Shown piece by piece: positions 1-47,331 of a DNA stretch of 47,331 bases (its first letter is position 1; every line of letters starts with the position of its first letter). The position numbers were made by a program, and so were the translations under genes. The DNA comes from Campylobacteraceae bacterium (GTDB lineage: Bacteria > Campylobacterota > Campylobacteria > Campylobacterales > Arcobacteraceae). The stretch covers positions 1 through 47,331 of the forward strand of contig JABXII010000004.1 of NCBI GenBank assembly GCA_013373175.1, given 5' to 3'. The notes under the pieces are model-generated. The model made no database searches and had not been told where the DNA came from. It worked only from the letters and a program-made list of their open reading frames with translations.

Positions 1-48
1 ATCATCGTAACTCTCTCAATCGTTTTTGATGTCGTTCCTCTGAAATTG

Positions 49-84
49 GACGGGAATTATAATAGATTTTTTTTGCTTTGTCAA
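49..84 (-). promoter_or_regulatory. Perfect consensus sigma70 promoter firing leftward (probable rRNA/tRNA operon promoter)
   Basis: On the minus strand the -35 box TTGACA lies at 84-79 and the -10 box TATAAT at 61-56, separated by exactly 17 bp. The bases after the -10 box read TCCCGTCC, a G/C-rich discriminator of the kind found on stringently controlled stable-RNA promoters. The start point should be near 48-49 and the leader runs off the window. A full consensus -35 is rare in Campylobacterota, whose ordinary promoters usually lack one, so an rRNA or tRNA operon just left of the window is the likely target; that target is inferred. Confidence 0.85.
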
Positions 85-289
85 GGGTTTCTTCTTAATT
101 GAAGCTTAAATTTGGAAAATTTATAGCTTTCTTGCTCTTTTCTACTATTTTTTACTACTTTCTTTGTTTTTTATTCTTTCATTTACTATTTAACTTAAAT
201 ATTAGCATTTTTTTAAGCTTAGACTTAATTTTAACATTTATATATATAGCAATCTATAAATAAAAAATTCCAAATGAATAGTTACTCAT

Positions 290-295
290 TATAAT
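290..295 (+). promoter_or_regulatory. Candidate -10 box for the Bax-inhibitor-like gene; rest of 85-371 is gene-less
   Basis: TATAAT at 290-295 lies about 77 nt before the start codon at 372. No convincing -35 is visible, as is usual for Campylobacterota. Downstream, 300-335 holds AATATTA-type repeats with a loose dyad (TTAGT...ACTAA) that could be an operator but is AT-rich enough to be chance. I see no open frame or RNA gene in 85-371. Confidence 0.5.
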
Positions 296-371
296 GTAAT
301 ATTAGTATTAAATATTAAAGTAAATATTAAGACTAACATTATAGAATATCAAAAAATTAGAAAGGATTGAA

Positions 372-1064
372 ATGTATAACAGAGATTATCTTTCACAAGA
401 ATCATCTCAATACAAGTCGCAAGATTCATCAAGAGCTGAATTAATGAGCTTCTTAAAAGCAACTTACCAGTTATTCGCTGGTTCATTATTAGCTGCTACT
501 GCAGGAGCTTATATCGGTCTTGATATGGTTTCTACTATTGCAAGCTGGTATTGGGGTCTAGTAATATTAGAATTTATATTACTGTTTGGACTTTTTGCAG
601 TTAAAAATAAGCCAGGAATTAACCTAGCTGTATTATTTGGATTTACATTTATAAGTGGTTTAACTATTACACCTCTATTAAGTAATATCTTAATGATGCC
701 TTCTGGTGCTTCAATAGTTGCTCAAGCATTTTTAATGACATCAGTTGCATTTGGTGGAATCTCAATGTTTGCAATGACAACAAAAAGAGATTTTTCTTCA
801 ATGGGTAAAATGTTATTCATTGCATTAATTATCCTTATTGTTGGTTCTATTTCAAACATCTTCTTCCAATCTCCACTATTACAGTTAGGGATTGCAGGTG
901 TTGGTGCATTATTATTCTCTGCTTTCATTCTTTATGATACACAACAAATCATCAAAGGTGGATTTGAAACTCCAATTGAAGCAGCAATTGCACTTTACTT
1001 AGATTTCTTTAACTTATTTGTATCTTTATTACAAATATTTGGAATCTTAAACAGTGACGACTAA
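372..1064 (+). CDS. Bax inhibitor-1/YccA family membrane protein
   Basis: Integral membrane protein of 230 residues with about seven hydrophobic segments after a polar N-terminus of roughly 25 residues (SQESSQYKSQDSS). Size, segment pattern and the acidic C-terminal end fit the Bax inhibitor-1/YccA/YbhL family. Members are reported as calcium-leak or FtsH-associated membrane proteins, but the role in Campylobacterota is not settled. The start is supported by AAAGGA about 7 nt upstream. The gene stands alone: an 11-bp hairpin with a T-run overlaps its stop codon. Family assignment is confident; function is open. Confidence 0.85.
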   Translation: MYNRDYLSQESSQYKSQDSSRAELMSFLKATYQLFAGSLLAATAGAYIGLDMVSTIASWYWGLVILEFILLFGLFAVKNKPGINLAVLFGFTFISGLTITPLLSNILMMPSGASIVAQAFLMTSVAFGGISMFAMTTKRDFSSMGKMLFIALIILIVGSISNIFFQSPLLQLGIAGVGALLFSAFILYDTQQIIKGGFETPIEAAIALYLDFFNLFVSLLQIFGILNSDD

Positions 1065-1087
1065 AACTAGCCTTTTAGGCTAGTTTT
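1063..1087 (+). terminator. Intrinsic terminator after the Bax-inhibitor-like gene
   Basis: Perfect 11-bp stem (AAAACTAGCCT / AGGCTAGTTTT) with a 3-nt loop at 1074-1076. The right arm ends in TTTT. The left arm starts inside the stop codon. The hairpin ends only 7 nt before the next start codon at 1095, which is odd if the next gene is read from the same transcript. Confidence 0.8.
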
Positions 1088-1094
1088 ACTACAT

Positions 1095-1502
1095 ATGACT
1101 AACAATAAAACTCTTAGATTAATTGATGCAAACCTTAACAGACTTAAAGAAGGTATTCGTGTAGTAGAAGATATCTTTAGATATAACTATGACAATAAAG
1201 AAATATCTTTAAAACTTAAATCCCTTAGACACCTTTGTAGAGTTGATAACTATATAGAAGTATTAAGTACAAGAGATGTAAATAATGATGTGTTAAGAGA
1301 ATCAATAAAAAGTGAACAAAATAGAAGTGACTTAAACTCTATTTTAATAGCTAACTTTAAAAGGGCTCAAGAGAGTTCAAGAGTTCTTGAAGAGATTACA
1401 AAGCTAACATCTATCAAAGATAGTGAAAACTTCAAATATATAAGATATGAGCTTTATAACTTAGAAACAGTCTTAATAAATATAACTTCAAACTCTAAAT
1501 AG
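1095..1502 (+). CDS. ThiD2-type domain protein (annotated in relatives as thiamine-phosphate pyrophosphorylase-like)
   Basis: A 135-residue, helix-rich protein. The N-terminal pattern LRLIDANLNRLKEGIRVVED, then RHLCR and RAQESSRVLEE, matches the short ThiD2 domain. In some bacteria that domain is fused to the N-terminus of thiamine-phosphate synthase ThiE; here it stands alone without the TIM barrel. A thiamine-related role is inferred from that fusion only. There is no Shine-Dalgarno sequence: the ATG lies 7 nt after a terminator hairpin, and an in-frame TAG at 1068 excludes a longer start. It overlaps the convergent methyltransferase gene by 49 nt. Confidence 0.7.
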   Translation: MTNNKTLRLIDANLNRLKEGIRVVEDIFRYNYDNKEISLKLKSLRHLCRVDNYIEVLSTRDVNNDVLRESIKSEQNRSDLNSILIANFKRAQESSRVLEEITKLTSIKDSENFKYIRYELYNLETVLINITSNSK

Positions 1503-2146
1503 TTTAAATCATACTCTTTATAAAGTTTTTTAGCCTCTTTAAATGATAAAGCAGCATTAGGACTAACTCCTGATTTTTTAATATAATCAAATAACTCTTT
1601 TTTATTATCAAACTCTAACTTATAAAAAATTGTTTCAAATTCACATTCAAAATAAGAGGAAAATGCTTCTTTAATAGAATTTTCGTCTAATATAGGTGAT
1701 TTTGTATTTGTAAGTTTTTGGATTGTTTTAAAAGTATTTGAAGTAAAAAGTACAGCATTTACTTCATTTGTAATTTTACTTAATGTTTTTACAATTTTTT
1801 TTAAATTCTTTGACCACTGTAAAGCAGAAGAGGATAAAACAATATCATAATTGTCATTTTTAATTTCATTTATAAATTCATCTGTGTCAAAATCAAAACA
1901 TTTTACTTCTATGTTTTGACCTTTTGGATGAAGTTCACACATAGATTTTGAAGCATCAATTGCTTTATAAAATTCTACATCCCAATTTATGTGATTGAAT
2001 ACTTGACCTGAGCCACAGCCTAATTCTAATATTTTCTTAGGCTGAAACTTTAACTCACGCACAAGTGATTTAGCAACAATTTGTTGAATTATATTATGAT
2101 TTTTATATTCATTTGCATATTTTGAAAATTGGTTTTTTGTAGACAT
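1454..2146 (-). CDS. bioC: SAM-dependent methyltransferase, BioC-like (malonyl-ACP O-methyltransferase)
   Basis: A 230-residue class I methyltransferase. Motif I is ELGCGSGQV at about residues 41-49, followed by the acidic residue in KAIDAS. The block SSSALQW near residue 105 and a late FDYIKKSGVS segment are the features that separate BioC from generic methyltransferases. BioC masks malonyl-ACP as a methyl ester to begin pimelate synthesis for biotin. No other bio gene is in the window, so the substrate is inferred. There is no Shine-Dalgarno sequence; a TAAAAT box ends 6 nt before the ATG, suggesting a leaderless transcript. The 3' end overlaps the convergent ThiD2 gene by 49 nt. Confidence 0.65.
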   Translation of the reverse strand: MSTKNQFSKYANEYKNHNIIQQIVAKSLVRELKFQPKKILELGCGSGQVFNHINWDVEFYKAIDASKSMCELHPKGQNIEVKCFDFDTDEFINEIKNDNYDIVLSSSALQWSKNLKKIVKTLSKITNEVNAVLFTSNTFKTIQKLTNTKSPILDENSIKEAFSSYFECEFETIFYKLEFDNKKELFDYIKKSGVSPNAALSFKEAKKLYKEYDLNYLEFEVIFIKTVSKL

Positions 2147-2152
2147 ATTTAT

Positions 2153-2158
2153 ATTTTA
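2153..2158 (-). promoter_or_regulatory. -10-like box 6 nt upstream of the bioC-like start (candidate leaderless promoter)
   Basis: On the minus strand the sequence reads AAGTTAAAAT, six bases, then ATG. A start site 6-7 nt after the TAAAAT box would fall on the ATG itself. The same arrangement occurs at 39073-39087. Confidence 0.4.
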
Positions 2159-2216
2159 ACTTTTTCTTAATAAGTTTTAGGTAAAATACCTACCATTTTT
2201 TCAAAAGGGAATTTAA

Positions 2217-2576
2217 ATGACATCTACACTTTTAATAGTTCAGTTTGTATTAGCAATTATCATAACTATAACTATCTTATTACAAAAGAGTTCTAGTATT
2301 GGACTTGGAGCATACAGTGGAAGTAACGACTCTGTATTTGGAGCTAAAGGACCAGGAAACTTCTTAAGCAAAGCAACTATGACTTTAGGACTTCTTTTTG
2401 TTATTAATACAATCGCATTAGGATATATTTACAATCAACAAAAAATGGAAAGTGCTGTGGATAGTGTAAAAACAGATACACTTATTCCAAGCGTACCAAC
2501 AGAAAAGAAATCAACTGCACCTGCTGCACCAACTAATGCGGCACCTGTAGTTCCTACAATTCCTGAAAGTAAATAA
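2217..2576 (+). CDS. secG: Preprotein translocase subunit SecG
   Basis: A 119-residue small membrane protein. The first transmembrane helix is at about residues 4-22, followed by the family's central stretch LLQKSSSIGLGAYSGS and FGAKGPGNFLSK, then a second helix at about 54-72. SecG associates with SecYE in the inner membrane and assists protein export. The C-terminal 40 residues are a Pro/Ala/Thr-rich tail (VPTEKKSTAPAAPTNAAP), as in other Campylobacterota SecG proteins. AAAAGGGAA upstream supplies the ribosome-binding site. It is divergent from the bioC-like gene and followed by a strong hairpin. Confidence 0.92.
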   Translation: MTSTLLIVQFVLAIIITITILLQKSSSIGLGAYSGSNDSVFGAKGPGNFLSKATMTLGLLFVINTIALGYIYNQQKMESAVDSVKTDTLIPSVPTEKKSTAPAAPTNAAPVVPTIPESK

Positions 2577-2624
2577 TTTGTTTTAATATGGAGTATCTCT
2601 TACTTCTAAAAAACAAAGTTTTAA

Positions 2625-2656
2625 CTACTAACTTTTTTAAGTTAGTAGCTTTCTAT
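2625..2656 (+). terminator. Terminator after secG
   Basis: Perfect 10-bp stem CTACTAACTT / AAGTTAGTAG (2625-2634 and 2639-2648) with loop TTTT, followed by CTTTCTATTTT. It separates secG from frr, which has its own -10 box. Confidence 0.75.
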
Positions 2657-2694
2657 TTTAACTCAATACATCAATATATAAAAGGTTATAATGG

Positions 2695-2700
2695 TATAAT
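2695..2700 (+). promoter_or_regulatory. Candidate -10 box for frr-pyrE-RDD-MFS
   Basis: TATAAT at 2695-2700, about 43 nt before the frr start codon and just after the secG terminator. No clear -35 is seen. Confidence 0.55.
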
Positions 2701-2742
2701 CTTTTACAAATTTCAATTAGATAAACAATCAAGGAGAATACA

Positions 2743-3300
2743 ATGTTAGAAGAAATCTATGAAGAAACTAAAGATCATATGGAAAAGTCTATTGAGGCTT
2801 TAAAAAGAGATTATAAAACGTTAAGAACAGGTAAAGTTAATACAAATATCCTAGAAGGAATTACAATTGACTATTATGGGACTCCTACTCCACTTAACCA
2901 AGTTGGTTCTGTAACTGCAACAGATGCAACTACAATTGTAGTTAACCCATGGGAAAAAAATCTTTTAGGAAATGTTGAGCAAGCAATTAATGCTGCAAAT
3001 ATTGGAGTTAACCCAAATAGTGATGGTGATGTAATTAAATTATTCTTCCCACCTATGACAGTTGAGCAAAGACAAGAGAGTGCTAAACAAGCTAAAGGTA
3101 TGACTGATAATGCAAAAGTTGCAATTAGAAATGTTAGAAAACACTCAAATGATAAAGTAAAAATTTTACACAAAGATAAAGAAATTACTGATGATGAAAA
3201 TAAAAGAGCATTAGAAGAAATTCAAAAAATCACTGATTCTTATGTTACAAAAGCTGATGATACTTTAAAAGCTAAAGAACAAGAAATCTTAACGGTATAA
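2743..3300 (+). CDS. frr: Ribosome recycling factor
   Basis: A 185-residue protein with the full length and landmarks of RRF: the N-terminal helix with [20 protein letters not shown], the small beta domain with [14 protein letters not shown] and PWEKNLL, then [11 protein letters not shown] and the C-terminal helices with [11 protein letters not shown] and [18 protein letters not shown]. With EF-G it splits post-termination ribosomes in the cytoplasm. Its start has the strong ribosome-binding site AAGGAGA. It is the first gene of a tight plus-strand run (frr-pyrE-RDD-MFS) with gaps of 0-5 nt. Confidence 0.97.
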
Positions 3301-3304
3301 TTTA

Positions 3305-3913
3305 ATGAACGTAGAACAAATTTATAGAGATGCCAATGCCCTTTTAGAAGGACACTTTAAATTAAGTAGTGGTAATCATTCACAATTTTATTTACAATCT
3401 GCAAAAGTTTTAGAAGACCCTAAAACTGCAAAGCTTCTAGCAGAAGCTTTAGCAGAACAAATTAAAAACTCTGGAATCAAAGTAGATGCTGTATGTTCGC
3501 CTGCACTTGGTGGATTAATTGCAGGATTTGCCCTTGCAACTGCACTTGATGTAAGATTTATTTTTGCAGAAAGAGTAGATGGTGAAATGACTATTAGAAG
3601 AGGTTTTGAAGTACAAGAAGGTGAGAACTACATTATTTGTGAAGATATTATCACAACTGGTGGTTCTGCACTTGAAGCTGCAAAACAAGTAGAAAATGAT
3701 GGTGGAAATATTGTTGCTTATGCAGCTTTAGCAAACAGAGGTTTCTGTTCTAGAGAAGGTTCTAATTCTGAAGCTAAAGATAACTGTAAACTACCATTAG
3801 ATAAACCACTTTATGCATTAGAAGACTTTACTTTTGAAATGTATTCTCCAGAAGATTGTCCTTTATGTAAAGATGGTAGTGTTGCATATAAACCAGGAAG
3901 TAGAGGAAACTAA
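3305..3913 (+). CDS. pyrE: Orotate phosphoribosyltransferase
   Basis: A 202-residue type I phosphoribosyltransferase converting orotate and PRPP to OMP in pyrimidine synthesis. The PRPP-binding motif is [16 protein letters not shown] at about residues 108-123. An N-terminal [15 protein letters not shown] segment and [14 protein letters not shown] complete the OPRTase pattern. The C-terminal tail has a Cys pair (EDCPLCKDG) common in Campylobacterota and other lineages with this longer form. It begins 4 nt after the frr stop. The ribosome-binding site is weak, suggesting coupling to frr translation. Confidence 0.95.
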
Positions 3914-3918
3914 GTTTC

Positions 3919-4410
3919 ATGGCAAACAGATGGCGAGATATAAAACAAGGAAATGTTTCTAAAGAGTCTTCTTCAAATAAAGAAGAGATAAAAGACTCTT
4001 TCGCCTCTGTTTCTGCTCCAATTGGTAATAGAATCAAAGCATTTATTGTAGATATGTTTATGATTATGATGCCAATTATGTATATAACTACTTATTTAAT
4101 CATGGATGGAAAAGATGATTTCCAAGGAAGTGATGAAGCAAGATGGATTACAGCTTTAGTTTTTGGACTTATAATTATTATCTTTTGGATAGCTAAAGGA
4201 CAAACACCAGGTTTTAAAGCTTATTCTATCAAACTAATTGATAATAATACTAAAGAAAAGATATCCTTACCAAAAGCAATTGTTAGATATTTACTATTTT
4301 TATTTTCTGCAACTACAATACTTTTAGCATTTTTACCTTTTTTTAGAAAAGATAAAAAAACTATACAAGACTTACTTACTAAAACAACTGTTATAGAAAC
4401 AAAACAATAG
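3919..4410 (+). CDS. RDD family membrane protein
   Basis: A 163-residue protein with a charged cytoplasmic N-terminus of about 35 residues and the RDD-domain opening (NRIKAFIVDMFM), followed by three hydrophobic segments. The conserved block AKGQTPGFKAYSIKLID is typical of the family. RDD proteins are poorly characterised; some have been linked to ion transport. It lies 5 nt downstream of pyrE and its stop codon abuts the ATG of the following MFS gene, so it is part of the frr operon. Confidence 0.8.
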   Translation: MANRWRDIKQGNVSKESSSNKEEIKDSFASVSAPIGNRIKAFIVDMFMIMMPIMYITTYLIMDGKDDFQGSDEARWITALVFGLIIIIFWIAKGQTPGFKAYSIKLIDNNTKEKISLPKAIVRYLLFLFSATTILLAFLPFFRKDKKTIQDLLTKTTVIETKQ

Positions 4411-5502
4411 ATGCTTTTTTTTAAACTCTCTGCATTTTATTTCTTCTATTTTGCAGCGGTTGGAGTATATGTAATATTCTTACCAAAAGTTTTACATGAT
4501 ATTGGCTATTCAGCCTTTGAAATTGGAGTTGTATTTGCTATTGCTCCATTAATGAAGTTTATTACTCCATTTTTATTTTTAAAACATATCACTTTAAATC
4601 AAAATGTTTTTAAAACAGCTCTGCTTTTATCAGTAGCTTGCTCTTTAATGCTTTATGTAACATTAGAGAACCTTTATTTGCTTATGATTAATAATGCTAT
4701 TTTAGCAGCTTGTTTATCTATGATATTACCTTATTTAGAAGTAACAGCTGTAAAGGTATTAGGAAAAGGAAGATATGGTAAATCAAGGCTTTATGGCTCA
4801 ATTGGTTTTATGATTATTTCACTTGTACTAGCACAATTTCTTACAAACCCATATATTGCAGTTCATTACTATTTAGCAGTAAATGTACTAACCGTTCTTT
4901 TTGCCTTTTTATTGCTTAGATATGACGATGTAAGTCATGATGAGGCGAGCTCAAATAGTGAGTTCTCTTTCTTTAAATATTGGCCTCTTTGGATAAGTCT
5001 ATTCTTTATGCAGTTAAGTTTTGGTGCTTTTTATAACTTCTTTACTATTTATGAAACTGAACATGGAATAAGTCTTGAGATGACTTCATATCTTTGGTCT
5101 TTTGGTGTTATTTGTGAAATCTTTATTCTTTATTTTCAGGGACCACTATTAAAGAAAAACTTACTTGCATTAATCAAATTTTCTGTAGCAATCACTGCTA
5201 TTAGATGGTTTATTGTTTATATGTATCCTGATAATTTAACACTTACTTTTATAAGTCAAGGAATACATGCCTTTTCATTTGGATTATTCCATAGTGCTGT
5301 TGTAATGTATCTTTATACGCTATATGAAAATAAAAAACTTGCTCAACAATTTATGTTTGGTGTTGCTTATGGCTTAGGTGGTTTTTTAGGAGCTTTAATT
5401 GCAGGATGGCTTTATGGAGAGAATTTATTCTTATATTCAACTATTTTTGCACTATTTTCTTTACTATTTCTTTACAGTAAAAGACTTCCTAAAGAAGTCT
5501 AA
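4411..5502 (+). CDS. MFS transporter, LacY/HcaT-like (MFS_1_like)
   Basis: A 363-residue protein with about 11-12 hydrophobic helices. The N-terminal segment (FYFFYFAAVGVYVIFLPKVL) and SRLYGSIGFMIIS near residue 127 resemble the LacY-like MFS_1_like group that includes the putative 3-phenylpropionate permease HcaT. The substrate cannot be read from sequence. There is no clear ribosome-binding site: its ATG directly follows the RDD stop codon, so coupling is likely. It meets the convergent TPR gene with a 4-nt overlap of stop codons. Confidence 0.75.
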   Translation: MLFFKLSAFYFFYFAAVGVYVIFLPKVLHDIGYSAFEIGVVFAIAPLMKFITPFLFLKHITLNQNVFKTALLLSVACSLMLYVTLENLYLLMINNAILAACLSMILPYLEVTAVKVLGKGRYGKSRLYGSIGFMIISLVLAQFLTNPYIAVHYYLAVNVLTVLFAFLLLRYDDVSHDEASSNSEFSFFKYWPLWISLFFMQLSFGAFYNFFTIYETEHGISLEMTSYLWSFGVICEIFILYFQGPLLKKNLLALIKFSVAITAIRWFIVYMYPDNLTLTFISQGIHAFSFGLFHSAVVMYLYTLYENKKLAQQFMFGVAYGLGGFLGALIAGWLYGENLFLYSTIFALFSLLFLYSKRLPKEV

Positions 5503-6365
5503 ACTGTTGCTTTTAATTTAAGTATTTCTTGAATCTTTTCATGCTTGATTAAAGTTTCAAACTCTTCATCATTTTCTATTTCTTCAACATATTGTTCATT
5601 TAATTCTATTGCTTTTTCTAAATCTAAAATAGCATTCTCTTCTTGTCCTAAAGCAGCATAGATTTTTGATCTTTGATAATAAGCATTTGCATAAGAATCA
5701 TCTATTCCTAAAGCTTGATTTGTAAGGTTTAACGCCCAATTTGATTCACCCATATCAAGCACTGCATCTGCTTTGTAAGTTAAGGCTTCAACTTCATCTG
5801 GTCTAATATTTAAAATCTCGTCATATATTTCAATTTTACCAGTAGGAGTTGACTCTTGACTTGATCTAAGCCATAAAGAGTGAATAGTATTGGTGACTTC
5901 AATTTCATGTTGATTTTGCTTAACTTGTTTACTTCTTTTCTCTAAATCTTTTTCAAAAGTTAGTAGTCTAGCTTCATACTCTTCAATGATTTTCGAAGTT
6001 TTATCATCAATCATAGTTTTTACTTTTTCATTTGTATCTTTAATTGAGGTCCAACCTACAATTACAAGTACAGATGTAGCAGCTGCAATGATATAAAACA
6101 TATTATTAATTGTTGAAGTTGCATAGTTTACAACATTATTATTCATTTGAACTTCTTTTTTTGCTAGTGTTTCATGAAGTTCAACTTTTAAATCTCTATT
6201 TTCATCTCTTAACTGTTTTATTTCATGTAAAATATAGTTTTCAACAAAGGGATTATAAAGAGGTTTCTTTAAATTTGATACCCTTTCATTGATTTTATCT
6301 TCATTAACTGCTGCAGCAAAGACTATATTTGTAATTAGAAAAAACAATAAAAATATTTTTTTCAT
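5499..6365 (-). CDS. Membrane-anchored tetratricopeptide-repeat protein with coiled coil
   Basis: A 288-residue protein. A hydrophobic N-terminus (MKKIFLLFFLITNIVFAAA) reads as a Sec signal peptide. A transmembrane segment sits at about residues 88-106 (FYIIAAATSVLVIVGWTSI), then a charged coiled coil at about 108-155, then two or three TPR units at about 160-260 with LGQEENAILDLEKAIELN. TPR domains mediate protein contacts, so this is probably an envelope scaffold; the partner is unknown. AAGGA precedes the ATG. It lies downstream of the ectoine/ask genes on the same strand but with its own ribosome-binding site and no obvious link. Confidence 0.7.
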   Translation of the reverse strand: MKKIFLLFFLITNIVFAAAVNEDKINERVSNLKKPLYNPFVENYILHEIKQLRDENRDLKVELHETLAKKEVQMNNNVVNYATSTINNMFYIIAAATSVLVIVGWTSIKDTNEKVKTMIDDKTSKIIEEYEARLLTFEKDLEKRSKQVKQNQHEIEVTNTIHSLWLRSSQESTPTGKIEIYDEILNIRPDEVEALTYKADAVLDMGESNWALNLTNQALGIDDSYANAYYQRSKIYAALGQEENAILDLEKAIELNEQYVEEIENDEEFETLIKHEKIQEILKLKATV

Positions 6366-6388
6366 ACAATTCCTTTAGGTAATTTCCC

Positions 6389-7753
6389 CTAAGATAACAT
6401 TTTTTTGTATAAAGTTTCCAAAGCTATATCAGAAATATTTTGAGATACACCAATGTGGAAAGAAATTTTAGATGGACTCATATCAAACATTTCAAAAGAC
6501 ATATTCTCTTCTTTTAACGCAGTAATAGCGTCTACTATGGCAAAGGCATTCTCTCTTAGTCCAATTCCAACTAGTGTAATTATAGCTAAATTGTATGTAA
6601 CATAAATGTTATCAGTTTTTAATCTTCGTTCTATTTCTCTTCTTAAATTATTGATATTTCCTTTTAAATCTTCTTGATCAACTAAAATTGAAATATCATC
6701 TCTATCAGTAGGATAATGGTAAGTGTTTATTCCATATTCACTAAAAATCTTTAAAAGTTCTGCTGTAAATCCTATCTCATCTGCTAACATATCTTTTTGT
6801 AAATGGATGGCTGCCATATTATCAAGTTTTGCAATACCTACTAAATCTTCCATTGGTACTCTCTCATTTAAAATAAGTGTACCTTCATGTTCTGGGTTAT
6901 TTGTATTTCTAATATTAATTGGTATTTTACTTTTTTTACAATTTAACATTGCATTAAAATGGAATACGTTAAACCCTTTTGAACTTAATAGCCTTAATTC
7001 TTTAAAAGTAAGTCTAGGAATAACATTAGCTCCATCAATTACTCTTGGGTCAACTTCATAAACTCCATTTGTATCTGTCCAGTTTTCATAAATGTCTGCA
7101 TCTAAAGCATAAGCAAGTTCTCCACCAGTAAGGTCACTACCACCTCTACTCATAACAGAAATCTCTTTATCTTCATTTATTCCATAAAAACCTGGTACTA
7201 AATAGTAGTCTGCTTTTTCAAAGCTAAAATACTCACTAATATTTTTGTGGGTTTTCTTACAAACTTTTCCATCACAATATTCAGAAGTTAAGATAAAACC
7301 AAACTCTTCTGGAAGCATTAATTTAATATTTAAACCATTTTTTCTCATATATTCAGTGATGATTTTTGCATTATAATGCTCACCTCTTGATAAAAAATAA
7401 GCATTTCTCTTATCACCTTTAAAAGAGTTATTATTTAAATCTTTCACTAAAGAATCAATAATATGTTTACTATCTACTTTTAAATCTTTACAAAGTTGTT
7501 CAAACTTATTGATAACAGCATCAAAACTATCTTTTGCAGATACATCTATTTTATGTTCACTAAAATGATTTCCATCAGTTGAAAGGTTTAGCAAGTGGTC
7601 AGTGATTTTTTCATTGTGAGTGTCATCTCTACCTGGAGCAGAAACAACTATAACTTTTCTTTTTTCATCGCTTTTAATAATGTTAAAAACTTTTTTTATC
7701 TGGGAGGCATCTTTTACTGAACTTCCTCCAAATTTACATACTTTTATATTCAT
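6389..7753 (-). CDS. ask: Aspartate kinase of the ectoine-cluster type (Ask_Ect)
   Basis: A 454-residue aspartokinase that phosphorylates aspartate, the first step toward aspartate-semialdehyde, the substrate of EctB. It shows the N-terminal KFGGSSV motif, the catalytic region SRGGSDLTGGELAYALDADI with NWTDTNGVYEVDPR, and a C-terminal ACT pair of about 150 residues (LVGIGLRENAF). In many bacteria a special aspartokinase paralogue that escapes normal feedback is linked to ectABC. Position at the end of the ectoine operon and the divergent sequence between the motifs support that subtype. AAGGAAT gives the start; it follows the regulator gene by 20 nt. Confidence 0.88.
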   Translation of the reverse strand: MNIKVCKFGGSSVKDASQIKKVFNIIKSDEKRKVIVVSAPGRDDTHNEKITDHLLNLSTDGNHFSEHKIDVSAKDSFDAVINKFEQLCKDLKVDSKHIIDSLVKDLNNNSFKGDKRNAYFLSRGEHYNAKIITEYMRKNGLNIKLMLPEEFGFILTSEYCDGKVCKKTHKNISEYFSFEKADYYLVPGFYGINEDKEISVMSRGGSDLTGGELAYALDADIYENWTDTNGVYEVDPRVIDGANVIPRLTFKELRLLSSKGFNVFHFNAMLNCKKSKIPINIRNTNNPEHEGTLILNERVPMEDLVGIAKLDNMAAIHLQKDMLADEIGFTAELLKIFSEYGINTYHYPTDRDDISILVDQEDLKGNINNLRREIERRLKTDNIYVTYNLAIITLVGIGLRENAFAIVDAITALKEENMSFEMFDMSPSKISFHIGVSQNISDIALETLYKKMLS

Positions 7754-7773
7754 TTTTTCTTATTCCTTATAAG

Positions 7774-8421
7774 TTAAATACTTACCTTATATCCTCTATG
7801 TCTAACTGTTTCAATAAAGTTTTCATCAAACTCTTTTTTTAGACTATTTCTAATTGAATTAATATTAACTTCAATTACATTATCGGATACCATCTCTGGC
7901 TCATCCCAGTTTGCTTGTAGAAGTTCATCTTTTGAGATAGGTGATCTATATCTATTTTTAATTAAGTAGCTTAATATAGAAAAAGATTTACCTTTAAAGA
8001 ATACTTTTTTATCATCATTTACTAAAGCTTTCTCTTCTAAGTCTGCTTTATAATTGCCTTTATAAAAAAGTTCTTTTTTAAAGTTATCTCTGTGAATAGA
8101 CTCCATCTTTGCTAAGATATATTCATTTGATGTTGGTTTTTTTAGTATTGAAATTGCACCTTTTTTTAAAAGACTTACCTCTAACTGTTTAGACCAATCA
8201 TCAACTAGAAAAACTACAGCTGTTACTCTATTATCTACATTTTTTAATATTTTCTTACATTCAAAATAGTTGTTGCAATCTACTATTACTAAATTATAAT
8301 ACCTTACTTCGCTATGATAAATTGCATCACTAATATCTTCTGCAATATCTACTATATATAGTTGTTCTTCGTCTATGTATTCTAATAGTTCTTCATTTAA
8401 GTTATATGACAATAGTCTCAT
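7774..8421 (-). CDS. Atypical OmpR-family regulator resembling HsrA/HP1043, inside the ectoine operon
   Basis: A 215-residue protein with an N-terminal receiver-like domain (about 1-115) and a C-terminal winged helix. The winged-helix block WDEPEMVSDNVIEVNINSIR...ETVRHRGY closely recalls the orphan Helicobacter/Campylobacter regulator HP1043/HsrA. The receiver keeps an Asp at the usual phosphoacceptor position (D48 in VIVDCNN) and the Lys of KKP, but lacks the acidic pair after beta-1 (N7-L8), so normal phosphorylation is doubtful. Its ATG overlaps the stop of the 102-aa gene (ATGA). A regulatory role on ectoine genes is inferred from position. It may be a paralogue of the essential HsrA rather than HsrA itself. 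Confidence 0.8.
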   Translation of the reverse strand: MRLLSYNLNEELLEYIDEEQLYIVDIAEDISDAIYHSEVRYYNLVIVDCNNYFECKKILKNVDNRVTAVVFLVDDWSKQLEVSLLKKGAISILKKPTSNEYILAKMESIHRDNFKKELFYKGNYKADLEEKALVNDDKKVFFKGKSFSILSYLIKNRYRSPISKDELLQANWDEPEMVSDNVIEVNINSIRNSLKKEFDENFIETVRHRGYKVSI

Positions 8422-8726
8422 TTAATATATACACTCCTAACCACTTCATTATCTCTTTTTAAAATTAGAGTATTATCTTCTTCTATGGCTAATGAGTCAA
8501 TAAAAAATGTTTCAATATCGTCATAATCTTTGAAAAATTTATCTATTATCGTTTTAGCTATATCAAAAGAAGACCTTTTGCTTAGTTCTATAATTAAAGC
8601 ATTATCATTTAAAACAATTTTTTGATTGATTACTTTAAACTCTTCAAAGCTATAAATGAACTTTATAAATTCAAATTTCTTCTCTCTTGATATATTTAAA
8701 TAATTTTTAATATAGATAAATCTCAC
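8418..8726 (-). CDS. Unknown 102-aa protein between ectC and the HsrA-like regulator
   Basis: I do not recognise this protein. It begins with GTG, preceded by GAGGA lying inside the end of ectC, and starts 2 nt after the ectC stop. It overlaps the regulator start by 4 nt. The sequence is a small mixed alpha/beta protein rich in Lys, Ile, Phe and Asp (SFEEFKVINQKIVLNDNA; then FFKDYDDIETFFIDSLA), with no signal peptide, transmembrane helix or Cys. Translational coupling to both neighbours argues that it is a real gene working with the ectoine enzymes or, more likely, the regulator. Confidence 0.75.
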   Translation of the reverse strand: MRFIYIKNYLNISREKKFEFIKFIYSFEEFKVINQKIVLNDNALIIELSKRSSFDIAKTIIDKFFKDYDDIETFFIDSLAIEEDNTLILKRDNEVVRSVYIK

Positions 8727-8728
8727 AA

Positions 8729-9124
8729 TTAGTCCTCTAGAGGATATACTCCATTTTCATCATGGTGTTCAGTTCCCTTAATTGGAGGATTAAATACACA
8801 AATAAGTCTCATGTCTTCAGTTCCACCATAAAGGTTATGGTCATCATGATTGTTTAAAGCATACATTACACCATCATAGATGTCATGTATTTCACCAGTT
8901 GCTAAATCTTCAATTTTTCCATTTCCAGCTACACAATAAACTGCTTCTAAATGGTTTTGGTAATGAATATGCGTTTTTGTATTTGCTTTAATTATTGTTT
9001 CGTGAAATGAGAATCCCATTCCTTCATCTTTTAAAAGCATTCTTCTACTAACCCATTGTCCACCTTCAGCAAATACTTCTCTTTGGGTACCCATTACGTC
9101 TTTTTTGATATCTTTAACAATCAT
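8729..9124 (-). CDS. ectC: L-ectoine synthase
   Basis: A 131-residue cupin enzyme that closes N-gamma-acetyl-diaminobutyrate into ectoine. The start (MIVKDIKKD), FSFHETIIKANTKTHIHYQN, HLEAVYCVAGNGKIEDL and VFNPPIKGTEHHDENGVYPLED are diagnostic. Proposed iron ligands by alignment with studied EctC proteins are Glu60, Tyr88 and a His in the HDDH stretch (H93/H96). The ATG immediately follows the ectB stop codon, and AGGAG lies in the ectB end. The C-terminal tail is slightly short compared with some homologues. Confidence 0.96.
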   Translation of the reverse strand: MIVKDIKKDVMGTQREVFAEGGQWVSRRMLLKDEGMGFSFHETIIKANTKTHIHYQNHLEAVYCVAGNGKIEDLATGEIHDIYDGVMYALNNHDDHNLYGGTEDMRLICVFNPPIKGTEHHDENGVYPLED

Positions 9125-10405
9125 TTAAAACTCTCCTGTTAATTTTTCTTTTTTATCTGCTACTAGTTTTCCAATTGCAGAATCTAATCTTTTTAAACCT
9201 TCTAATAAAGTCTCTTCATCAATAATTAATGGAGGTAAGAATTTAACAATTTGATCTTCACTACCACAAGTTTCTACAATTAGTTTTTCTTCGAATGCAT
9301 AACTTGATATCTCTCCAGCAACTGAATTGTCACCTTTGATTTCAAATCCATATGCCATTCCTCTACCTCTAACTTCAACATCAAAAGTATCTTTATATTT
9401 ATCAGCTATTTTTTGAAGCTCTTCTTTTAAAAGTTTCTCTTTATATTTAACTGCATTTGATAAATCATCATTTTGCCAATATTGTTCAATTGCAACTTTT
9501 GCTGCAACGAAAGCTAAGTTATTACCTCTAAATGTACCTGTGTGCTCACCTGGTTTCCATTGGTCTAAATCTGGTTTTAAAAGTACAAGTGCCATTGGTA
9601 ATCCACCACCAATAGATTTTGAAATAGTTACGATATCAGGATTAATCCCTGCAAATTCAAATGAGAAAAATTCACCAGTTCTTCCATTACCAACTTGAAT
9701 ATCATCAATGATTAATAAAATATCATACTCTCTACAAATAGATTCAAGTTCTTGTAACCACTCTTTAGATGCAACGTTAATTCCACCTTCACCTTGAATA
9801 GTTTCAACAATAACAGCTGCTGGAATATCTAAACCACTACTACTATCTTCTAAGAATTTTCTAAAAATAGCCATAGTATTCATATCACCAAAATATCCAT
9901 CAAATGGCATGAAAGTAACATTTGATCTACTAATATAACTTTCATCTCTATAGTCATTGTTACCAGTAACAGAAGATGAACCTTGAGTTAAACCGTGGAA
10001 ACCATTTGTAAATGAAACTACATTTGATCTTCCCTTTACAAGTCTTGCAAGCTTTAAAGCTGTTTCAACGGCATTAGTTCCTGTTGGTCCTGTGAATTGA
10101 AGTTTATAATCAAGGTTTCTAGGTATTAAAATTGTGTCTTGAAAAGTTTGTAAAAACTCTTTTTTTGCACTTGTTGCCATATCAAGACCATGTACAACAC
10201 CATCTTTTTGAAGATATTCAATTAATGCTGAACTAACATGTTCATTGTTGTGTCCATAGTTTAATGTTCCAGCACCTGCAAAAAAGTCAATATAGTCTTC
10301 ACCTTGTTCATTTGTTAAAATAGCTCCCTTTGATTTCTCAAAAATTGTTGGGAAACTCCTGATATAACCTCTTACTTCTGATTCTAAATTTTCAAAAATT
10401 CTCAT
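9125..10405 (-). CDS. ectB: L-2,4-diaminobutyrate-2-oxoglutarate transaminase
   Basis: A 426-residue PLP-dependent class III aminotransferase that makes diaminobutyrate from aspartate-semialdehyde. Landmarks are FFAGAGTLNYGHNNE, FTGPTGTNAVETALKLAR, SFTNGFHGLTQGS, the acidic cofactor site IDDIQVGNGRTGEFFSFE, the PLP lysine in TISKSIGGGLPMA, and GTFRGNN. Length and motif spacing match EctB rather than GabT or ArgD. It lies 12 nt after ectA with ribosome-binding site AAGGAAG and is followed directly by ectC. Confidence 0.96.
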   Translation of the reverse strand: MRIFENLESEVRGYIRSFPTIFEKSKGAILTNEQGEDYIDFFAGAGTLNYGHNNEHVSSALIEYLQKDGVVHGLDMATSAKKEFLQTFQDTILIPRNLDYKLQFTGPTGTNAVETALKLARLVKGRSNVVSFTNGFHGLTQGSSSVTGNNDYRDESYISRSNVTFMPFDGYFGDMNTMAIFRKFLEDSSSGLDIPAAVIVETIQGEGGINVASKEWLQELESICREYDILLIIDDIQVGNGRTGEFFSFEFAGINPDIVTISKSIGGGLPMALVLLKPDLDQWKPGEHTGTFRGNNLAFVAAKVAIEQYWQNDDLSNAVKYKEKLLKEELQKIADKYKDTFDVEVRGRGMAYGFEIKGDNSVAGEISSYAFEEKLIVETCGSEDQIVKFLPPLIIDEETLLEGLKRLDSAIGKLVADKKEKLTGEF

Positions 10406-10417
10406 TTTATTCTTCCT

Positions 10418-10906
10418 TTATTTTTTAAACGGCCCTATTTTATATAGAACCTCTTCTTCATGTTGATTGGTAAAATCACTTGCTTCGAAAAACTCCATAC
10501 TATTCATTTGTGTTTCATAATGGTCTGCAACTTTTTCAAAAACTCTAATAGATGAGTTATTACTTGGTGATACAGTAGTATGTAGATAATTGATATTTAA
10601 CTCTTCTCTTTGAACTATATCCATTATTAATCTTCTAGCTAAATCATTTCCCCTAAAATCTGAGTCAACTGCAACTTGCCATATAAACAGAGTATTTGGC
10701 TCATTTGGAATCATGTATCCAGATACAAAGCCAATTACTTTATCTTCATATTTCGCAATTGAACAGATATCAGAAAAATGTGTAGATTGTAACAGATAAA
10801 GATATTCAGAGTTCACATCTAATACCTTTGTACTTTTCACAAGTTCGTAAATCTTTTTTGCATCTTCTTTACAAGGTTTACAAATATTTATTTCACTTTT
10901 TGACAT
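10418..10906 (-). CDS. ectA: L-2,4-diaminobutyrate acetyltransferase
   Basis: A 162-residue GNAT-fold acetyltransferase that acetylates diaminobutyrate on the gamma nitrogen. It carries the EctA hallmarks LDVNSEYLYLLQSTHFSD, a beta-4 WQVAVDSDFRG with acetyl-CoA loop (RGNDLARRL), and TTVSPSNNSSIRVFEKVA. It is the first gene of the ectoine operon, with AAGGA before the ATG. The 245-bp upstream region shared with the divergent fcc genes contains several matched repeats that may be regulatory. Confidence 0.94.
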   Translation of the reverse strand: MSKSEINICKPCKEDAKKIYELVKSTKVLDVNSEYLYLLQSTHFSDICSIAKYEDKVIGFVSGYMIPNEPNTLFIWQVAVDSDFRGNDLARRLIMDIVQREELNINYLHTTVSPSNNSSIRVFEKVADHYETQMNSMEFFEASDFTNQHEEEVLYKIGPFKK

Positions 10907-10955
10907 TTGTTTGTCCTTAAAATATTTTATTGATATTAAAAAAGTTACACACTTT

Positions 10956-10972
10956 ATGTAATTTTTTTACAT
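10956..10972. promoter_or_regulatory. 17-bp perfect dyad in the ectA leader/promoter
   Basis: ATGTAA-TTTTT-TTACAT at 10956-10972, 50-66 bp upstream of the ectA start codon. It is a perfect dyad and sits where an operator or the ectA promoter would be. The target protein is unknown. Confidence 0.4.
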
Positions 10973-11000
10973 CTTGATTGTAAATTTATAACATATGAAA

Positions 11001-11017
11001 CTTAAGTGAAACTTAGA
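11001..11017. promoter_or_regulatory. CTTAAG-N5-CTTAGA direct repeat, candidate OmpR-type operator
   Basis: CTTAAG at 11001-11006 and CTTAGA at 11012-11017 are spaced 11 bp start to start, the usual geometry for OmpR-family tandem sites. The 11-mer CTTAAGTGAAA (11001-11011) recurs inverted at 11067-11077. The region lies between divergent ectA and fccA. That the HsrA-like regulator binds here is inferred. Confidence 0.45.
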
Positions 11018-11066
11018 TTGTAAGAAATTATCCAAAGAATCTTCATATTTGTACTATAAAATTAAT

Positions 11067-11077
11067 TTTCACTTAAG
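11067..11077. promoter_or_regulatory. Second copy of TTTCACTTAAG, inverted relative to 11001-11011
   Basis: TTTCACTTAAG at 11067-11077 is the exact reverse complement of 11001-11011. It lies just downstream of a TATAAA box (11055-11060) that could serve fccA. Together the pair could control both divergent units. Confidence 0.45.
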
Positions 11078-11151
11078 AAAAAATAATTATTATTATTTAT
11101 GAGCTTTTTTTATAGGTTCTATATCACACACTTAAACTAAAAGGGGAGCAA

Positions 11152-11448
11152 ATGAAAAAGTTAATTCTTGGGCTGTTTTGTCTATTTAACTTTATGTATG
11201 CTGTAGAGTATGATGCTTTACAAGGTAAAATGTTGTCACTATCATGTGCATCATGTCATGGAACAGATGGTAAATCTATTACGATAACACCGTATATAGC
11301 TGGAATGAGTAAAACAGTTATGTATCAAACACTACTTGCTTATAAAAATGGGGAAAAGACAGGTACTATGATGCAAAAACACACAAAAGGTTTTACTGAT
11401 GCTGAGCTAGAACAAATCTCTTATTACTTTTCTAAAGTAGAAAGATAA
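11152..11448 (+). CDS. fccA: Monoheme class I cytochrome c, probable cytochrome subunit of flavocytochrome c sulfide dehydrogenase
   Basis: A 98-residue protein with a Sec signal peptide (MKKLILGLFCLFNFMYAVEY), one heme motif CASCH at about residues 32-36 and a likely Met ligand in TMMQKH. It is a small periplasmic electron carrier. It sits 10 nt before a flavocytochrome c-type flavoprotein, the usual FccA/FccB pairing, and would accept electrons from that subunit and pass them to terminal reductases. The start has a strong ribosome-binding site, AGGGGAG. Assignment as a partner subunit rests on position and size. Confidence 0.82.
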   Translation: MKKLILGLFCLFNFMYAVEYDALQGKMLSLSCASCHGTDGKSITITPYIAGMSKTVMYQTLLAYKNGEKTGTMMQKHTKGFTDAELEQISYYFSKVER

Positions 11449-11458
11449 AGGATTGAAG

Positions 11459-12736
11459 ATGATGAACAGAAGACATTTTAATAAAATACTTGTAGGGTCA
11501 GTTGCACTTTCATTTGCTGCTTGCAGTAGTATTACTAGTGTTTCATTACCAAAAGATAAAAAGAGAGTTGTAGTAGTTGGTGGTGGCTTTGGTGGAGCAA
11601 CAGCCGCTAAATATCTAAAAAAGTTTTCTCCTGAAACAGAAGTAATTCTAATTGAACAAAATAAAGAATACTATACTTGCCCTTTTAGCAATACTGTAAT
11701 TGCAGGAATAAATGACATAGATTATATTAAACATGACTATAAAACATTAGAAAGTAAATACAAAATTAAAGTTATCCACGAAAAGGTAAAGAAAGTAGAT
11801 GGAGCAACAAACTCTGTTATCCTAGCAAATGGTGATGTGATTCCTTATCATAGAGCCATTGTTTCTCCTGGTATTGATTTCAAATACGAAAAAGGTTATG
11901 TTGAAGGTTCAGAACAGTTTGCACCACACGCATATAAAGCGGGAGCACAAACAACACTTTTAAGAGAACAACTTGAAGGAATGCAAGATGGGGGAACATT
12001 TGTTATGGTTGCGCCAGCTAATCCATTTAGATGTCCTCCTGGTCCATATGAAAGAGTTTCATTAGTAGCTCACTATTTAAAAACACATAAACCAAACTCT
12101 AAAATCATTATTTTAGACCAAAAAAATAAATTCTCTAAACAAGGCTTATTCCAAGAGGGATGGGAAAACTTATATAGAGATATGATTGAGTGGAGAAGTG
12201 CTGAATTTGGAGGTAAAGTTTTATCAGTAGACCCTGAAAAATTAGAGCTTACAACTGAAGATGAAGTTGTAAAAGCAGATGTTCTTAATTATATTCCTGC
12301 ACAAAAAGCTGGGAAGTTAGCCTTTGATTCAGGACTTACAGAAGGTGATTGGTGTCCAGTTAACACTAAAACTTTTGAATCAAGACTTGTAAAAAATGTC
12401 CACGTAATTGGTGATGCTTCAATTGCAACAAAAATGCCAAAATCTGGATTCTCTGCTAGTTCACAAGGGAAAATTGCTGCACTACAAATTACAAGATTAT
12501 TAAATGACAAGCCTGTTGTAAACCCACCAAAGCTTGCAAATACTTGTTATAGTCTAATTGCTCCAAACTATGGAATTACAGTTGCTGCTGTTTATGAAGC
12601 TCATGAAGATGGGATTAGAACTGTTCCTAAAGCTGGAGGACTAAGTCCTATGGGAGCTGATCCTTCATTTAGAGCATTAGAAGCTGAATATGCTGTTGGT
12701 TGGTATCAAAACCAAACTGCTGATATGTTTAAATAA
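11459..12736 (+). CDS. fccB: Flavocytochrome c sulfide dehydrogenase, FAD subunit
   Basis: A protein of about 425 residues exported by Tat (MMNRRHFNKILVG, then SFAACSS). It has an N-terminal FAD-binding motif VVVGGGFGGATAAKYL, a redox-region Cys in YTCPFSNTVIAG, a second in FRCPPGPYE, and a C-terminal FCSD flavin-binding part with NTCYSLIAPNYGITVAAVYE. The enzyme oxidises sulfide in the periplasm and reduces its cytochrome partner. A TTG at 11453 lies too close to the AAAGGA ribosome-binding site, so I place the start at the ATG at 11459. SoxF is a close alternative name. A bidirectional terminator follows. Confidence 0.88.
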   Translation: MMNRRHFNKILVGSVALSFAACSSITSVSLPKDKKRVVVVGGGFGGATAAKYLKKFSPETEVILIEQNKEYYTCPFSNTVIAGINDIDYIKHDYKTLESKYKIKVIHEKVKKVDGATNSVILANGDVIPYHRAIVSPGIDFKYEKGYVEGSEQFAPHAYKAGAQTTLLREQLEGMQDGGTFVMVAPANPFRCPPGPYERVSLVAHYLKTHKPNSKIIILDQKNKFSKQGLFQEGWENLYRDMIEWRSAEFGGKVLSVDPEKLELTTEDEVVKADVLNYIPAQKAGKLAFDSGLTEGDWCPVNTKTFESRLVKNVHVIGDASIATKMPKSGFSASSQGKIAALQITRLLNDKPVVNPPKLANTCYSLIAPNYGITVAAVYEAHEDGIRTVPKAGGLSPMGADPSFRALEAEYAVGWYQNQTADMFK

Positions 12737-12737
12737 A

Positions 12738-12764
12738 AAGAAGTACTCAAAAAGAGTACTTCTT
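12738..12764. terminator. Bidirectional terminator between fccB and yaaA
   Basis: Perfect 11-bp stem AAGAAGTACTC / GAGTACTTCTT with an AAAAA loop (12749-12753). T-rich sequence follows on the plus strand and on the minus strand. The yaaA stop codon lies in the right arm. Confidence 0.85.
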
Positions 12765-13503
12765 AATCTTTTATACTCATTATTAAAAGTTTGTTGTTTT
12801 TCTTTTCTTGAATCTCCTCAAGTTTTAAGCCTGGAATTTGCATCTGCATAAACTCACTATGATTTTTTATATCATTTTTTGCTATCTCTTGTAAAAGTTT
12901 ACCTCTATAGAATTTAGCCCAATGAGATACCACTTTTCCATCTTTTATAAATTTAAAGGTTAAAACATTTGCTTTTTTTACTTTATAAAACTTCTCATAA
13001 AAACCTGCTCTTAAGTCAATTACCTCTTCTCCTACAAAATCATCTAAACTATCTGTAAAGTTTTCTAAATAGAACTTTTCAACATTTACATTAGGAAGTT
13101 TCGCACCTTGTTTATATTTATAATCAGGTATTAAATCATTTGCTTTTATAGGTCCAAAAAGATTTGAAAATAACAAAACATTTTCATCTATATATTTTTG
13201 TGCTTTTTCATCTAAACTCTTATAATCTAAAGCATCAAAAGCAACACCATCATATCTATTGATAGCCTTCATTGTAGGTTTGTCTTTTAAACTTGTCTTA
13301 TATTTTTCTACTTCTTCTAACTTTTTTAAACCAAACCATTTAGATAACTCTTCTATTGTTAAACTAGAAATATACTCTTCATAAGCCGAAAAAATCTCTT
13401 CTCTTTTTTCAAATAACTCATCTAAAAAAAAGTTCTCTTTACAAAAAGGTTTGTTTTCTCCACCACTATTTTTTGCTTCTGCTGGAGCTAATAAAATCTT
13501 CAT
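12763..13503 (-). CDS. yaaA: YaaA family protein (peroxide stress / DUF328)
   Basis: A 246-residue cytoplasmic protein with YaaA landmarks: MKILLAPAEAK at the start, RYDGVAFDALDYKSLD near residue 82, LLFSNLFGPIKANDLIPDYK, and VSHWAKFYRGKLLQEIAKN near the C-terminus. In E. coli YaaA lowers free iron and protects DNA during hydrogen peroxide stress. It is a bit shorter and more divergent than the E. coli protein. It lies 19 nt after the YchJ-like gene and is probably co-transcribed with it. Confidence 0.88.
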   Translation of the reverse strand: MKILLAPAEAKNSGGENKPFCKENFFLDELFEKREEIFSAYEEYISSLTIEELSKWFGLKKLEEVEKYKTSLKDKPTMKAINRYDGVAFDALDYKSLDEKAQKYIDENVLLFSNLFGPIKANDLIPDYKYKQGAKLPNVNVEKFYLENFTDSLDDFVGEEVIDLRAGFYEKFYKVKKANVLTFKFIKDGKVVSHWAKFYRGKLLQEIAKNDIKNHSEFMQMQIPGLKLEEIQEKKNNKLLIMSIKD

Positions 13504-13522
13504 ATATCTTTACCTTTATAAT

Positions 13523-13936
13523 TTATTGTATAAACTCTCCACTATGATACAACCACTTTCCATCTTCTTTTAAAAATTTACTTTTTTCAACAAAAGAAGA
13601 ATCAATGGCACCTTGAAATATAGTGGCTTTAAAAGTTACATAAGATACTTCTTCGCCATCAACAAAGTCAAATATCTCTAACTTTTTAAAGTCACTATAC
13701 TTTGAAAAATTATTTATTGAGTCTTTCCAAGCTTGAATATCGCTTGTATATTCTGCATTATCTCTATGAGTAGTTGAAATGATATAGTCTTGATTATTTG
13801 CAACATAAGCACTATATCTTGATTTCATTAAATCTAATGCAGTTAAAGGAGTTTCACCAAAGTGAAATAGTCTACAGCATTTTTTGTACTTCTTTAAACT
13901 TCCACAAGGACAAAAAGAATTCCCAGAAATTTTCAT
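13523..13936 (-). CDS. YchJ-like protein with SEC-C zinc motif and NTF2-like domain
   Basis: A 137-residue protein. The N-terminal CPCGSLKKYKKCC is a SEC-C-type zinc motif (C9, C11, C20, C21). The remainder, starting LTALDLMKSRYSAYVANNQDYI with STTH, matches the NTF2-like YchJ middle region. E. coli YchJ has a second SEC-C motif at its C-terminus; it is absent here. Function is unknown. It is grouped with yaaA on the minus strand and has AGGAG before its start. Confidence 0.82.
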   Translation of the reverse strand: MKISGNSFCPCGSLKKYKKCCRLFHFGETPLTALDLMKSRYSAYVANNQDYIISTTHRDNAEYTSDIQAWKDSINNFSKYSDFKKLEIFDFVDGEEVSYVTFKATIFQGAIDSSFVEKSKFLKEDGKWLYHSGEFIQ

Positions 13937-13994
13937 ACTAAACTCCTTTTTTTAGATAGTATTTTAGCAGAAAATTTCCAAGGTTAAAATATAG

Positions 13995-14246
13995 CTACTT
14001 TTTAGCACCTTTAACTTTTATGTCATTTTTAATATTTTTAACTAGACCTTTTCCAAAACCTTTTAGGCTTAATAAATCTTCTGGATTATTGATTTTTTGT
14101 TTTTTTCTAAAATCAATTATCATTAAAGCTTTCTTTTCACCTATTCCTTTTATCTGCATAAGTTCCTCTTTACTTGCATTGTTTAGGTTAATTGCTGCAA
14201 ATAAAAAAGCACAACTTAACATTAGTCCCATAAATATTTTTTTCAT
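13995..14246 (-). CDS. ComEA-like helix-hairpin-helix protein, exported
   Basis: I choose the ATG at 14246 because AAAAGGAGC precedes it and it begins a clear signal peptide (MKKIFMGLMLSCAFLFAAI). An upstream in-frame ATG at 14333 would add an unlikely AT-rich extension. The mature part, about 60 residues, is a double helix-hairpin-helix: INLNNASKEELMQIKGIGEK and LLSLKGFGKGLVKNI. Such small ComEA-type proteins bind DNA in the periplasm during uptake. A role in natural transformation is plausible but not shown here. Confidence 0.85.
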   Translation of the reverse strand: MKKIFMGLMLSCAFLFAAINLNNASKEELMQIKGIGEKKALMIIDFRKKQKINNPEDLLSLKGFGKGLVKNIKNDIKVKGAKK

Positions 14247-14372
14247 TCTTGCTCCTTTTAAAATAATAAATTTAATTATATATAAATAATATTTAAAATA
14301 ATTTAAAACTACATTAGTAAAGTATAATCTCAAATATAATAAAATCTTTTAAATCAAAGGGGAATAGACACA

Positions 14373-14762
14373 ATGGGACAATTACCACTAGAGTTAATAT
14401 CTAACATTATTTCAATGGTTATTTTAATCATGATATTTGTAAAGTATTATCAATACAAAAAAAAGTTAGAGGTATTAAAAGGTTTAGATGAGTTAAAAGA
14501 GCAGAAAAAACTTTCACAAGAAGATAAGACTTTTATAAGTTCAAATCTAAAAGATTATCAAAATCTTTTAGCAAGGGATGAACAAAGAGTTAAACTTACA
14601 TATCCAGTTTTTATTTTAATAGCAGGTATTCTTTTAGCATTTTTAGAATTTAAAGAAGCAATGATTCACTTAAATGTTCTTGTTGTTGCATTTATCTTTA
14701 TGCAAGTAAACAAAATTCACAATAGAAACTTTGTAAATCTTTTAACTGAACTAAACAAATAA
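14373..14762 (+). CDS. Unknown small membrane protein
   Basis: I do not recognise a family. The 129-residue protein has one transmembrane helix at about residues 8-25 (LISNIISMVILIMIFVKYY), a charged helical stretch at about 28-70 (KKKLEVLKGLDELKEQKKLS), then one or two helices at about 76-110. The layout suggests two cytoplasm-facing ends with a coiled segment. The start is backed by AAAGGGGAA. It stands alone and converges on the DUF695-like gene, sharing a hairpin that covers both gene ends. Confidence 0.7.
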   Translation: MGQLPLELISNIISMVILIMIFVKYYQYKKKLEVLKGLDELKEQKKLSQEDKTFISSNLKDYQNLLARDEQRVKLTYPVFILIAGILLAFLEFKEAMIHLNVLVVAFIFMQVNKIHNRNFVNLLTELNK

Positions 14763-14788
14763 GCTAGATTAAACTTTTTAATCTAGCT
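14762..14788. terminator. Hairpin covering the 3' ends of two convergent genes
   Basis: Perfect 12-bp stem AGCTAGATTAAA / TTTAATCTAGCT with a 3-nt loop (14774-14776). It includes the last codons of the minus-strand gene. T-runs are short, so efficiency is uncertain. Confidence 0.6.
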
Positions 14789-15162
14789 CCTTTATCTTCA
14801 ACAAGCACTTCAAAGTCACATTCATATAAACTATTTGTTTTTAAAAACAAAATTAGCTTTTCAATAGTTTCTTTATAATTTTTACAATAAATATAAAATT
14901 GCATAACTCCCTCTTTTATATCAACTGCTTTAAGTTTTAAAAGTTCTTTTTCTTCGAGCTTTTCTAAATGATTTTTTTCAAAAGCAGTAAAAAAAGATAA
15001 ACATGCAGGGTCTGGAAACATAATATCATCTGCCACATGGAAGTTATGTTTTACCACTATTAAAGTATCAAAATCTTTTACATCAATATCTTTTTTAACT
15101 CTTAATAACTGATTTATACTATCAGTTGTCACTAATTCCCAAGTATCTTCATTTATTACCAT
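14764..15162 (-). CDS. Unknown 132-aa protein, possibly DUF695-like
   Basis: A cytoplasmic 132-residue alpha/beta protein without signal or membrane helix. The half from about residue 60 (FEKNHLEKLEEKELLKLKAV, then FYIYCKNYKETIEKL and YECDFEVLVEDKGA) resembles the end of DUF695 proteins in layout; the match is weak and made by eye. Its start overlaps the end of ung by 7 nt, so the two are probably co-transcribed, but nothing else ties it to DNA repair. Confidence 0.6.
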   Translation of the reverse strand: MVINEDTWELVTTDSINQLLRVKKDIDVKDFDTLIVVKHNFHVADDIMFPDPACLSFFTAFEKNHLEKLEEKELLKLKAVDIKEGVMQFYIYCKNYKETIEKLILFLKTNSLYECDFEVLVEDKGARLKSLI

Positions 15163-15809
15163 TTTATTTGCTCTTTATTATTTTGTTTTAGTATTTCATT
15201 TGTTTTTGAAAAATGTTTACATCCAAAAAATCCTCTATATGAAGATAAGGGACTAGGATGAGGCGAAGTTAAAATATAATGTTTTGTTTCATCAATTAGT
15301 TTACTTTTTTTAATAGCAGGAGCTCCCCAAAGTATAAAAACTATTCCTTCACAGGAACTTGAAATATATTTGATAATATTGTCTGTAAAAGTTTCCCAAC
15401 CTATTTTGTGGTGAGATTTTGGTTTTGCTTCTTCTACTGTTAAAATTGCATTTAATAAAAGAACTCCTTGTTTTGCCCAAGGAGTTAAATCCCCATCTAA
15501 ACAAATAGAATCATTTTTTGTATCTTCTTTTATCTCTTTTAAAATATTTTGCATAGAAGGAGGATTTTTAATCTCTTTTGGAGTTGAGAAAGAAAAACCT
15601 TGTGCTTGACCTTGTCCATGATAAGGGTCTTGACCTAAAATAACTACTTTTAAATCCTTTAAAGGTGTTTTCTCAAAAGCATTAAATATCAACTCTTTTG
15701 GTGGAAAAATCTTTTTTGTTGCATACTCTTTTTCTAAAGTGTTTTCTAAACTTTTATAATAATCTTTGTTTTTTTCAATATTTAAAATATCATCCCATGT
15801 ATTATTCAT
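15156..15809 (-). CDS. ung: Uracil-DNA glycosylase
   Basis: A 217-residue family 1 glycosylase that removes uracil from DNA. Catalytic motif LGQDPYHGQGQAQGFSFS (about residues 58-75, catalytic Asp in GQDPYH) and the minor-groove/His motif SPHPSPLSSYRGFFGCKHFS near residue 180 are both intact. WGAPAIKKSKLID is also typical. Length matches the E. coli enzyme. A moderate AAAGG ribosome-binding site precedes the ATG. The downstream gene overlaps its end; upstream it is divergent from an MFS gene. Confidence 0.97.
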   Translation of the reverse strand: MNNTWDDILNIEKNKDYYKSLENTLEKEYATKKIFPPKELIFNAFEKTPLKDLKVVILGQDPYHGQGQAQGFSFSTPKEIKNPPSMQNILKEIKEDTKNDSICLDGDLTPWAKQGVLLLNAILTVEEAKPKSHHKIGWETFTDNIIKYISSSCEGIVFILWGAPAIKKSKLIDETKHYILTSPHPSPLSSYRGFFGCKHFSKTNEILKQNNKEQIKW

Positions 15810-15886
15810 AATCTACCTTTAGTTATAAAAGAGTATTATTGCAGATTAAATTTAAAAAAAGCCCATAAGAAAAGATATAAAGACTG

Positions 15887-17074
15887 ATGAGACCATATAT
15901 AAAATCAATTATTGCATCATTTTTAGTAATTTTAGCCTGCTTAGGATTTGGAAGGTTCTCTTTTGGAATGGTTTTACCAAATCTACAAGAGAGTTTATCC
16001 CTTAATTCTTCACAAGTTGGTTTTATAGGCACTGCAAACTTTATAGGTTATTTTATTGGAATATTTTTTGCAAACTATTTATATAGAAAAACTTCTACCC
16101 ATAAACTAATTTTTGCAACTATTTTATTACAAGCCTTTTTTATGTTTATAATGACATTAACAAAAGACTATAAACTTGTTTCATTTTTCTATTCATTTAG
16201 TGGTTTCTTTTCTGCTATTTCTAATATCTCTATCATGGCTTATATCTCAAATGTTATGCCAACAAATGTTAGGGGAAAAGCTTTAGGAATAATAGTAGGG
16301 GCTAGTGGTTTAGCTATAGTTTTAAGCGGTCAAATAGTTCCTTTTACTCAAGATATTGTAAAAGAAGTACCATGGGAAACTGCATGGATAATCTTTTGTT
16401 TAATTCTTGTTTTTGTTGCTTTCTTTTCACAACCTGGAATCAAAAAACATGCAGCGCATAATATAGGTGAACTAACTTTTAAAACTAAAGAGTTTATCTC
16501 TACAACAAGCTTTTGGAAAATCGCATTTGTTTATATGGTATTTGGTTTTACTTACTCTATATATGTAACTTTCTTTGTAAGTGCAGTAATGCAAAAGTAC
16601 GAATTATCAACACATATTTCAGGTAACTTTTGGACTTTACTTGGATTTATGAGTATCTTTTCTGGCTTTTTATTTGGAAGTTTAGCTGATAAAATAGGTG
16701 CTTATAAAACTTTGATTCTTGTGTATTTTTTACAAACTATTGCCCATGGATGTTTAGCATTATCATTACCTTCTTTTTCTATTTGGGTCTCTGTAATATT
16801 ATTTGGTATTTCAGTTTGGAGCATACCTTCTCTTGTAGCTTTACTTTGTTCAATAGAGTTTCATGGAAACAAAACATCAAAAGTTTTTTCACTAGTAACT
16901 ATTCTTTTTGCAGTTTTCCAAGCCTTTGGACCATTTGTGGCAGGACTTGTTCATGACCTTACAGAAGATTATTCAGATATATTTATGATTACTTCACTTT
17001 TAGCATTAGTTACAGTTTTTATCTCTTTTATATTTTCAAAAGATAAAATATCTTCTAAAATAACAGAAAAATAA
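15887..17074 (+). CDS. MFS transporter (YbfB/YjiJ-like)
   Basis: A 395-residue, 12-helix major facilitator. The first helix LACLGFGRFSFGMVLPNLQE, with a GxGRFxFG pattern, and the early NFIGYFIGIFF are characteristic of the YbfB/YjiJ group. No substrate has been firmly assigned to that group. It may be co-transcribed with gph, which starts 16 nt downstream. The ribosome-binding site is weak. Confidence 0.8.
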   Translation: MRPYIKSIIASFLVILACLGFGRFSFGMVLPNLQESLSLNSSQVGFIGTANFIGYFIGIFFANYLYRKTSTHKLIFATILLQAFFMFIMTLTKDYKLVSFFYSFSGFFSAISNISIMAYISNVMPTNVRGKALGIIVGASGLAIVLSGQIVPFTQDIVKEVPWETAWIIFCLILVFVAFFSQPGIKKHAAHNIGELTFKTKEFISTTSFWKIAFVYMVFGFTYSIYVTFFVSAVMQKYELSTHISGNFWTLLGFMSIFSGFLFGSLADKIGAYKTLILVYFLQTIAHGCLALSLPSFSIWVSVILFGISVWSIPSLVALLCSIEFHGNKTSKVFSLVTILFAVFQAFGPFVAGLVHDLTEDYSDIFMITSLLALVTVFISFIFSKDKISSKITEK

Positions 17075-17090
17075 ATAAAGAGGACTTACC

Positions 17091-17741
17091 TTGAAAAATA
17101 ATGGCTTTATATTTGACTTAGATGGTACACTAATTGATTCTTTAACAGATATTGCACTTTGTTCAAATATCGTTTTAAAAGAGTTTAATCTACCAACCCA
17201 TGAAATCTCAACTTACAAGTATTTTGTTGGTGGAGGAGCAGAGGTTTTAGTTAATAATGCAGTGCCTAAAGATTCAAGTGAAGAATTAAATAAAAAAGTT
17301 CTAGAAAGATTTAAAGAAGTATATGACCAAGAGTTACATGATAATACAAAGCCTTATGAAGGTATTTATGACTTATTAGACCTTTTACATGAAAATGAAA
17401 TAAAAGTAGCTATTTTATCAAATAAACCCCATGAATTTACAATCAAATATGTTGATGAGTTTTTCCCAAAATATTCAAATATTTTAGAAGTACATGGTTC
17501 AAAAAAGGATGTTCCTAAAAAGCCACATCCAAGTGCAGCATTAGAAATTGCAAAGGCACTAAACCTAGAGTGTGAAAATATCTATTTTGTTGGGGATAGT
17601 GATGTTGATATGCAAACTGCAAAAAACTCAAATATGAAAGCAGTAGGTGTATCTTGGGGATTTAGAGGTCCTAAAGAGTTAATAGAAAATGGAGCTGATT
17701 ATATAGTTGAAACTCCTATCGATATCTTTAAACTATTGTAA
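17091..17741 (+). CDS. gph: HAD-family phosphoglycolate phosphatase-like hydrolase
   Basis: A 216-residue HAD phosphatase. Motif I is FDLDGTLIDSL at about residues 8-18, motif II SNKP near residue 120, and motif III the VGDSDVDMQTAKNS region near residue 167. The alpha-helical cap resembles Gph/PGP proteins that dephosphorylate 2-phosphoglycolate made during DNA repair, though HAD substrates are hard to assign. The start is TTG with AGAGGA 7-8 nt upstream; no in-frame ATG nearby would preserve motif I. Confidence 0.85.
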   Translation: MKNNGFIFDLDGTLIDSLTDIALCSNIVLKEFNLPTHEISTYKYFVGGGAEVLVNNAVPKDSSEELNKKVLERFKEVYDQELHDNTKPYEGIYDLLDLLHENEIKVAILSNKPHEFTIKYVDEFFPKYSNILEVHGSKKDVPKKPHPSAALEIAKALNLECENIYFVGDSDVDMQTAKNSNMKAVGVSWGFRGPKELIENGADYIVETPIDIFKLL

Positions 17742-17772
17742 TAGAAGAGTTAAAACCCTAACTCTTCTATTA
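17739..17772. terminator. Bidirectional terminator between gph and DUF4405 gene
   Basis: Perfect 14-bp stem TAATAGAAGAGTTA / TAACTCTTCTATTA with loop AAACCC, followed by CTTCTTTT. Stop codons of both convergent genes lie inside the arms. Confidence 0.85.
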
Positions 17773-18553
17773 CTTCTTTTGGTCTTTTTCCTATACTTTC
17801 ACATAAGCCTTTAAACTTATCATCACTTTTTGCCTCTATTCCTAAAACTTTTAATTTAGTTATTAATTCTTCTGTCTTTACACCTAAATCATCTGCTATT
17901 TCAGAAACTTTTTTTCTTCCTAAACCAGAAAGTGAATCAGATTTTTTAATACTTACTTTCTGTTTTTCACTTAATATTGAGAAAACTTTTTGAGCACTTA
18001 TATTATTGTTTTTAGCAATATCTTTTAAAGTATCCATTCCACTTGCTTCAATATTTTTTGATTTTAAAATAGCTAAACTTTTTTCTAAATCAAAATTTAC
18101 TTTCAAAGTAAACTTTTCTAAAGTATCAAGTTCAGCATGGGAATATGGAGCTTTTTCATACTTTTGCTCCCAAGAGTTTTTTATATCTTCGCCAAAATCT
18201 ATAAATGTAGAGAAGGGAGATATTCCATTTAATGTTCCTACTAAGAAAAGAAGTGTAAGCACAAAAGCAACAGCCATCTCTTTTGTGAATATAACTACTA
18301 CTTTCGCTTTATTTTTCATATAACTAAGTATAGGCTTCCAGTTATAATATATATGTAAAATAGTAGCTATAATAAATAGAACCATAAAAGTTGAGTGTAC
18401 TTGTGCATACTCTTCTTTTCCTAATCCTAATATTTCCCAGTTAGACCACTTTGCCACTCTTCCAGGAGGAGAGATAAACAACATGATTCCAGTGTAAGTC
18501 ATAAGAACCATTGACAACAACATCGTTAAAGATGTGATTTTTTTAAGACTCAT
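17750..18553 (-). CDS. DUF4405 membrane protein with C-terminal helical repeats
   Basis: I start at the ATG at 18553, 7-8 nt after AAGGAG; a GTG at 18568 would overlap the ribosome-binding site. The 267-residue protein has helices at about 4-24, 46-66 and 84-104. Histidines in QVHSTFMVLF and ATILHIYYNW suggest a heme-b-like DUF4405 core. The C-terminal half holds two copies of a helical unit: LEKSLAILKSKNIEASGMDT with LKDIAKNNNIS, then LITKLKVLGIEAKSDDKF with GLCESIGKRP. It may be a quinone/heme redox membrane component; function is not known. Confidence 0.7.
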   Translation of the reverse strand: MSLKKITSLTMLLSMVLMTYTGIMLFISPPGRVAKWSNWEILGLGKEEYAQVHSTFMVLFIIATILHIYYNWKPILSYMKNKAKVVVIFTKEMAVAFVLTLLFLVGTLNGISPFSTFIDFGEDIKNSWEQKYEKAPYSHAELDTLEKFTLKVNFDLEKSLAILKSKNIEASGMDTLKDIAKNNNISAQKVFSILSEKQKVSIKKSDSLSGLGRKKVSEIADDLGVKTEELITKLKVLGIEAKSDDKFKGLCESIGKRPKEVIEELGF

Positions 18554-18623
18554 AATAAACTCCTTCACACTATAAGTTTATTATATTCCAATCTATTTAA
18601 ATAAGTGAAATTTTTATGTAAGT

Positions 18624-18662
18624 TTTTTTTGAGCTAGATGTTAAACATCTAACTCAAAAAAA
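18624..18662. other. Long stem-loop at the 3' end of the 127-aa gene
   Basis: T-run, GAG, then TAGATGT paired with ACATCTA, CTC and an A-run; one C/A mismatch and a 3-nt loop (18642-18644). About 17 bp. The outer pairs are T-A, so there is no classical terminator tail in either direction. Confidence 0.55.
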
Positions 18663-19024
18663 GTTTCATTGATTTTTTTATACTCTGCAACTGAGCATGT
18701 AATTTTAATTGCATTATCATAATCTTCAAAATACTCTTTGAAAAGCTTTTTAAGTTCTGAAATATTTGCTGTTCTAAAAATAAAAAATCCTACAATATTT
18801 TTACTTCTTTTCCCTGCTTTTTCTATTCCGAAACTATCAAATTTCCATTCAACACCTCTTGAATAAAAAAATACTTCTTCAAGTCTTTTTTCTAATTCAG
18901 TTCGAACACTATTGTTATATTCTTTTAGGTGAACATAAAAAGCTACATTGACATTGAATGCATCCTGTATAAGTTTCTTCTCAAACTTAGTTTCAGGTGT
19001 TTTTGTTAAATCTGTGTTATCCAT
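18641..19024 (-). CDS. Unknown 127-aa protein
   Basis: I do not recognise this protein. It is cytoplasmic and helix-rich, with a patterned central segment (RTELEKRLEEVFFYSRGVEW, then KRSKNIVGFFIFRTANISEL) and no Cys or His cluster beyond one CSVAE. GGGAA precedes the ATG. It lies on its own transcript between the DUF4405 gene and the divergent rhodanese gene. Codon and base composition look like the surroundings. Confidence 0.6.
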   Translation of the reverse strand: MDNTDLTKTPETKFEKKLIQDAFNVNVAFYVHLKEYNNSVRTELEKRLEEVFFYSRGVEWKFDSFGIEKAGKRSKNIVGFFIFRTANISELKKLFKEYFEDYDNAIKITCSVAEYKKINETFFELDV

Positions 19025-19179
19025 TTTGTTCCCTATGACATAAAATAAAATATGTAATTATAGTACATCTGAATAAAGAACAAATAAAAAGAGCCTTTTT
19101 TTAAGATATATAACTAAGTATTATGATTGTTATAAAAGTAAATGAACTTTTCTTAAGCCAGAGATAAATAACTTTTATT

Positions 19180-19185
19180 TATAAT
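19180..19185 (+). promoter_or_regulatory. Candidate -10 box for the rhodanese gene
   Basis: TATAAT at 19180-19185, 30 nt before the start codon at 19215. No -35 consensus is evident. Confidence 0.5.
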
Positions 19186-19214
19186 TCTAGAAATTTAAAT
19201 CATAAGGAAAACTA

Positions 19215-19736
19215 ATGAAAATAAAAATGATTATCTTATCTTTCATTTTAGCTACTGGTTCACTATTTGCAGCAGAGTTTGTAAACTATAGTAAACTAAG
19301 CTCTATGTTAAAAAAAGAGAATAAAGAAAATGGAACTTACGCAACTACTGAAGAAGTAAAAGCTGCACTTAAATCAAAAGATTGGTTAGTAGCAGATGTA
19401 AGAACAATGGAAGAGTGGTCAGCTGCTCATATTAAAGGTGCAGTAAGAATTGGAAGACAAGCACCTGAAAAAGGTTTAGCGTTACATGCTTTAGATATGG
19501 ATGATAACTTTATAAAACAAAACTTGATTATTGTTTGTAACTCAGCAGCTAGAGCTTCAATTGAAGCAGAAACTATTAGAAAGATGGGATTTAAACAAGT
19601 AAAAGTTTATGATTTATATTCTTGGATAGATGAGTGTAATCCTGTAGTTACTAAATATACTGTAAAAAAAGACAAAGGTGGAACTGGTCTTAAGTTTGGT
19701 AACTTCTACGCAGAACATTGCAAAGAAAAAAAGTAG
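19215..19736 (+). CDS. Periplasmic rhodanese-domain protein
   Basis: A 173-residue protein with a Sec signal peptide (about 1-19, ending SLFAAEF). One rhodanese domain follows, containing WLVADVRTMEEWSAAHIKGA and the active-site loop VCNSAARASIEAE, with the catalytic Cys followed by Arg at the usual spacing. It probably handles sulfane sulfur in the periplasm; the window also encodes sulfide dehydrogenase, but not nearby. A second Cys pair at the C-terminus (DECNP; AEHCKEKK) may form a disulfide. It is monocistronic with its own -10 box and terminator. Confidence 0.85.
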   Translation: MKIKMIILSFILATGSLFAAEFVNYSKLSSMLKKENKENGTYATTEEVKAALKSKDWLVADVRTMEEWSAAHIKGAVRIGRQAPEKGLALHALDMDDNFIKQNLIIVCNSAARASIEAETIRKMGFKQVKVYDLYSWIDECNPVVTKYTVKKDKGGTGLKFGNFYAEHCKEKK

Positions 19737-19737
19737 T

Positions 19738-19762
19738 ATCTAAAGGACAAAGTCCTTTAGAT
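19738..19762. terminator. Hairpin between rhodanese and CNNM-like genes
   Basis: Perfect 11-bp stem ATCTAAAGGAC / GTCCTTTAGAT with an AAA loop (19749-19751), placed between convergent stop codons. Confidence 0.7.
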
Positions 19763-20802
19763 TAAACTCCAATCTTTCTTGCATTTTTCATTTGCATTTT
19801 TGCAACTTCTCTTAAATCAACATTGCTATCAAGTTCATCTACAATCTCAGCTCCAAGTAAAGACTCCAAGGCATCTTCTAAAGTTACAACCCCTTCTGTT
19901 TGTTCATAATTATCAGTTACTATAAATAAGTGTTCTTTTTTTAATAAAAACATATCTATAAGTTTTGATATTGAAATATTTTCATTTACTCTTAAAGCTG
20001 GTTTGATTAAATCTTCTTTATTTTCATAATTTTCTTCTACCATCTCATGAAAATACTCTTTTGAAATAACTACTCCTATAATATCATCAATGTCTGCATC
20101 ATAAATAGGAACCCTTGAATACTCTTTGAATTTTTCTAAATTAACTCTTGATTTATCATTAAAGCTATCTAAAAAATCATTTTTCTGAACTGAAAATACT
20201 ACAGATCTTGGGGTGAAAACATCTTTTACTTTTATCTGATTTAGATTTAAAAGGTTTTCAATCATAGCTGTTTCTTTTACTCTTAATACACCTTTTTTCT
20301 CTGCAATTGTTGCCGTTGCAAGAACTTCTTCTTTTGTCATAGTTTCTGTTTTAGTAGGTGTTATAAATGTAGTGATTTTATTCATTACAATTAAAAGTGG
20401 GTAAGTAACAAATACTAAGCCTTTTATAATTCTTGTTGAAAATCCTGCTAAAGTTTTCCAATAATATGCGCCAAAAGTTTTTGGAATAATCTCTGAAAAT
20501 ACTAAAATTAAGATTGTTAAAATAGCAGAGATATAAAACATATACTCTTCGCCGAACATTTTTGCAGCCTCTGCACCAACCCCAGCAGCTCCTAAAGTAT
20601 GAGCAAAAGTATTTAAAGTAAGAATAGCAGCAATAGAGAAATCAATATTTCTTTTTTGATACTCCATTAAAGTTCCAAGTCTATGTTTTTTCTTTTTTAC
20701 TAACTCAATATGAGAATCTGTAATAGAAAGAAGTACTGCTTCAAGAATAGAGCAAAGGAAAGATACTCCCACTGCTATAAAAAAATATATTATCAACAAC
20801 AT
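19762..20802 (-). CDS. CNNM/CorC-like transporter (DUF21 plus CBS pair)
   Basis: A 346-residue membrane protein. The DUF21 transmembrane domain spans about residues 1-175: SFLCSILEAVLLSITDSHIE, FAHTLGAAGVGAEA and FSEIIPKTFGAYYW are hallmark blocks. A tandem CBS module occupies about 190-330, with VKDVFTPRSVVFSV and EGVVTLEDALESLLGAEIVDE. The C-terminal CorC_HlyC domain found in longer relatives is missing, so this is the short form. Relatives act in Mg2+ or Co2+ export and CBS domains sense nucleotides. The start has AGGA upstream. Confidence 0.85.
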   Translation of the reverse strand: MLLIIYFFIAVGVSFLCSILEAVLLSITDSHIELVKKKKHRLGTLMEYQKRNIDFSIAAILTLNTFAHTLGAAGVGAEAAKMFGEEYMFYISAILTILILVFSEIIPKTFGAYYWKTLAGFSTRIIKGLVFVTYPLLIVMNKITTFITPTKTETMTKEEVLATATIAEKKGVLRVKETAMIENLLNLNQIKVKDVFTPRSVVFSVQKNDFLDSFNDKSRVNLEKFKEYSRVPIYDADIDDIIGVVISKEYFHEMVEENYENKEDLIKPALRVNENISISKLIDMFLLKKEHLFIVTDNYEQTEGVVTLEDALESLLGAEIVDELDSNVDLREVAKMQMKNARKIGV

Positions 20803-21003
20803 TTAATCTAAATCCTAGTTTTTCTTAATTATATACTAATTTTTATAATTTTATATTTTTTGTGATGATTTTTGTAAGATATTTATAAATGACTTAAATC
20901 ACTTTATAAAGGATAGAACTTCAAAGAATAATAGATATCTCTTTAACTCAACATATAATCCAAGAGGGTAGAAAGATAACCTCATGGACTAAATAATCAA
21001 AAA

Positions 21004-21384
21004 CTAAACTGCTTTTTTTACTTTTTCTTTTTCTATATAATCTCTACAATCTATACAATACATTGCATGAGGTTTTACTCTTAATCTTCTTATTGTAATT
21101 TCAGAATCACACATTTCACAAAGACCAGTGTATTGACCATTTTCAATCTTTTTAAGGGCATGGTCTATTAAGTTTAATTCTCTTAGTTGTTGATTCTTAA
21201 TATGTATATCTGTAGAATAATCTCTACTTGCTGCAGCAAAATCACCTTCATCGTTTAAATCCATTTCACTTAAATTTAAATGTTCATTTGACAGATTATT
21301 AAGTGTTGACTCGATTGTCATCTTGTTTTGTATTAAAAGACTTTTAATCTCTTCTATTTGTTTTTTATTTAAACTTTTTGGCAT
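21004..21384 (-). CDS. DksA/TraR-type zinc-finger protein
   Basis: A 126-residue protein. I start at the ATG at 21384 (MPKSLNKKQ), with AGGAAAG upstream; an earlier in-frame ATG at 21498 gives an unlikely N-terminus. It has an N-terminal coiled coil (about 5-75) and a C4 zinc finger, CEMCDSEITIRRLRVKPHAM with YCIDC. The acidic tip of the coil reads SEMDLNDEGDFA. Such proteins bind RNA polymerase through the secondary channel and tune stable-RNA and stress promoters. Whether it is the main DksA of this cell cannot be told from this window. Confidence 0.87.
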   Translation of the reverse strand: MPKSLNKKQIEEIKSLLIQNKMTIESTLNNLSNEHLNLSEMDLNDEGDFAAASRDYSTDIHIKNQQLRELNLIDHALKKIENGQYTGLCEMCDSEITIRRLRVKPHAMYCIDCRDYIEKEKVKKAV

Positions 21385-21417
21385 TTTCTTTCCTAAATTA
21401 TTTTTATTTATTGTACC

Positions 21418-21430
21418 GCAACACTGTTGC
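21418..21430. promoter_or_regulatory. GCAACA-C-TGTTGC dyad upstream of the DksA-like gene
   Basis: Perfect 6-bp arms around one central base, 34-46 bp upstream of the 21384 start codon. It is G/C-richer than its surroundings and placed where an operator or leader element would be. Confidence 0.35.
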
Positions 21431-21464
21431 AAATAAATAGCATTGTTATATTTTTTTGCTTTAT

Positions 21465-21608
21465 TTATCATAAAATATAAGAATGTGTATGATATCAAAT
21501 AAAAATAATATTTTAAAAATTATTGTGTATAAAAAATATACAACTTGCTTTTATATCCCTATTTAGAAGACACAAATTATAGTTCTTAGAGCTTTTATCA
21601 TAAAATAT
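21465..21608. repeat. Gene-less stretch 21385-21814 with a direct repeat
   Basis: This 430-bp AT-rich intergenic region between the divergent DksA-like and MarR genes holds no convincing gene. TTATCATAAAATATA occurs twice (21465-21479 and from about 21595), roughly 130 bp apart. A TATATT box at 21752-21757 may be the marR -10. The repeat could be chance given the composition. Confidence 0.3.
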
Positions 21609-21772
21609 ACACCTTGAAGATAATGAATAAAAAAAATAATCAAATAAAAATTTGTTTTGTTAAAAAATGAGTAAAAAAAAGAACTTTTTCACTTAAAAAT
21701 AATAAAAATATCTGCTTTGATTTTATCAAGTTTTTTTTATAAATTTTTGAATATATTTAACCTCCAAGAAAG

Positions 21773-21801
21773 GTTGCATATGCAATAATTGTATATGCAA
21801 C
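21773..21801. promoter_or_regulatory. Double palindromic operator in the marR leader
   Basis: Two adjacent palindromes: GTTGCATATGCAA (21773-21785) and TTGTATATGCAAC (21789-21801), separated by TAA. They also pair with each other as a large dyad with one mismatch. The site sits between a likely -10 (21752-21757) and the marR start, the usual place for MarR autorepression. A near-identical site is found at 30939-30952. Confidence 0.75.
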
Positions 21802-21814
21802 TAAAGGGAGCCTT

Positions 21815-22234
21815 ATGAATTATGCATTAAAAGACTCTATTGCTTATCGACTTATTAGAAGTTCGAACAGCGTTGTTAATAGTCTTAATAAAATACTTTC
21901 AACATATGGTATTGCTATTGAACAACGGGCTACATTAGAGATTATTAAATATGAACCTAATGTTAATCAAACAAAGATAGCCCAACTTCTAGGTAAAGAT
22001 AAAACAACTATAAGTCGTTCATTAAACTCTTTAGAAAAAAAAGAGCTAATCACTAGAGAAAGTGATACGCAAAATGACAAAAGAAGCAATAAGATAAAGC
22101 TAACAAAAAAAGGTGAAAAAATTTTAGATGAGACACGTCCTTTTGTGACTAACTTCAGAGAAGGTCTTAATTCTAAAATCACAGAAGAAGAGCATAAGCT
22201 TTTTTTTGAAATATTAGATAAACTCGAACTCTAA
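21815..22234 (+). CDS. MarR family transcriptional regulator
   Basis: A 139-residue winged-helix regulator. The recognition region LEIIKYEPNVNQTKIAQLLG, KDKTTISRSLNSLEKKELIT and the wing RESDTQNDKRSNKIKLTKKG are typical, flanked by dimerisation helices. MarR proteins repress drug-efflux and stress genes and release DNA on binding small phenolic ligands. AAAGGGAG precedes the ATG. A double palindrome in its own leader suggests autoregulation, and a copy of that palindrome before the Bcr/CflA exporter at 30883 suggests a target. The ligand is unknown. Confidence 0.9.
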   Translation: MNYALKDSIAYRLIRSSNSVVNSLNKILSTYGIAIEQRATLEIIKYEPNVNQTKIAQLLGKDKTTISRSLNSLEKKELITRESDTQNDKRSNKIKLTKKGEKILDETRPFVTNFREGLNSKITEEEHKLFFEILDKLEL

Positions 22235-22290
22235 TATGATGTATATTTATAAAAGTCCTTTTGAGTATGCAAAAAAAGTAAGGAGTAGAT

Positions 22291-22545
22291 ATGAATAGTT
22301 ATGTACAAGTTTCATGCGATTTATATGACATGTTTGAGGAAGCGGTAAGTAAAAATGTTAATTGTGAGATAACATTTTTAAAAGAAAAAAAAGAAGTGAC
22401 AGTTACTTCTAAAATTGTGGACATAAGAAATGTAAATAATAGCGAGTTTATGGAAACTGTTGATGGAACAGTAATTAGACTTGATAAAATTGTTGAGTTT
22501 AATGGTATTCCAACGGACGCAGTTAATTACTATATTCCAGCATAA
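22291..22545 (+). CDS. Rof-like Rho-binding antiterminator protein
   Basis: An 84-residue protein resembling E. coli Rof (YaeO): YVQVSCDLYDMFEEAVSK aligns with the Rof opening YxPIxCDxYDxxExA, and GTVIRLDKIVEF with its RLDKIxxF block. The small OB/Sm-like beta fold would bind the Rho N-terminal domain and reduce Rho-dependent termination. Similarity is by eye and moderate. It starts 56 nt after marR with a strong AAGGAG site, and may share its transcript. Two hairpins follow the gene. Confidence 0.65.
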   Translation: MNSYVQVSCDLYDMFEEAVSKNVNCEITFLKEKKEVTVTSKIVDIRNVNNSEFMETVDGTVIRLDKIVEFNGIPTDAVNYYIPA

Positions 22546-22550
22546 AATTT

Positions 22551-22588
22551 TTTACCCTGCTTATTGACTATACAGTCAACAAGGTAAA
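22551..22588. other. Hairpin after the Rof-like gene
   Basis: Inner stem TTGACT / AGTCAA (22564-22569, 22574-22579) with an ATAC loop, plus outer arms TTTACC / GGTAAA around an internal loop. There is no T-run, so it is not a standard terminator; a second hairpin with a T-run follows directly. Confidence 0.45.
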
Positions 22589-22606
22589 TAATATACCGTC
22601 AAAAAA

Positions 22607-22645
22607 ACAACCTACTCTCTCCTTGTGAGTAGGTATGTTTTTTTA
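22607..22645 (+). terminator. Terminator after marR/Rof-like genes
   Basis: Stem ACCTACTC / GAGTAGGT, extended by AACA/TGTT with a one-base bulge, followed by a run of seven T residues. Confidence 0.8.
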
Positions 22646-22659
22646 TAAGAATCTTCATG

Positions 22660-22665
22660 TATAAT
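22660..22665 (+). promoter_or_regulatory. Candidate -10 box for the GGDEF gene
   Basis: TATAAT at 22660-22665, just after the preceding terminator and 36 nt before the ATG at 22701. Confidence 0.55.
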
Positions 22666-22700
22666 ATAGTTTATATTTATAAAATTTCTTAAGGATGTAC

Positions 22701-24839
22701 ATGAAAAGGTTATTGCTAATAATATTAATTTTTTTTTCCATTCAAGCTGTTGCAAAACCAATTACTTTTACAAATAAAGAAAAGGAATTTATAAAAAATA
22801 ATCCTGTAGTAAAAATTGGTATGATGCCAGATTTTGCTCCCTTTTCGTACTACAATAAAACAACACTAGTAGGTTTTGAACACGAACTTCTTAATATCTT
22901 ATCTAAAAGAACTGGTCTTATTTTTGAAAAAAATATTTCAAAATGGACAGATATCTATAATGCATTTAAAAATAAAGAATTAGATGTAATCACAAGTATT
23001 TCTTACAAAGAGTATAGAGAACCCTTTACTGCTTTTACAAGCTCTTATTATGATATTCCTATTATGATTTTTGTTAGAGATGACTTTGGTGAATATTTAG
23101 GTATTAAAAGTCTTGAAGGTAAAAAAGTTGGTGTTTTAAAAGATGTTTTTTATATAAAAGAACTTGAAAAGATAGGAACTATTGATCTAGTTTATTATGA
23201 CACATATGAAGAACTAACGAAAGATTTAGTATTTGGAAAGATTGATGCTTTAATGCAAAACCTTACAAATATAAACTATTTAATCAAAAAGAATTTGTAT
23301 TCAAATATAAAATTAGCTAGTGAGCTTACTTTACCAAATACAAAAAAAGAAGACCTAAGATTTGGAGTAAATCCAGAAAAACCTCTTTTAAGTTCAATTT
23401 TACAAAAGGGATTAAACTCTATTACAATAAAAGAGAAAGAACAACTTGTAAGAAAATGGATTGGCTCAATTTCAGAGTATAAAGGTGGACATGTAGAATT
23501 AAATAGCGAAGAAAAAAACTATTTAAATACAAAGGTTATAAAATATTGTATAAATCCTGATGGAATGCCTTTTGAAGGGCTTGATGAACATGGTGCGCAC
23601 TCTGGAATAAGTTCAGATTACTATTCTCTTATAGAAAAAATCTTATCTGCAAAATTTGAACTTGTGAAAACTGATAATTGGAATGAATCCATAACTTCTG
23701 TAAAAGAAGGTAGATGTGATATGTTAGCTTTGGGTATGGAAACATATGACAGAAAAAAATACTTAAACTTTACAACTAGCTATTTGCATGTACCACTTGT
23801 AGTAGCCACTAAAGTTGATGTTCCTTTTATAAATCATATTCTTGATTTAGAAGGAGAAAAAATAGGTATCATAAAAGGGGATGCATTTGTCAAAATATTA
23901 AGACAAAAATACCCTTCCCTTGATTTAGTAGAAGTTGAAGATATAAACAAAGGTTTAGATAAAGTAAAAAGTGGTGAATTATTTGGGTTTATTGATACTC
24001 TGGCAGGAATAGGTTATGAATTTCAAAAAGAGTATTTTGGAGAGCTTAAAATAGCTGGAAAGATAAATGAAACACTTGAATTATCAATGGCAGTTGTAAA
24101 AGATGATACAACGTTACTACATATCTTACAAAAAACAATAGATAGCATGACAAATGAAGTTCATAGGGAAATATTTGGCAACTGGATTCCTATAAAATAC
24201 CAAAAAGGTATGAACTATGAACTTGTGTGGAAGATAGCTCTTGGTTCTATTATTTTTATTCTTTTAGTAGTTTATTGGAATAGAAAAATCATAAAAACAA
24301 ATAAGCTTTTAGAAGAAGCTCAAAAAGATATTGAACAAAAGAATAAAGAGTTAGAAAAACTTGCAACAACTGATAAGCTAACAAACTTATATAATAGAAG
24401 AAAAATTGAAGAGCTTTTAGAGTTTGAAATAAATAGAAGTGAAAGATTCAATCATGCCTTTGGCTTAGCAATAGTTGATATAGACAAATTCAAAGAAGTA
24501 AATGACACTTATGGTCACCAAGTTGGAGATATAGTCTTAAAAGAGATTGCAAATATTTTAGATACAAATAGAAGAAAAACAGACTTTGTGGGACGATACG
24601 GGGGAGAAGAGTTTGTAATAATTTGCCCTGAATCAGATGTAAGTGGAGTGATGAAACTAATGGAAACTTTTAAAGAAAAGATTTATAACTATGAGTTTTC
24701 TAAAGTTAAAAATAAAACTGCAAGTTTTGGGGTAACCATGTCACAAAAAGGTGATACTATAGAATCTATTCTAAAAAGAGCAGATGATGCACTTTATCAA
24801 GCAAAAGGCAATGGTAGAAATAGAATCGAGTATAACTAG
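22701..24839 (+). CDS. Diguanylate cyclase with two periplasmic solute-binding sensor domains
   Basis: About 712 residues. AAGG lies directly against an ATG at 22695, so I prefer the ATG at 22701. A signal peptide (about 1-19) is followed by two SBP_bac_3 domains (about 30-260 and 270-495), a transmembrane helix near 510-530, a short coiled coil and a GGDEF domain. The active site is GGEEF with an intact RxxD inhibitory site (RKTD) five residues before it, so it should make c-di-GMP and be product-inhibited. BvgS/EvgS-type sensors have the same double binding-protein input. The ligand, perhaps an amino acid, is unknown. Confidence 0.92.
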   Translation: MKRLLLIILIFFSIQAVAKPITFTNKEKEFIKNNPVVKIGMMPDFAPFSYYNKTTLVGFEHELLNILSKRTGLIFEKNISKWTDIYNAFKNKELDVITSISYKEYREPFTAFTSSYYDIPIMIFVRDDFGEYLGIKSLEGKKVGVLKDVFYIKELEKIGTIDLVYYDTYEELTKDLVFGKIDALMQNLTNINYLIKKNLYSNIKLASELTLPNTKKEDLRFGVNPEKPLLSSILQKGLNSITIKEKEQLVRKWIGSISEYKGGHVELNSEEKNYLNTKVIKYCINPDGMPFEGLDEHGAHSGISSDYYSLIEKILSAKFELVKTDNWNESITSVKEGRCDMLALGMETYDRKKYLNFTTSYLHVPLVVATKVDVPFINHILDLEGEKIGIIKGDAFVKILRQKYPSLDLVEVEDINKGLDKVKSGELFGFIDTLAGIGYEFQKEYFGELKIAGKINETLELSMAVVKDDTTLLHILQKTIDSMTNEVHREIFGNWIPIKYQKGMNYELVWKIALGSIIFILLVVYWNRKIIKTNKLLEEAQKDIEQKNKELEKLATTDKLTNLYNRRKIEELLEFEINRSERFNHAFGLAIVDIDKFKEVNDTYGHQVGDIVLKEIANILDTNRRKTDFVGRYGGEEFVIICPESDVSGVMKLMETFKEKIYNYEFSKVKNKTASFGVTMSQKGDTIESILKRADDALYQAKGNGRNRIEYN

Positions 24840-25028
24840 ATGACCATAGAACAAAGATTTTTACAAAAGGCTATTGAAGATAAAAACTATGTTAGCTTTT
24901 CACATGAGAATAAATCATATAAAAAGATAAAGCCTTTAAAAATAGAAGAGAATATTTTGCATAGTGACTCTGGGAAGTTTGAGCTTACTAAACTTTCTAG
25001 AGTACAGATTTTAAGAGATAGGTTTTAG
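24840..25028 (+). CDS. Small WYL-like protein after the diguanylate cyclase
   Basis: A 62-residue protein whose ATG directly follows the stop codon of the GGDEF gene. The pattern AIEDKNYVSFSHENKSYKKI, KPLKIEE and FELTKLSRVQIL recalls a stripped-down WYL/SH3-like barrel without the helix-turn-helix part. WYL domains bind nucleotides or nucleic acids, but a match this short is weak. Coupling to the cyclase suggests a shared role. It ends just before the convergent plsC gene. Confidence 0.5.
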   Translation: MTIEQRFLQKAIEDKNYVSFSHENKSYKKIKPLKIEENILHSDSGKFELTKLSRVQILRDRF

Positions 25029-25045
25029 TTTTTAGATATTTTTAT

Positions 25046-25726
25046 TTATTTTATAAACTGTTTTCTATAGTTTTCTTCTAAAGGTGTTTTATCTTTATAG
25101 TCTATAATATCCCCTATTTCAATTTGGATTTTTAACTCTTTTTCTCTATTCATAATAGCTATTTTTAAAATATCATCTGCATTTGATTTTATATATACAG
25201 GTAAAATAGGTAATCTATTTTTTAAGGCAATAAGTCTTGAACCTTCTTTAAAAGAAGACAAAGGAGTATTCTCTTTATTTCTAGTTCCTTCTGGAAAAAT
25301 ATAAATACTATGACCTTGTTTTACTACCTCTTTTGTATCTTTGAAAAATGATGACATATTTGGTGCATCTCTATCAAGAAGTACAGTTCCTGCATTTTTT
25401 GTAAACATACCAAAGAAGAAAGAGTTATATAACTCTTTTTTTGCAACCCAAAAACCATTGATTTTTGTATCTTTAAATGCCATTTCAATAATCAAAGGGT
25501 CAATGATACTTCTATGATTTGATATTAATAAATATTGTCCATCTTTGGGTATTTTTTCTTTATTTAAAACCTCTACACTAATGTTTAACTTATTCATTAG
25601 TATTTGAGAGTATTCTAATCTTGAAGCAAACCTCTCTTTTAAAGTTTTTAATTTTCTTAATTTAAATCCATATTTATTTGTAAGGTAAGTAGCGTAAATT
25701 GCCATACTTATTTGTTTGAAGTTCAA
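25046..25726 (-). CDS. plsC: 1-acyl-sn-glycerol-3-phosphate acyltransferase-like protein
   Basis: A 226-residue PlsC-family acyltransferase. The catalytic HX4D motif is NHRSIIDP (about residues 70-77) and the substrate motif is FPEGTRN near residue 144; both are intact. It would make phosphatidic acid at the inner membrane, although PlsC-like paralogues with other acceptors exist. The start codon is TTG, with AGGAT 6-7 nt before it; the next in-frame ATG (25705) lacks a ribosome-binding site. Confidence 0.85.
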   Translation of the reverse strand: MNFKQISMAIYATYLTNKYGFKLRKLKTLKERFASRLEYSQILMNKLNISVEVLNKEKIPKDGQYLLISNHRSIIDPLIIEMAFKDTKINGFWVAKKELYNSFFFGMFTKNAGTVLLDRDAPNMSSFFKDTKEVVKQGHSIYIFPEGTRNKENTPLSSFKEGSRLIALKNRLPILPVYIKSNADDILKIAIMNREKELKIQIEIGDIIDYKDKTPLEENYRKQFIK

Positions 25727-25804
25727 AATAATCCTAATGTTTTTTCCAAGTATATCGAATTGAGCTTATATGGGAATATTGTGTTTGTAGGAAGTTTAAA
25801 TTTG

Positions 25805-25990
25805 ATTCTTACTTTTTCTTTTTAGTAAATAAAAAGTAGCAAAAAGAAAAGCGTTCGCAGAGATGAAAAATGACGCTATAAAATCTACAAAACCCTAAAA
25901 ATGAAAAACTCGGCTAGAGCCTCAAACAGTTTCATTTTTTTTACGGCTTTTTTAATATTTTACTTAACGCTATTTTTCAAATGCTCACGT
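25805..25990. repeat. Structured intergenic element, probable dispersed repeat
   Basis: The 280-bp gap 25727-26006 has no real gene. It holds TACTTTTT...AAAAAGTA arms near 25810-25838, GCGTTCGCAGAGATGAA, and an imperfect hairpin AAAAATGAAA (25897-25906) / TTTCATTTTT (25930-25939) capped by GGC-TAGA-GCC. Read leftward it contains a stub frame MKLFEALAEFFIFRVL followed by stops. Similar blocks with CTTACTTTTTC arms occur as intergenic repeats in several Proteobacteria to my recollection; copy number here needs a genome search. Confidence 0.45.
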
Positions 25991-26006
25991 TTCCTTTTTA
26001 TCCAAT

Positions 26007-27065
26007 TTATGGAATAATAGGCATTAGAAACTGTATCCAAGATGGGGCATTCACAATTCCACCAATTATGGCATTTTCCATGTGCTCTTTTAAACTAATA
26101 TACCCCTGTGAATCTTTTTCTCTTAACTCTAATAGTAATTGTTCAGTTTTCTTATCATCTCTCTTTTCAATAGATTTAGTAAGTTTATTAATTAACTTAT
26201 CTTTCTTTATTAAAGAAGAAAGAATTAATTGAATGTTTTCATTATTTGAGCTTCTAAGTGCTGATAATTCATTTCTTAAAAATTTAACTTCGTCTTTTAA
26301 AGAAGTTAAATTTTCATCATATGTTTTATCTTTTAAATTTAAAAGCTTTTTTTGGAATTTAATTTCTTGTTCGGCTTGGTCTAGTTTTGTTTCTAACTCT
26401 AAAACTTGTATTGGATTTGAAGTAAACTCTTGTGGGGTGATTTTCTTTGTCACAACCATACCATATCTATCTAAATACTCTTCTACTTCTTCTTTTTTAC
26501 CTTCTGGAGTTTCAATTGTCATAGTAACTTTTAATCCCTCTTGTTTAAGAGAGATTTTTACTTCTTCATTTGGATATTTTTCTTGTAAAAGTCTTCCAAA
26601 ATATTGAAGAATTGAGCTTCCTGAACTCAGATGTTCAGGAGGAAATTTAATTGCTCTTTCAATTATATTATATCTAGATTCACTGGTTAATATCTTCTCA
26701 ATTTCATAAAAAAGAAGCTCGTAAGTAAAAGGTTTTGTTATGTATCCATTAATATTTAAGCTTATCAAATTCTTTACAAAGTCAAGTTGATAATAAGTCC
26801 TCAAAATATATATGGGCAACTCTTTAGTCATACTCCTTATTTCTTTTACAAACTTTATTTCAACATCATCATCAGCTAAATTTGTATCAATAATAACTAA
26901 TACTAAATCTTCAAAATATTCATTAAACTTTTTAATAGCAGTATCATAACTGCTTACAGCATAAACATTAAAACCCTTATTTTCAAGATAACTAGAAGTC
27001 TTTTCAAATAAAGAAGTATCTTTATTATAAATTAAAACTGTACCTTTTGTATTTATTCTCTTCAT
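26007..27065 (-). CDS. Orphan receiver-domain protein with middle alpha/beta domain and long coiled coil
   Basis: A 352-residue protein. A receiver-like domain covers about 1-130, with the phosphoacceptor-position Asp in VLVIIDTNLADDD and the Lys of YITKPF, but a weak acidic pair (YNKD). A middle domain of about 60 residues (EEVKISLKQEGLKVTMTIET, then EEVEEYLDRYG) is unassigned. A charged coiled coil runs about 225-320, and a hydrophobic tail ends IQFLMPIIP. There is no DNA-binding output. It lies 4 nt after the HI0933-like gene, as last gene of a four-gene minus-strand unit. Likely an adaptor or scaffold; function unknown. Confidence 0.65.
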   Translation of the reverse strand: MKRINTKGTVLIYNKDTSLFEKTSSYLENKGFNVYAVSSYDTAIKKFNEYFEDLVLVIIDTNLADDDVEIKFVKEIRSMTKELPIYILRTYYQLDFVKNLISLNINGYITKPFTYELLFYEIEKILTSESRYNIIERAIKFPPEHLSSGSSILQYFGRLLQEKYPNEEVKISLKQEGLKVTMTIETPEGKKEEVEEYLDRYGMVVTKKITPQEFTSNPIQVLELETKLDQAEQEIKFQKKLLNLKDKTYDENLTSLKDEVKFLRNELSALRSSNNENIQLILSSLIKKDKLINKLTKSIEKRDDKKTEQLLLELREKDSQGYISLKEHMENAIIGGIVNAPSWIQFLMPIIP

Positions 27066-27069
27066 GAAA

Positions 27070-28302
27070 CTATTTTCCCTTCGCTAATGACTTTCCTGCT
27101 AAGTAACCCGAAGCCCAAGCAAATTGTAAGTTATATCCACCACGGTTACCCACAATATCAAGCACCTCGCCAGCTAAATAAAGCCCACTACACTTCTTAC
27201 TCTCAAAAGTTTTATCATCAACTTCATCAGTTCTAACTCCACCGCCACTAGCTTCTGCATGTTTAAAACCTTGGGTATCGATAACTTTCATTCGAAGATT
27301 TATAAGAGTATTTACTATAGCTCTAATATGTTTTGCATTTACATCTTTTGCTTTTATTTCACTATCTACTTTTATCATATCAAGGATTACTGGAACTAAT
27401 TTATTTGAAACTATTCCACTAAGAAGATTTGTTAGTTTTTCATTTGGTAAAGATTTTATTAATGATTCTATCATTCCTAAAACTTCATTTCTAGTTTGCT
27501 TAGGAAATAGATTTATAGCTATTTGTACCTCTTGATATAAAGACATAGGATAAACTGCATATTGAGAAATATCTAAAATAGCGAAACCAGAAACTCCATA
27601 CTTAGTAAATAAAACATCACCTAAGATTTCATTCTCTTTTTGTCCATCTATATAAAGAGTGACTTGTGACTCTTTTTTTACCCCTTGAAGTCTTGCTTTA
27701 TGTTCAAAATCTGTTTGAAGTCCCACTAAAGAAGGATAAGTCATATTTGAAGAGTGTCCAAAACTACTTGCGATATCCATACCAAGTTCAGTAGAGTTTA
27801 ACTGAGGAGCAGCAGCAAGTCCAGAGCTAATCAAGACTTTATCATACTCTTTAAACTCATTATCACTTGAGTAAAGTATAAACTTCTCTTCTTCTTTTTT
27901 GATATTTTCTATTTTAGTATTGCCAATAAAATTTAAACCCAAGCTATCAAGTTTTGATTGTAAAAGAGTGGTTACTGATTTTGCTTCATTTGACAGAGGA
28001 TATACTTTTCCATCTTCTTTAATATCAAGTAAAAGTCCAAGTGATTTACAAAACTTTTTAAAATGATTAAAATCAAACTGCTTTAAACAGTAACTTGTAA
28101 AAGATGGATTTTCACCTATGTAGTTAGAAACTTGGGCATTAATATTTGAGATATTACATCTTCCATTTCCACTTGCAAGTATCTTTTTTCCAATTGCATT
28201 ATTTATATCAAAAAGATCTATTTGTAAATTTTTGTTTTCTGTTTTTGCAGTTATGGCTGCCATAAGTCCGGCAGCCCCTGCTCCTATAATAGCTATTTTC
28301 AA
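27070..28302 (-). CDS. HI0933/YhiN-family FAD-dependent oxidoreductase
   Basis: A 410-residue flavoprotein. It has an N-terminal FAD/NAD(P) motif IIGAGAAGLMAAITAK, the family's GKKILASGNGRCNISN near residue 40, GVSGFAILDISQY, and the C-terminal SGGGVRTDEVDDKTFESK with LAGEVLDIVGNRGGYNLQFA. HI0933 proteins bind FAD but their substrate is not established. The start is TTG, with GAGG about 9 nt upstream; an ATG just upstream runs into a stop. It lies between nhaD and the receiver/coiled-coil gene. Confidence 0.88.
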   Translation of the reverse strand: MKIAIIGAGAAGLMAAITAKTENKNLQIDLFDINNAIGKKILASGNGRCNISNINAQVSNYIGENPSFTSYCLKQFDFNHFKKFCKSLGLLLDIKEDGKVYPLSNEAKSVTTLLQSKLDSLGLNFIGNTKIENIKKEEEKFILYSSDNEFKEYDKVLISSGLAAAPQLNSTELGMDIASSFGHSSNMTYPSLVGLQTDFEHKARLQGVKKESQVTLYIDGQKENEILGDVLFTKYGVSGFAILDISQYAVYPMSLYQEVQIAINLFPKQTRNEVLGMIESLIKSLPNEKLTNLLSGIVSNKLVPVILDMIKVDSEIKAKDVNAKHIRAIVNTLINLRMKVIDTQGFKHAEASGGGVRTDEVDDKTFESKKCSGLYLAGEVLDIVGNRGGYNLQFAWASGYLAGKSLAKGK

Positions 28303-28350
28303 TACATTACCTCTTTTAAATTAGAAATAATTATACTGAAATTCTGCTTT

Positions 28351-29721
28351 TTATTTGAATCCTAACATTTCAAACTGTAAATACCATACTGCTATTGAAA
28401 CAAAATATCCTATTAATATTGTCCATGCATATTTAAAGTGAGCGCCAAAAGTATAAACACCTTTTAGTTTTCCCATAACTCCAACTCCAGCTGCACTACC
28501 AAAAGAGATTAAAGAACCTCCAATACCAGCAGTTAAAGTAACTAACATCCAATGTGAAAGGTCCATATCTGGATTTGCTTTTAAGATTGCAGACATAACA
28601 GGAACATTATCAACTAATGCTGATAAAAAACCAACTGCAATATTTGAATAAGTAGGTCCTAAATATTGTGGTTCATAAACCATTGAAGCTAAATGAAGCC
28701 AACCAATAAAATATAAAGCTCCAACGGCTGCTAAGATACCAAAGAAGAACATTAAAGTATTGTTTTCGATTTTTGCCATTGATTCAAACACATCAAAATG
28801 GTCTTTACCAAATTTTTTATTAAGTTTATAAGAGTGAATTTTTAATAATACTAAACCAAACATCATTCCCCACATTGCAGGGAAATCTAAGACTTGATGA
28901 GAAACTACTGCACAGGCAATGGTAAAGATACCTAAGAATATTGTGATTTGTGCACCTGCTTTCATTTTTGGTTTTTCCTCTTTTTCTACATCAAAATGAG
29001 GCATTTCATTAGGAACAATTCTTGAAAGTAAAAATGCAGTTATTAAGTACCCTATGATTGAAGCTGGAAATAGATATAAGAAATCTACAAAATGACCTTT
29101 TCCTGAAGTCCAAGCCATAAGAGTAGTAATATCTCCAAAAGGAGACCAAGCTCCACCTGCATTTGCAGCAACTACAATATTTATAGCACCTGGTACTAAA
29201 AACTCTTTTTTATTTTTTTCTATTGTTATTAATACTGTTGATAAAATAAGTGCTGTTGTTAAGTTATCTGCTATAGGCGAGATAAAGAAAGCTAAAAATC
29301 CAGTAAGCCAGAAAAGTTTTTTATAGCTATAACCTTTTGAGATAAGATTATATTTTAAACTATCAAATACATTCATATGAATTAGTGATTCAATATATGT
29401 CATAGCAACAAATAAGAAGAAGAATATTTCTGCAATCTCTAAAATCACACTTTCTGCTTCATTATGAACATTATGAATATTTAAGTCATTCATATAATAA
29501 TATACGGCAATAAGTAAGAAAGATACTATCCCCACAAAAAGTGCTGGTATTGATTTATCAATTTCATATTTGTCTTCAGCAGCGATAAAATAATATCCCA
29601 CTACAAAAACTATTAAAACTAAAAAGCCAATCCAAGTCATTGTCAAATCTATGGTTTCAACATTACTATTCCCAAAGAGAAAACTTGTAAAAAGTAAACT
29701 CAATAACAGATATTTTTTCAA
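28351..29721 (-). CDS. nhaD: NhaD-type Na+/H+ antiporter
   Basis: A 456-residue protein beginning with a cleavable-looking signal segment (MKKYLLLSLLFTSFLFGNS) and then about 11-12 transmembrane helices. Hallmarks of NhaD are FISPIADNLTTALILST, VAANAGGAWSPFGDITTLMAW, and SALVDNVPVMSAIL with ISFGSAAGVGVMGK. NhaD exports Na+ (or Li+) in exchange for protons and is common in marine bacteria; here it fits with the ectoine genes. The start is TTG with AAGGAG 6-7 nt upstream. It begins 10 nt after the Bcr/CflA exporter, so one promoter may serve both. Confidence 0.92.
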   Translation of the reverse strand: MKKYLLLSLLFTSFLFGNSNVETIDLTMTWIGFLVLIVFVVGYYFIAAEDKYEIDKSIPALFVGIVSFLLIAVYYYMNDLNIHNVHNEAESVILEIAEIFFFLFVAMTYIESLIHMNVFDSLKYNLISKGYSYKKLFWLTGFLAFFISPIADNLTTALILSTVLITIEKNKKEFLVPGAINIVVAANAGGAWSPFGDITTLMAWTSGKGHFVDFLYLFPASIIGYLITAFLLSRIVPNEMPHFDVEKEEKPKMKAGAQITIFLGIFTIACAVVSHQVLDFPAMWGMMFGLVLLKIHSYKLNKKFGKDHFDVFESMAKIENNTLMFFFGILAAVGALYFIGWLHLASMVYEPQYLGPTYSNIAVGFLSALVDNVPVMSAILKANPDMDLSHWMLVTLTAGIGGSLISFGSAAGVGVMGKLKGVYTFGAHFKYAWTILIGYFVSIAVWYLQFEMLGFK

Positions 29722-29731
29722 TATAAACTCC

Positions 29732-30883
29732 TTATTTATATGATTTCATAATTAAAAATGCAACAATTGATATTATGGTTAAACTTATTGCAATTGGTAA
29801 AAAAGAAGAACTATGAGATAGAAGAGCTAAAGATGAAATAATAGCTCCAAGACCAAATTGAAGTACTCCTACAACTCCAGATGCTACACCTGCATTTTTT
29901 TGGAAATGTTCCATTGCAAGAGCCATACAGTTACCAAAAATAAAAGCCATCATACTCATATATCCTGCCATAAGTGCCATAGTTAAAGGTAAAGTCTGGA
30001 TATCTGAAGTAAGTATCCAAATAATAGATATTAAAATTTGAATTAATAAACTTGTTTTTACTAAAAATAGTGGTTTATATTTTCTCAACATAATTAAATT
30101 TACTTTTATCATTGAGATTAAAATTATAAAGTTAAAACCAAAAAAGAAGGGAAATAAATCAGTCGAAATACCATAATGCTCGATAAAGATAAAAGAAGAT
30201 TTTGAAATCAAGATAAAAAATCCTGAAAAACCTAATGATAAAGTAAGCATAGCTTTCATAGCAACTTTGTGAGTAAGTACTCTTTTATAAGATTGATATA
30301 CACTTTGTTTCACATAAGTATAACTCTCATCTAAATCTTTATAAACCATAAAGGCAATAAATAGTGCGTAAAAAGTAAAAAATAAAAATATTGCTTCCCA
30401 AGAGTAGAAGTGAATAATAAAAGAACCAATAGCAGGAGCAATAAGTGGAGCAATACTTCTTATTGTACCAATTAAAGAAAGAACCTTAGCAGCTTCATCT
30501 CCATGAAATTTATCTCTTACTACGGCCATGGCATTTACTACAACAATACCTCCAAAGAAAGCCTCTATGAATCTTAATACCCAAAGTTGATAAACATTTC
30601 CACTAAAAATCATAATAAAACTAATAAAAGAAAAACCTACTAATCCAATAAGTGAACTTTTTCGTCTTCCTATTCTATCAGATAAGGGTCCTCCAAATAT
30701 TTGTCCTACTGAAAACCCTATTAAGAAAATTGATAATGTTAATTCTATTTTTTCAATACTCACATTAAATGAGTTTGCAATGTCTGGTATTGAAGGAATA
30801 TAAGTGTCTGTTGCAATAGGTGCTACTGAAGATAACACAGCTAATAAAACAATTAAATACATATGATTATGTGCTTTTTTCAT
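29732..30883 (-). CDS. Bcr/CflA-family multidrug MFS exporter
   Basis: A 383-residue, 12-helix major facilitator. DTYIPSIPDIANSF in helix 1, QIFGGPLSDRIGRRKSS in the loop 2-3 motif, and FGNCMALAMEHFQKNAGVAS in the second half are typical of Bcr/CflA drug exporters. It is probably an efflux pump for antibiotics or other small toxic molecules. A palindrome almost identical to the marR operator overlaps the -35 region, suggesting MarR repression. AAGGAG precedes the ATG. It leads a minus-strand unit with nhaD. Confidence 0.88.
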   Translation of the reverse strand: MKKAHNHMYLIVLLAVLSSVAPIATDTYIPSIPDIANSFNVSIEKIELTLSIFLIGFSVGQIFGGPLSDRIGRRKSSLIGLVGFSFISFIMIFSGNVYQLWVLRFIEAFFGGIVVVNAMAVVRDKFHGDEAAKVLSLIGTIRSIAPLIAPAIGSFIIHFYSWEAIFLFFTFYALFIAFMVYKDLDESYTYVKQSVYQSYKRVLTHKVAMKAMLTLSLGFSGFFILISKSSFIFIEHYGISTDLFPFFFGFNFIILISMIKVNLIMLRKYKPLFLVKTSLLIQILISIIWILTSDIQTLPLTMALMAGYMSMMAFIFGNCMALAMEHFQKNAGVASGVVGVLQFGLGAIISSLALLSHSSSFLPIAISLTIISIVAFLIMKSYK

Positions 30884-30919
30884 ATAACTCCTTGCAATTC
30901 AAATTGACATATGTTCAGA

Positions 30920-30925
30920 ATAATA
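30920..30925 (-). promoter_or_regulatory. Candidate -10 box of the exporter-nhaD unit; rest of 30884-31284 described
   Basis: TATTAT on the minus strand at 30925-30920, 37 nt before the ATG. The gene-less region 30884-31284 otherwise contains the MarR-type operator (30939-30952), an AT-rich stretch with nothing coding, and the metY promoter (31202-31230). Confidence 0.4.
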
Positions 30926-30938
30926 CATAGGCATAATA

Positions 30939-30952
30939 GTTGCATATACAAC
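30939..30952. promoter_or_regulatory. MarR-type operator upstream of the Bcr/CflA exporter
   Basis: GTTGCATATACAAC at 30939-30952. Read on the minus strand, TTGTATATGCAACTA is identical over 15 bp to 21789-21803 in the marR leader. It overlaps the expected -35 region of the exporter promoter. Confidence 0.75.
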
Positions 30953-31201
30953 CTTACTTTAATATTAATTTTTGCAAATAATGTCTTTATAATACCCAAG
31001 TATATAAGTCATGTATTAATTTTCTGAGTGTTTTTTAATTTTTTTAAAAGATTCTAAGTTTTTTTGTCAACTTTATTTTATGTCTATTAAAATCCCATTT
31101 TTATGGTACTTCATAGAGTCTATGTAACTATTATTATCAAGAAAATAAATTAAAACCGACTAATTAATTAAAGATTATTCAATTAAATTTGATTAAATAA
31201 C

Positions 31202-31230
31202 TTGACATTAAAGAAAAAATCTATTACAAT
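31202..31230 (+). promoter_or_regulatory. Strong sigma70 promoter for metY
   Basis: TTGACA at 31202-31207, 17-bp spacer, TACAAT at 31225-31230 (11 of 12 consensus positions). The start would be near 31237, leaving a leader of about 48 nt with AGGAG before the ATG. An uncommonly strong promoter for this phylum, suiting a gene that is tightly repressed when sulfur is plentiful. Confidence 0.8.
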
Positions 31231-31284
31231 TCTAACATAACAATTCAAAAAATGAAAAAAAGTTAAAATATAGGAGTTATAAAA

Positions 31285-32553
31285 ATGCAAAAAGAAACAA
31301 TTGCAGTTCATGGAGGGTACAACAACAAAGAAGGTTGGGGTACTATGTCTGTGCCAATCGCACAAACTACAGCTTATGCGTTTAGAGATGCTGAACACGC
31401 AGCAAACTTATTTGCATTAAAAGAGTTAGGTTCTATTTATACTAGACTTACAAACCCAACTACTGATGTATTAGAACAAAGATTTGCACAACTTGAAGGT
31501 GGAGCAGCTGCTATTTGTACAGCAAGTGGTCAAGCTGCAATTTTCTATGCTATTGCAAATGTTGCTGAAGCTGGTGATAATATTTTAATCTCAGACAAAT
31601 TATATGGTGGAGCAGTTACTTTATTAACTCACACTATCAAAAGATTTGGTATCAGTGCAAAAGTATTTAAAAGTGCAGATGCTAGTAACTTAGAAGAGCA
31701 AATTGATGATAAAACAAAAGCTATCTTCTTTGAATCATTATCAAACCCACAAATTGCTATTGCAGATGTAGAAAAAATTGTTGAAATCGCTAAAAGAAAT
31801 GGTGTTTTAACAGTTTGTGATAATACAGTTGCAAGTGCAGCTTTATTTAACCCTATTTCTTGGGGAGTAGATGTTGTTGTTCACTCAACTTCTAAATATA
31901 CAAATGGTCAAGGTACAGCTGTAGGTGGTATTGTTGTTGAAAGAGATGGTTTAGCAGAATTCTTCAAAGAAAATGCAAACAGATATTCACACTTTGTTGA
32001 GCCAGATGAGTCATATCATGGATTAGTATATGTTGATGTTCCTCTTCCAAACTTTTGTTTAAGAATTAGATTAAACCTTTTAAGAGATATTGGTGCAACT
32101 CAGTCACCACATAACTCATGGTTACTATTACAAGCAATTGAAACATTAGATATTAGAATGGAAAAACATTCAAATAGTGCTTTAGAAGTAGCTAAATTCT
32201 TAGAGTCTCATCCAAAAGTTAAATCAGTTAACTACCCAGGATTAGAGTCAAACGCAGACTACGAAAAAGCACAAAAATATTTCAAAGATGGTAAGTCTTC
32301 TGGTCTTATCTCATTTGAAGTAGAATCATATGAAGCAGCAAAAACAGTAATTGACCAAGCTAAGTTATTTAGTGTTGTTGTAAACATCGGTGATTCTAAG
32401 TCATTAATTGTACACCCAGCTTCAACTACTCACTCACAAATGAGTGAAGAAGAGTTATTAAAAGCAGGTGTAAATCCTAGCACAGTTAGGTTATCTATTG
32501 GACTAGAAAATCCAAAAGATTTAATTGAAGACTTAGAGCAAGCATTAGCGTAA
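31285..32553 (+). CDS. metY: O-acetylhomoserine sulfhydrylase (homocysteine synthase)
   Basis: A 422-residue Cys/Met-metabolism PLP enzyme. Landmarks are the N-terminal ETIAVHGGYNNKEGWGTMSV, YTRLTNPTTDVLEQRFAQLE, and the PLP lysine in HSTSKYTNGQGTAVGG. The insertion between the lysine and the C-terminal half, and the full length, fit O-acetylhomoserine sulfhydrylase better than cystathionine gamma-synthase. It would combine sulfide with O-acetylhomoserine in the methionine pathway. It leads the sulfur block with a near-consensus promoter and is followed by the Rrf2 gene after 10 nt. Confidence 0.92.
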   Translation: MQKETIAVHGGYNNKEGWGTMSVPIAQTTAYAFRDAEHAANLFALKELGSIYTRLTNPTTDVLEQRFAQLEGGAAAICTASGQAAIFYAIANVAEAGDNILISDKLYGGAVTLLTHTIKRFGISAKVFKSADASNLEEQIDDKTKAIFFESLSNPQIAIADVEKIVEIAKRNGVLTVCDNTVASAALFNPISWGVDVVVHSTSKYTNGQGTAVGGIVVERDGLAEFFKENANRYSHFVEPDESYHGLVYVDVPLPNFCLRIRLNLLRDIGATQSPHNSWLLLQAIETLDIRMEKHSNSALEVAKFLESHPKVKSVNYPGLESNADYEKAQKYFKDGKSSGLISFEVESYEAAKTVIDQAKLFSVVVNIGDSKSLIVHPASTTHSQMSEEELLKAGVNPSTVRLSIGLENPKDLIEDLEQALA

Positions 32554-32563
32554 GGATAAAATA

Positions 32564-32977
32564 ATGCCTCTAATTTCAACAAAAGGTGTATATGGATTAA
32601 CTGCCATGTATGAATTAAGCAAGCACGAAGATGACTCTCCCATGCAAATCAAGGAGATCTCTTCAAATGCGAATATTCCACAAAACTACCTTGAACAATT
32701 ACTAGGGAAGTTAAGACGTGCTCAACTTGTAAAGAGTATTAGAGGAGCAAAAGGTGGATATGTGTTAGCTCAAAAACCAGAAGATATTTCAGTAAAGGAT
32801 ATTTTAGTTGCCCTAGAAGGTGATTTAAAAATCGTTGATAGTAAAGCTGATAATCCTATATTAAATATTTTCTTTGATGATGCTAAGAAAAGTACAAAAG
32901 AACTGTTTGATATCTCACTAGCGAAGTTAGATGAGTATCAAGATAAATACAACGAATTTTTACATTACAGTATATAA
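32564..32977 (+). CDS. Cysteine-free Rrf2 regulator, CymR-like
   Basis: A 137-residue Rrf2 winged-helix protein: ISTKGVYGLTAMYELSKHED, IKEISSNANIPQNYLEQLLG, and KSIRGAKGGYVLAQKPEDIS. There is no cysteine anywhere, so it cannot ligate an Fe-S cluster like IscR or NsrR. That and its place between metY and cysK point to a CymR-like repressor, which in Firmicutes senses cysteine status through a complex with CysK. It ends in Tyr-Ser-Ile; a C-terminal Ile is what CysE and CdiA toxins insert into the CysK active site. AAGGA precedes the ATG. Confidence 0.85.
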   Translation: MPLISTKGVYGLTAMYELSKHEDDSPMQIKEISSNANIPQNYLEQLLGKLRRAQLVKSIRGAKGGYVLAQKPEDISVKDILVALEGDLKIVDSKADNPILNIFFDDAKKSTKELFDISLAKLDEYQDKYNEFLHYSI

Positions 32978-32983
32978 AGTTTA

Positions 32984-33006
32984 AGAGCAACTCGTTGCTC
33001 TCTTTA
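32984..33006 (+). terminator. Weak hairpin after the Rrf2 gene
   Basis: Stem AGAGCAA / TTGCTCT with loop CTCG, followed by CTTT. The tail is poor, so it may only attenuate. Confidence 0.45.
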
Positions 33007-33013
33007 GAGTTTG

Positions 33014-33087
33014 CTTCTTTAGTGATAATTCACTTATCACGGGAAAAGAAGTTATTTAATTTAAATTACGGTCCCTTTATATTTGGG
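33014..33087 (+). promoter_or_regulatory. Two successive stem-loops upstream of cysK
   Basis: First: GTGATAA / TTATCAC (33022-33028, 33034-33040), extended by CTTCTTT / AAAGAAG (33014-33020, 33045-33051). Second: GTCCC / GGGAC with loop TTTATATTT near 33071-33089. They lie in the 132-bp gap before cysK and may be operators or leader RNA structure. They do not match a SAM-I riboswitch. Confidence 0.45.
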
Positions 33088-33109
33088 ACAAATTGAAAGG
33101 ATATAAAAA

Positions 33110-34036
33110 ATGAAATTTGCACAAAATGTTACAGAATTAATCGGAAACACTCCTCTTGTAAAGTTACAAGCAGCAAGTGAAAAAAGTGGAGCTACAGTAT
33201 TAGGAAAATGTGAGTTTATGAACCCAACTCATTCAGTAAAAGATAGAATTGGTACAAACATGATTAAAGCTGCTTTAGAGCAAAACTTAATCAATGAAAA
33301 CACAACAGTTATTGAGCCAACATCAGGAAACACTGGTATTGCATTAGCATCTGTTTGTGCAGGACTTGGTATTAAACTAATCCTTACTATGCCTTCATCA
33401 ATGAGTATTGAAAGAAGAAAATTATTAAAAGCTTTAGGTGCTGAGCTTGTATTAACTGAGCCAGAAAAAGGAATGAAAGGTGCTGTTGAAAAAGCAAATG
33501 AATTAGCTGAAAAAACTGAAAACTCATTTGTTCCTCAACAATTTGCAAATGAAGCAAACCCAGAAATTCACAGAAAAACAACTGCAAAAGAGATTTTAGA
33601 TGATACAGATGGAAAAGTTGACATCTTAGTTGCAGCTATTGGTACAGGTGGTTCTATCACTGGTATTGGTGAAGTATTAAAAGAGCATAACCCTGATATT
33701 CAAGTAATTGCAGTTGAGCCAGAAGCTTCTCCTGTATTAAGTGGGGGGAAACCAGGACCACATAGAATTCAAGGTATTGGTGCAGGATTTGTTCCAGATG
33801 TATTAAATACTACATTATATGATGAAGTAGTACAAGTTTCAAATGAAGATGCAATTGCAGCTTCTAAAAAACTAGCAAGTAGTGAAGGTCTATTAGTTGG
33901 TATCTCTGCTGGAGCGAATGCATTCATTGCAGAGCAAGTTGCAGCTAGACCAGAAAACAAAGGTAAAACTGTTGTTACTATTCTTTGTGACACAGGAGAA
34001 AGATACCTAAGTGTTGGTCTATATGATGATGAGTAA
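33110..34036 (+). CDS. cysK: Cysteine synthase A (O-acetylserine sulfhydrylase)
   Basis: A 308-residue PLP enzyme that makes cysteine from O-acetylserine and sulfide. It shows ELIGNTPLVKL at the start, the PLP lysine in NPTHSVKDRIGTNM, the substrate loop PTSGNTGIALAS, the phosphate-binding GTGGSITG, and DTGERYLSVGLY at the end. Length and motifs are those of CysK rather than CysM. GAAAGGA precedes the ATG. It follows the Rrf2 regulator, and an 11-bp hairpin at its stop codon separates it from the sulfate-reduction genes. Confidence 0.95.
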   Translation: MKFAQNVTELIGNTPLVKLQAASEKSGATVLGKCEFMNPTHSVKDRIGTNMIKAALEQNLINENTTVIEPTSGNTGIALASVCAGLGIKLILTMPSSMSIERRKLLKALGAELVLTEPEKGMKGAVEKANELAEKTENSFVPQQFANEANPEIHRKTTAKEILDDTDGKVDILVAAIGTGGSITGIGEVLKEHNPDIQVIAVEPEASPVLSGGKPGPHRIQGIGAGFVPDVLNTTLYDEVVQVSNEDAIAASKKLASSEGLLVGISAGANAFIAEQVAARPENKGKTVVTILCDTGERYLSVGLYDDE

Positions 34037-34052
34037 AAACTCATCATCATTT
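34023..34052 (+). terminator. Hairpin at the cysK stop codon (partial terminator)
   Basis: 11-bp perfect stem ATGATGATGAG / CTCATCATCAT with loop TAAAAA (34034-34039), which contains the stop codon, then TTTAATAATT. Only about 20 nt remain before the next start, too few for a separate promoter with leader, so read-through is expected. Confidence 0.6.
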
Positions 34053-34072
34053 AATAATTCTATGGGGTAAAT

Positions 34073-34297
34073 ATGGCAGAAAAAGCATATAGATCAGTTG
34101 TAAAATCTGTCTCTTGGCGTACAGTTGGAACTCTTGATACAATCATCATCTCTTACTTTGTTACTGGTAACTTAACTATGGCAGCTTCAATTGGTTCAAT
34201 TGAACTTGTTACAAAAATGGTGTTGTACTATTTTCATGAAAGAGCATGGAATAAAATTCCCTTTGGAAAAACTAAAGAACCTGATTATCAAATTTAA
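34073..34297 (+). CDS. DUF2061 small membrane protein in the sulfate-assimilation block
   Basis: A 74-residue protein with two short hydrophobic segments. The pattern KSVSWRTVGTLDTIIISYF and ITGxxxxAxxIGxxEL-like GNLTMAASIGSIELVTK, followed by YYFHERAWNKIPFG, is the DUF2061 signature. Its role is unknown, but the family often lies beside cysH/cysD/cysN, suggesting a membrane function in sulfate uptake or reduction. It starts 36 nt after cysK and ends 11 nt before cysH. Confidence 0.85.
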   Translation: MAEKAYRSVVKSVSWRTVGTLDTIIISYFVTGNLTMAASIGSIELVTKMVLYYFHERAWNKIPFGKTKEPDYQI

Positions 34298-34308
34298 AAA
34301 AGGCAATT

Positions 34309-35004
34309 ATGGATATCAATAATTTAAACCAAAAGTTTCAAAGCTCAAATGCACAAGAGATAATAGAATACTTCATAAAGGAGTATGGACAAGATGCTGC
34401 TTTATCAAGTAGCTTAGGTGCAGAGGACCAAGTCTTAACAGACATGATTCTAAAAGTAAATAAAGATGCAAATATCTTTACACTAGATACAGGAAGATTA
34501 CATCCTGAAACATATGATGTTATGGATGCAACAAATCTAAAATATGGTGTTAAGTTAAATGTTTTCTTCCCTTTAAATGAAAAAGTAGAAGAGCTTTATC
34601 AAAAACAAGGTATTAATGGACATTTTGAAAGTATTGATAATAGAAAAAACTGTTGTAATATCAGAAAAATGGAACCTCTTAAACGTGCGTTAAAACCTTT
34701 GAAAGTTTGGATTACTGGTCTTAGAGCAGCACAAAGTGTTACTAGAACAGATATGCCTGTAGTTGAATATGATGAGAACTTTGAAGTTATCAAAGTAAAT
34801 CCTCTAATCAACTGGAGTGAAGAAGATGTATGGGATTACATTAAACAAAACAGTGTTCCATATAATAAACTTCATGACCAAGGATATCCAAGTATTGGAT
34901 GCGCACCCTGTACTAGGCCAGTTAAAGCTGGCGAAGATATTAGAGCTGGAAGATGGTGGTGGGAAAACCCCGAGCATAAAGAGTGCGGATTACACGCAAA
35001 GTAG
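34309..35004 (+). CDS. cysH: Assimilatory adenylylsulfate reductase (Fe-S type CysH)
   Basis: A 231-residue PAPS-reductase-family enzyme. Two Cys pairs, RKNCCNIRKMEPL and GCAPCTRPV, supply a 4Fe-4S cluster, and the catalytic Cys is in the terminal KECGLH. The cluster ligands indicate the type that reduces APS directly to sulfite, so no APS kinase is required, and none is seen in the window. Other motifs are SSSLGAEDQVL near residue 31 and LDTGRLHPET. It lies directly before cysD and cysN, which make APS. Confidence 0.93.
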   Translation: MDINNLNQKFQSSNAQEIIEYFIKEYGQDAALSSSLGAEDQVLTDMILKVNKDANIFTLDTGRLHPETYDVMDATNLKYGVKLNVFFPLNEKVEELYQKQGINGHFESIDNRKNCCNIRKMEPLKRALKPLKVWITGLRAAQSVTRTDMPVVEYDENFEVIKVNPLINWSEEDVWDYIKQNSVPYNKLHDQGYPSIGCAPCTRPVKAGEDIRAGRWWWENPEHKECGLHAK

Positions 35005-35074
35005 TAAATTATAGATGAACTCAAACTTTTTATTTGAAGAAATCTAAAACAAAGAATTAATGGGACGATATAAA

Positions 35075-35998
35075 ATGAGTGAATTAAAGATAAGTAACGA
35101 AAGACTTACACATTTAAAACAATTAGAAGCAGAATCTATGCATATTATGAGAGAAGTAATAGCTGAATTTTCTAATCCAGCAATGCTTTACTCAGTAGGA
35201 AAAGACTCTTCTGTAATGCTACATATTTTACAAAAGGCTTTTTACCCTGCACCTCCACCATTACCATTAGTACATGTTGATACTAAATGGAAATTTAAAG
35301 AGATGATTGAGTTTAGAGATAGACGAGCAAAAGAAGTGGGAATGGAACTTATTGTTTACTCTAATCCAAAAGGTTTAGAGATGAACATTTCACCTTTTGA
35401 ACATGGTTCTGCTTTACATACAGATGTTATGAAAACTCAAGGTTTAAAGCAAATGCTAGATATCCAAAAGTTTGATGCAGTATTTGGTGGAGCTAGACGT
35501 GATGAAGAAAAATCAAGAGCTAAAGAAAGAATTTACTCATTTAGAGATGAAAACCATAGATGGGACCCAAAAAACCAAAGACCAGAGTTATGGAATATCT
35601 ATAACGGTAGACACACAAAAGGTGAATCTATTAGAGTATTCCCTTTATCAAACTGGACTGAGCTTGATATTTGGCAATATATCTATTTAGAAGAGATACC
35701 TATTCCTGATTTATACTTCTCAAAAGAAAGAGATGTAGTTGAATATATGGGTACAAAAATCATGGTAGATGATGAAAGAATGCCTGAAGAATTAAGAGCT
35801 ACTGCTAAAAAAGAAAAAGTGAGATTTAGAACACTTGGATGTTATCCATTAACAGGAGCAGTAAATAGTGAAGCAACAACTCTACCTGAGATTATTCAAG
35901 AGATGTTAGTTTGTACAACTAGTGAAAGACAAGGTAGATTAATTGATAGTGATGGTGACGCATCAATGGAGAAGAAAAAACAAGAGGGGTATTTTTAA
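35075..35998 (+). CDS. cysD: Sulfate adenylyltransferase subunit 2
   Basis: About 307 residues from the ATG at 35075 ([20 protein letters not shown]); an ATG five codons earlier at 35060 is possible and neither has a strong ribosome-binding site. It is the adenylyl-transfer subunit of ATP sulfurylase. The PP-loop is [13 protein letters not shown], followed by [29 protein letters not shown], and the C-terminal [14 protein letters not shown]. With the GTPase CysN it converts sulfate and ATP to APS. Its stop overlaps the cysN start codon by one base. Confidence 0.95.
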
Positions 35999-37458
35999 TG
36001 GCACACCAATCAGATTTAATTGCTGAAAATATTGAACAATATTTAAAAGAGCATGAACACAAAGAGATATTAAGATTTATTACTTGTGGGTCTGTTGATG
36101 ATGGAAAGTCAACTTTAATTGGAAGACTTCTTTATGATTCAAAAATGATTTTTGAAGATCAATTAGCATCTATTGAAAAAGACTCTAAAAAAAGTGGTAC
36201 AACAGGGGATAAAATTGACCTTGCACTTTTAGTTGATGGTCTTGCAAGTGAGAGAGAACAAGGTATTACTATTGATGTTGCCTATAGATTCTTCTCAACT
36301 GATAAAAGAAAGTTTATTATTGCAGATACTCCAGGTCACGAGCAATATACAAGAAACATGGCTACAGGAGCTAGTACAGCCGACTTAGCAATTATTCTTA
36401 TTGATGCAAGACAAGGTGTTTTAACTCAAACTAAAAGACACTCTTATATAGCTTCTTTATTAGGAATAAAAAACCTAATTGTTGCTATTAATAAAATGGA
36501 CTTAGTTGACTTTAGCCAAGAGAGATTTAAAGAGATTAAAAAAGATTATGAAGAGATTATTCCAAAACTTCCTCATAATGAAGATATTAACTTTAACTAT
36601 ATTCCAATCTCTGCATTAGATGGAGATAATATTGTTTCAAACTCTCCTAAATCACCTTGGTATGCAGGTAAACCTTTAATGGAATTACTTGATACTGTTG
36701 AAATTCACCATGATGAGAATGATGACTTTAGATTACCAGTTCAATATGTTTCAAGACCTCACTTAAACTTTAGAGGTTTCTCTGGAACTATTGCAAGTGG
36801 TACTATTAGTGTTGGTGATGAGATTACAGTTTTACCATCAAGAAAAACATCAGTTGTTAAATCAATTGTTTCAAATGATATAAAAGATTTAAGACCAATT
36901 GGAAAAGATGAAACTGTTGAAACTATTGAAACTGCATATGCACCAATGGCTACAACAATTACATTAAAAGATGAAATTGATATTAGTAGAGGAGATATGA
37001 TTGTAAAATCAAACTCTATTCCTAAAGTTTCAAACAAACTAAATGTAATGGTAGTTTGGATGGATGAAAAACCAATGGAATTAAATAATAGCTATATCAT
37101 TAAAAGAGCTACTTCTGTTATAAATGGTTCATTTAAAGCAGTTGAGTTTAAAAAAGATATTAATAGCTTTAAAGAAATTTCTGCTGACACTCTTGAGTTA
37201 AATGATATTGCGAAATGTTCTTTATCACTTGACAGACAAATTGCTGTTGATTCATACTATGAAAATAGACACACTGGAAGCTTTATTATCATCGATAGAT
37301 ATACAAACTCAACGGTTGGTGCTGGTATGATTGTAGATGCACAAGAAAGTCAAGATAATGAAGATCAAACAAGAGACTATACAGAAGCTGAAATAGCTTT
37401 AAATAAATATATTAGAGATAACTTCCCTGAGTGGGGATGTAAAGAGATTTTAGGATAA
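35998..37458 (+). CDS. cysN: Sulfate adenylyltransferase subunit 1 (GTPase)
   Basis: A 486-residue EF-Tu-like GTPase that drives APS formation by CysD. G1 is GSVDDGKST near residue 31, switch regions include EREQGITIDVAYR, G3 is DTPGHEQYTRNMA, and G4 is INKMD. Beta-barrel domains follow. There is no C-terminal APS kinase domain as in CysNC/NodQ fusions (which exceed 600 residues), in line with the APS-specific CysH upstream. It lies 3 nt before the siroheme reductase gene. Confidence 0.95.
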   Translation: MAHQSDLIAENIEQYLKEHEHKEILRFITCGSVDDGKSTLIGRLLYDSKMIFEDQLASIEKDSKKSGTTGDKIDLALLVDGLASEREQGITIDVAYRFFSTDKRKFIIADTPGHEQYTRNMATGASTADLAIILIDARQGVLTQTKRHSYIASLLGIKNLIVAINKMDLVDFSQERFKEIKKDYEEIIPKLPHNEDINFNYIPISALDGDNIVSNSPKSPWYAGKPLMELLDTVEIHHDENDDFRLPVQYVSRPHLNFRGFSGTIASGTISVGDEITVLPSRKTSVVKSIVSNDIKDLRPIGKDETVETIETAYAPMATTITLKDEIDISRGDMIVKSNSIPKVSNKLNVMVVWMDEKPMELNNSYIIKRATSVINGSFKAVEFKKDINSFKEISADTLELNDIAKCSLSLDRQIAVDSYYENRHTGSFIIIDRYTNSTVGAGMIVDAQESQDNEDQTRDYTEAEIALNKYIRDNFPEWGCKEILG

Positions 37459-37461
37459 CTC

Positions 37462-39018
37462 ATGGCAAAAGAAACTAAAGCACAAAGAGTAGAACGTATT
37501 AAAAAAGAGAAAGATGGTCTTGATGTACTTCAAGACATCTATCTTTATGCAGTTACAGGGGAAGAAGTAGACCCAGAAGATATTGATAGATTTAAATGGT
37601 ACGGAATGTACACACAAAACAAGAACTTACAAGCAGACGATGATAACACTTTATATTTTATGCTTAGAGTTAAACTTGAAGGTGGACAATTAACGCTTCC
37701 TCAATTAAAAGTTGTATCTGAAATATCTGAAAAATATGCAAGGGGAACTGCTGATTTCACTACTAGACAAGATTTACAATTTCACTTTATCAAAGTAGTT
37801 GATTTACCTGAAATTTTCAGACTTCTTGATACAGTAGGACTTTCATCTATTTTTGCAGCAGGAGATGTTCCAAGAAACGTAGTATCATGTCCTATAAATG
37901 GAATTGACCATGAAGAAATAGCTGATGTTAGAGAAACAGTTGATAAGCTAAATGAAGCCTTTAAAGGTAATAGATTATTCTCTAATCTTCCTAGAAAATA
38001 TAAAATAGGTGTAAATGGATGTTCTAAAAACTGTATGCACCATGAAATTCAAGATGTTAGTTTTAATGCTGTAAAACAAGAAAATGGAAAAGTTCAATTT
38101 GCACTTAGTGTTGGTGGAGGATTAGCTTCAAATAAAAGAATTGCAAATCATATTGGATATGTAACTCCTTCACAGGTTGTTCCTACGGCTAAAGCTATTA
38201 CTAAAATCTATAGAGACCATGGATTAAGAGAAAAAAGAAATAAAGCTAGACTTGGACACTTAATTGAAGAGTGGGGATTAGAAAAATTTGTTGAACAGTT
38301 ACAAGCTTCTTTAACATTTAAAATCAAAGAACCAAATGATATTGAATATACAAACTCAAGATTTAGAGAGCACTTTGGAATTCATGAGAGTAAAGAAAAA
38401 GGTAAAAGCTATATTGGATGTGCATTAAACTCTGGACATATTGGAGTTGATGGATTAAATAATCTAATAAATCTATTTGAAAAGTATGAAGCAACTGCAC
38501 TAAAATGTACAGTTACTCAAAATTTAATTATATTAGATGCTCCAAGTTCAAAAGCCCAAGAATTTGCTAAAGAATTAGAGAAAGTGAATATCTATCCATA
38601 TCCATCTAACTTTAGAGCAAGGGTTCAAGCTTGTACTGGAATTGACTTCTGTAAATTTGCTATTTCAGAAACAAAAGGTGTTGCAAAAAGATTAGTTGAC
38701 CATTTAGAAAATAAATTCCCTGATTTTGGGGAAAGAGTTTCTATTTCTGTAAATGGTTGCCCTAACTCATGTGCACACCCACATATTGTTGACCTTGGAT
38801 TTATGGGAACAAAAGTTAAGAAAGATGGGAAAACTGTTACAGGTTTTGAACTTCTTGTTGGTGGATTCCTTGAAGGTGATAAATCACAATTTAATCAAAA
38901 AACAGGAATCAAATTTGCAGCTGAAGATGTAAATGAAAATGTGGAAGATTTAATAAATGAATATTTATCTTCTGAACATTCATCATTCCACGATTACATC
39001 ATCACAAAAGCAAAATAG
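37462..39018 (+). CDS. Siroheme nitrite/sulfite reductase (probably assimilatory sulfite reductase)
   Basis: A 518-residue siroheme-4Fe-4S enzyme with duplicated ferredoxin-like halves. The cofactor cysteines are in QACTGIDFCKFA and VNGCPNSCAHPHIVD, the standard CX5C...CX3C pattern. The first half has TRQDLQFHF and VNGCSKNCMHHE. Sequence alone does not separate sulfite from nitrite use; location after cysHDN makes sulfite to sulfide the likely reaction. No flavoprotein partner is seen, so a ferredoxin is the probable donor. A hairpin follows. Confidence 0.92.
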   Translation: MAKETKAQRVERIKKEKDGLDVLQDIYLYAVTGEEVDPEDIDRFKWYGMYTQNKNLQADDDNTLYFMLRVKLEGGQLTLPQLKVVSEISEKYARGTADFTTRQDLQFHFIKVVDLPEIFRLLDTVGLSSIFAAGDVPRNVVSCPINGIDHEEIADVRETVDKLNEAFKGNRLFSNLPRKYKIGVNGCSKNCMHHEIQDVSFNAVKQENGKVQFALSVGGGLASNKRIANHIGYVTPSQVVPTAKAITKIYRDHGLREKRNKARLGHLIEEWGLEKFVEQLQASLTFKIKEPNDIEYTNSRFREHFGIHESKEKGKSYIGCALNSGHIGVDGLNNLINLFEKYEATALKCTVTQNLIILDAPSSKAQEFAKELEKVNIYPYPSNFRARVQACTGIDFCKFAISETKGVAKRLVDHLENKFPDFGERVSISVNGCPNSCAHPHIVDLGFMGTKVKKDGKTVTGFELLVGGFLEGDKSQFNQKTGIKFAAEDVNENVEDLINEYLSSEHSSFHDYIITKAK

Positions 39019-39047
39019 TAGAAAAGATTAAATTCTTTTCTATTATT
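39019..39047 (+). terminator. Terminator after the siroheme reductase
   Basis: Perfect 9-bp stem TAGAAAAGA / TCTTTTCTA with loop TTAAAT, then TTATTAATT. Its left arm begins at the stop codon. Confidence 0.65.
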
Positions 39048-39072
39048 AATTAAACATATAATTTAAATAAGT

Positions 39073-39078
39073 TAAAAT
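39073..39078 (+). promoter_or_regulatory. -10-like box 6 nt before the class V aminotransferase start
   Basis: AAGTTAAAAT, then six bases and ATG at 39085. The start codon has no Shine-Dalgarno sequence. The layout matches 2153-2158 before the bioC-like gene and suggests a leaderless mRNA. Confidence 0.4.
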
Positions 39079-39084
39079 TATTTA

Positions 39085-40386
39085 ATGAAAAAAGATATCT
39101 ACAGACCATTTTTTGATAAAAATACAAATACATTAGATTTTATTAGATATAACACTATAGGTAAGAACAAAAGCGACTATTTTGACTATACTGCTTCTGG
39201 ACTTGCATTTAGACAAATAGAAAATCGTATAAGAGATGTTCTTGAAACATATGCTAATACACACTCTAAAGAGTCATTAAATGCAAATATTACAAACCAA
39301 TATTATAATGAAGCAATCAAGAGCTTATGCAATAGTTTAGAACTAAATGAAGAGTTTGCTATTATTCCTAGTGGATGTGGAGCTACTTCTGCAATAAAAA
39401 AATTCCAAGAACTAATTGGAGTATATATTCCACCTGCTACACTAAAGAGATTTGGAATTTCTGTAGCAAAGAAAAAACTTCCTCTTATTATAGTTGGACC
39501 TTATGAACACCATTCAAATGAAGTAAGCTACAGAGAAGCACTTTGTGAAGTTCAAAGAATAAGACTTACTGACGAGGGATTAATTGACCTTAAACAACTA
39601 AAAGAGGTTTTACAAGAAAATCGTCATAGAGAAATCATAGGATGTTTTTGTATAGCTTCAAATGTTACTGGAATCATTACCCCATATGAAGAAATATCAA
39701 GATTACTAAGACTATATGGAGCAACTGTTTGTTTTGATGCAGCTGCTAGTTCTTCATATATGAATATTCCTTGTGAACTATATGATGCCCTTGTGATGTC
39801 TCCCCATAAACTTCTTGGAGGTCCATCAAGCTGTGGGATTCTTGCTATTAAAAAATCATTAGTTGATGAAACGTTAGCTCCAACTTTTGCAGGTGGGGGA
39901 ACTGTTGCTTATGTTAACTCAAAAGTACAAGAGTATGAAAAAGATATTAGTGCTAGAGAAACAGCTGGAACACCAGGAATTTTACAACTAATTCGTGCAG
40001 CACTTGCCTATCAACTTAGAAATGAAATAGGTTTTGATTTTATAAAAGAGCAAAAGAAACAACTTCTTTCTCATCTTCTAAAAGGTCTTGAAGAAATAGA
40101 TGGAATTACTATTTATGGAAATAAAGAAGAAGAAAATATTGGAATTGTCTCTTTTAATATTGCAAATTTGAACCCATATAAAATATGTGAAAAACTATCT
40201 TCAAATAGTGGTATTCAAACAAGAGCTGGATGTTCTTGTGCAGGTCCTTATGGGCATGATTTATTAGGAAAAACTTCTAAGGAAGAGTTGGAAGAAAAGC
40301 CAGGATGGCTTAGAATATCAGTTCATTATTCACAAACAAAAGAGGATATTGACAGACTAATAAAAGCAATCAAAGGTTCTATCTAA
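39085..40386 (+). CDS. Class V aminotransferase, cysteine desulfurase-like
   Basis: A 433-residue PLP enzyme of the SufS/Csd fold. Landmarks are FDYTASGLAFRQIE near the start, PSGCGATSAIKKFQE, VGPYEHHSNEVSYREA, the cofactor Asp in VCFDAAASSSYM, the PLP lysine in SPHKLLGGPSSCG, and a C-terminal Cys loop QTRAGCSCAGPYGHDLLG. The Cys loop could carry a persulfide, but the sequence is divergent from IscS and SufS, so the substrate is not certain. It follows the sulfur-assimilation block after a terminator. There is no ribosome-binding site. It overlaps the PAS gene end by 4 nt. Confidence 0.8.
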   Translation: MKKDIYRPFFDKNTNTLDFIRYNTIGKNKSDYFDYTASGLAFRQIENRIRDVLETYANTHSKESLNANITNQYYNEAIKSLCNSLELNEEFAIIPSGCGATSAIKKFQELIGVYIPPATLKRFGISVAKKKLPLIIVGPYEHHSNEVSYREALCEVQRIRLTDEGLIDLKQLKEVLQENRHREIIGCFCIASNVTGIITPYEEISRLLRLYGATVCFDAAASSSYMNIPCELYDALVMSPHKLLGGPSSCGILAIKKSLVDETLAPTFAGGGTVAYVNSKVQEYEKDISARETAGTPGILQLIRAALAYQLRNEIGFDFIKEQKKQLLSHLLKGLEEIDGITIYGNKEEENIGIVSFNIANLNPYKICEKLSSNSGIQTRAGCSCAGPYGHDLLGKTSKEELEEKPGWLRISVHYSQTKEDIDRLIKAIKGSI

Positions 40387-40832
40387 GATTCGTAGATAAC
40401 CCTTCTAATATTATCTCTGTCAATATTTCTATACTCATCATATAAACGTTGATACTTTAGTTTCTCACTAATATTAATAGGTGTTCTTATTGATTTATAC
40501 TCTATTAGCTTATCATCTTTATATACCCCGCTAATAGTTGCGTGAACCCAATAAAAACCTTTGTCTTTTCTAAGGTTTTTTATTACCCCTTCCCATTTTT
40601 GAGAAGTTTGTAAAGTATTCCAAAGGTTTTTAAAAACTCTTTTTGGCATATCTGGATGTCTTAGAATATTATGTGACTGTCCTATTAACTCATTTATTCC
40701 ATAGCCAGAAATAGTTGCAAAAGTTTCATTTGCATAGGTGATATTACCTTTTAAATCAGTTCTTGAAATAATTAATTCATCTTCTGGGATTTCAGTCTCA
40801 ATTAAAAACTCACTCTCTAAAAACTCCATCAT
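40383..40832 (-). CDS. CetB/Aer-like PAS-domain protein at the end of the nap operon
   Basis: A 149-residue protein made of one PAS domain (about 20-130). RTDLKGNITYANETFATISG, GYGINELIGQSHNILRHPDM and KDKGFYWVHATI are close in pattern to the FAD-binding PAS of Aer and Campylobacter CetB. CetB works with the membrane partner CetA in energy taxis. No transducer is encoded here. The gene starts 5 nt after napD with AAAGG upstream, so it is probably the last nap operon gene. A redox-sensing link to nitrate respiration is inferred. Confidence 0.8.
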   Translation of the reverse strand: MMEFLESEFLIETEIPEDELIISRTDLKGNITYANETFATISGYGINELIGQSHNILRHPDMPKRVFKNLWNTLQTSQKWEGVIKNLRKDKGFYWVHATISGVYKDDKLIEYKSIRTPINISEKLKYQRLYDEYRNIDRDNIRRVIYES

Positions 40833-40837
40833 AGTAG

Positions 40838-41215
40838 CTACCTTTTATCAAACTCTTGTGCAAAACCTTCAAGGTCTTTTTTCTTTAAATCACCTCTATA
40901 TACAATTTGATCTACTGGAATATCTTCATTAAGCATTTTTGGAACAACATCTGCTTCATTTAATACATCCATATGCTCATCTAACTCATCTTCACTATAA
41001 GCCATTTGCATATCAGCACTTATAATATGTGGAATAGCTTCTATAACTCTTAGTTTTTCAAGCTCTTCTTGTACCCCATTCCCTTCTATTGTAACAATAA
41101 CTCTACCTATCTCATCATGTAAGTGATATTCACAAACTTTACATTTTTTTAATGCTTCTACAACCTCATCTAAATACTCTGGTCTTGTTTGAACTACGAT
41201 ACTTGAAATATTCAT
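40838..41215 (-). CDS. napD: Periplasmic nitrate reductase chaperone NapD
   Basis: About 125 residues from the ATG at 41215 (MNISSIVVQTRPEYLDEVVE), which overlaps the napL stop as ATGA and has GGAG 7-8 nt upstream; an in-frame ATG four codons earlier is less likely. The ferredoxin-like fold with VVQTRPEYLDEVVEAL, HDEIGRVIVTIEG and IPHIISADMQMAY is NapD-like. NapD binds the Tat signal of NapA and holds it until the cofactor is inserted. The C-terminal 40 residues are longer than in E. coli NapD. Confidence 0.88.
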   Translation of the reverse strand: MNISSIVVQTRPEYLDEVVEALKKCKVCEYHLHDEIGRVIVTIEGNGVQEELEKLRVIEAIPHIISADMQMAYSEDELDEHMDVLNEADVVPKMLNEDIPVDQIVYRGDLKKKDLEGFAQEFDKR

Positions 41216-42159
41216 TTTAATCTCCAAAAATTTATTGTTTGACTATCACTACTTGCAAAAATCTCTTTATCCGAAATAAAAAGAATCTGCGTTAAAGTAG
41301 CATCTTGTCCAATTAGTTTATATAAATAGTTTTTACTGCTTGTATTAAACACTAAAATTTCATTCTCCTCATTATATGCAATGGCACCATACTTAGCATT
41401 TTTGCTTAAGCCACAACTATAAAGAAGAAAATCAAAATTTAGTGCATAAGAACTAAAACTATCATAGAAAACAGCTTTTCTATCTTTTCCTGCTGTTAAG
41501 ACCTTCCCTTTTTTATAATCTAGTTGATAAACTCTATCTAGATTTAAAGCCTTTAACTTTTTTTCAACTACTAAATCATTAGTATTTAAAACTCGTACAA
41601 CTCCACTTTCATCTGTCGTTACAAGGGTACTTCTATTTTCATTTAAAGCAAAATGAGAAAAAGAGGATTGACTAACTTGTGTTAATACTGTAACTTTATT
41701 TTTTTCAATATCAAAAATACCAATTTGATTACTTAGCAATGCAAATACTATTTTTGTATTACTTACGAAAGAAGCCTTTTGAATAAAAAACTTTTTATCT
41801 ATACTAATAAGTTTTCTTAGTTTTTCATCTTCATATATCCAAAGGTTTCTATAGCCTTTCATTCCTTGAGAGACTATTAGGATTTTATTATCTAATAAAT
41901 CAATAGAATAAACCTTTGCAGGAATTGTATCTCCCATAAAGTCTTGTATCTTTGGAATAGAAATTGTCTTAATTATCTTTTTGTCTTTAGTATCAAAAAC
42001 TTCTACAGTTCCATTGTCAGTTCCTGCATATAATAAACCTTTTTTATATACTATTTCTTGAACTGTTCCTGTTGCTTTTAAAAAGTATGTAGGAGTTACT
42101 TCTTCTAAAGCAAAAGATGACACTGCTAAGATTAAAAAAGATAAAAAAAGTTTACTCAT
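41212..42159 (-). CDS. napL: NapL-like periplasmic beta-propeller protein
   Basis: A 315-residue protein with a Sec signal peptide (MSKLFLSFLILAVSSFALEE) and six or seven WD40/PQQ-like repeat units, for example LYAGTDNGTVEVFDTKDKKI and TTDESGVVRVLNTNDLVV. Position between napF and napD and the propeller fold match NapL of Wolinella and Campylobacter, whose role is not essential and is unclear. Its ATG overlaps the end of the 86-aa gene by 8 nt. Confidence 0.85.
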   Translation of the reverse strand: MSKLFLSFLILAVSSFALEEVTPTYFLKATGTVQEIVYKKGLLYAGTDNGTVEVFDTKDKKIIKTISIPKIQDFMGDTIPAKVYSIDLLDNKILIVSQGMKGYRNLWIYEDEKLRKLISIDKKFFIQKASFVSNTKIVFALLSNQIGIFDIEKNKVTVLTQVSQSSFSHFALNENRSTLVTTDESGVVRVLNTNDLVVEKKLKALNLDRVYQLDYKKGKVLTAGKDRKAVFYDSFSSYALNFDFLLYSCGLSKNAKYGAIAYNEENEILVFNTSSKNYLYKLIGQDATLTQILFISDKEIFASSDSQTINFWRLK

Positions 42160-42412
42160 CTAAATCCAAATCCTCTTTTATTTTTGCCATTTGTTGGTGT
42201 AGTTCATAAAAGTGTTCATCTGTTACATCATCATCTTTTGACCATTGAACTTCTATATCTGAACCATAATCTTCACCCATAAAGGATAACTGTTTAGAAA
42301 AATCATCCATATCTTTACAGATAACTTCTCTTGAGTCTTCTGTATCAGTTAATCTAATAACCCAAGTATTATTATCTGACTCTTCTACATTTGCTGTAAA
42401 TATTGCTGGCAT
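42152..42412 (-). CDS. Unknown 86-aa acidic protein between napF and napL
   Basis: I do not recognise this family. The 86-residue cytoplasmic protein is strongly acidic (VEESDNNTWVIRLTDTEDS; QWSKDDDVTDEHFYEL; ends KEDLDLDE) and has no Cys, signal or membrane helix. AAAGGAG precedes its ATG, which directly follows the napF stop, and it overlaps the napL start by 8 nt. Tight packing makes it a genuine member of the nap operon. It is not in the classic napAGHBFLD order. An assembly factor or chaperone is a guess. Confidence 0.75.
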   Translation of the reverse strand: MPAIFTANVEESDNNTWVIRLTDTEDSREVICKDMDDFSKQLSFMGEDYGSDIEVQWSKDDDVTDEHFYELHQQMAKIKEDLDLDE

Positions 42413-42898
42413 TTATACTCCTTTAACTATTATTGCATCACTAGGACATACATTTAGACAAAAACCACAGTTTGTACATTTGTCTTCTAAAATAGAAGGT
42501 CTAAACATACCTAGAAATTCTATTGCTTCATCTAAACAGGGGTCTTTACAAGAAAAACACATTGTATCGTGCCAACTTAAACACTTTATCATATCAATCT
42601 CAACTTTAGCAGGAATCTTCTCTTCTGAATCTTCTAATAAAACTCCATACTCACAAGCTTTTGCACATTCACCACAGTAAGTGCATCCACCTTTAGAAAA
42701 ATCAATATGAGGTGTTTTATCTTCACCTAATACAATTATATCTTCTTCGCAAAGGGTAACACAAGGTGCTTCACAACTTGGGCACTCTTTGAGAAAAAGA
42801 CTTTTATCTTCATTATATGGTAATCTTATAACCTGCTCTTGTTCTTCTTTCTTTGTAAAAGAAGAAGCAAGAGAGCTGAATAACTCTCTTCTTCTCAT
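42413..42898 (-). CDS. napF: Ferredoxin-type protein NapF
   Basis: A 161-residue cytoplasmic Fe-S protein. It starts MRRRELFSSLASSF, as NapF does. Cys groups appear as CPSCEAPCVTLCEED, CTYCGECAKACEYG, CFSCKDPCLDE and CTNCGFCLNVCPSDA, enough for three to four 4Fe-4S clusters. NapF is thought to help NapA maturation on the cytoplasmic side. It lies 2 nt after napB and directly before the 86-aa gene. Confidence 0.92.
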   Translation of the reverse strand: MRRRELFSSLASSFTKKEEQEQVIRLPYNEDKSLFLKECPSCEAPCVTLCEEDIIVLGEDKTPHIDFSKGGCTYCGECAKACEYGVLLEDSEEKIPAKVEIDMIKCLSWHDTMCFSCKDPCLDEAIEFLGMFRPSILEDKCTNCGFCLNVCPSDAIIVKGV

Positions 42899-42900
42899 AT

Positions 42901-43530
42901 TTATTCCATTAATGTATCTAAACCTTCAGTTAGACTAGTTCCAGTCCAAGAAGATTTTTTTGCTCCATCTTTACTTGTGTAATCAGGAGTAAATGTATTT
43001 CCTACTAACTCACCCTCACTTTGAGGAGCGTGACATTGAGAACAGTTAAATCTAGAATTTGATAACTTATGCATTTCATTGATAGTTACATAATCCATCT
43101 TTTCTGTTGAAGTATTTTTAACAATTTTTCCATTTTTAACGATATCACCATTTTTTGTTAATGAAGTATCTGGTCTAAAGTTAATAGTATGCGATTTTGG
43201 ATACGGTAAAGCTCCAAAAGACTCTGCCACACCTGGTGTATGACAAGAGATACATTGATTGTTATTAACTGTAATTGGAAGCATTCCATCTACATCATGG
43301 GGAATCATTGGTGGAGCATCTTGAAATGCTCTATCAATTGTTTTTGACGTACTTGGAGCGGCTTTACTATATTTTGTTTCATCAGGAATTACTTTATCTT
43401 CACTATATAGGTCAACTTTTCTAAGCCCTAAAGACTCTTCACTAATTGTAGGTTGAGCTGTACTACATCCTACAAAGATTAAAAAGGAAGAAGTTGCAAG
43501 ACCAATACTAATTTTTGAGATTAGTTTCAT
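42901..43530 (-). CDS. napB: Periplasmic nitrate reductase diheme cytochrome c subunit NapB
   Basis: A 209-residue protein with two heme motifs, CISCH and CSQCH, and the NapB block PPMIPHDVDGMLPITVNNNQ. Additional axial His residues lie in KSHTINFR and MHKLSNSR. It passes electrons to NapA. The N-terminus ends LIFVGCSTAQ, which looks like a lipobox, so this NapB may be anchored as a lipoprotein rather than soluble; the -3 residue is Phe, not the usual Leu, so this is uncertain. AAGGAG before the ATG lies in the napH end. Confidence 0.92.
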   Translation of the reverse strand: MKLISKISIGLATSSFLIFVGCSTAQPTISEESLGLRKVDLYSEDKVIPDETKYSKAAPSTSKTIDRAFQDAPPMIPHDVDGMLPITVNNNQCISCHTPGVAESFGALPYPKSHTINFRPDTSLTKNGDIVKNGKIVKNTSTEKMDYVTINEMHKLSNSRFNCSQCHAPQSEGELVGNTFTPDYTSKDGAKKSSWTGTSLTEGLDTLME

Positions 43531-43531
43531 T

Positions 43532-44347
43532 TTATTTCTCCTTGTTTTTTTGCTCTATTAAATTTCTTATTGAGAAGTTTAGTGCATCATCATCACAAAC
43601 TTCTATACATCTAGCACAATTTGTACACTCGCCTAAAAGAACTTGTTCACTTGATTTTCCAACCATAAAAAGTACTTGGCTTTCTGGACAAACCTCTTTA
43701 CATTTCATACATAAAGTACATTTACTTTCGTTGTGTTCTACACGAACTAAACTATATTTACCAACTATTGAATAGAAGGCTCCTAAAGGACAAACATGCC
43801 CACACCAGCCATTTTTTAAAACAAAAAGATCAAAAAGAAAAATAATAAGTACTGCTGCCCAACCAAGGCCCATACCAAATATTATTCCCCTGTGTAACAT
43901 AGAGATTGGAGAGATAAACTCAAAAGCAGGAACTGCTAGAATAAAAGATATCACTAAACTAAGACCTAATACCCAATATCTAATTGTTCTACTTGCCGGT
44001 TGTCTTTTTTGAATCTGATTAAATCCTAATCTTCTTCTTAAGAAGTTAGATAAATCAGTTACTATATTCATTGGACAAACCCAAGAGCAAAATACTCTTC
44101 CCCCAACTAAAGCATAGAAAATAAAAATAATCAATGCTCCTATAAATATGTCAGAGGCAACCACAGCTCCTGAGAAAAACATCTGTAATACAGCATAAGG
44201 GTCACTTAATGGAATCTTATCAAATAATACAGAAGTACTTAAGTTACCAGTTAAAATATTCCATCCCCAAATATTTGCTGTAATATATAGAAATAGAATT
44301 GATACTTGAACTACTCTTCTTTGGATTAAATATTTATTCTTAATCAT
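43532..44347 (-). CDS. napH: NapH quinol dehydrogenase membrane subunit
   Basis: A 271-residue protein with four transmembrane helices (about 14-30, 65-85, 128-148 and 163-183), two CX3CP motifs on the loops (FCSWVCPMN and WCGHVCPLG), and a C-terminal pair of 4Fe-4S sites (CTLCMKCKEVCPE; CTNCARCIEVCDD). With NapG it takes electrons from quinol, replacing NapC in Campylobacterota. It overlaps the napG end by 8 nt and ends 1 nt before napB. Confidence 0.94.
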   Translation of the reverse strand: MIKNKYLIQRRVVQVSILFLYITANIWGWNILTGNLSTSVLFDKIPLSDPYAVLQMFFSGAVVASDIFIGALIIFIFYALVGGRVFCSWVCPMNIVTDLSNFLRRRLGFNQIQKRQPASRTIRYWVLGLSLVISFILAVPAFEFISPISMLHRGIIFGMGLGWAAVLIIFLFDLFVLKNGWCGHVCPLGAFYSIVGKYSLVRVEHNESKCTLCMKCKEVCPESQVLFMVGKSSEQVLLGECTNCARCIEVCDDDALNFSIRNLIEQKNKEK

Positions 44348-45134
44348 CTAGTAATCCTTTCATATCATTTAATGAATCAACTGCTTTTCTTTCACTTATT
44401 TCTGTTTTAGTTGTTCCACTAGTAACTTCTTCCAGTCTTTTCTCGTCTGTTTTATCCCAACCTTTTATATAATAATTTCCAGCTTTTCCTAAAGCAACTT
44501 CTCTAGGAAGAACAAAAATAGAAGCTTTTTCTGTAACACAAGCTTTTTCACAAAGACCACATCCAGTACAATAATCACTATTCACAACAGGTTTCATAAA
44601 TGCATGTTTCCCTGTTCTTTCATTTTTAGTGTACTCAATAGTAATTGCTTCTCCTAAAATAGGACAAGCTCTATAGCAAGCATCACACTGAATTCCCCAA
44701 AAGGCAATACAGTTTTTAGAGTCAACTACTGCAACTCCCATATCCGCCATATTTATATCTAGCTTATTATTTTTACTAACCTTCGTTATATCTAAGGCAT
44801 CAGTTGGACAAACTGGAACACATGGTATATCTGGACACATATAACATGGTATATCTCTTGGAGTAAAATATGGTGTACCTAAAGGTTTATTATCACCTGG
44901 TTTCGCTAACTTCAAAGTATCATAAGGACAGGCTTCAACACACATACCACATTTGATACATGTTTTTAAGAAGTCCTCTTCATCTAAAGCAGCAGGAGGT
45001 CTTAATGTTAACTCTGAGGCTGTCACCTCATCAACATAAGCACTCCAAGTTAAGGCACCTAAAGTTGCTAATCCAAAGGCTCTTGCTATATTCAGAAAGA
45101 ATCTTCTTCTATCACTTACAACTTCTTTTTTCAT
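44340..45134 (-). CDS. napG: NapG periplasmic ferredoxin-type subunit
   Basis: A 264-residue protein with a Tat signal (SDRRRFFLNIARAFG) and four 4Fe-4S motifs: CIKCGMCVEACPY, CYMCPDIPCVPVCP, CDACYRACP and CTGCGLCEKACV. It relays electrons from NapH to NapB in the periplasm. It lies 27 nt after napA and overlaps napH by 8 nt, so both are translated together. Confidence 0.94.
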   Translation of the reverse strand: MKKEVVSDRRRFFLNIARAFGLATLGALTWSAYVDEVTASELTLRPPAALDEEDFLKTCIKCGMCVEACPYDTLKLAKPGDNKPLGTPYFTPRDIPCYMCPDIPCVPVCPTDALDITKVSKNNKLDINMADMGVAVVDSKNCIAFWGIQCDACYRACPILGEAITIEYTKNERTGKHAFMKPVVNSDYCTGCGLCEKACVTEKASIFVLPREVALGKAGNYYIKGWDKTDEKRLEEVTSGTTKTEISERKAVDSLNDMKGLLDD

Positions 45135-45161
45135 TTTTTACTCTTTTTGTTTCTTTTGTTT

Positions 45162-47331
45162 TTATACTTTATATACTTTTACTGCACATTTTTTAAAGTC
45201 TGTCTGTTTTGACTGCGGACAAGTGTAGTCTGCACAAACTTTATTAATAAATACTTTTTCATCAAACCATGGAACATAAACAAGTCCTCTTGAAGGTCTG
45301 TTTCTTCCTCTTGTTTCAACTCTAGCTTTAACTTTTCCACGTCTAGATTCAACCCATGCTAATTCACCTTGTTTAACTTCAAACTTCTTAGCATCTTCTG
45401 GATGAACATATACTAGTGCTTCTGGAACTGCTCTATATAATTCAGGAACTCTCATTGTCATAGTTCCACTATGCCAGTGTTCTAATACTCTACCTGTACT
45501 CATCCATAATGGATAAGTTTCATCTGGAACTTCTGGTGGATCCATATATGGACGTGCGAAGATTTTTGCTTTATTTTTTAATGCTTTTTTAGTTTTGTCT
45601 TTAATACCATTTAAGTCACCTTGAGGTAATGCTTTTGCTAATTTTCCATAGAATGCAAACTCAGTGTGTCCTGTTTCTTTACCATATTTTTTAGCATATG
45701 GATCGTATTTAGTATTAAATCTCCATTGAGTTTCTTTACCATCTACAACTGGCCATTTAAGACCTCTAACTTTGTGATAAGTATCAAAGTCTGCTAAATC
45801 ATGTGCATGTCCTCTACCAAACCATGCATACTCTTCAAATAGATATTTTTGAATAAAGAATCCATATCCTTTCCAAACTTTTCCATCACTACCTTTTACA
45901 TTTCTGCTATCACCTAAAGCTTCAGAGTTATCATAACCTTTTTGGATAGGGTCTTCTAAATCAACTTTATATGATTTAGCATCTTTGTTTGCAAATAGGA
46001 TTTCATACATAGTTGTATCTTCGTTGTATCCCATTTTTTTAGCTTCTTCAATTACATTTGGAAGTTTTTTACCATTTCTTAGAGTATAATCACCCCAAAC
46101 ATCTTTAACAGTAAATCTTTTTGAAAGTTCAACCCATTGCCATGTATCAGACATTGCATCACCTACTGGTAATACTTGTTGTCTCCAGTGCTGAGTTCTT
46201 CTTTCTGCATTTCCATATGCACCCCATTTTTCATATATCATTGCACTTGGTAAAATAAGGTCAGATACTTTTGCTGAGATACCTGGATATCCATCTGAAG
46301 TTACAATAAAGTTATCCATCTGTCTTGCTGCTTTAATCCAGTGAGATGCACTTGCTGTATCTTGATATGGATTACATACATTTACCCATGCAAATTTAAC
46401 AACACCATCTTCAATATCTCTATGGATTTTCATAATATGTTGATTTCCAACTGGATTTAATGTTCCATTTGGGATTTTCCATTTGTTTTCAACTATTTTT
46501 CTATGCTTACCATTTTTTACCATCATATCAGCAGGTAATCTGTGACAGAATGTTCCAACTTCTCTTGCAGTACCACAAGCAGATGGTTGACCTGTTAGTG
46601 AAAATGCACCAGAACCTGGTTTAGCTTGTTTATTTAATAAGAAGTGAACATTATATGCTAAAGTATTTACCCAAGTACCTCTTGTATGTTGGTTCATACC
46701 CATAGTCCAGAAAGATACAACTTTTCTATTTTTTTCAATATATAAGTTTGCTAATTTTTGAAGTTTTGCTTTGAATTGTTCAATTGGCTCATCAGGGTTA
46801 CCTTTTGAGATTTTTGCTACATAATCAATATCATATGGTTCTAAGAATTTTTTATACTCTTCAAAAGAGATTTCCCAGTGTTTTAAACCAGCTGGTTTAT
46901 TAACCATTTTGTCACCAGCTTTATATCCATAAGGTTGAAGTGCAGGAGCTTCTGTTTCAGATACAATTTTTTCCATCTCTTTTGAAATAGTTTCCATCTC
47001 TTTATCTGAATATTTACCTTCTTCTAAAGCTTTTTCACCTTTTCTTCTCATACCATAACCCATGTTAACAGGACTTGCTGCAAATACAATATGCTTTTTA
47101 ACAAAATCCCAATCAATTGCTTCTGGATGGTTATATACAATCTCTCTTGCAATATAATTCCAAATTGCTAAGTCTGTATTTGGAGTAAAAATAATTTCTG
47201 TATCCGCTAAGTCAGAAGTTCTATGTCTATAAGTAGAAATATTAACTACTTGAACTTTATCTGGATTTGAAAGTTTTCTATCAGTTACCCTTGACCATAA
47301 AATTGGGTGCATTTCTGCCATGTTTGAACCC
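45162..47331 (-). CDS. napA: Periplasmic nitrate reductase catalytic subunit NapA (5' end beyond the window)
   Basis: The C-terminal 720 or so residues of a molybdopterin enzyme that normally has about 920-950. The frame stays open through the right edge, where it reads GSN before MAEMHP. The Tat signal, 4Fe-4S cysteines and molybdenum Cys are therefore outside the window. Visible landmarks are [36 protein letters not shown], and [20 protein letters not shown]. The last is the dinucleotide-binding MopB C-terminal domain. It is probably the first gene of the nap operon. This is a window truncation, not a broken gene. Confidence 0.96.

Follow-up and report, generated by a model that had tools for sequence, protein, structure and literature searches.

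A CosR-related regulator gene and a MerR-associated tandem palindrome at an ectoine operon of Arcobacteraceae

Much remains to be learned about how bacteria perceive salt and turn on the synthesis of ectoine, and Campylobacterota are hardly present in those parts of the ectoine-regulation literature that an open-access search brought up. The stretch of DNA analysed here (47,331 nt in full length, hereafter the window) carries an ectoine operon with a regulator gene of its own.

The ectoine operon and its built-in regulator gene

The operon reads ectA-ectB-ectC-orf102-regulator-ask, six open reading frames on the minus strand whose place and order, as described by the first-pass annotation, were confirmed by ORF reading. 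EctA (diaminobutyrate acetyltransferase, 10418..10906; TIGR02406, 174 bits against a cut-off of 120.6), EctB (diaminobutyrate transaminase, 9125..10405; TIGR02407, 646 bits against 552) and EctC (ectoine synthase, 8729..9124; PF06339, 186 bits; NF009806, 189.5 bits against 128) all scored above the curated NCBIfam cut-offs, identifying the operon as one for ectoine biosynthesis. They are followed by orf102, a small-protein gene with a GTG start directly 3′ of ectC (8418..8726), by the OmpR-type regulator gene (7774..8421) and by ask, which encodes an aspartate kinase (6389..7753). The genes are compactly arranged, with gaps of 12 bp (ectA/ectB), 0 (ectB/ectC), 2 bp (ectC/orf102) and 20 bp (regulator/ask), and a 4-base ATGA overlap between orf102 and the regulator gene. 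The aspartate kinase passed the TIGR00657 subfamily cut-off (242 bits against 208.7) and stayed just under that of NF006540 (409 against 434 bits); its position in the operon makes it a candidate for the specialised ectoine aspartokinase (Ask_Ect). A second aspartokinase-like gene, judged by eye, is present elsewhere in the genome (L174). Another minus-strand gene, encoding a TPR protein (5499..6365), begins 23 bp downstream of ask and is a possible seventh gene of the operon. In our sample of 104 Arcobacteraceae genomes, 44 with ectC and 60 without, the TPR gene was present in 14 of the 44 ect loci, and ask lay within the stretch read in 13 of those 14. Neither the TPR gene nor the tandem palindromes 5′ of ectA described below had appeared in the first-pass annotation.

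Pfam gave the regulator a clear Trans_reg_C domain (PF00486), a sub-threshold receiver match and no MarR-type domain at E up to 1, indicating that it is not of the EctR/CosR MarR type. Its best solved-structure matches by sequence were 8uvx and 8uuz, both titled CosR, and 2hqr (HP1043), at E of about 1e-24, and its predicted model matched DNA-bound CosR at Z 23.5. In a tree that took in 17 of the 19 ect regulators of the sample, these formed one clade (100/100) on a long branch, nested with the Campylobacterota CosR rows (100/99). The genome holds a separate canonical CosR at C12, with an intact phospho-Asp and an adjoining histidine kinase gene, which ruled out the ect regulator as its single CosR orthologue. 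Relative to Campylobacter CosR and H. pylori HP1043 (HsrA), the regulator is a diverged paralogue. The HsrA relation and atypical phosphorylation site previously read from the window therefore held up, but the protein is not HsrA itself. Alignment of all 19 ect regulators showed that the acidic pair of the receiver is lost in every one, two retaining one acidic residue there, and that the phospho-Asp column holds D, E, K, N, Y, R or Q and is thus not conserved. The window's own regulator keeps an Asp in this column, which counts against lost phosphorylation. The gene is under purifying selection (dN/dS 0.03-0.08 against three relatives).

We counted ect regulators at 189 bits or more, leaving out CosR-like proteins at 111.6 and 110.3 bits (G435; G096, locus L115). 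The ectC match in G428, which scored 21 bits and so fell under the cut-off, was not counted either. The regulator was found in 19 of the 44 ectC genomes and in none of the 60 others (p 4.7e-9 for co-occurrence, kinship ignored), and 18 of these 19 copies were inside the ect locus. The recurrence with ect genes on which the earlier proposal depended was thus found within Arcobacteraceae, but none of the seven ect loci examined in other Campylobacterota carried orf102 or the regulator. Since it occurs in only 19 of 104 genomes, the ect regulator is unlikely to be essential for viability. In the open-access texts brought up by our search, we found no earlier report of an OmpR-type, HsrA-related regulator in an ect cluster.

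On the minus strand upstream of ectA, we identified a predicted extended -10-like element, TATGTTATAAA (10985..10995), with a similar element in the same place in many relatives, and at the -35 position a sequence resembling an HsrA box, TCTAAG-TTTCA-CTTAAG (11001..11017). Campylobacter sigma-70 promoters have a similar -35 element, and the box may therefore be only a promoter element. When scored with the HP1043 consensus given in the accessible text of PMC8345958 (TTTAAG-N5-TTTAAG), it reached a mean of 8.32 at 19 ectA loci with the regulator in the genome and 8.20 at 23 loci without it. The box was accordingly rejected as evidence for binding of the regulator at ectA, and the ectA promoters of these two sets yielded no regulator-specific target site. 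This null result, together with the description of CosR as an essential oxidative-stress regulator in the accessible part of PMC3139631, is consistent with a CosR-like regulator that serves a non-ectoine purpose, for example general stress control, and is carried in the operon for the sake of a product needed under salt. We consider this unlikely, given the confinement of all copies to ectC genomes, nearly always in the locus itself, and the separate CosR kept in the source genome.

ORF102, a small protein encoded behind ectC

The orf102 gene lies directly behind ectC in 18 of the 44 ect loci, that is, in all 18 loci that have it, and it does so even in L080-L083, where the regulator gene is upstream of ectA. 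Both genes occur in 15 ectC genomes, orf102 alone in the locus in three (G225, G439, G440) and the regulator alone in four (G424, G290, G120, G437). The coupling of the two genes previously suggested is therefore visible as an association (15 of 18 orf102 loci among the 44 ectC genomes; p 9e-6, kinship ignored), but not as an obligate pair. Paralogues of ORF102 were also found in genomes without ectC (G422, G432), indicating that the family serves elsewhere too. Several weak matches were dropped as chance, namely those in G278, G403, G449 and G452, the second place in G423, nine further ones (E 5e-4 to 0.01) and two more; the match in G452 (L096) is to a protein of 128 residues in a different gene neighbourhood.

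ORF102 is under purifying selection (dN/dS 0.09-0.19 against three relatives). Neither Pfam (E up to 1) nor NCBIfam (E up to 0.1) gave it a domain match, no ACT model was among the Pfam matches of 24 ORF102 members at E up to 0.1, and a sequence search of solved structures gave nothing convincing. The predicted structure (pLDDT 93.5, pTM 0.83) is a beta-alpha-beta-beta-alpha-beta, ferredoxin-like fold with a C-terminal hairpin. Its nearest folds were aspartokinase regulatory (ACT) domains (Z 9.0-8.7), the best being an aspartokinase regulatory subunit (Z 9.0 over 73 residues, 2.1 Å), and Foldseek alone gave no match at E 0.001 or better. The modelled fold is thus nearest to ACT, a likeness that lacks sequence support and belongs to the common ferredoxin-like folds. 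ORF102 was also considered as a split-off ACT domain of Ask and rejected, as its profile comparison with the ACT region of the operon's own Ask was negative.

These features leave a substantial chance, somewhat short of even, that ORF102 has no role in transcription, and that it either assists EctC or Ask structurally or allosterically or is a small protein unrelated to them. Its constant place behind ectC, its likeness to aspartokinase regulatory domains and its paralogues in ectC-less genomes speak for such a role, whereas its association with the regulator and the unrelated profile of the operon's Ask ACT region speak against it.

Tandem palindromes before ectA and a MerR-family gene

Just downstream of the -10-like element, overlapping the ectA promoter and presumed transcription start, we identified two palindromes of the form TTACAT-N5-ATGTAA, each with one mismatch. 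The promoter-proximal putative operator is at 10967..10983, and the second one, 22 bp away, at 10945..10961. Over 41 loci, the 160 bp before ectA held 82 such palindromes (up to two mismatches), whereas shuffled sequence gave a mean of 3.6; a palindrome was present in 39 of these loci and two or more in 31. Spacers of 4 or 6 bases showed no excess before ectA in these loci, and the 4-base pattern with which we had started was given up for the 5-base spacer. As a separate observation, the 4-base form occurred 49 times in the genome and its reversed control 14 times. In the source genome, 17 palindrome sites with one mismatch were found against 38 for the reversed control. Of these 17, 15 were read; 13 of them are inside ORFs and two make up the ect pair, and the ect promoter has the genome's sole pair 22 bp apart. 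A site on its own therefore means little, and the argument depends on the tandem arrangement and its location. Across the 104 genomes, double operators (up to three mismatches) occurred at 53 distinct places in 45 genomes, against three places for the reversed control, and 50 of the 53 are upstream of osmolyte-type genes (34 ectA, 8 proV, 7 BCCT and 1 KamA-family).

The palindrome tracks a small MerR-family gene, located outside the window at G000:C3:224459-224794. The MerR HTH domain (PF13411, 28.8 bits, cut-off 21.6) was detected in the homologue of L083, to which the source genome's copy is 82% identical; identity as HspR was rejected (NF047375, 36.3 bits against a cut-off of 105). At E up to 1e-10 the gene was found in 57 of the 104 genomes and in 40 of the 44 with ectC. 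The double operator was present in 43 of the 57 genomes with the MerR gene but in only 2 of the 47 others (Fisher p 1.4e-14, kinship ignored), and the two ectA loci without a palindrome (L114, L115) belong to genomes without the MerR gene at the same threshold. Moreover, in G252, G338, G428 and G429, which have no ectC above the cut-off, the MerR gene adjoins an operator-bearing BCCT gene or is near an operator-bearing proV. Against the link stand 14 of the 57 MerR genomes that lack the double operator, 17 MerR genomes without ectC above the cut-off, and G433, an 84% complete genome in which ectC and a perfect palindrome occur without any MerR match. From this association, the MerR protein is most likely the one that binds the palindrome.

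Could CosR or the ect paralogue bind the palindromes instead, with the MerR gene a mere neighbour? CosR-type genes are present in many Campylobacterota genomes (among the best 80 matches listed), and the TAAG-type double box adjoins the palindromes. We nevertheless judge this quite improbable, as the published HP1043 site is different from TTACAT-N5-ATGTAA, the MerR gene accompanies operator-bearing transporter genes in the four genomes named above, and G096 (L115) has a CosR-like gene beside ectA with neither a MerR gene nor a palindrome there.

The same palindromes bear on whether control of the operon lies solely with the built-in HsrA-like regulator, with ORF102 bound to it as sensor or anti-regulator. 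The ATGA overlap, the association of the two genes and the restriction of the regulator to ectC genomes would fit such a pair. However, each gene occurs without the other, orf102 stays behind ectC in loci with the regulator gene upstream of ectA, and 25 of the 44 ectC genomes have no regulator, the palindrome being kept in 21 of the 23 of those with a readable ectA upstream region. The chance that this view is right is slim. The osmotic control module proposed in the first-pass annotation thus survives in its recurring regulator, but the most widely kept feature is the palindrome; as this tracks a MerR gene outside the window, the operon probably has further control besides the built-in regulator.

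A two-layer proposal and its relation to known systems

We favour, with a probability of roughly 0.55, an ectoine operon under two control layers, one of the MerR protein and the palindromes and one of the CosR-derived regulator with ORF102. In the first layer, which is seen throughout Arcobacteraceae and also in some other Campylobacterales, the MerR protein would bind the tandem palindromes at the presumed ectA transcription start, and in relatives those before the betaine transporter genes proV and BCCT. The operator immediately follows the -10-like element, a position that points to a repressor, which may be released at high osmolarity. A point against the proposal is that many MerR proteins work from the region between -35 and -10 and not from downstream of it. 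In the second layer, seen here only in Arcobacteraceae, the regulator derives from CosR/HsrA but no longer has the conserved phosphorylation site; as its gene is part of the operon, its level would rise and fall with ect transcription. ORF102, made next to EctC, may sense a pathway metabolite and tune EctC, Ask or the regulator. The MerR osmoprotectant regulon would be the more general layer, to which Arcobacteraceae added the CosR-derived regulator and ORF102. In a bolder version, which seems to us quite unlikely, an as yet undescribed MerR osmosensor-repressor regulon of Campylobacterales is joined by a phosphorylation-free CosR duplicate. ORF102, translated from the same mRNA as an ACT-fold protein that senses ectoine or diaminobutyrate, would gate this duplicate, and the end product would thereby feed back on its own synthesis. 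The analysis yields a concrete operator sequence and, for an osmoprotectant regulon of several genes, a MerR protein as candidate regulator. It also offers an instance of a CosR/HsrA-type regulator that, once duplicated, lost the conserved phosphorylation site and apparently came to serve a particular pathway.

The ect regulator resembles CosR of C. jejuni and HP1043 (HsrA) of H. pylori in being an OmpR-type protein with a degenerate receiver and in its best sequence and structure matches. Unlike them, it is a long-branch paralogue in an ect operon, in a genome that keeps its own CosR with the phospho-Asp; this CosR and its adjacent kinase form the arrangement described as CosR-CosS in the accessible part of PMC3938529. 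By contrast with the OmpR and MerR families found here, some other regulators of ect genes belong to the MarR family. EctR of methylotrophs and Vibrio CosR are both of this type, and the EctR operator presumably differs from TTACAT-N5-ATGTAA. According to the accessible part of a survey, 97 of 510 putative producers have an ectR-type gene in the vicinity of their ect genes (PMC5924519). GlnR of Streptomyces coelicolor, unlike the ect regulator, is a nitrogen regulator. It is an orphan OmpR-type protein. The same part of the survey describes it as a negative regulator of ect genes and gives no glnR-type gene near ect clusters (PMC5924519). The MerR protein is short, like HspR and Bacillus GlnR/TnrA; HspR was its best NCBIfam match (far under that model's cut-off), and GlnR its best bacterial solved-structure match (E 9e-4), in a list that also contained viral fusion proteins matched by chance. 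It differs from both in its link to osmoprotectant genes and in its putative operator, TTACAT-N5-ATGTAA. BusR of Lactococcus is of the GntR type, a different family, and its target differs. This compatible-solute regulator has been proposed to sense cytoplasmic ionic strength (PMC5924519, accessible part), the kind of signal that we propose for the MerR layer.

The ect operon and the distribution of orf102 and its regulator gene

We found all six genes that the first-pass annotation had described for the ect operon (ectA-ectB-ectC-orf102-regulator-ask, window 6389-10906, minus strand) in this 2.76 Mb Arcobacteraceae genome. EctA, EctB and EctC passed their curated NCBIfam cut-offs, and the aspartate kinase passed a subfamily model. 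The orf102 gene has a GTG start 2 bases behind ectC, and the ATGA overlap claimed between orf102 and the regulator gene is present. A TPR gene, whose product has a hydrophobic N-terminal start, follows 23 bp behind ask (window 5499-6365) and may be part of the ect transcript.

Ectoine synthase above the cut-off was detected in 44 of the 104 Arcobacteraceae genomes searched, and all 44 ect loci were annotated by script (L084, L114, L119, L120 and L122 end at contig ends). The ect-type regulator (189 bits or more) was identified in 19 of the 104, all of them among these 44. It is located behind orf102 in 11 genomes, directly behind ectC in 3 and upstream of ectA in 4, while in G424 it lies away from the ect locus, divergent from a small MerR-family gene (L145 5001-6236). 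The orf102 gene directly follows ectC in 18 of the 44 loci, and both genes recur in other ect loci. Fifteen genomes carry both, orf102 occurs alone in 3 and the regulator alone in 4, and 22 have neither. Across 397 genomes drawn from the phylum, ectC was found in 30, including 7 outside Arcobacteraceae; neither orf102 nor the regulator was found in these 7 loci, two of which are cut short and one only partly readable.

The same TPR gene was seen in 14/44 ect loci, and in G397 one similar by eye has proX on one side and a KamA-family gene on the other (L280 1512-2372), so the TPR protein may be linked to osmoprotection. An ectoine-hydroxylase-like gene (ectD) is present in 15/44 loci and absent from that of the window; the example at L083 4459-5367 scored 312 bits with TIGR02408, slightly under the cut-off of 336.5. 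At L082 4294-5663, the aspartate kinase reads as a pair of overlapping frames, of 333 and 123 residues.

Predicted fold of ORF102

Sequence searches of Pfam, NCBIfam and solved structures gave no match worth naming for ORF102, and a profile of 24 members run against the 397 phylum genomes gave two weak matches and no convincing relatives outside the family. Paralogues of orf102 occur at six places that are not next to ect genes, and some of the genomes concerned lack ectC (G422, G432). The predicted model (pLDDT 93.5, pTM 0.83) shows a beta-alpha-beta-beta-alpha-beta fold plus a hairpin. Its top four structural matches were regulatory domains of aspartokinases (ACT type; Z 9.0, 8.7, 8.7 and 8.7 over 71-74 residues), with H. 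pylori NikR next (Z 8.1); best Z values of 7-8 are to be expected when a model has no clear relative. The ORF102 sequence profile showed no resemblance to the ACT region of the operon's own Ask. We tentatively propose, with low confidence, a role in metabolite sensing or enzyme tuning.

Two paralogues (L090 5066-5380 and L091 5183-5506) have ATC at the expected start instead of ATG, GTG or TTG, preceded in L091 by a Shine-Dalgarno-like stretch, and ATC is possibly a rare start codon there. The L090 paralogue is flanked by msrB-like and msrA-like genes, named by eye (4689-5881).

A candidate palindromic operator at osmolyte genes, and the MerR gene

The ectA upstream regions share an extended -10-like element with palindromes TTACAT-N5-ATGTAA close behind it in a 22 bp repeat. 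In the 160 bp before ectA of 41 loci, 82 palindromes were counted versus 3.6 in shuffles, with at least one in 39/41 loci and at least two in 31/41. Those of the window (10967-10983 and 10945-10961) mark the only place in its genome where two sites with one mismatch each are spaced 22 bp apart. Their position immediately downstream of the -10-like element suggests repression.

We then searched the 104 genomes for such pairs, allowing up to 3 mismatches and using the reversed pattern as the control, and identified 53 distinct places in 45 genomes compared with 3 for the control. Fifty of the 53 were assigned to osmolyte-type genes: 34 to ectA, 8 to proV, 7 to a BCCT transporter and 1 to a KamA-family gene. 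The BCCT, ProV and KamA names were checked by NCBIfam on one example each; the KamA example fell below the lysine 2,3-aminomutase cut-off, and its solute role is therefore a guess. The remaining three places are within one coding gene (G407, G408) and, in G416, beyond an unrelated gene's end. A related pattern, TTACAT-N4-ATGTAA (at most one mismatch), is commoner in the window's genome than its reversed control (49 versus 14 sites) and may be bound by another regulator.

The MerR gene (112 residues) was found at E up to 1e-10 in 57 of the 104 genomes, including 40 of the 44 with ectC. With kinship ignored, the double operator was present in 43/57 genomes with the MerR gene versus 2/47 without it; in these two, G407 and G416, the pair lies at the non-osmolyte places named above. 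Both ectA promoters lacking palindromes are in genomes without the MerR gene at this threshold, one of which (G096) has a 30% identical match. The gene lies upstream of ectA in 24/44 ect loci, with the regulator in between in 4 of them. In several genomes, some without ectC above the cut-off, it adjoins BCCT or proVWX genes or lies close to them. Outside Arcobacteraceae, 3/7 ect loci carry the MerR gene and 4/7 have palindromes before ectA. The window's genome has it on contig 3 with no transporter operon beside it, and the close relative G380 has proVWX beside it with a perfect operator.

A good counterpart of the HP1043 consensus, TTTAAG-N5-TTTAAG (PMC8345958), was found at window 11001-11017. 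Loci with and without the regulator score alike for this consensus at ectA, and no target site specific to the regulator was found. Between merR and the regulator in L080-L083, a TAAG-type double box and a -10-like element recur upstream of the regulator, with a weak palindrome as well in L080-L082.

The regulator and known systems

Among solved structures, C. jejuni CosR and H. pylori HP1043 are closest to the regulator by sequence. The model predicted for it, with pLDDT 94.2, matched DNA-bound CosR with Z 23.5 over 210 residues. In a tree of 46 proteins, the 17 ect regulators included (of 19) formed a single clade (100/100), which grouped with the CosR rows (100/99); the divergent regulator beside ectA in L115, from another genus, joined this clade on long branches (97/99). 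This protein (L115 1377-2039) is another degenerate CosR-like regulator, encoded divergently from ectA in G096, which lacks both the MerR gene and palindromes at ectA. The best other match in the window's genome is CosR on contig 12 (38% identity). Given this separate CosR and the tree placement, the regulator is a CosR duplicate; the HsrA kinship noted earlier stands, for a protein distinct from CosR itself. The receiver acidic pair is absent in 19/19 aligned ect regulators (one acidic residue is left in two), and the residue at the phospho-Asp position varies (D, E, K, N, Y, R or Q), which makes phosphorylation control of the group unlikely. The description as phosphorylation-atypical fits the lost acidic pair; the window's protein retains D at the phospho-Asp position.

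According to the accessible text of a 2018 review (PMC5924519), 97 of 510 putative producers carry ectR-type genes in the vicinity of their ect genes, no ect cluster has a glnR- or cosR-type gene close by, and GlnR of S. coelicolor is a negative regulator. Ectoine synthesis in water-associated species is mentioned in a genome comparison of Arcobacteraceae (PMC10336517), whose accessible text lacks the terms 'response regulator' and 'MerR'. CemR, an HP1021 homologue, is another atypical response regulator, known from Arcobacter and Campylobacter, and the accessible text on it lacks the word ectoine (PMC11334517). Among the open-access papers that our searches listed, as far as their text was accessible, none dealt with ectoine regulation by a CosR-like or MerR protein in Campylobacterota. 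CosR-CosS pairs have been published, Arcobacter butzleri included (PMC3938529), and the contig 12 CosR, with its intact receiver motif and adjacent histidine kinase, fits this arrangement.
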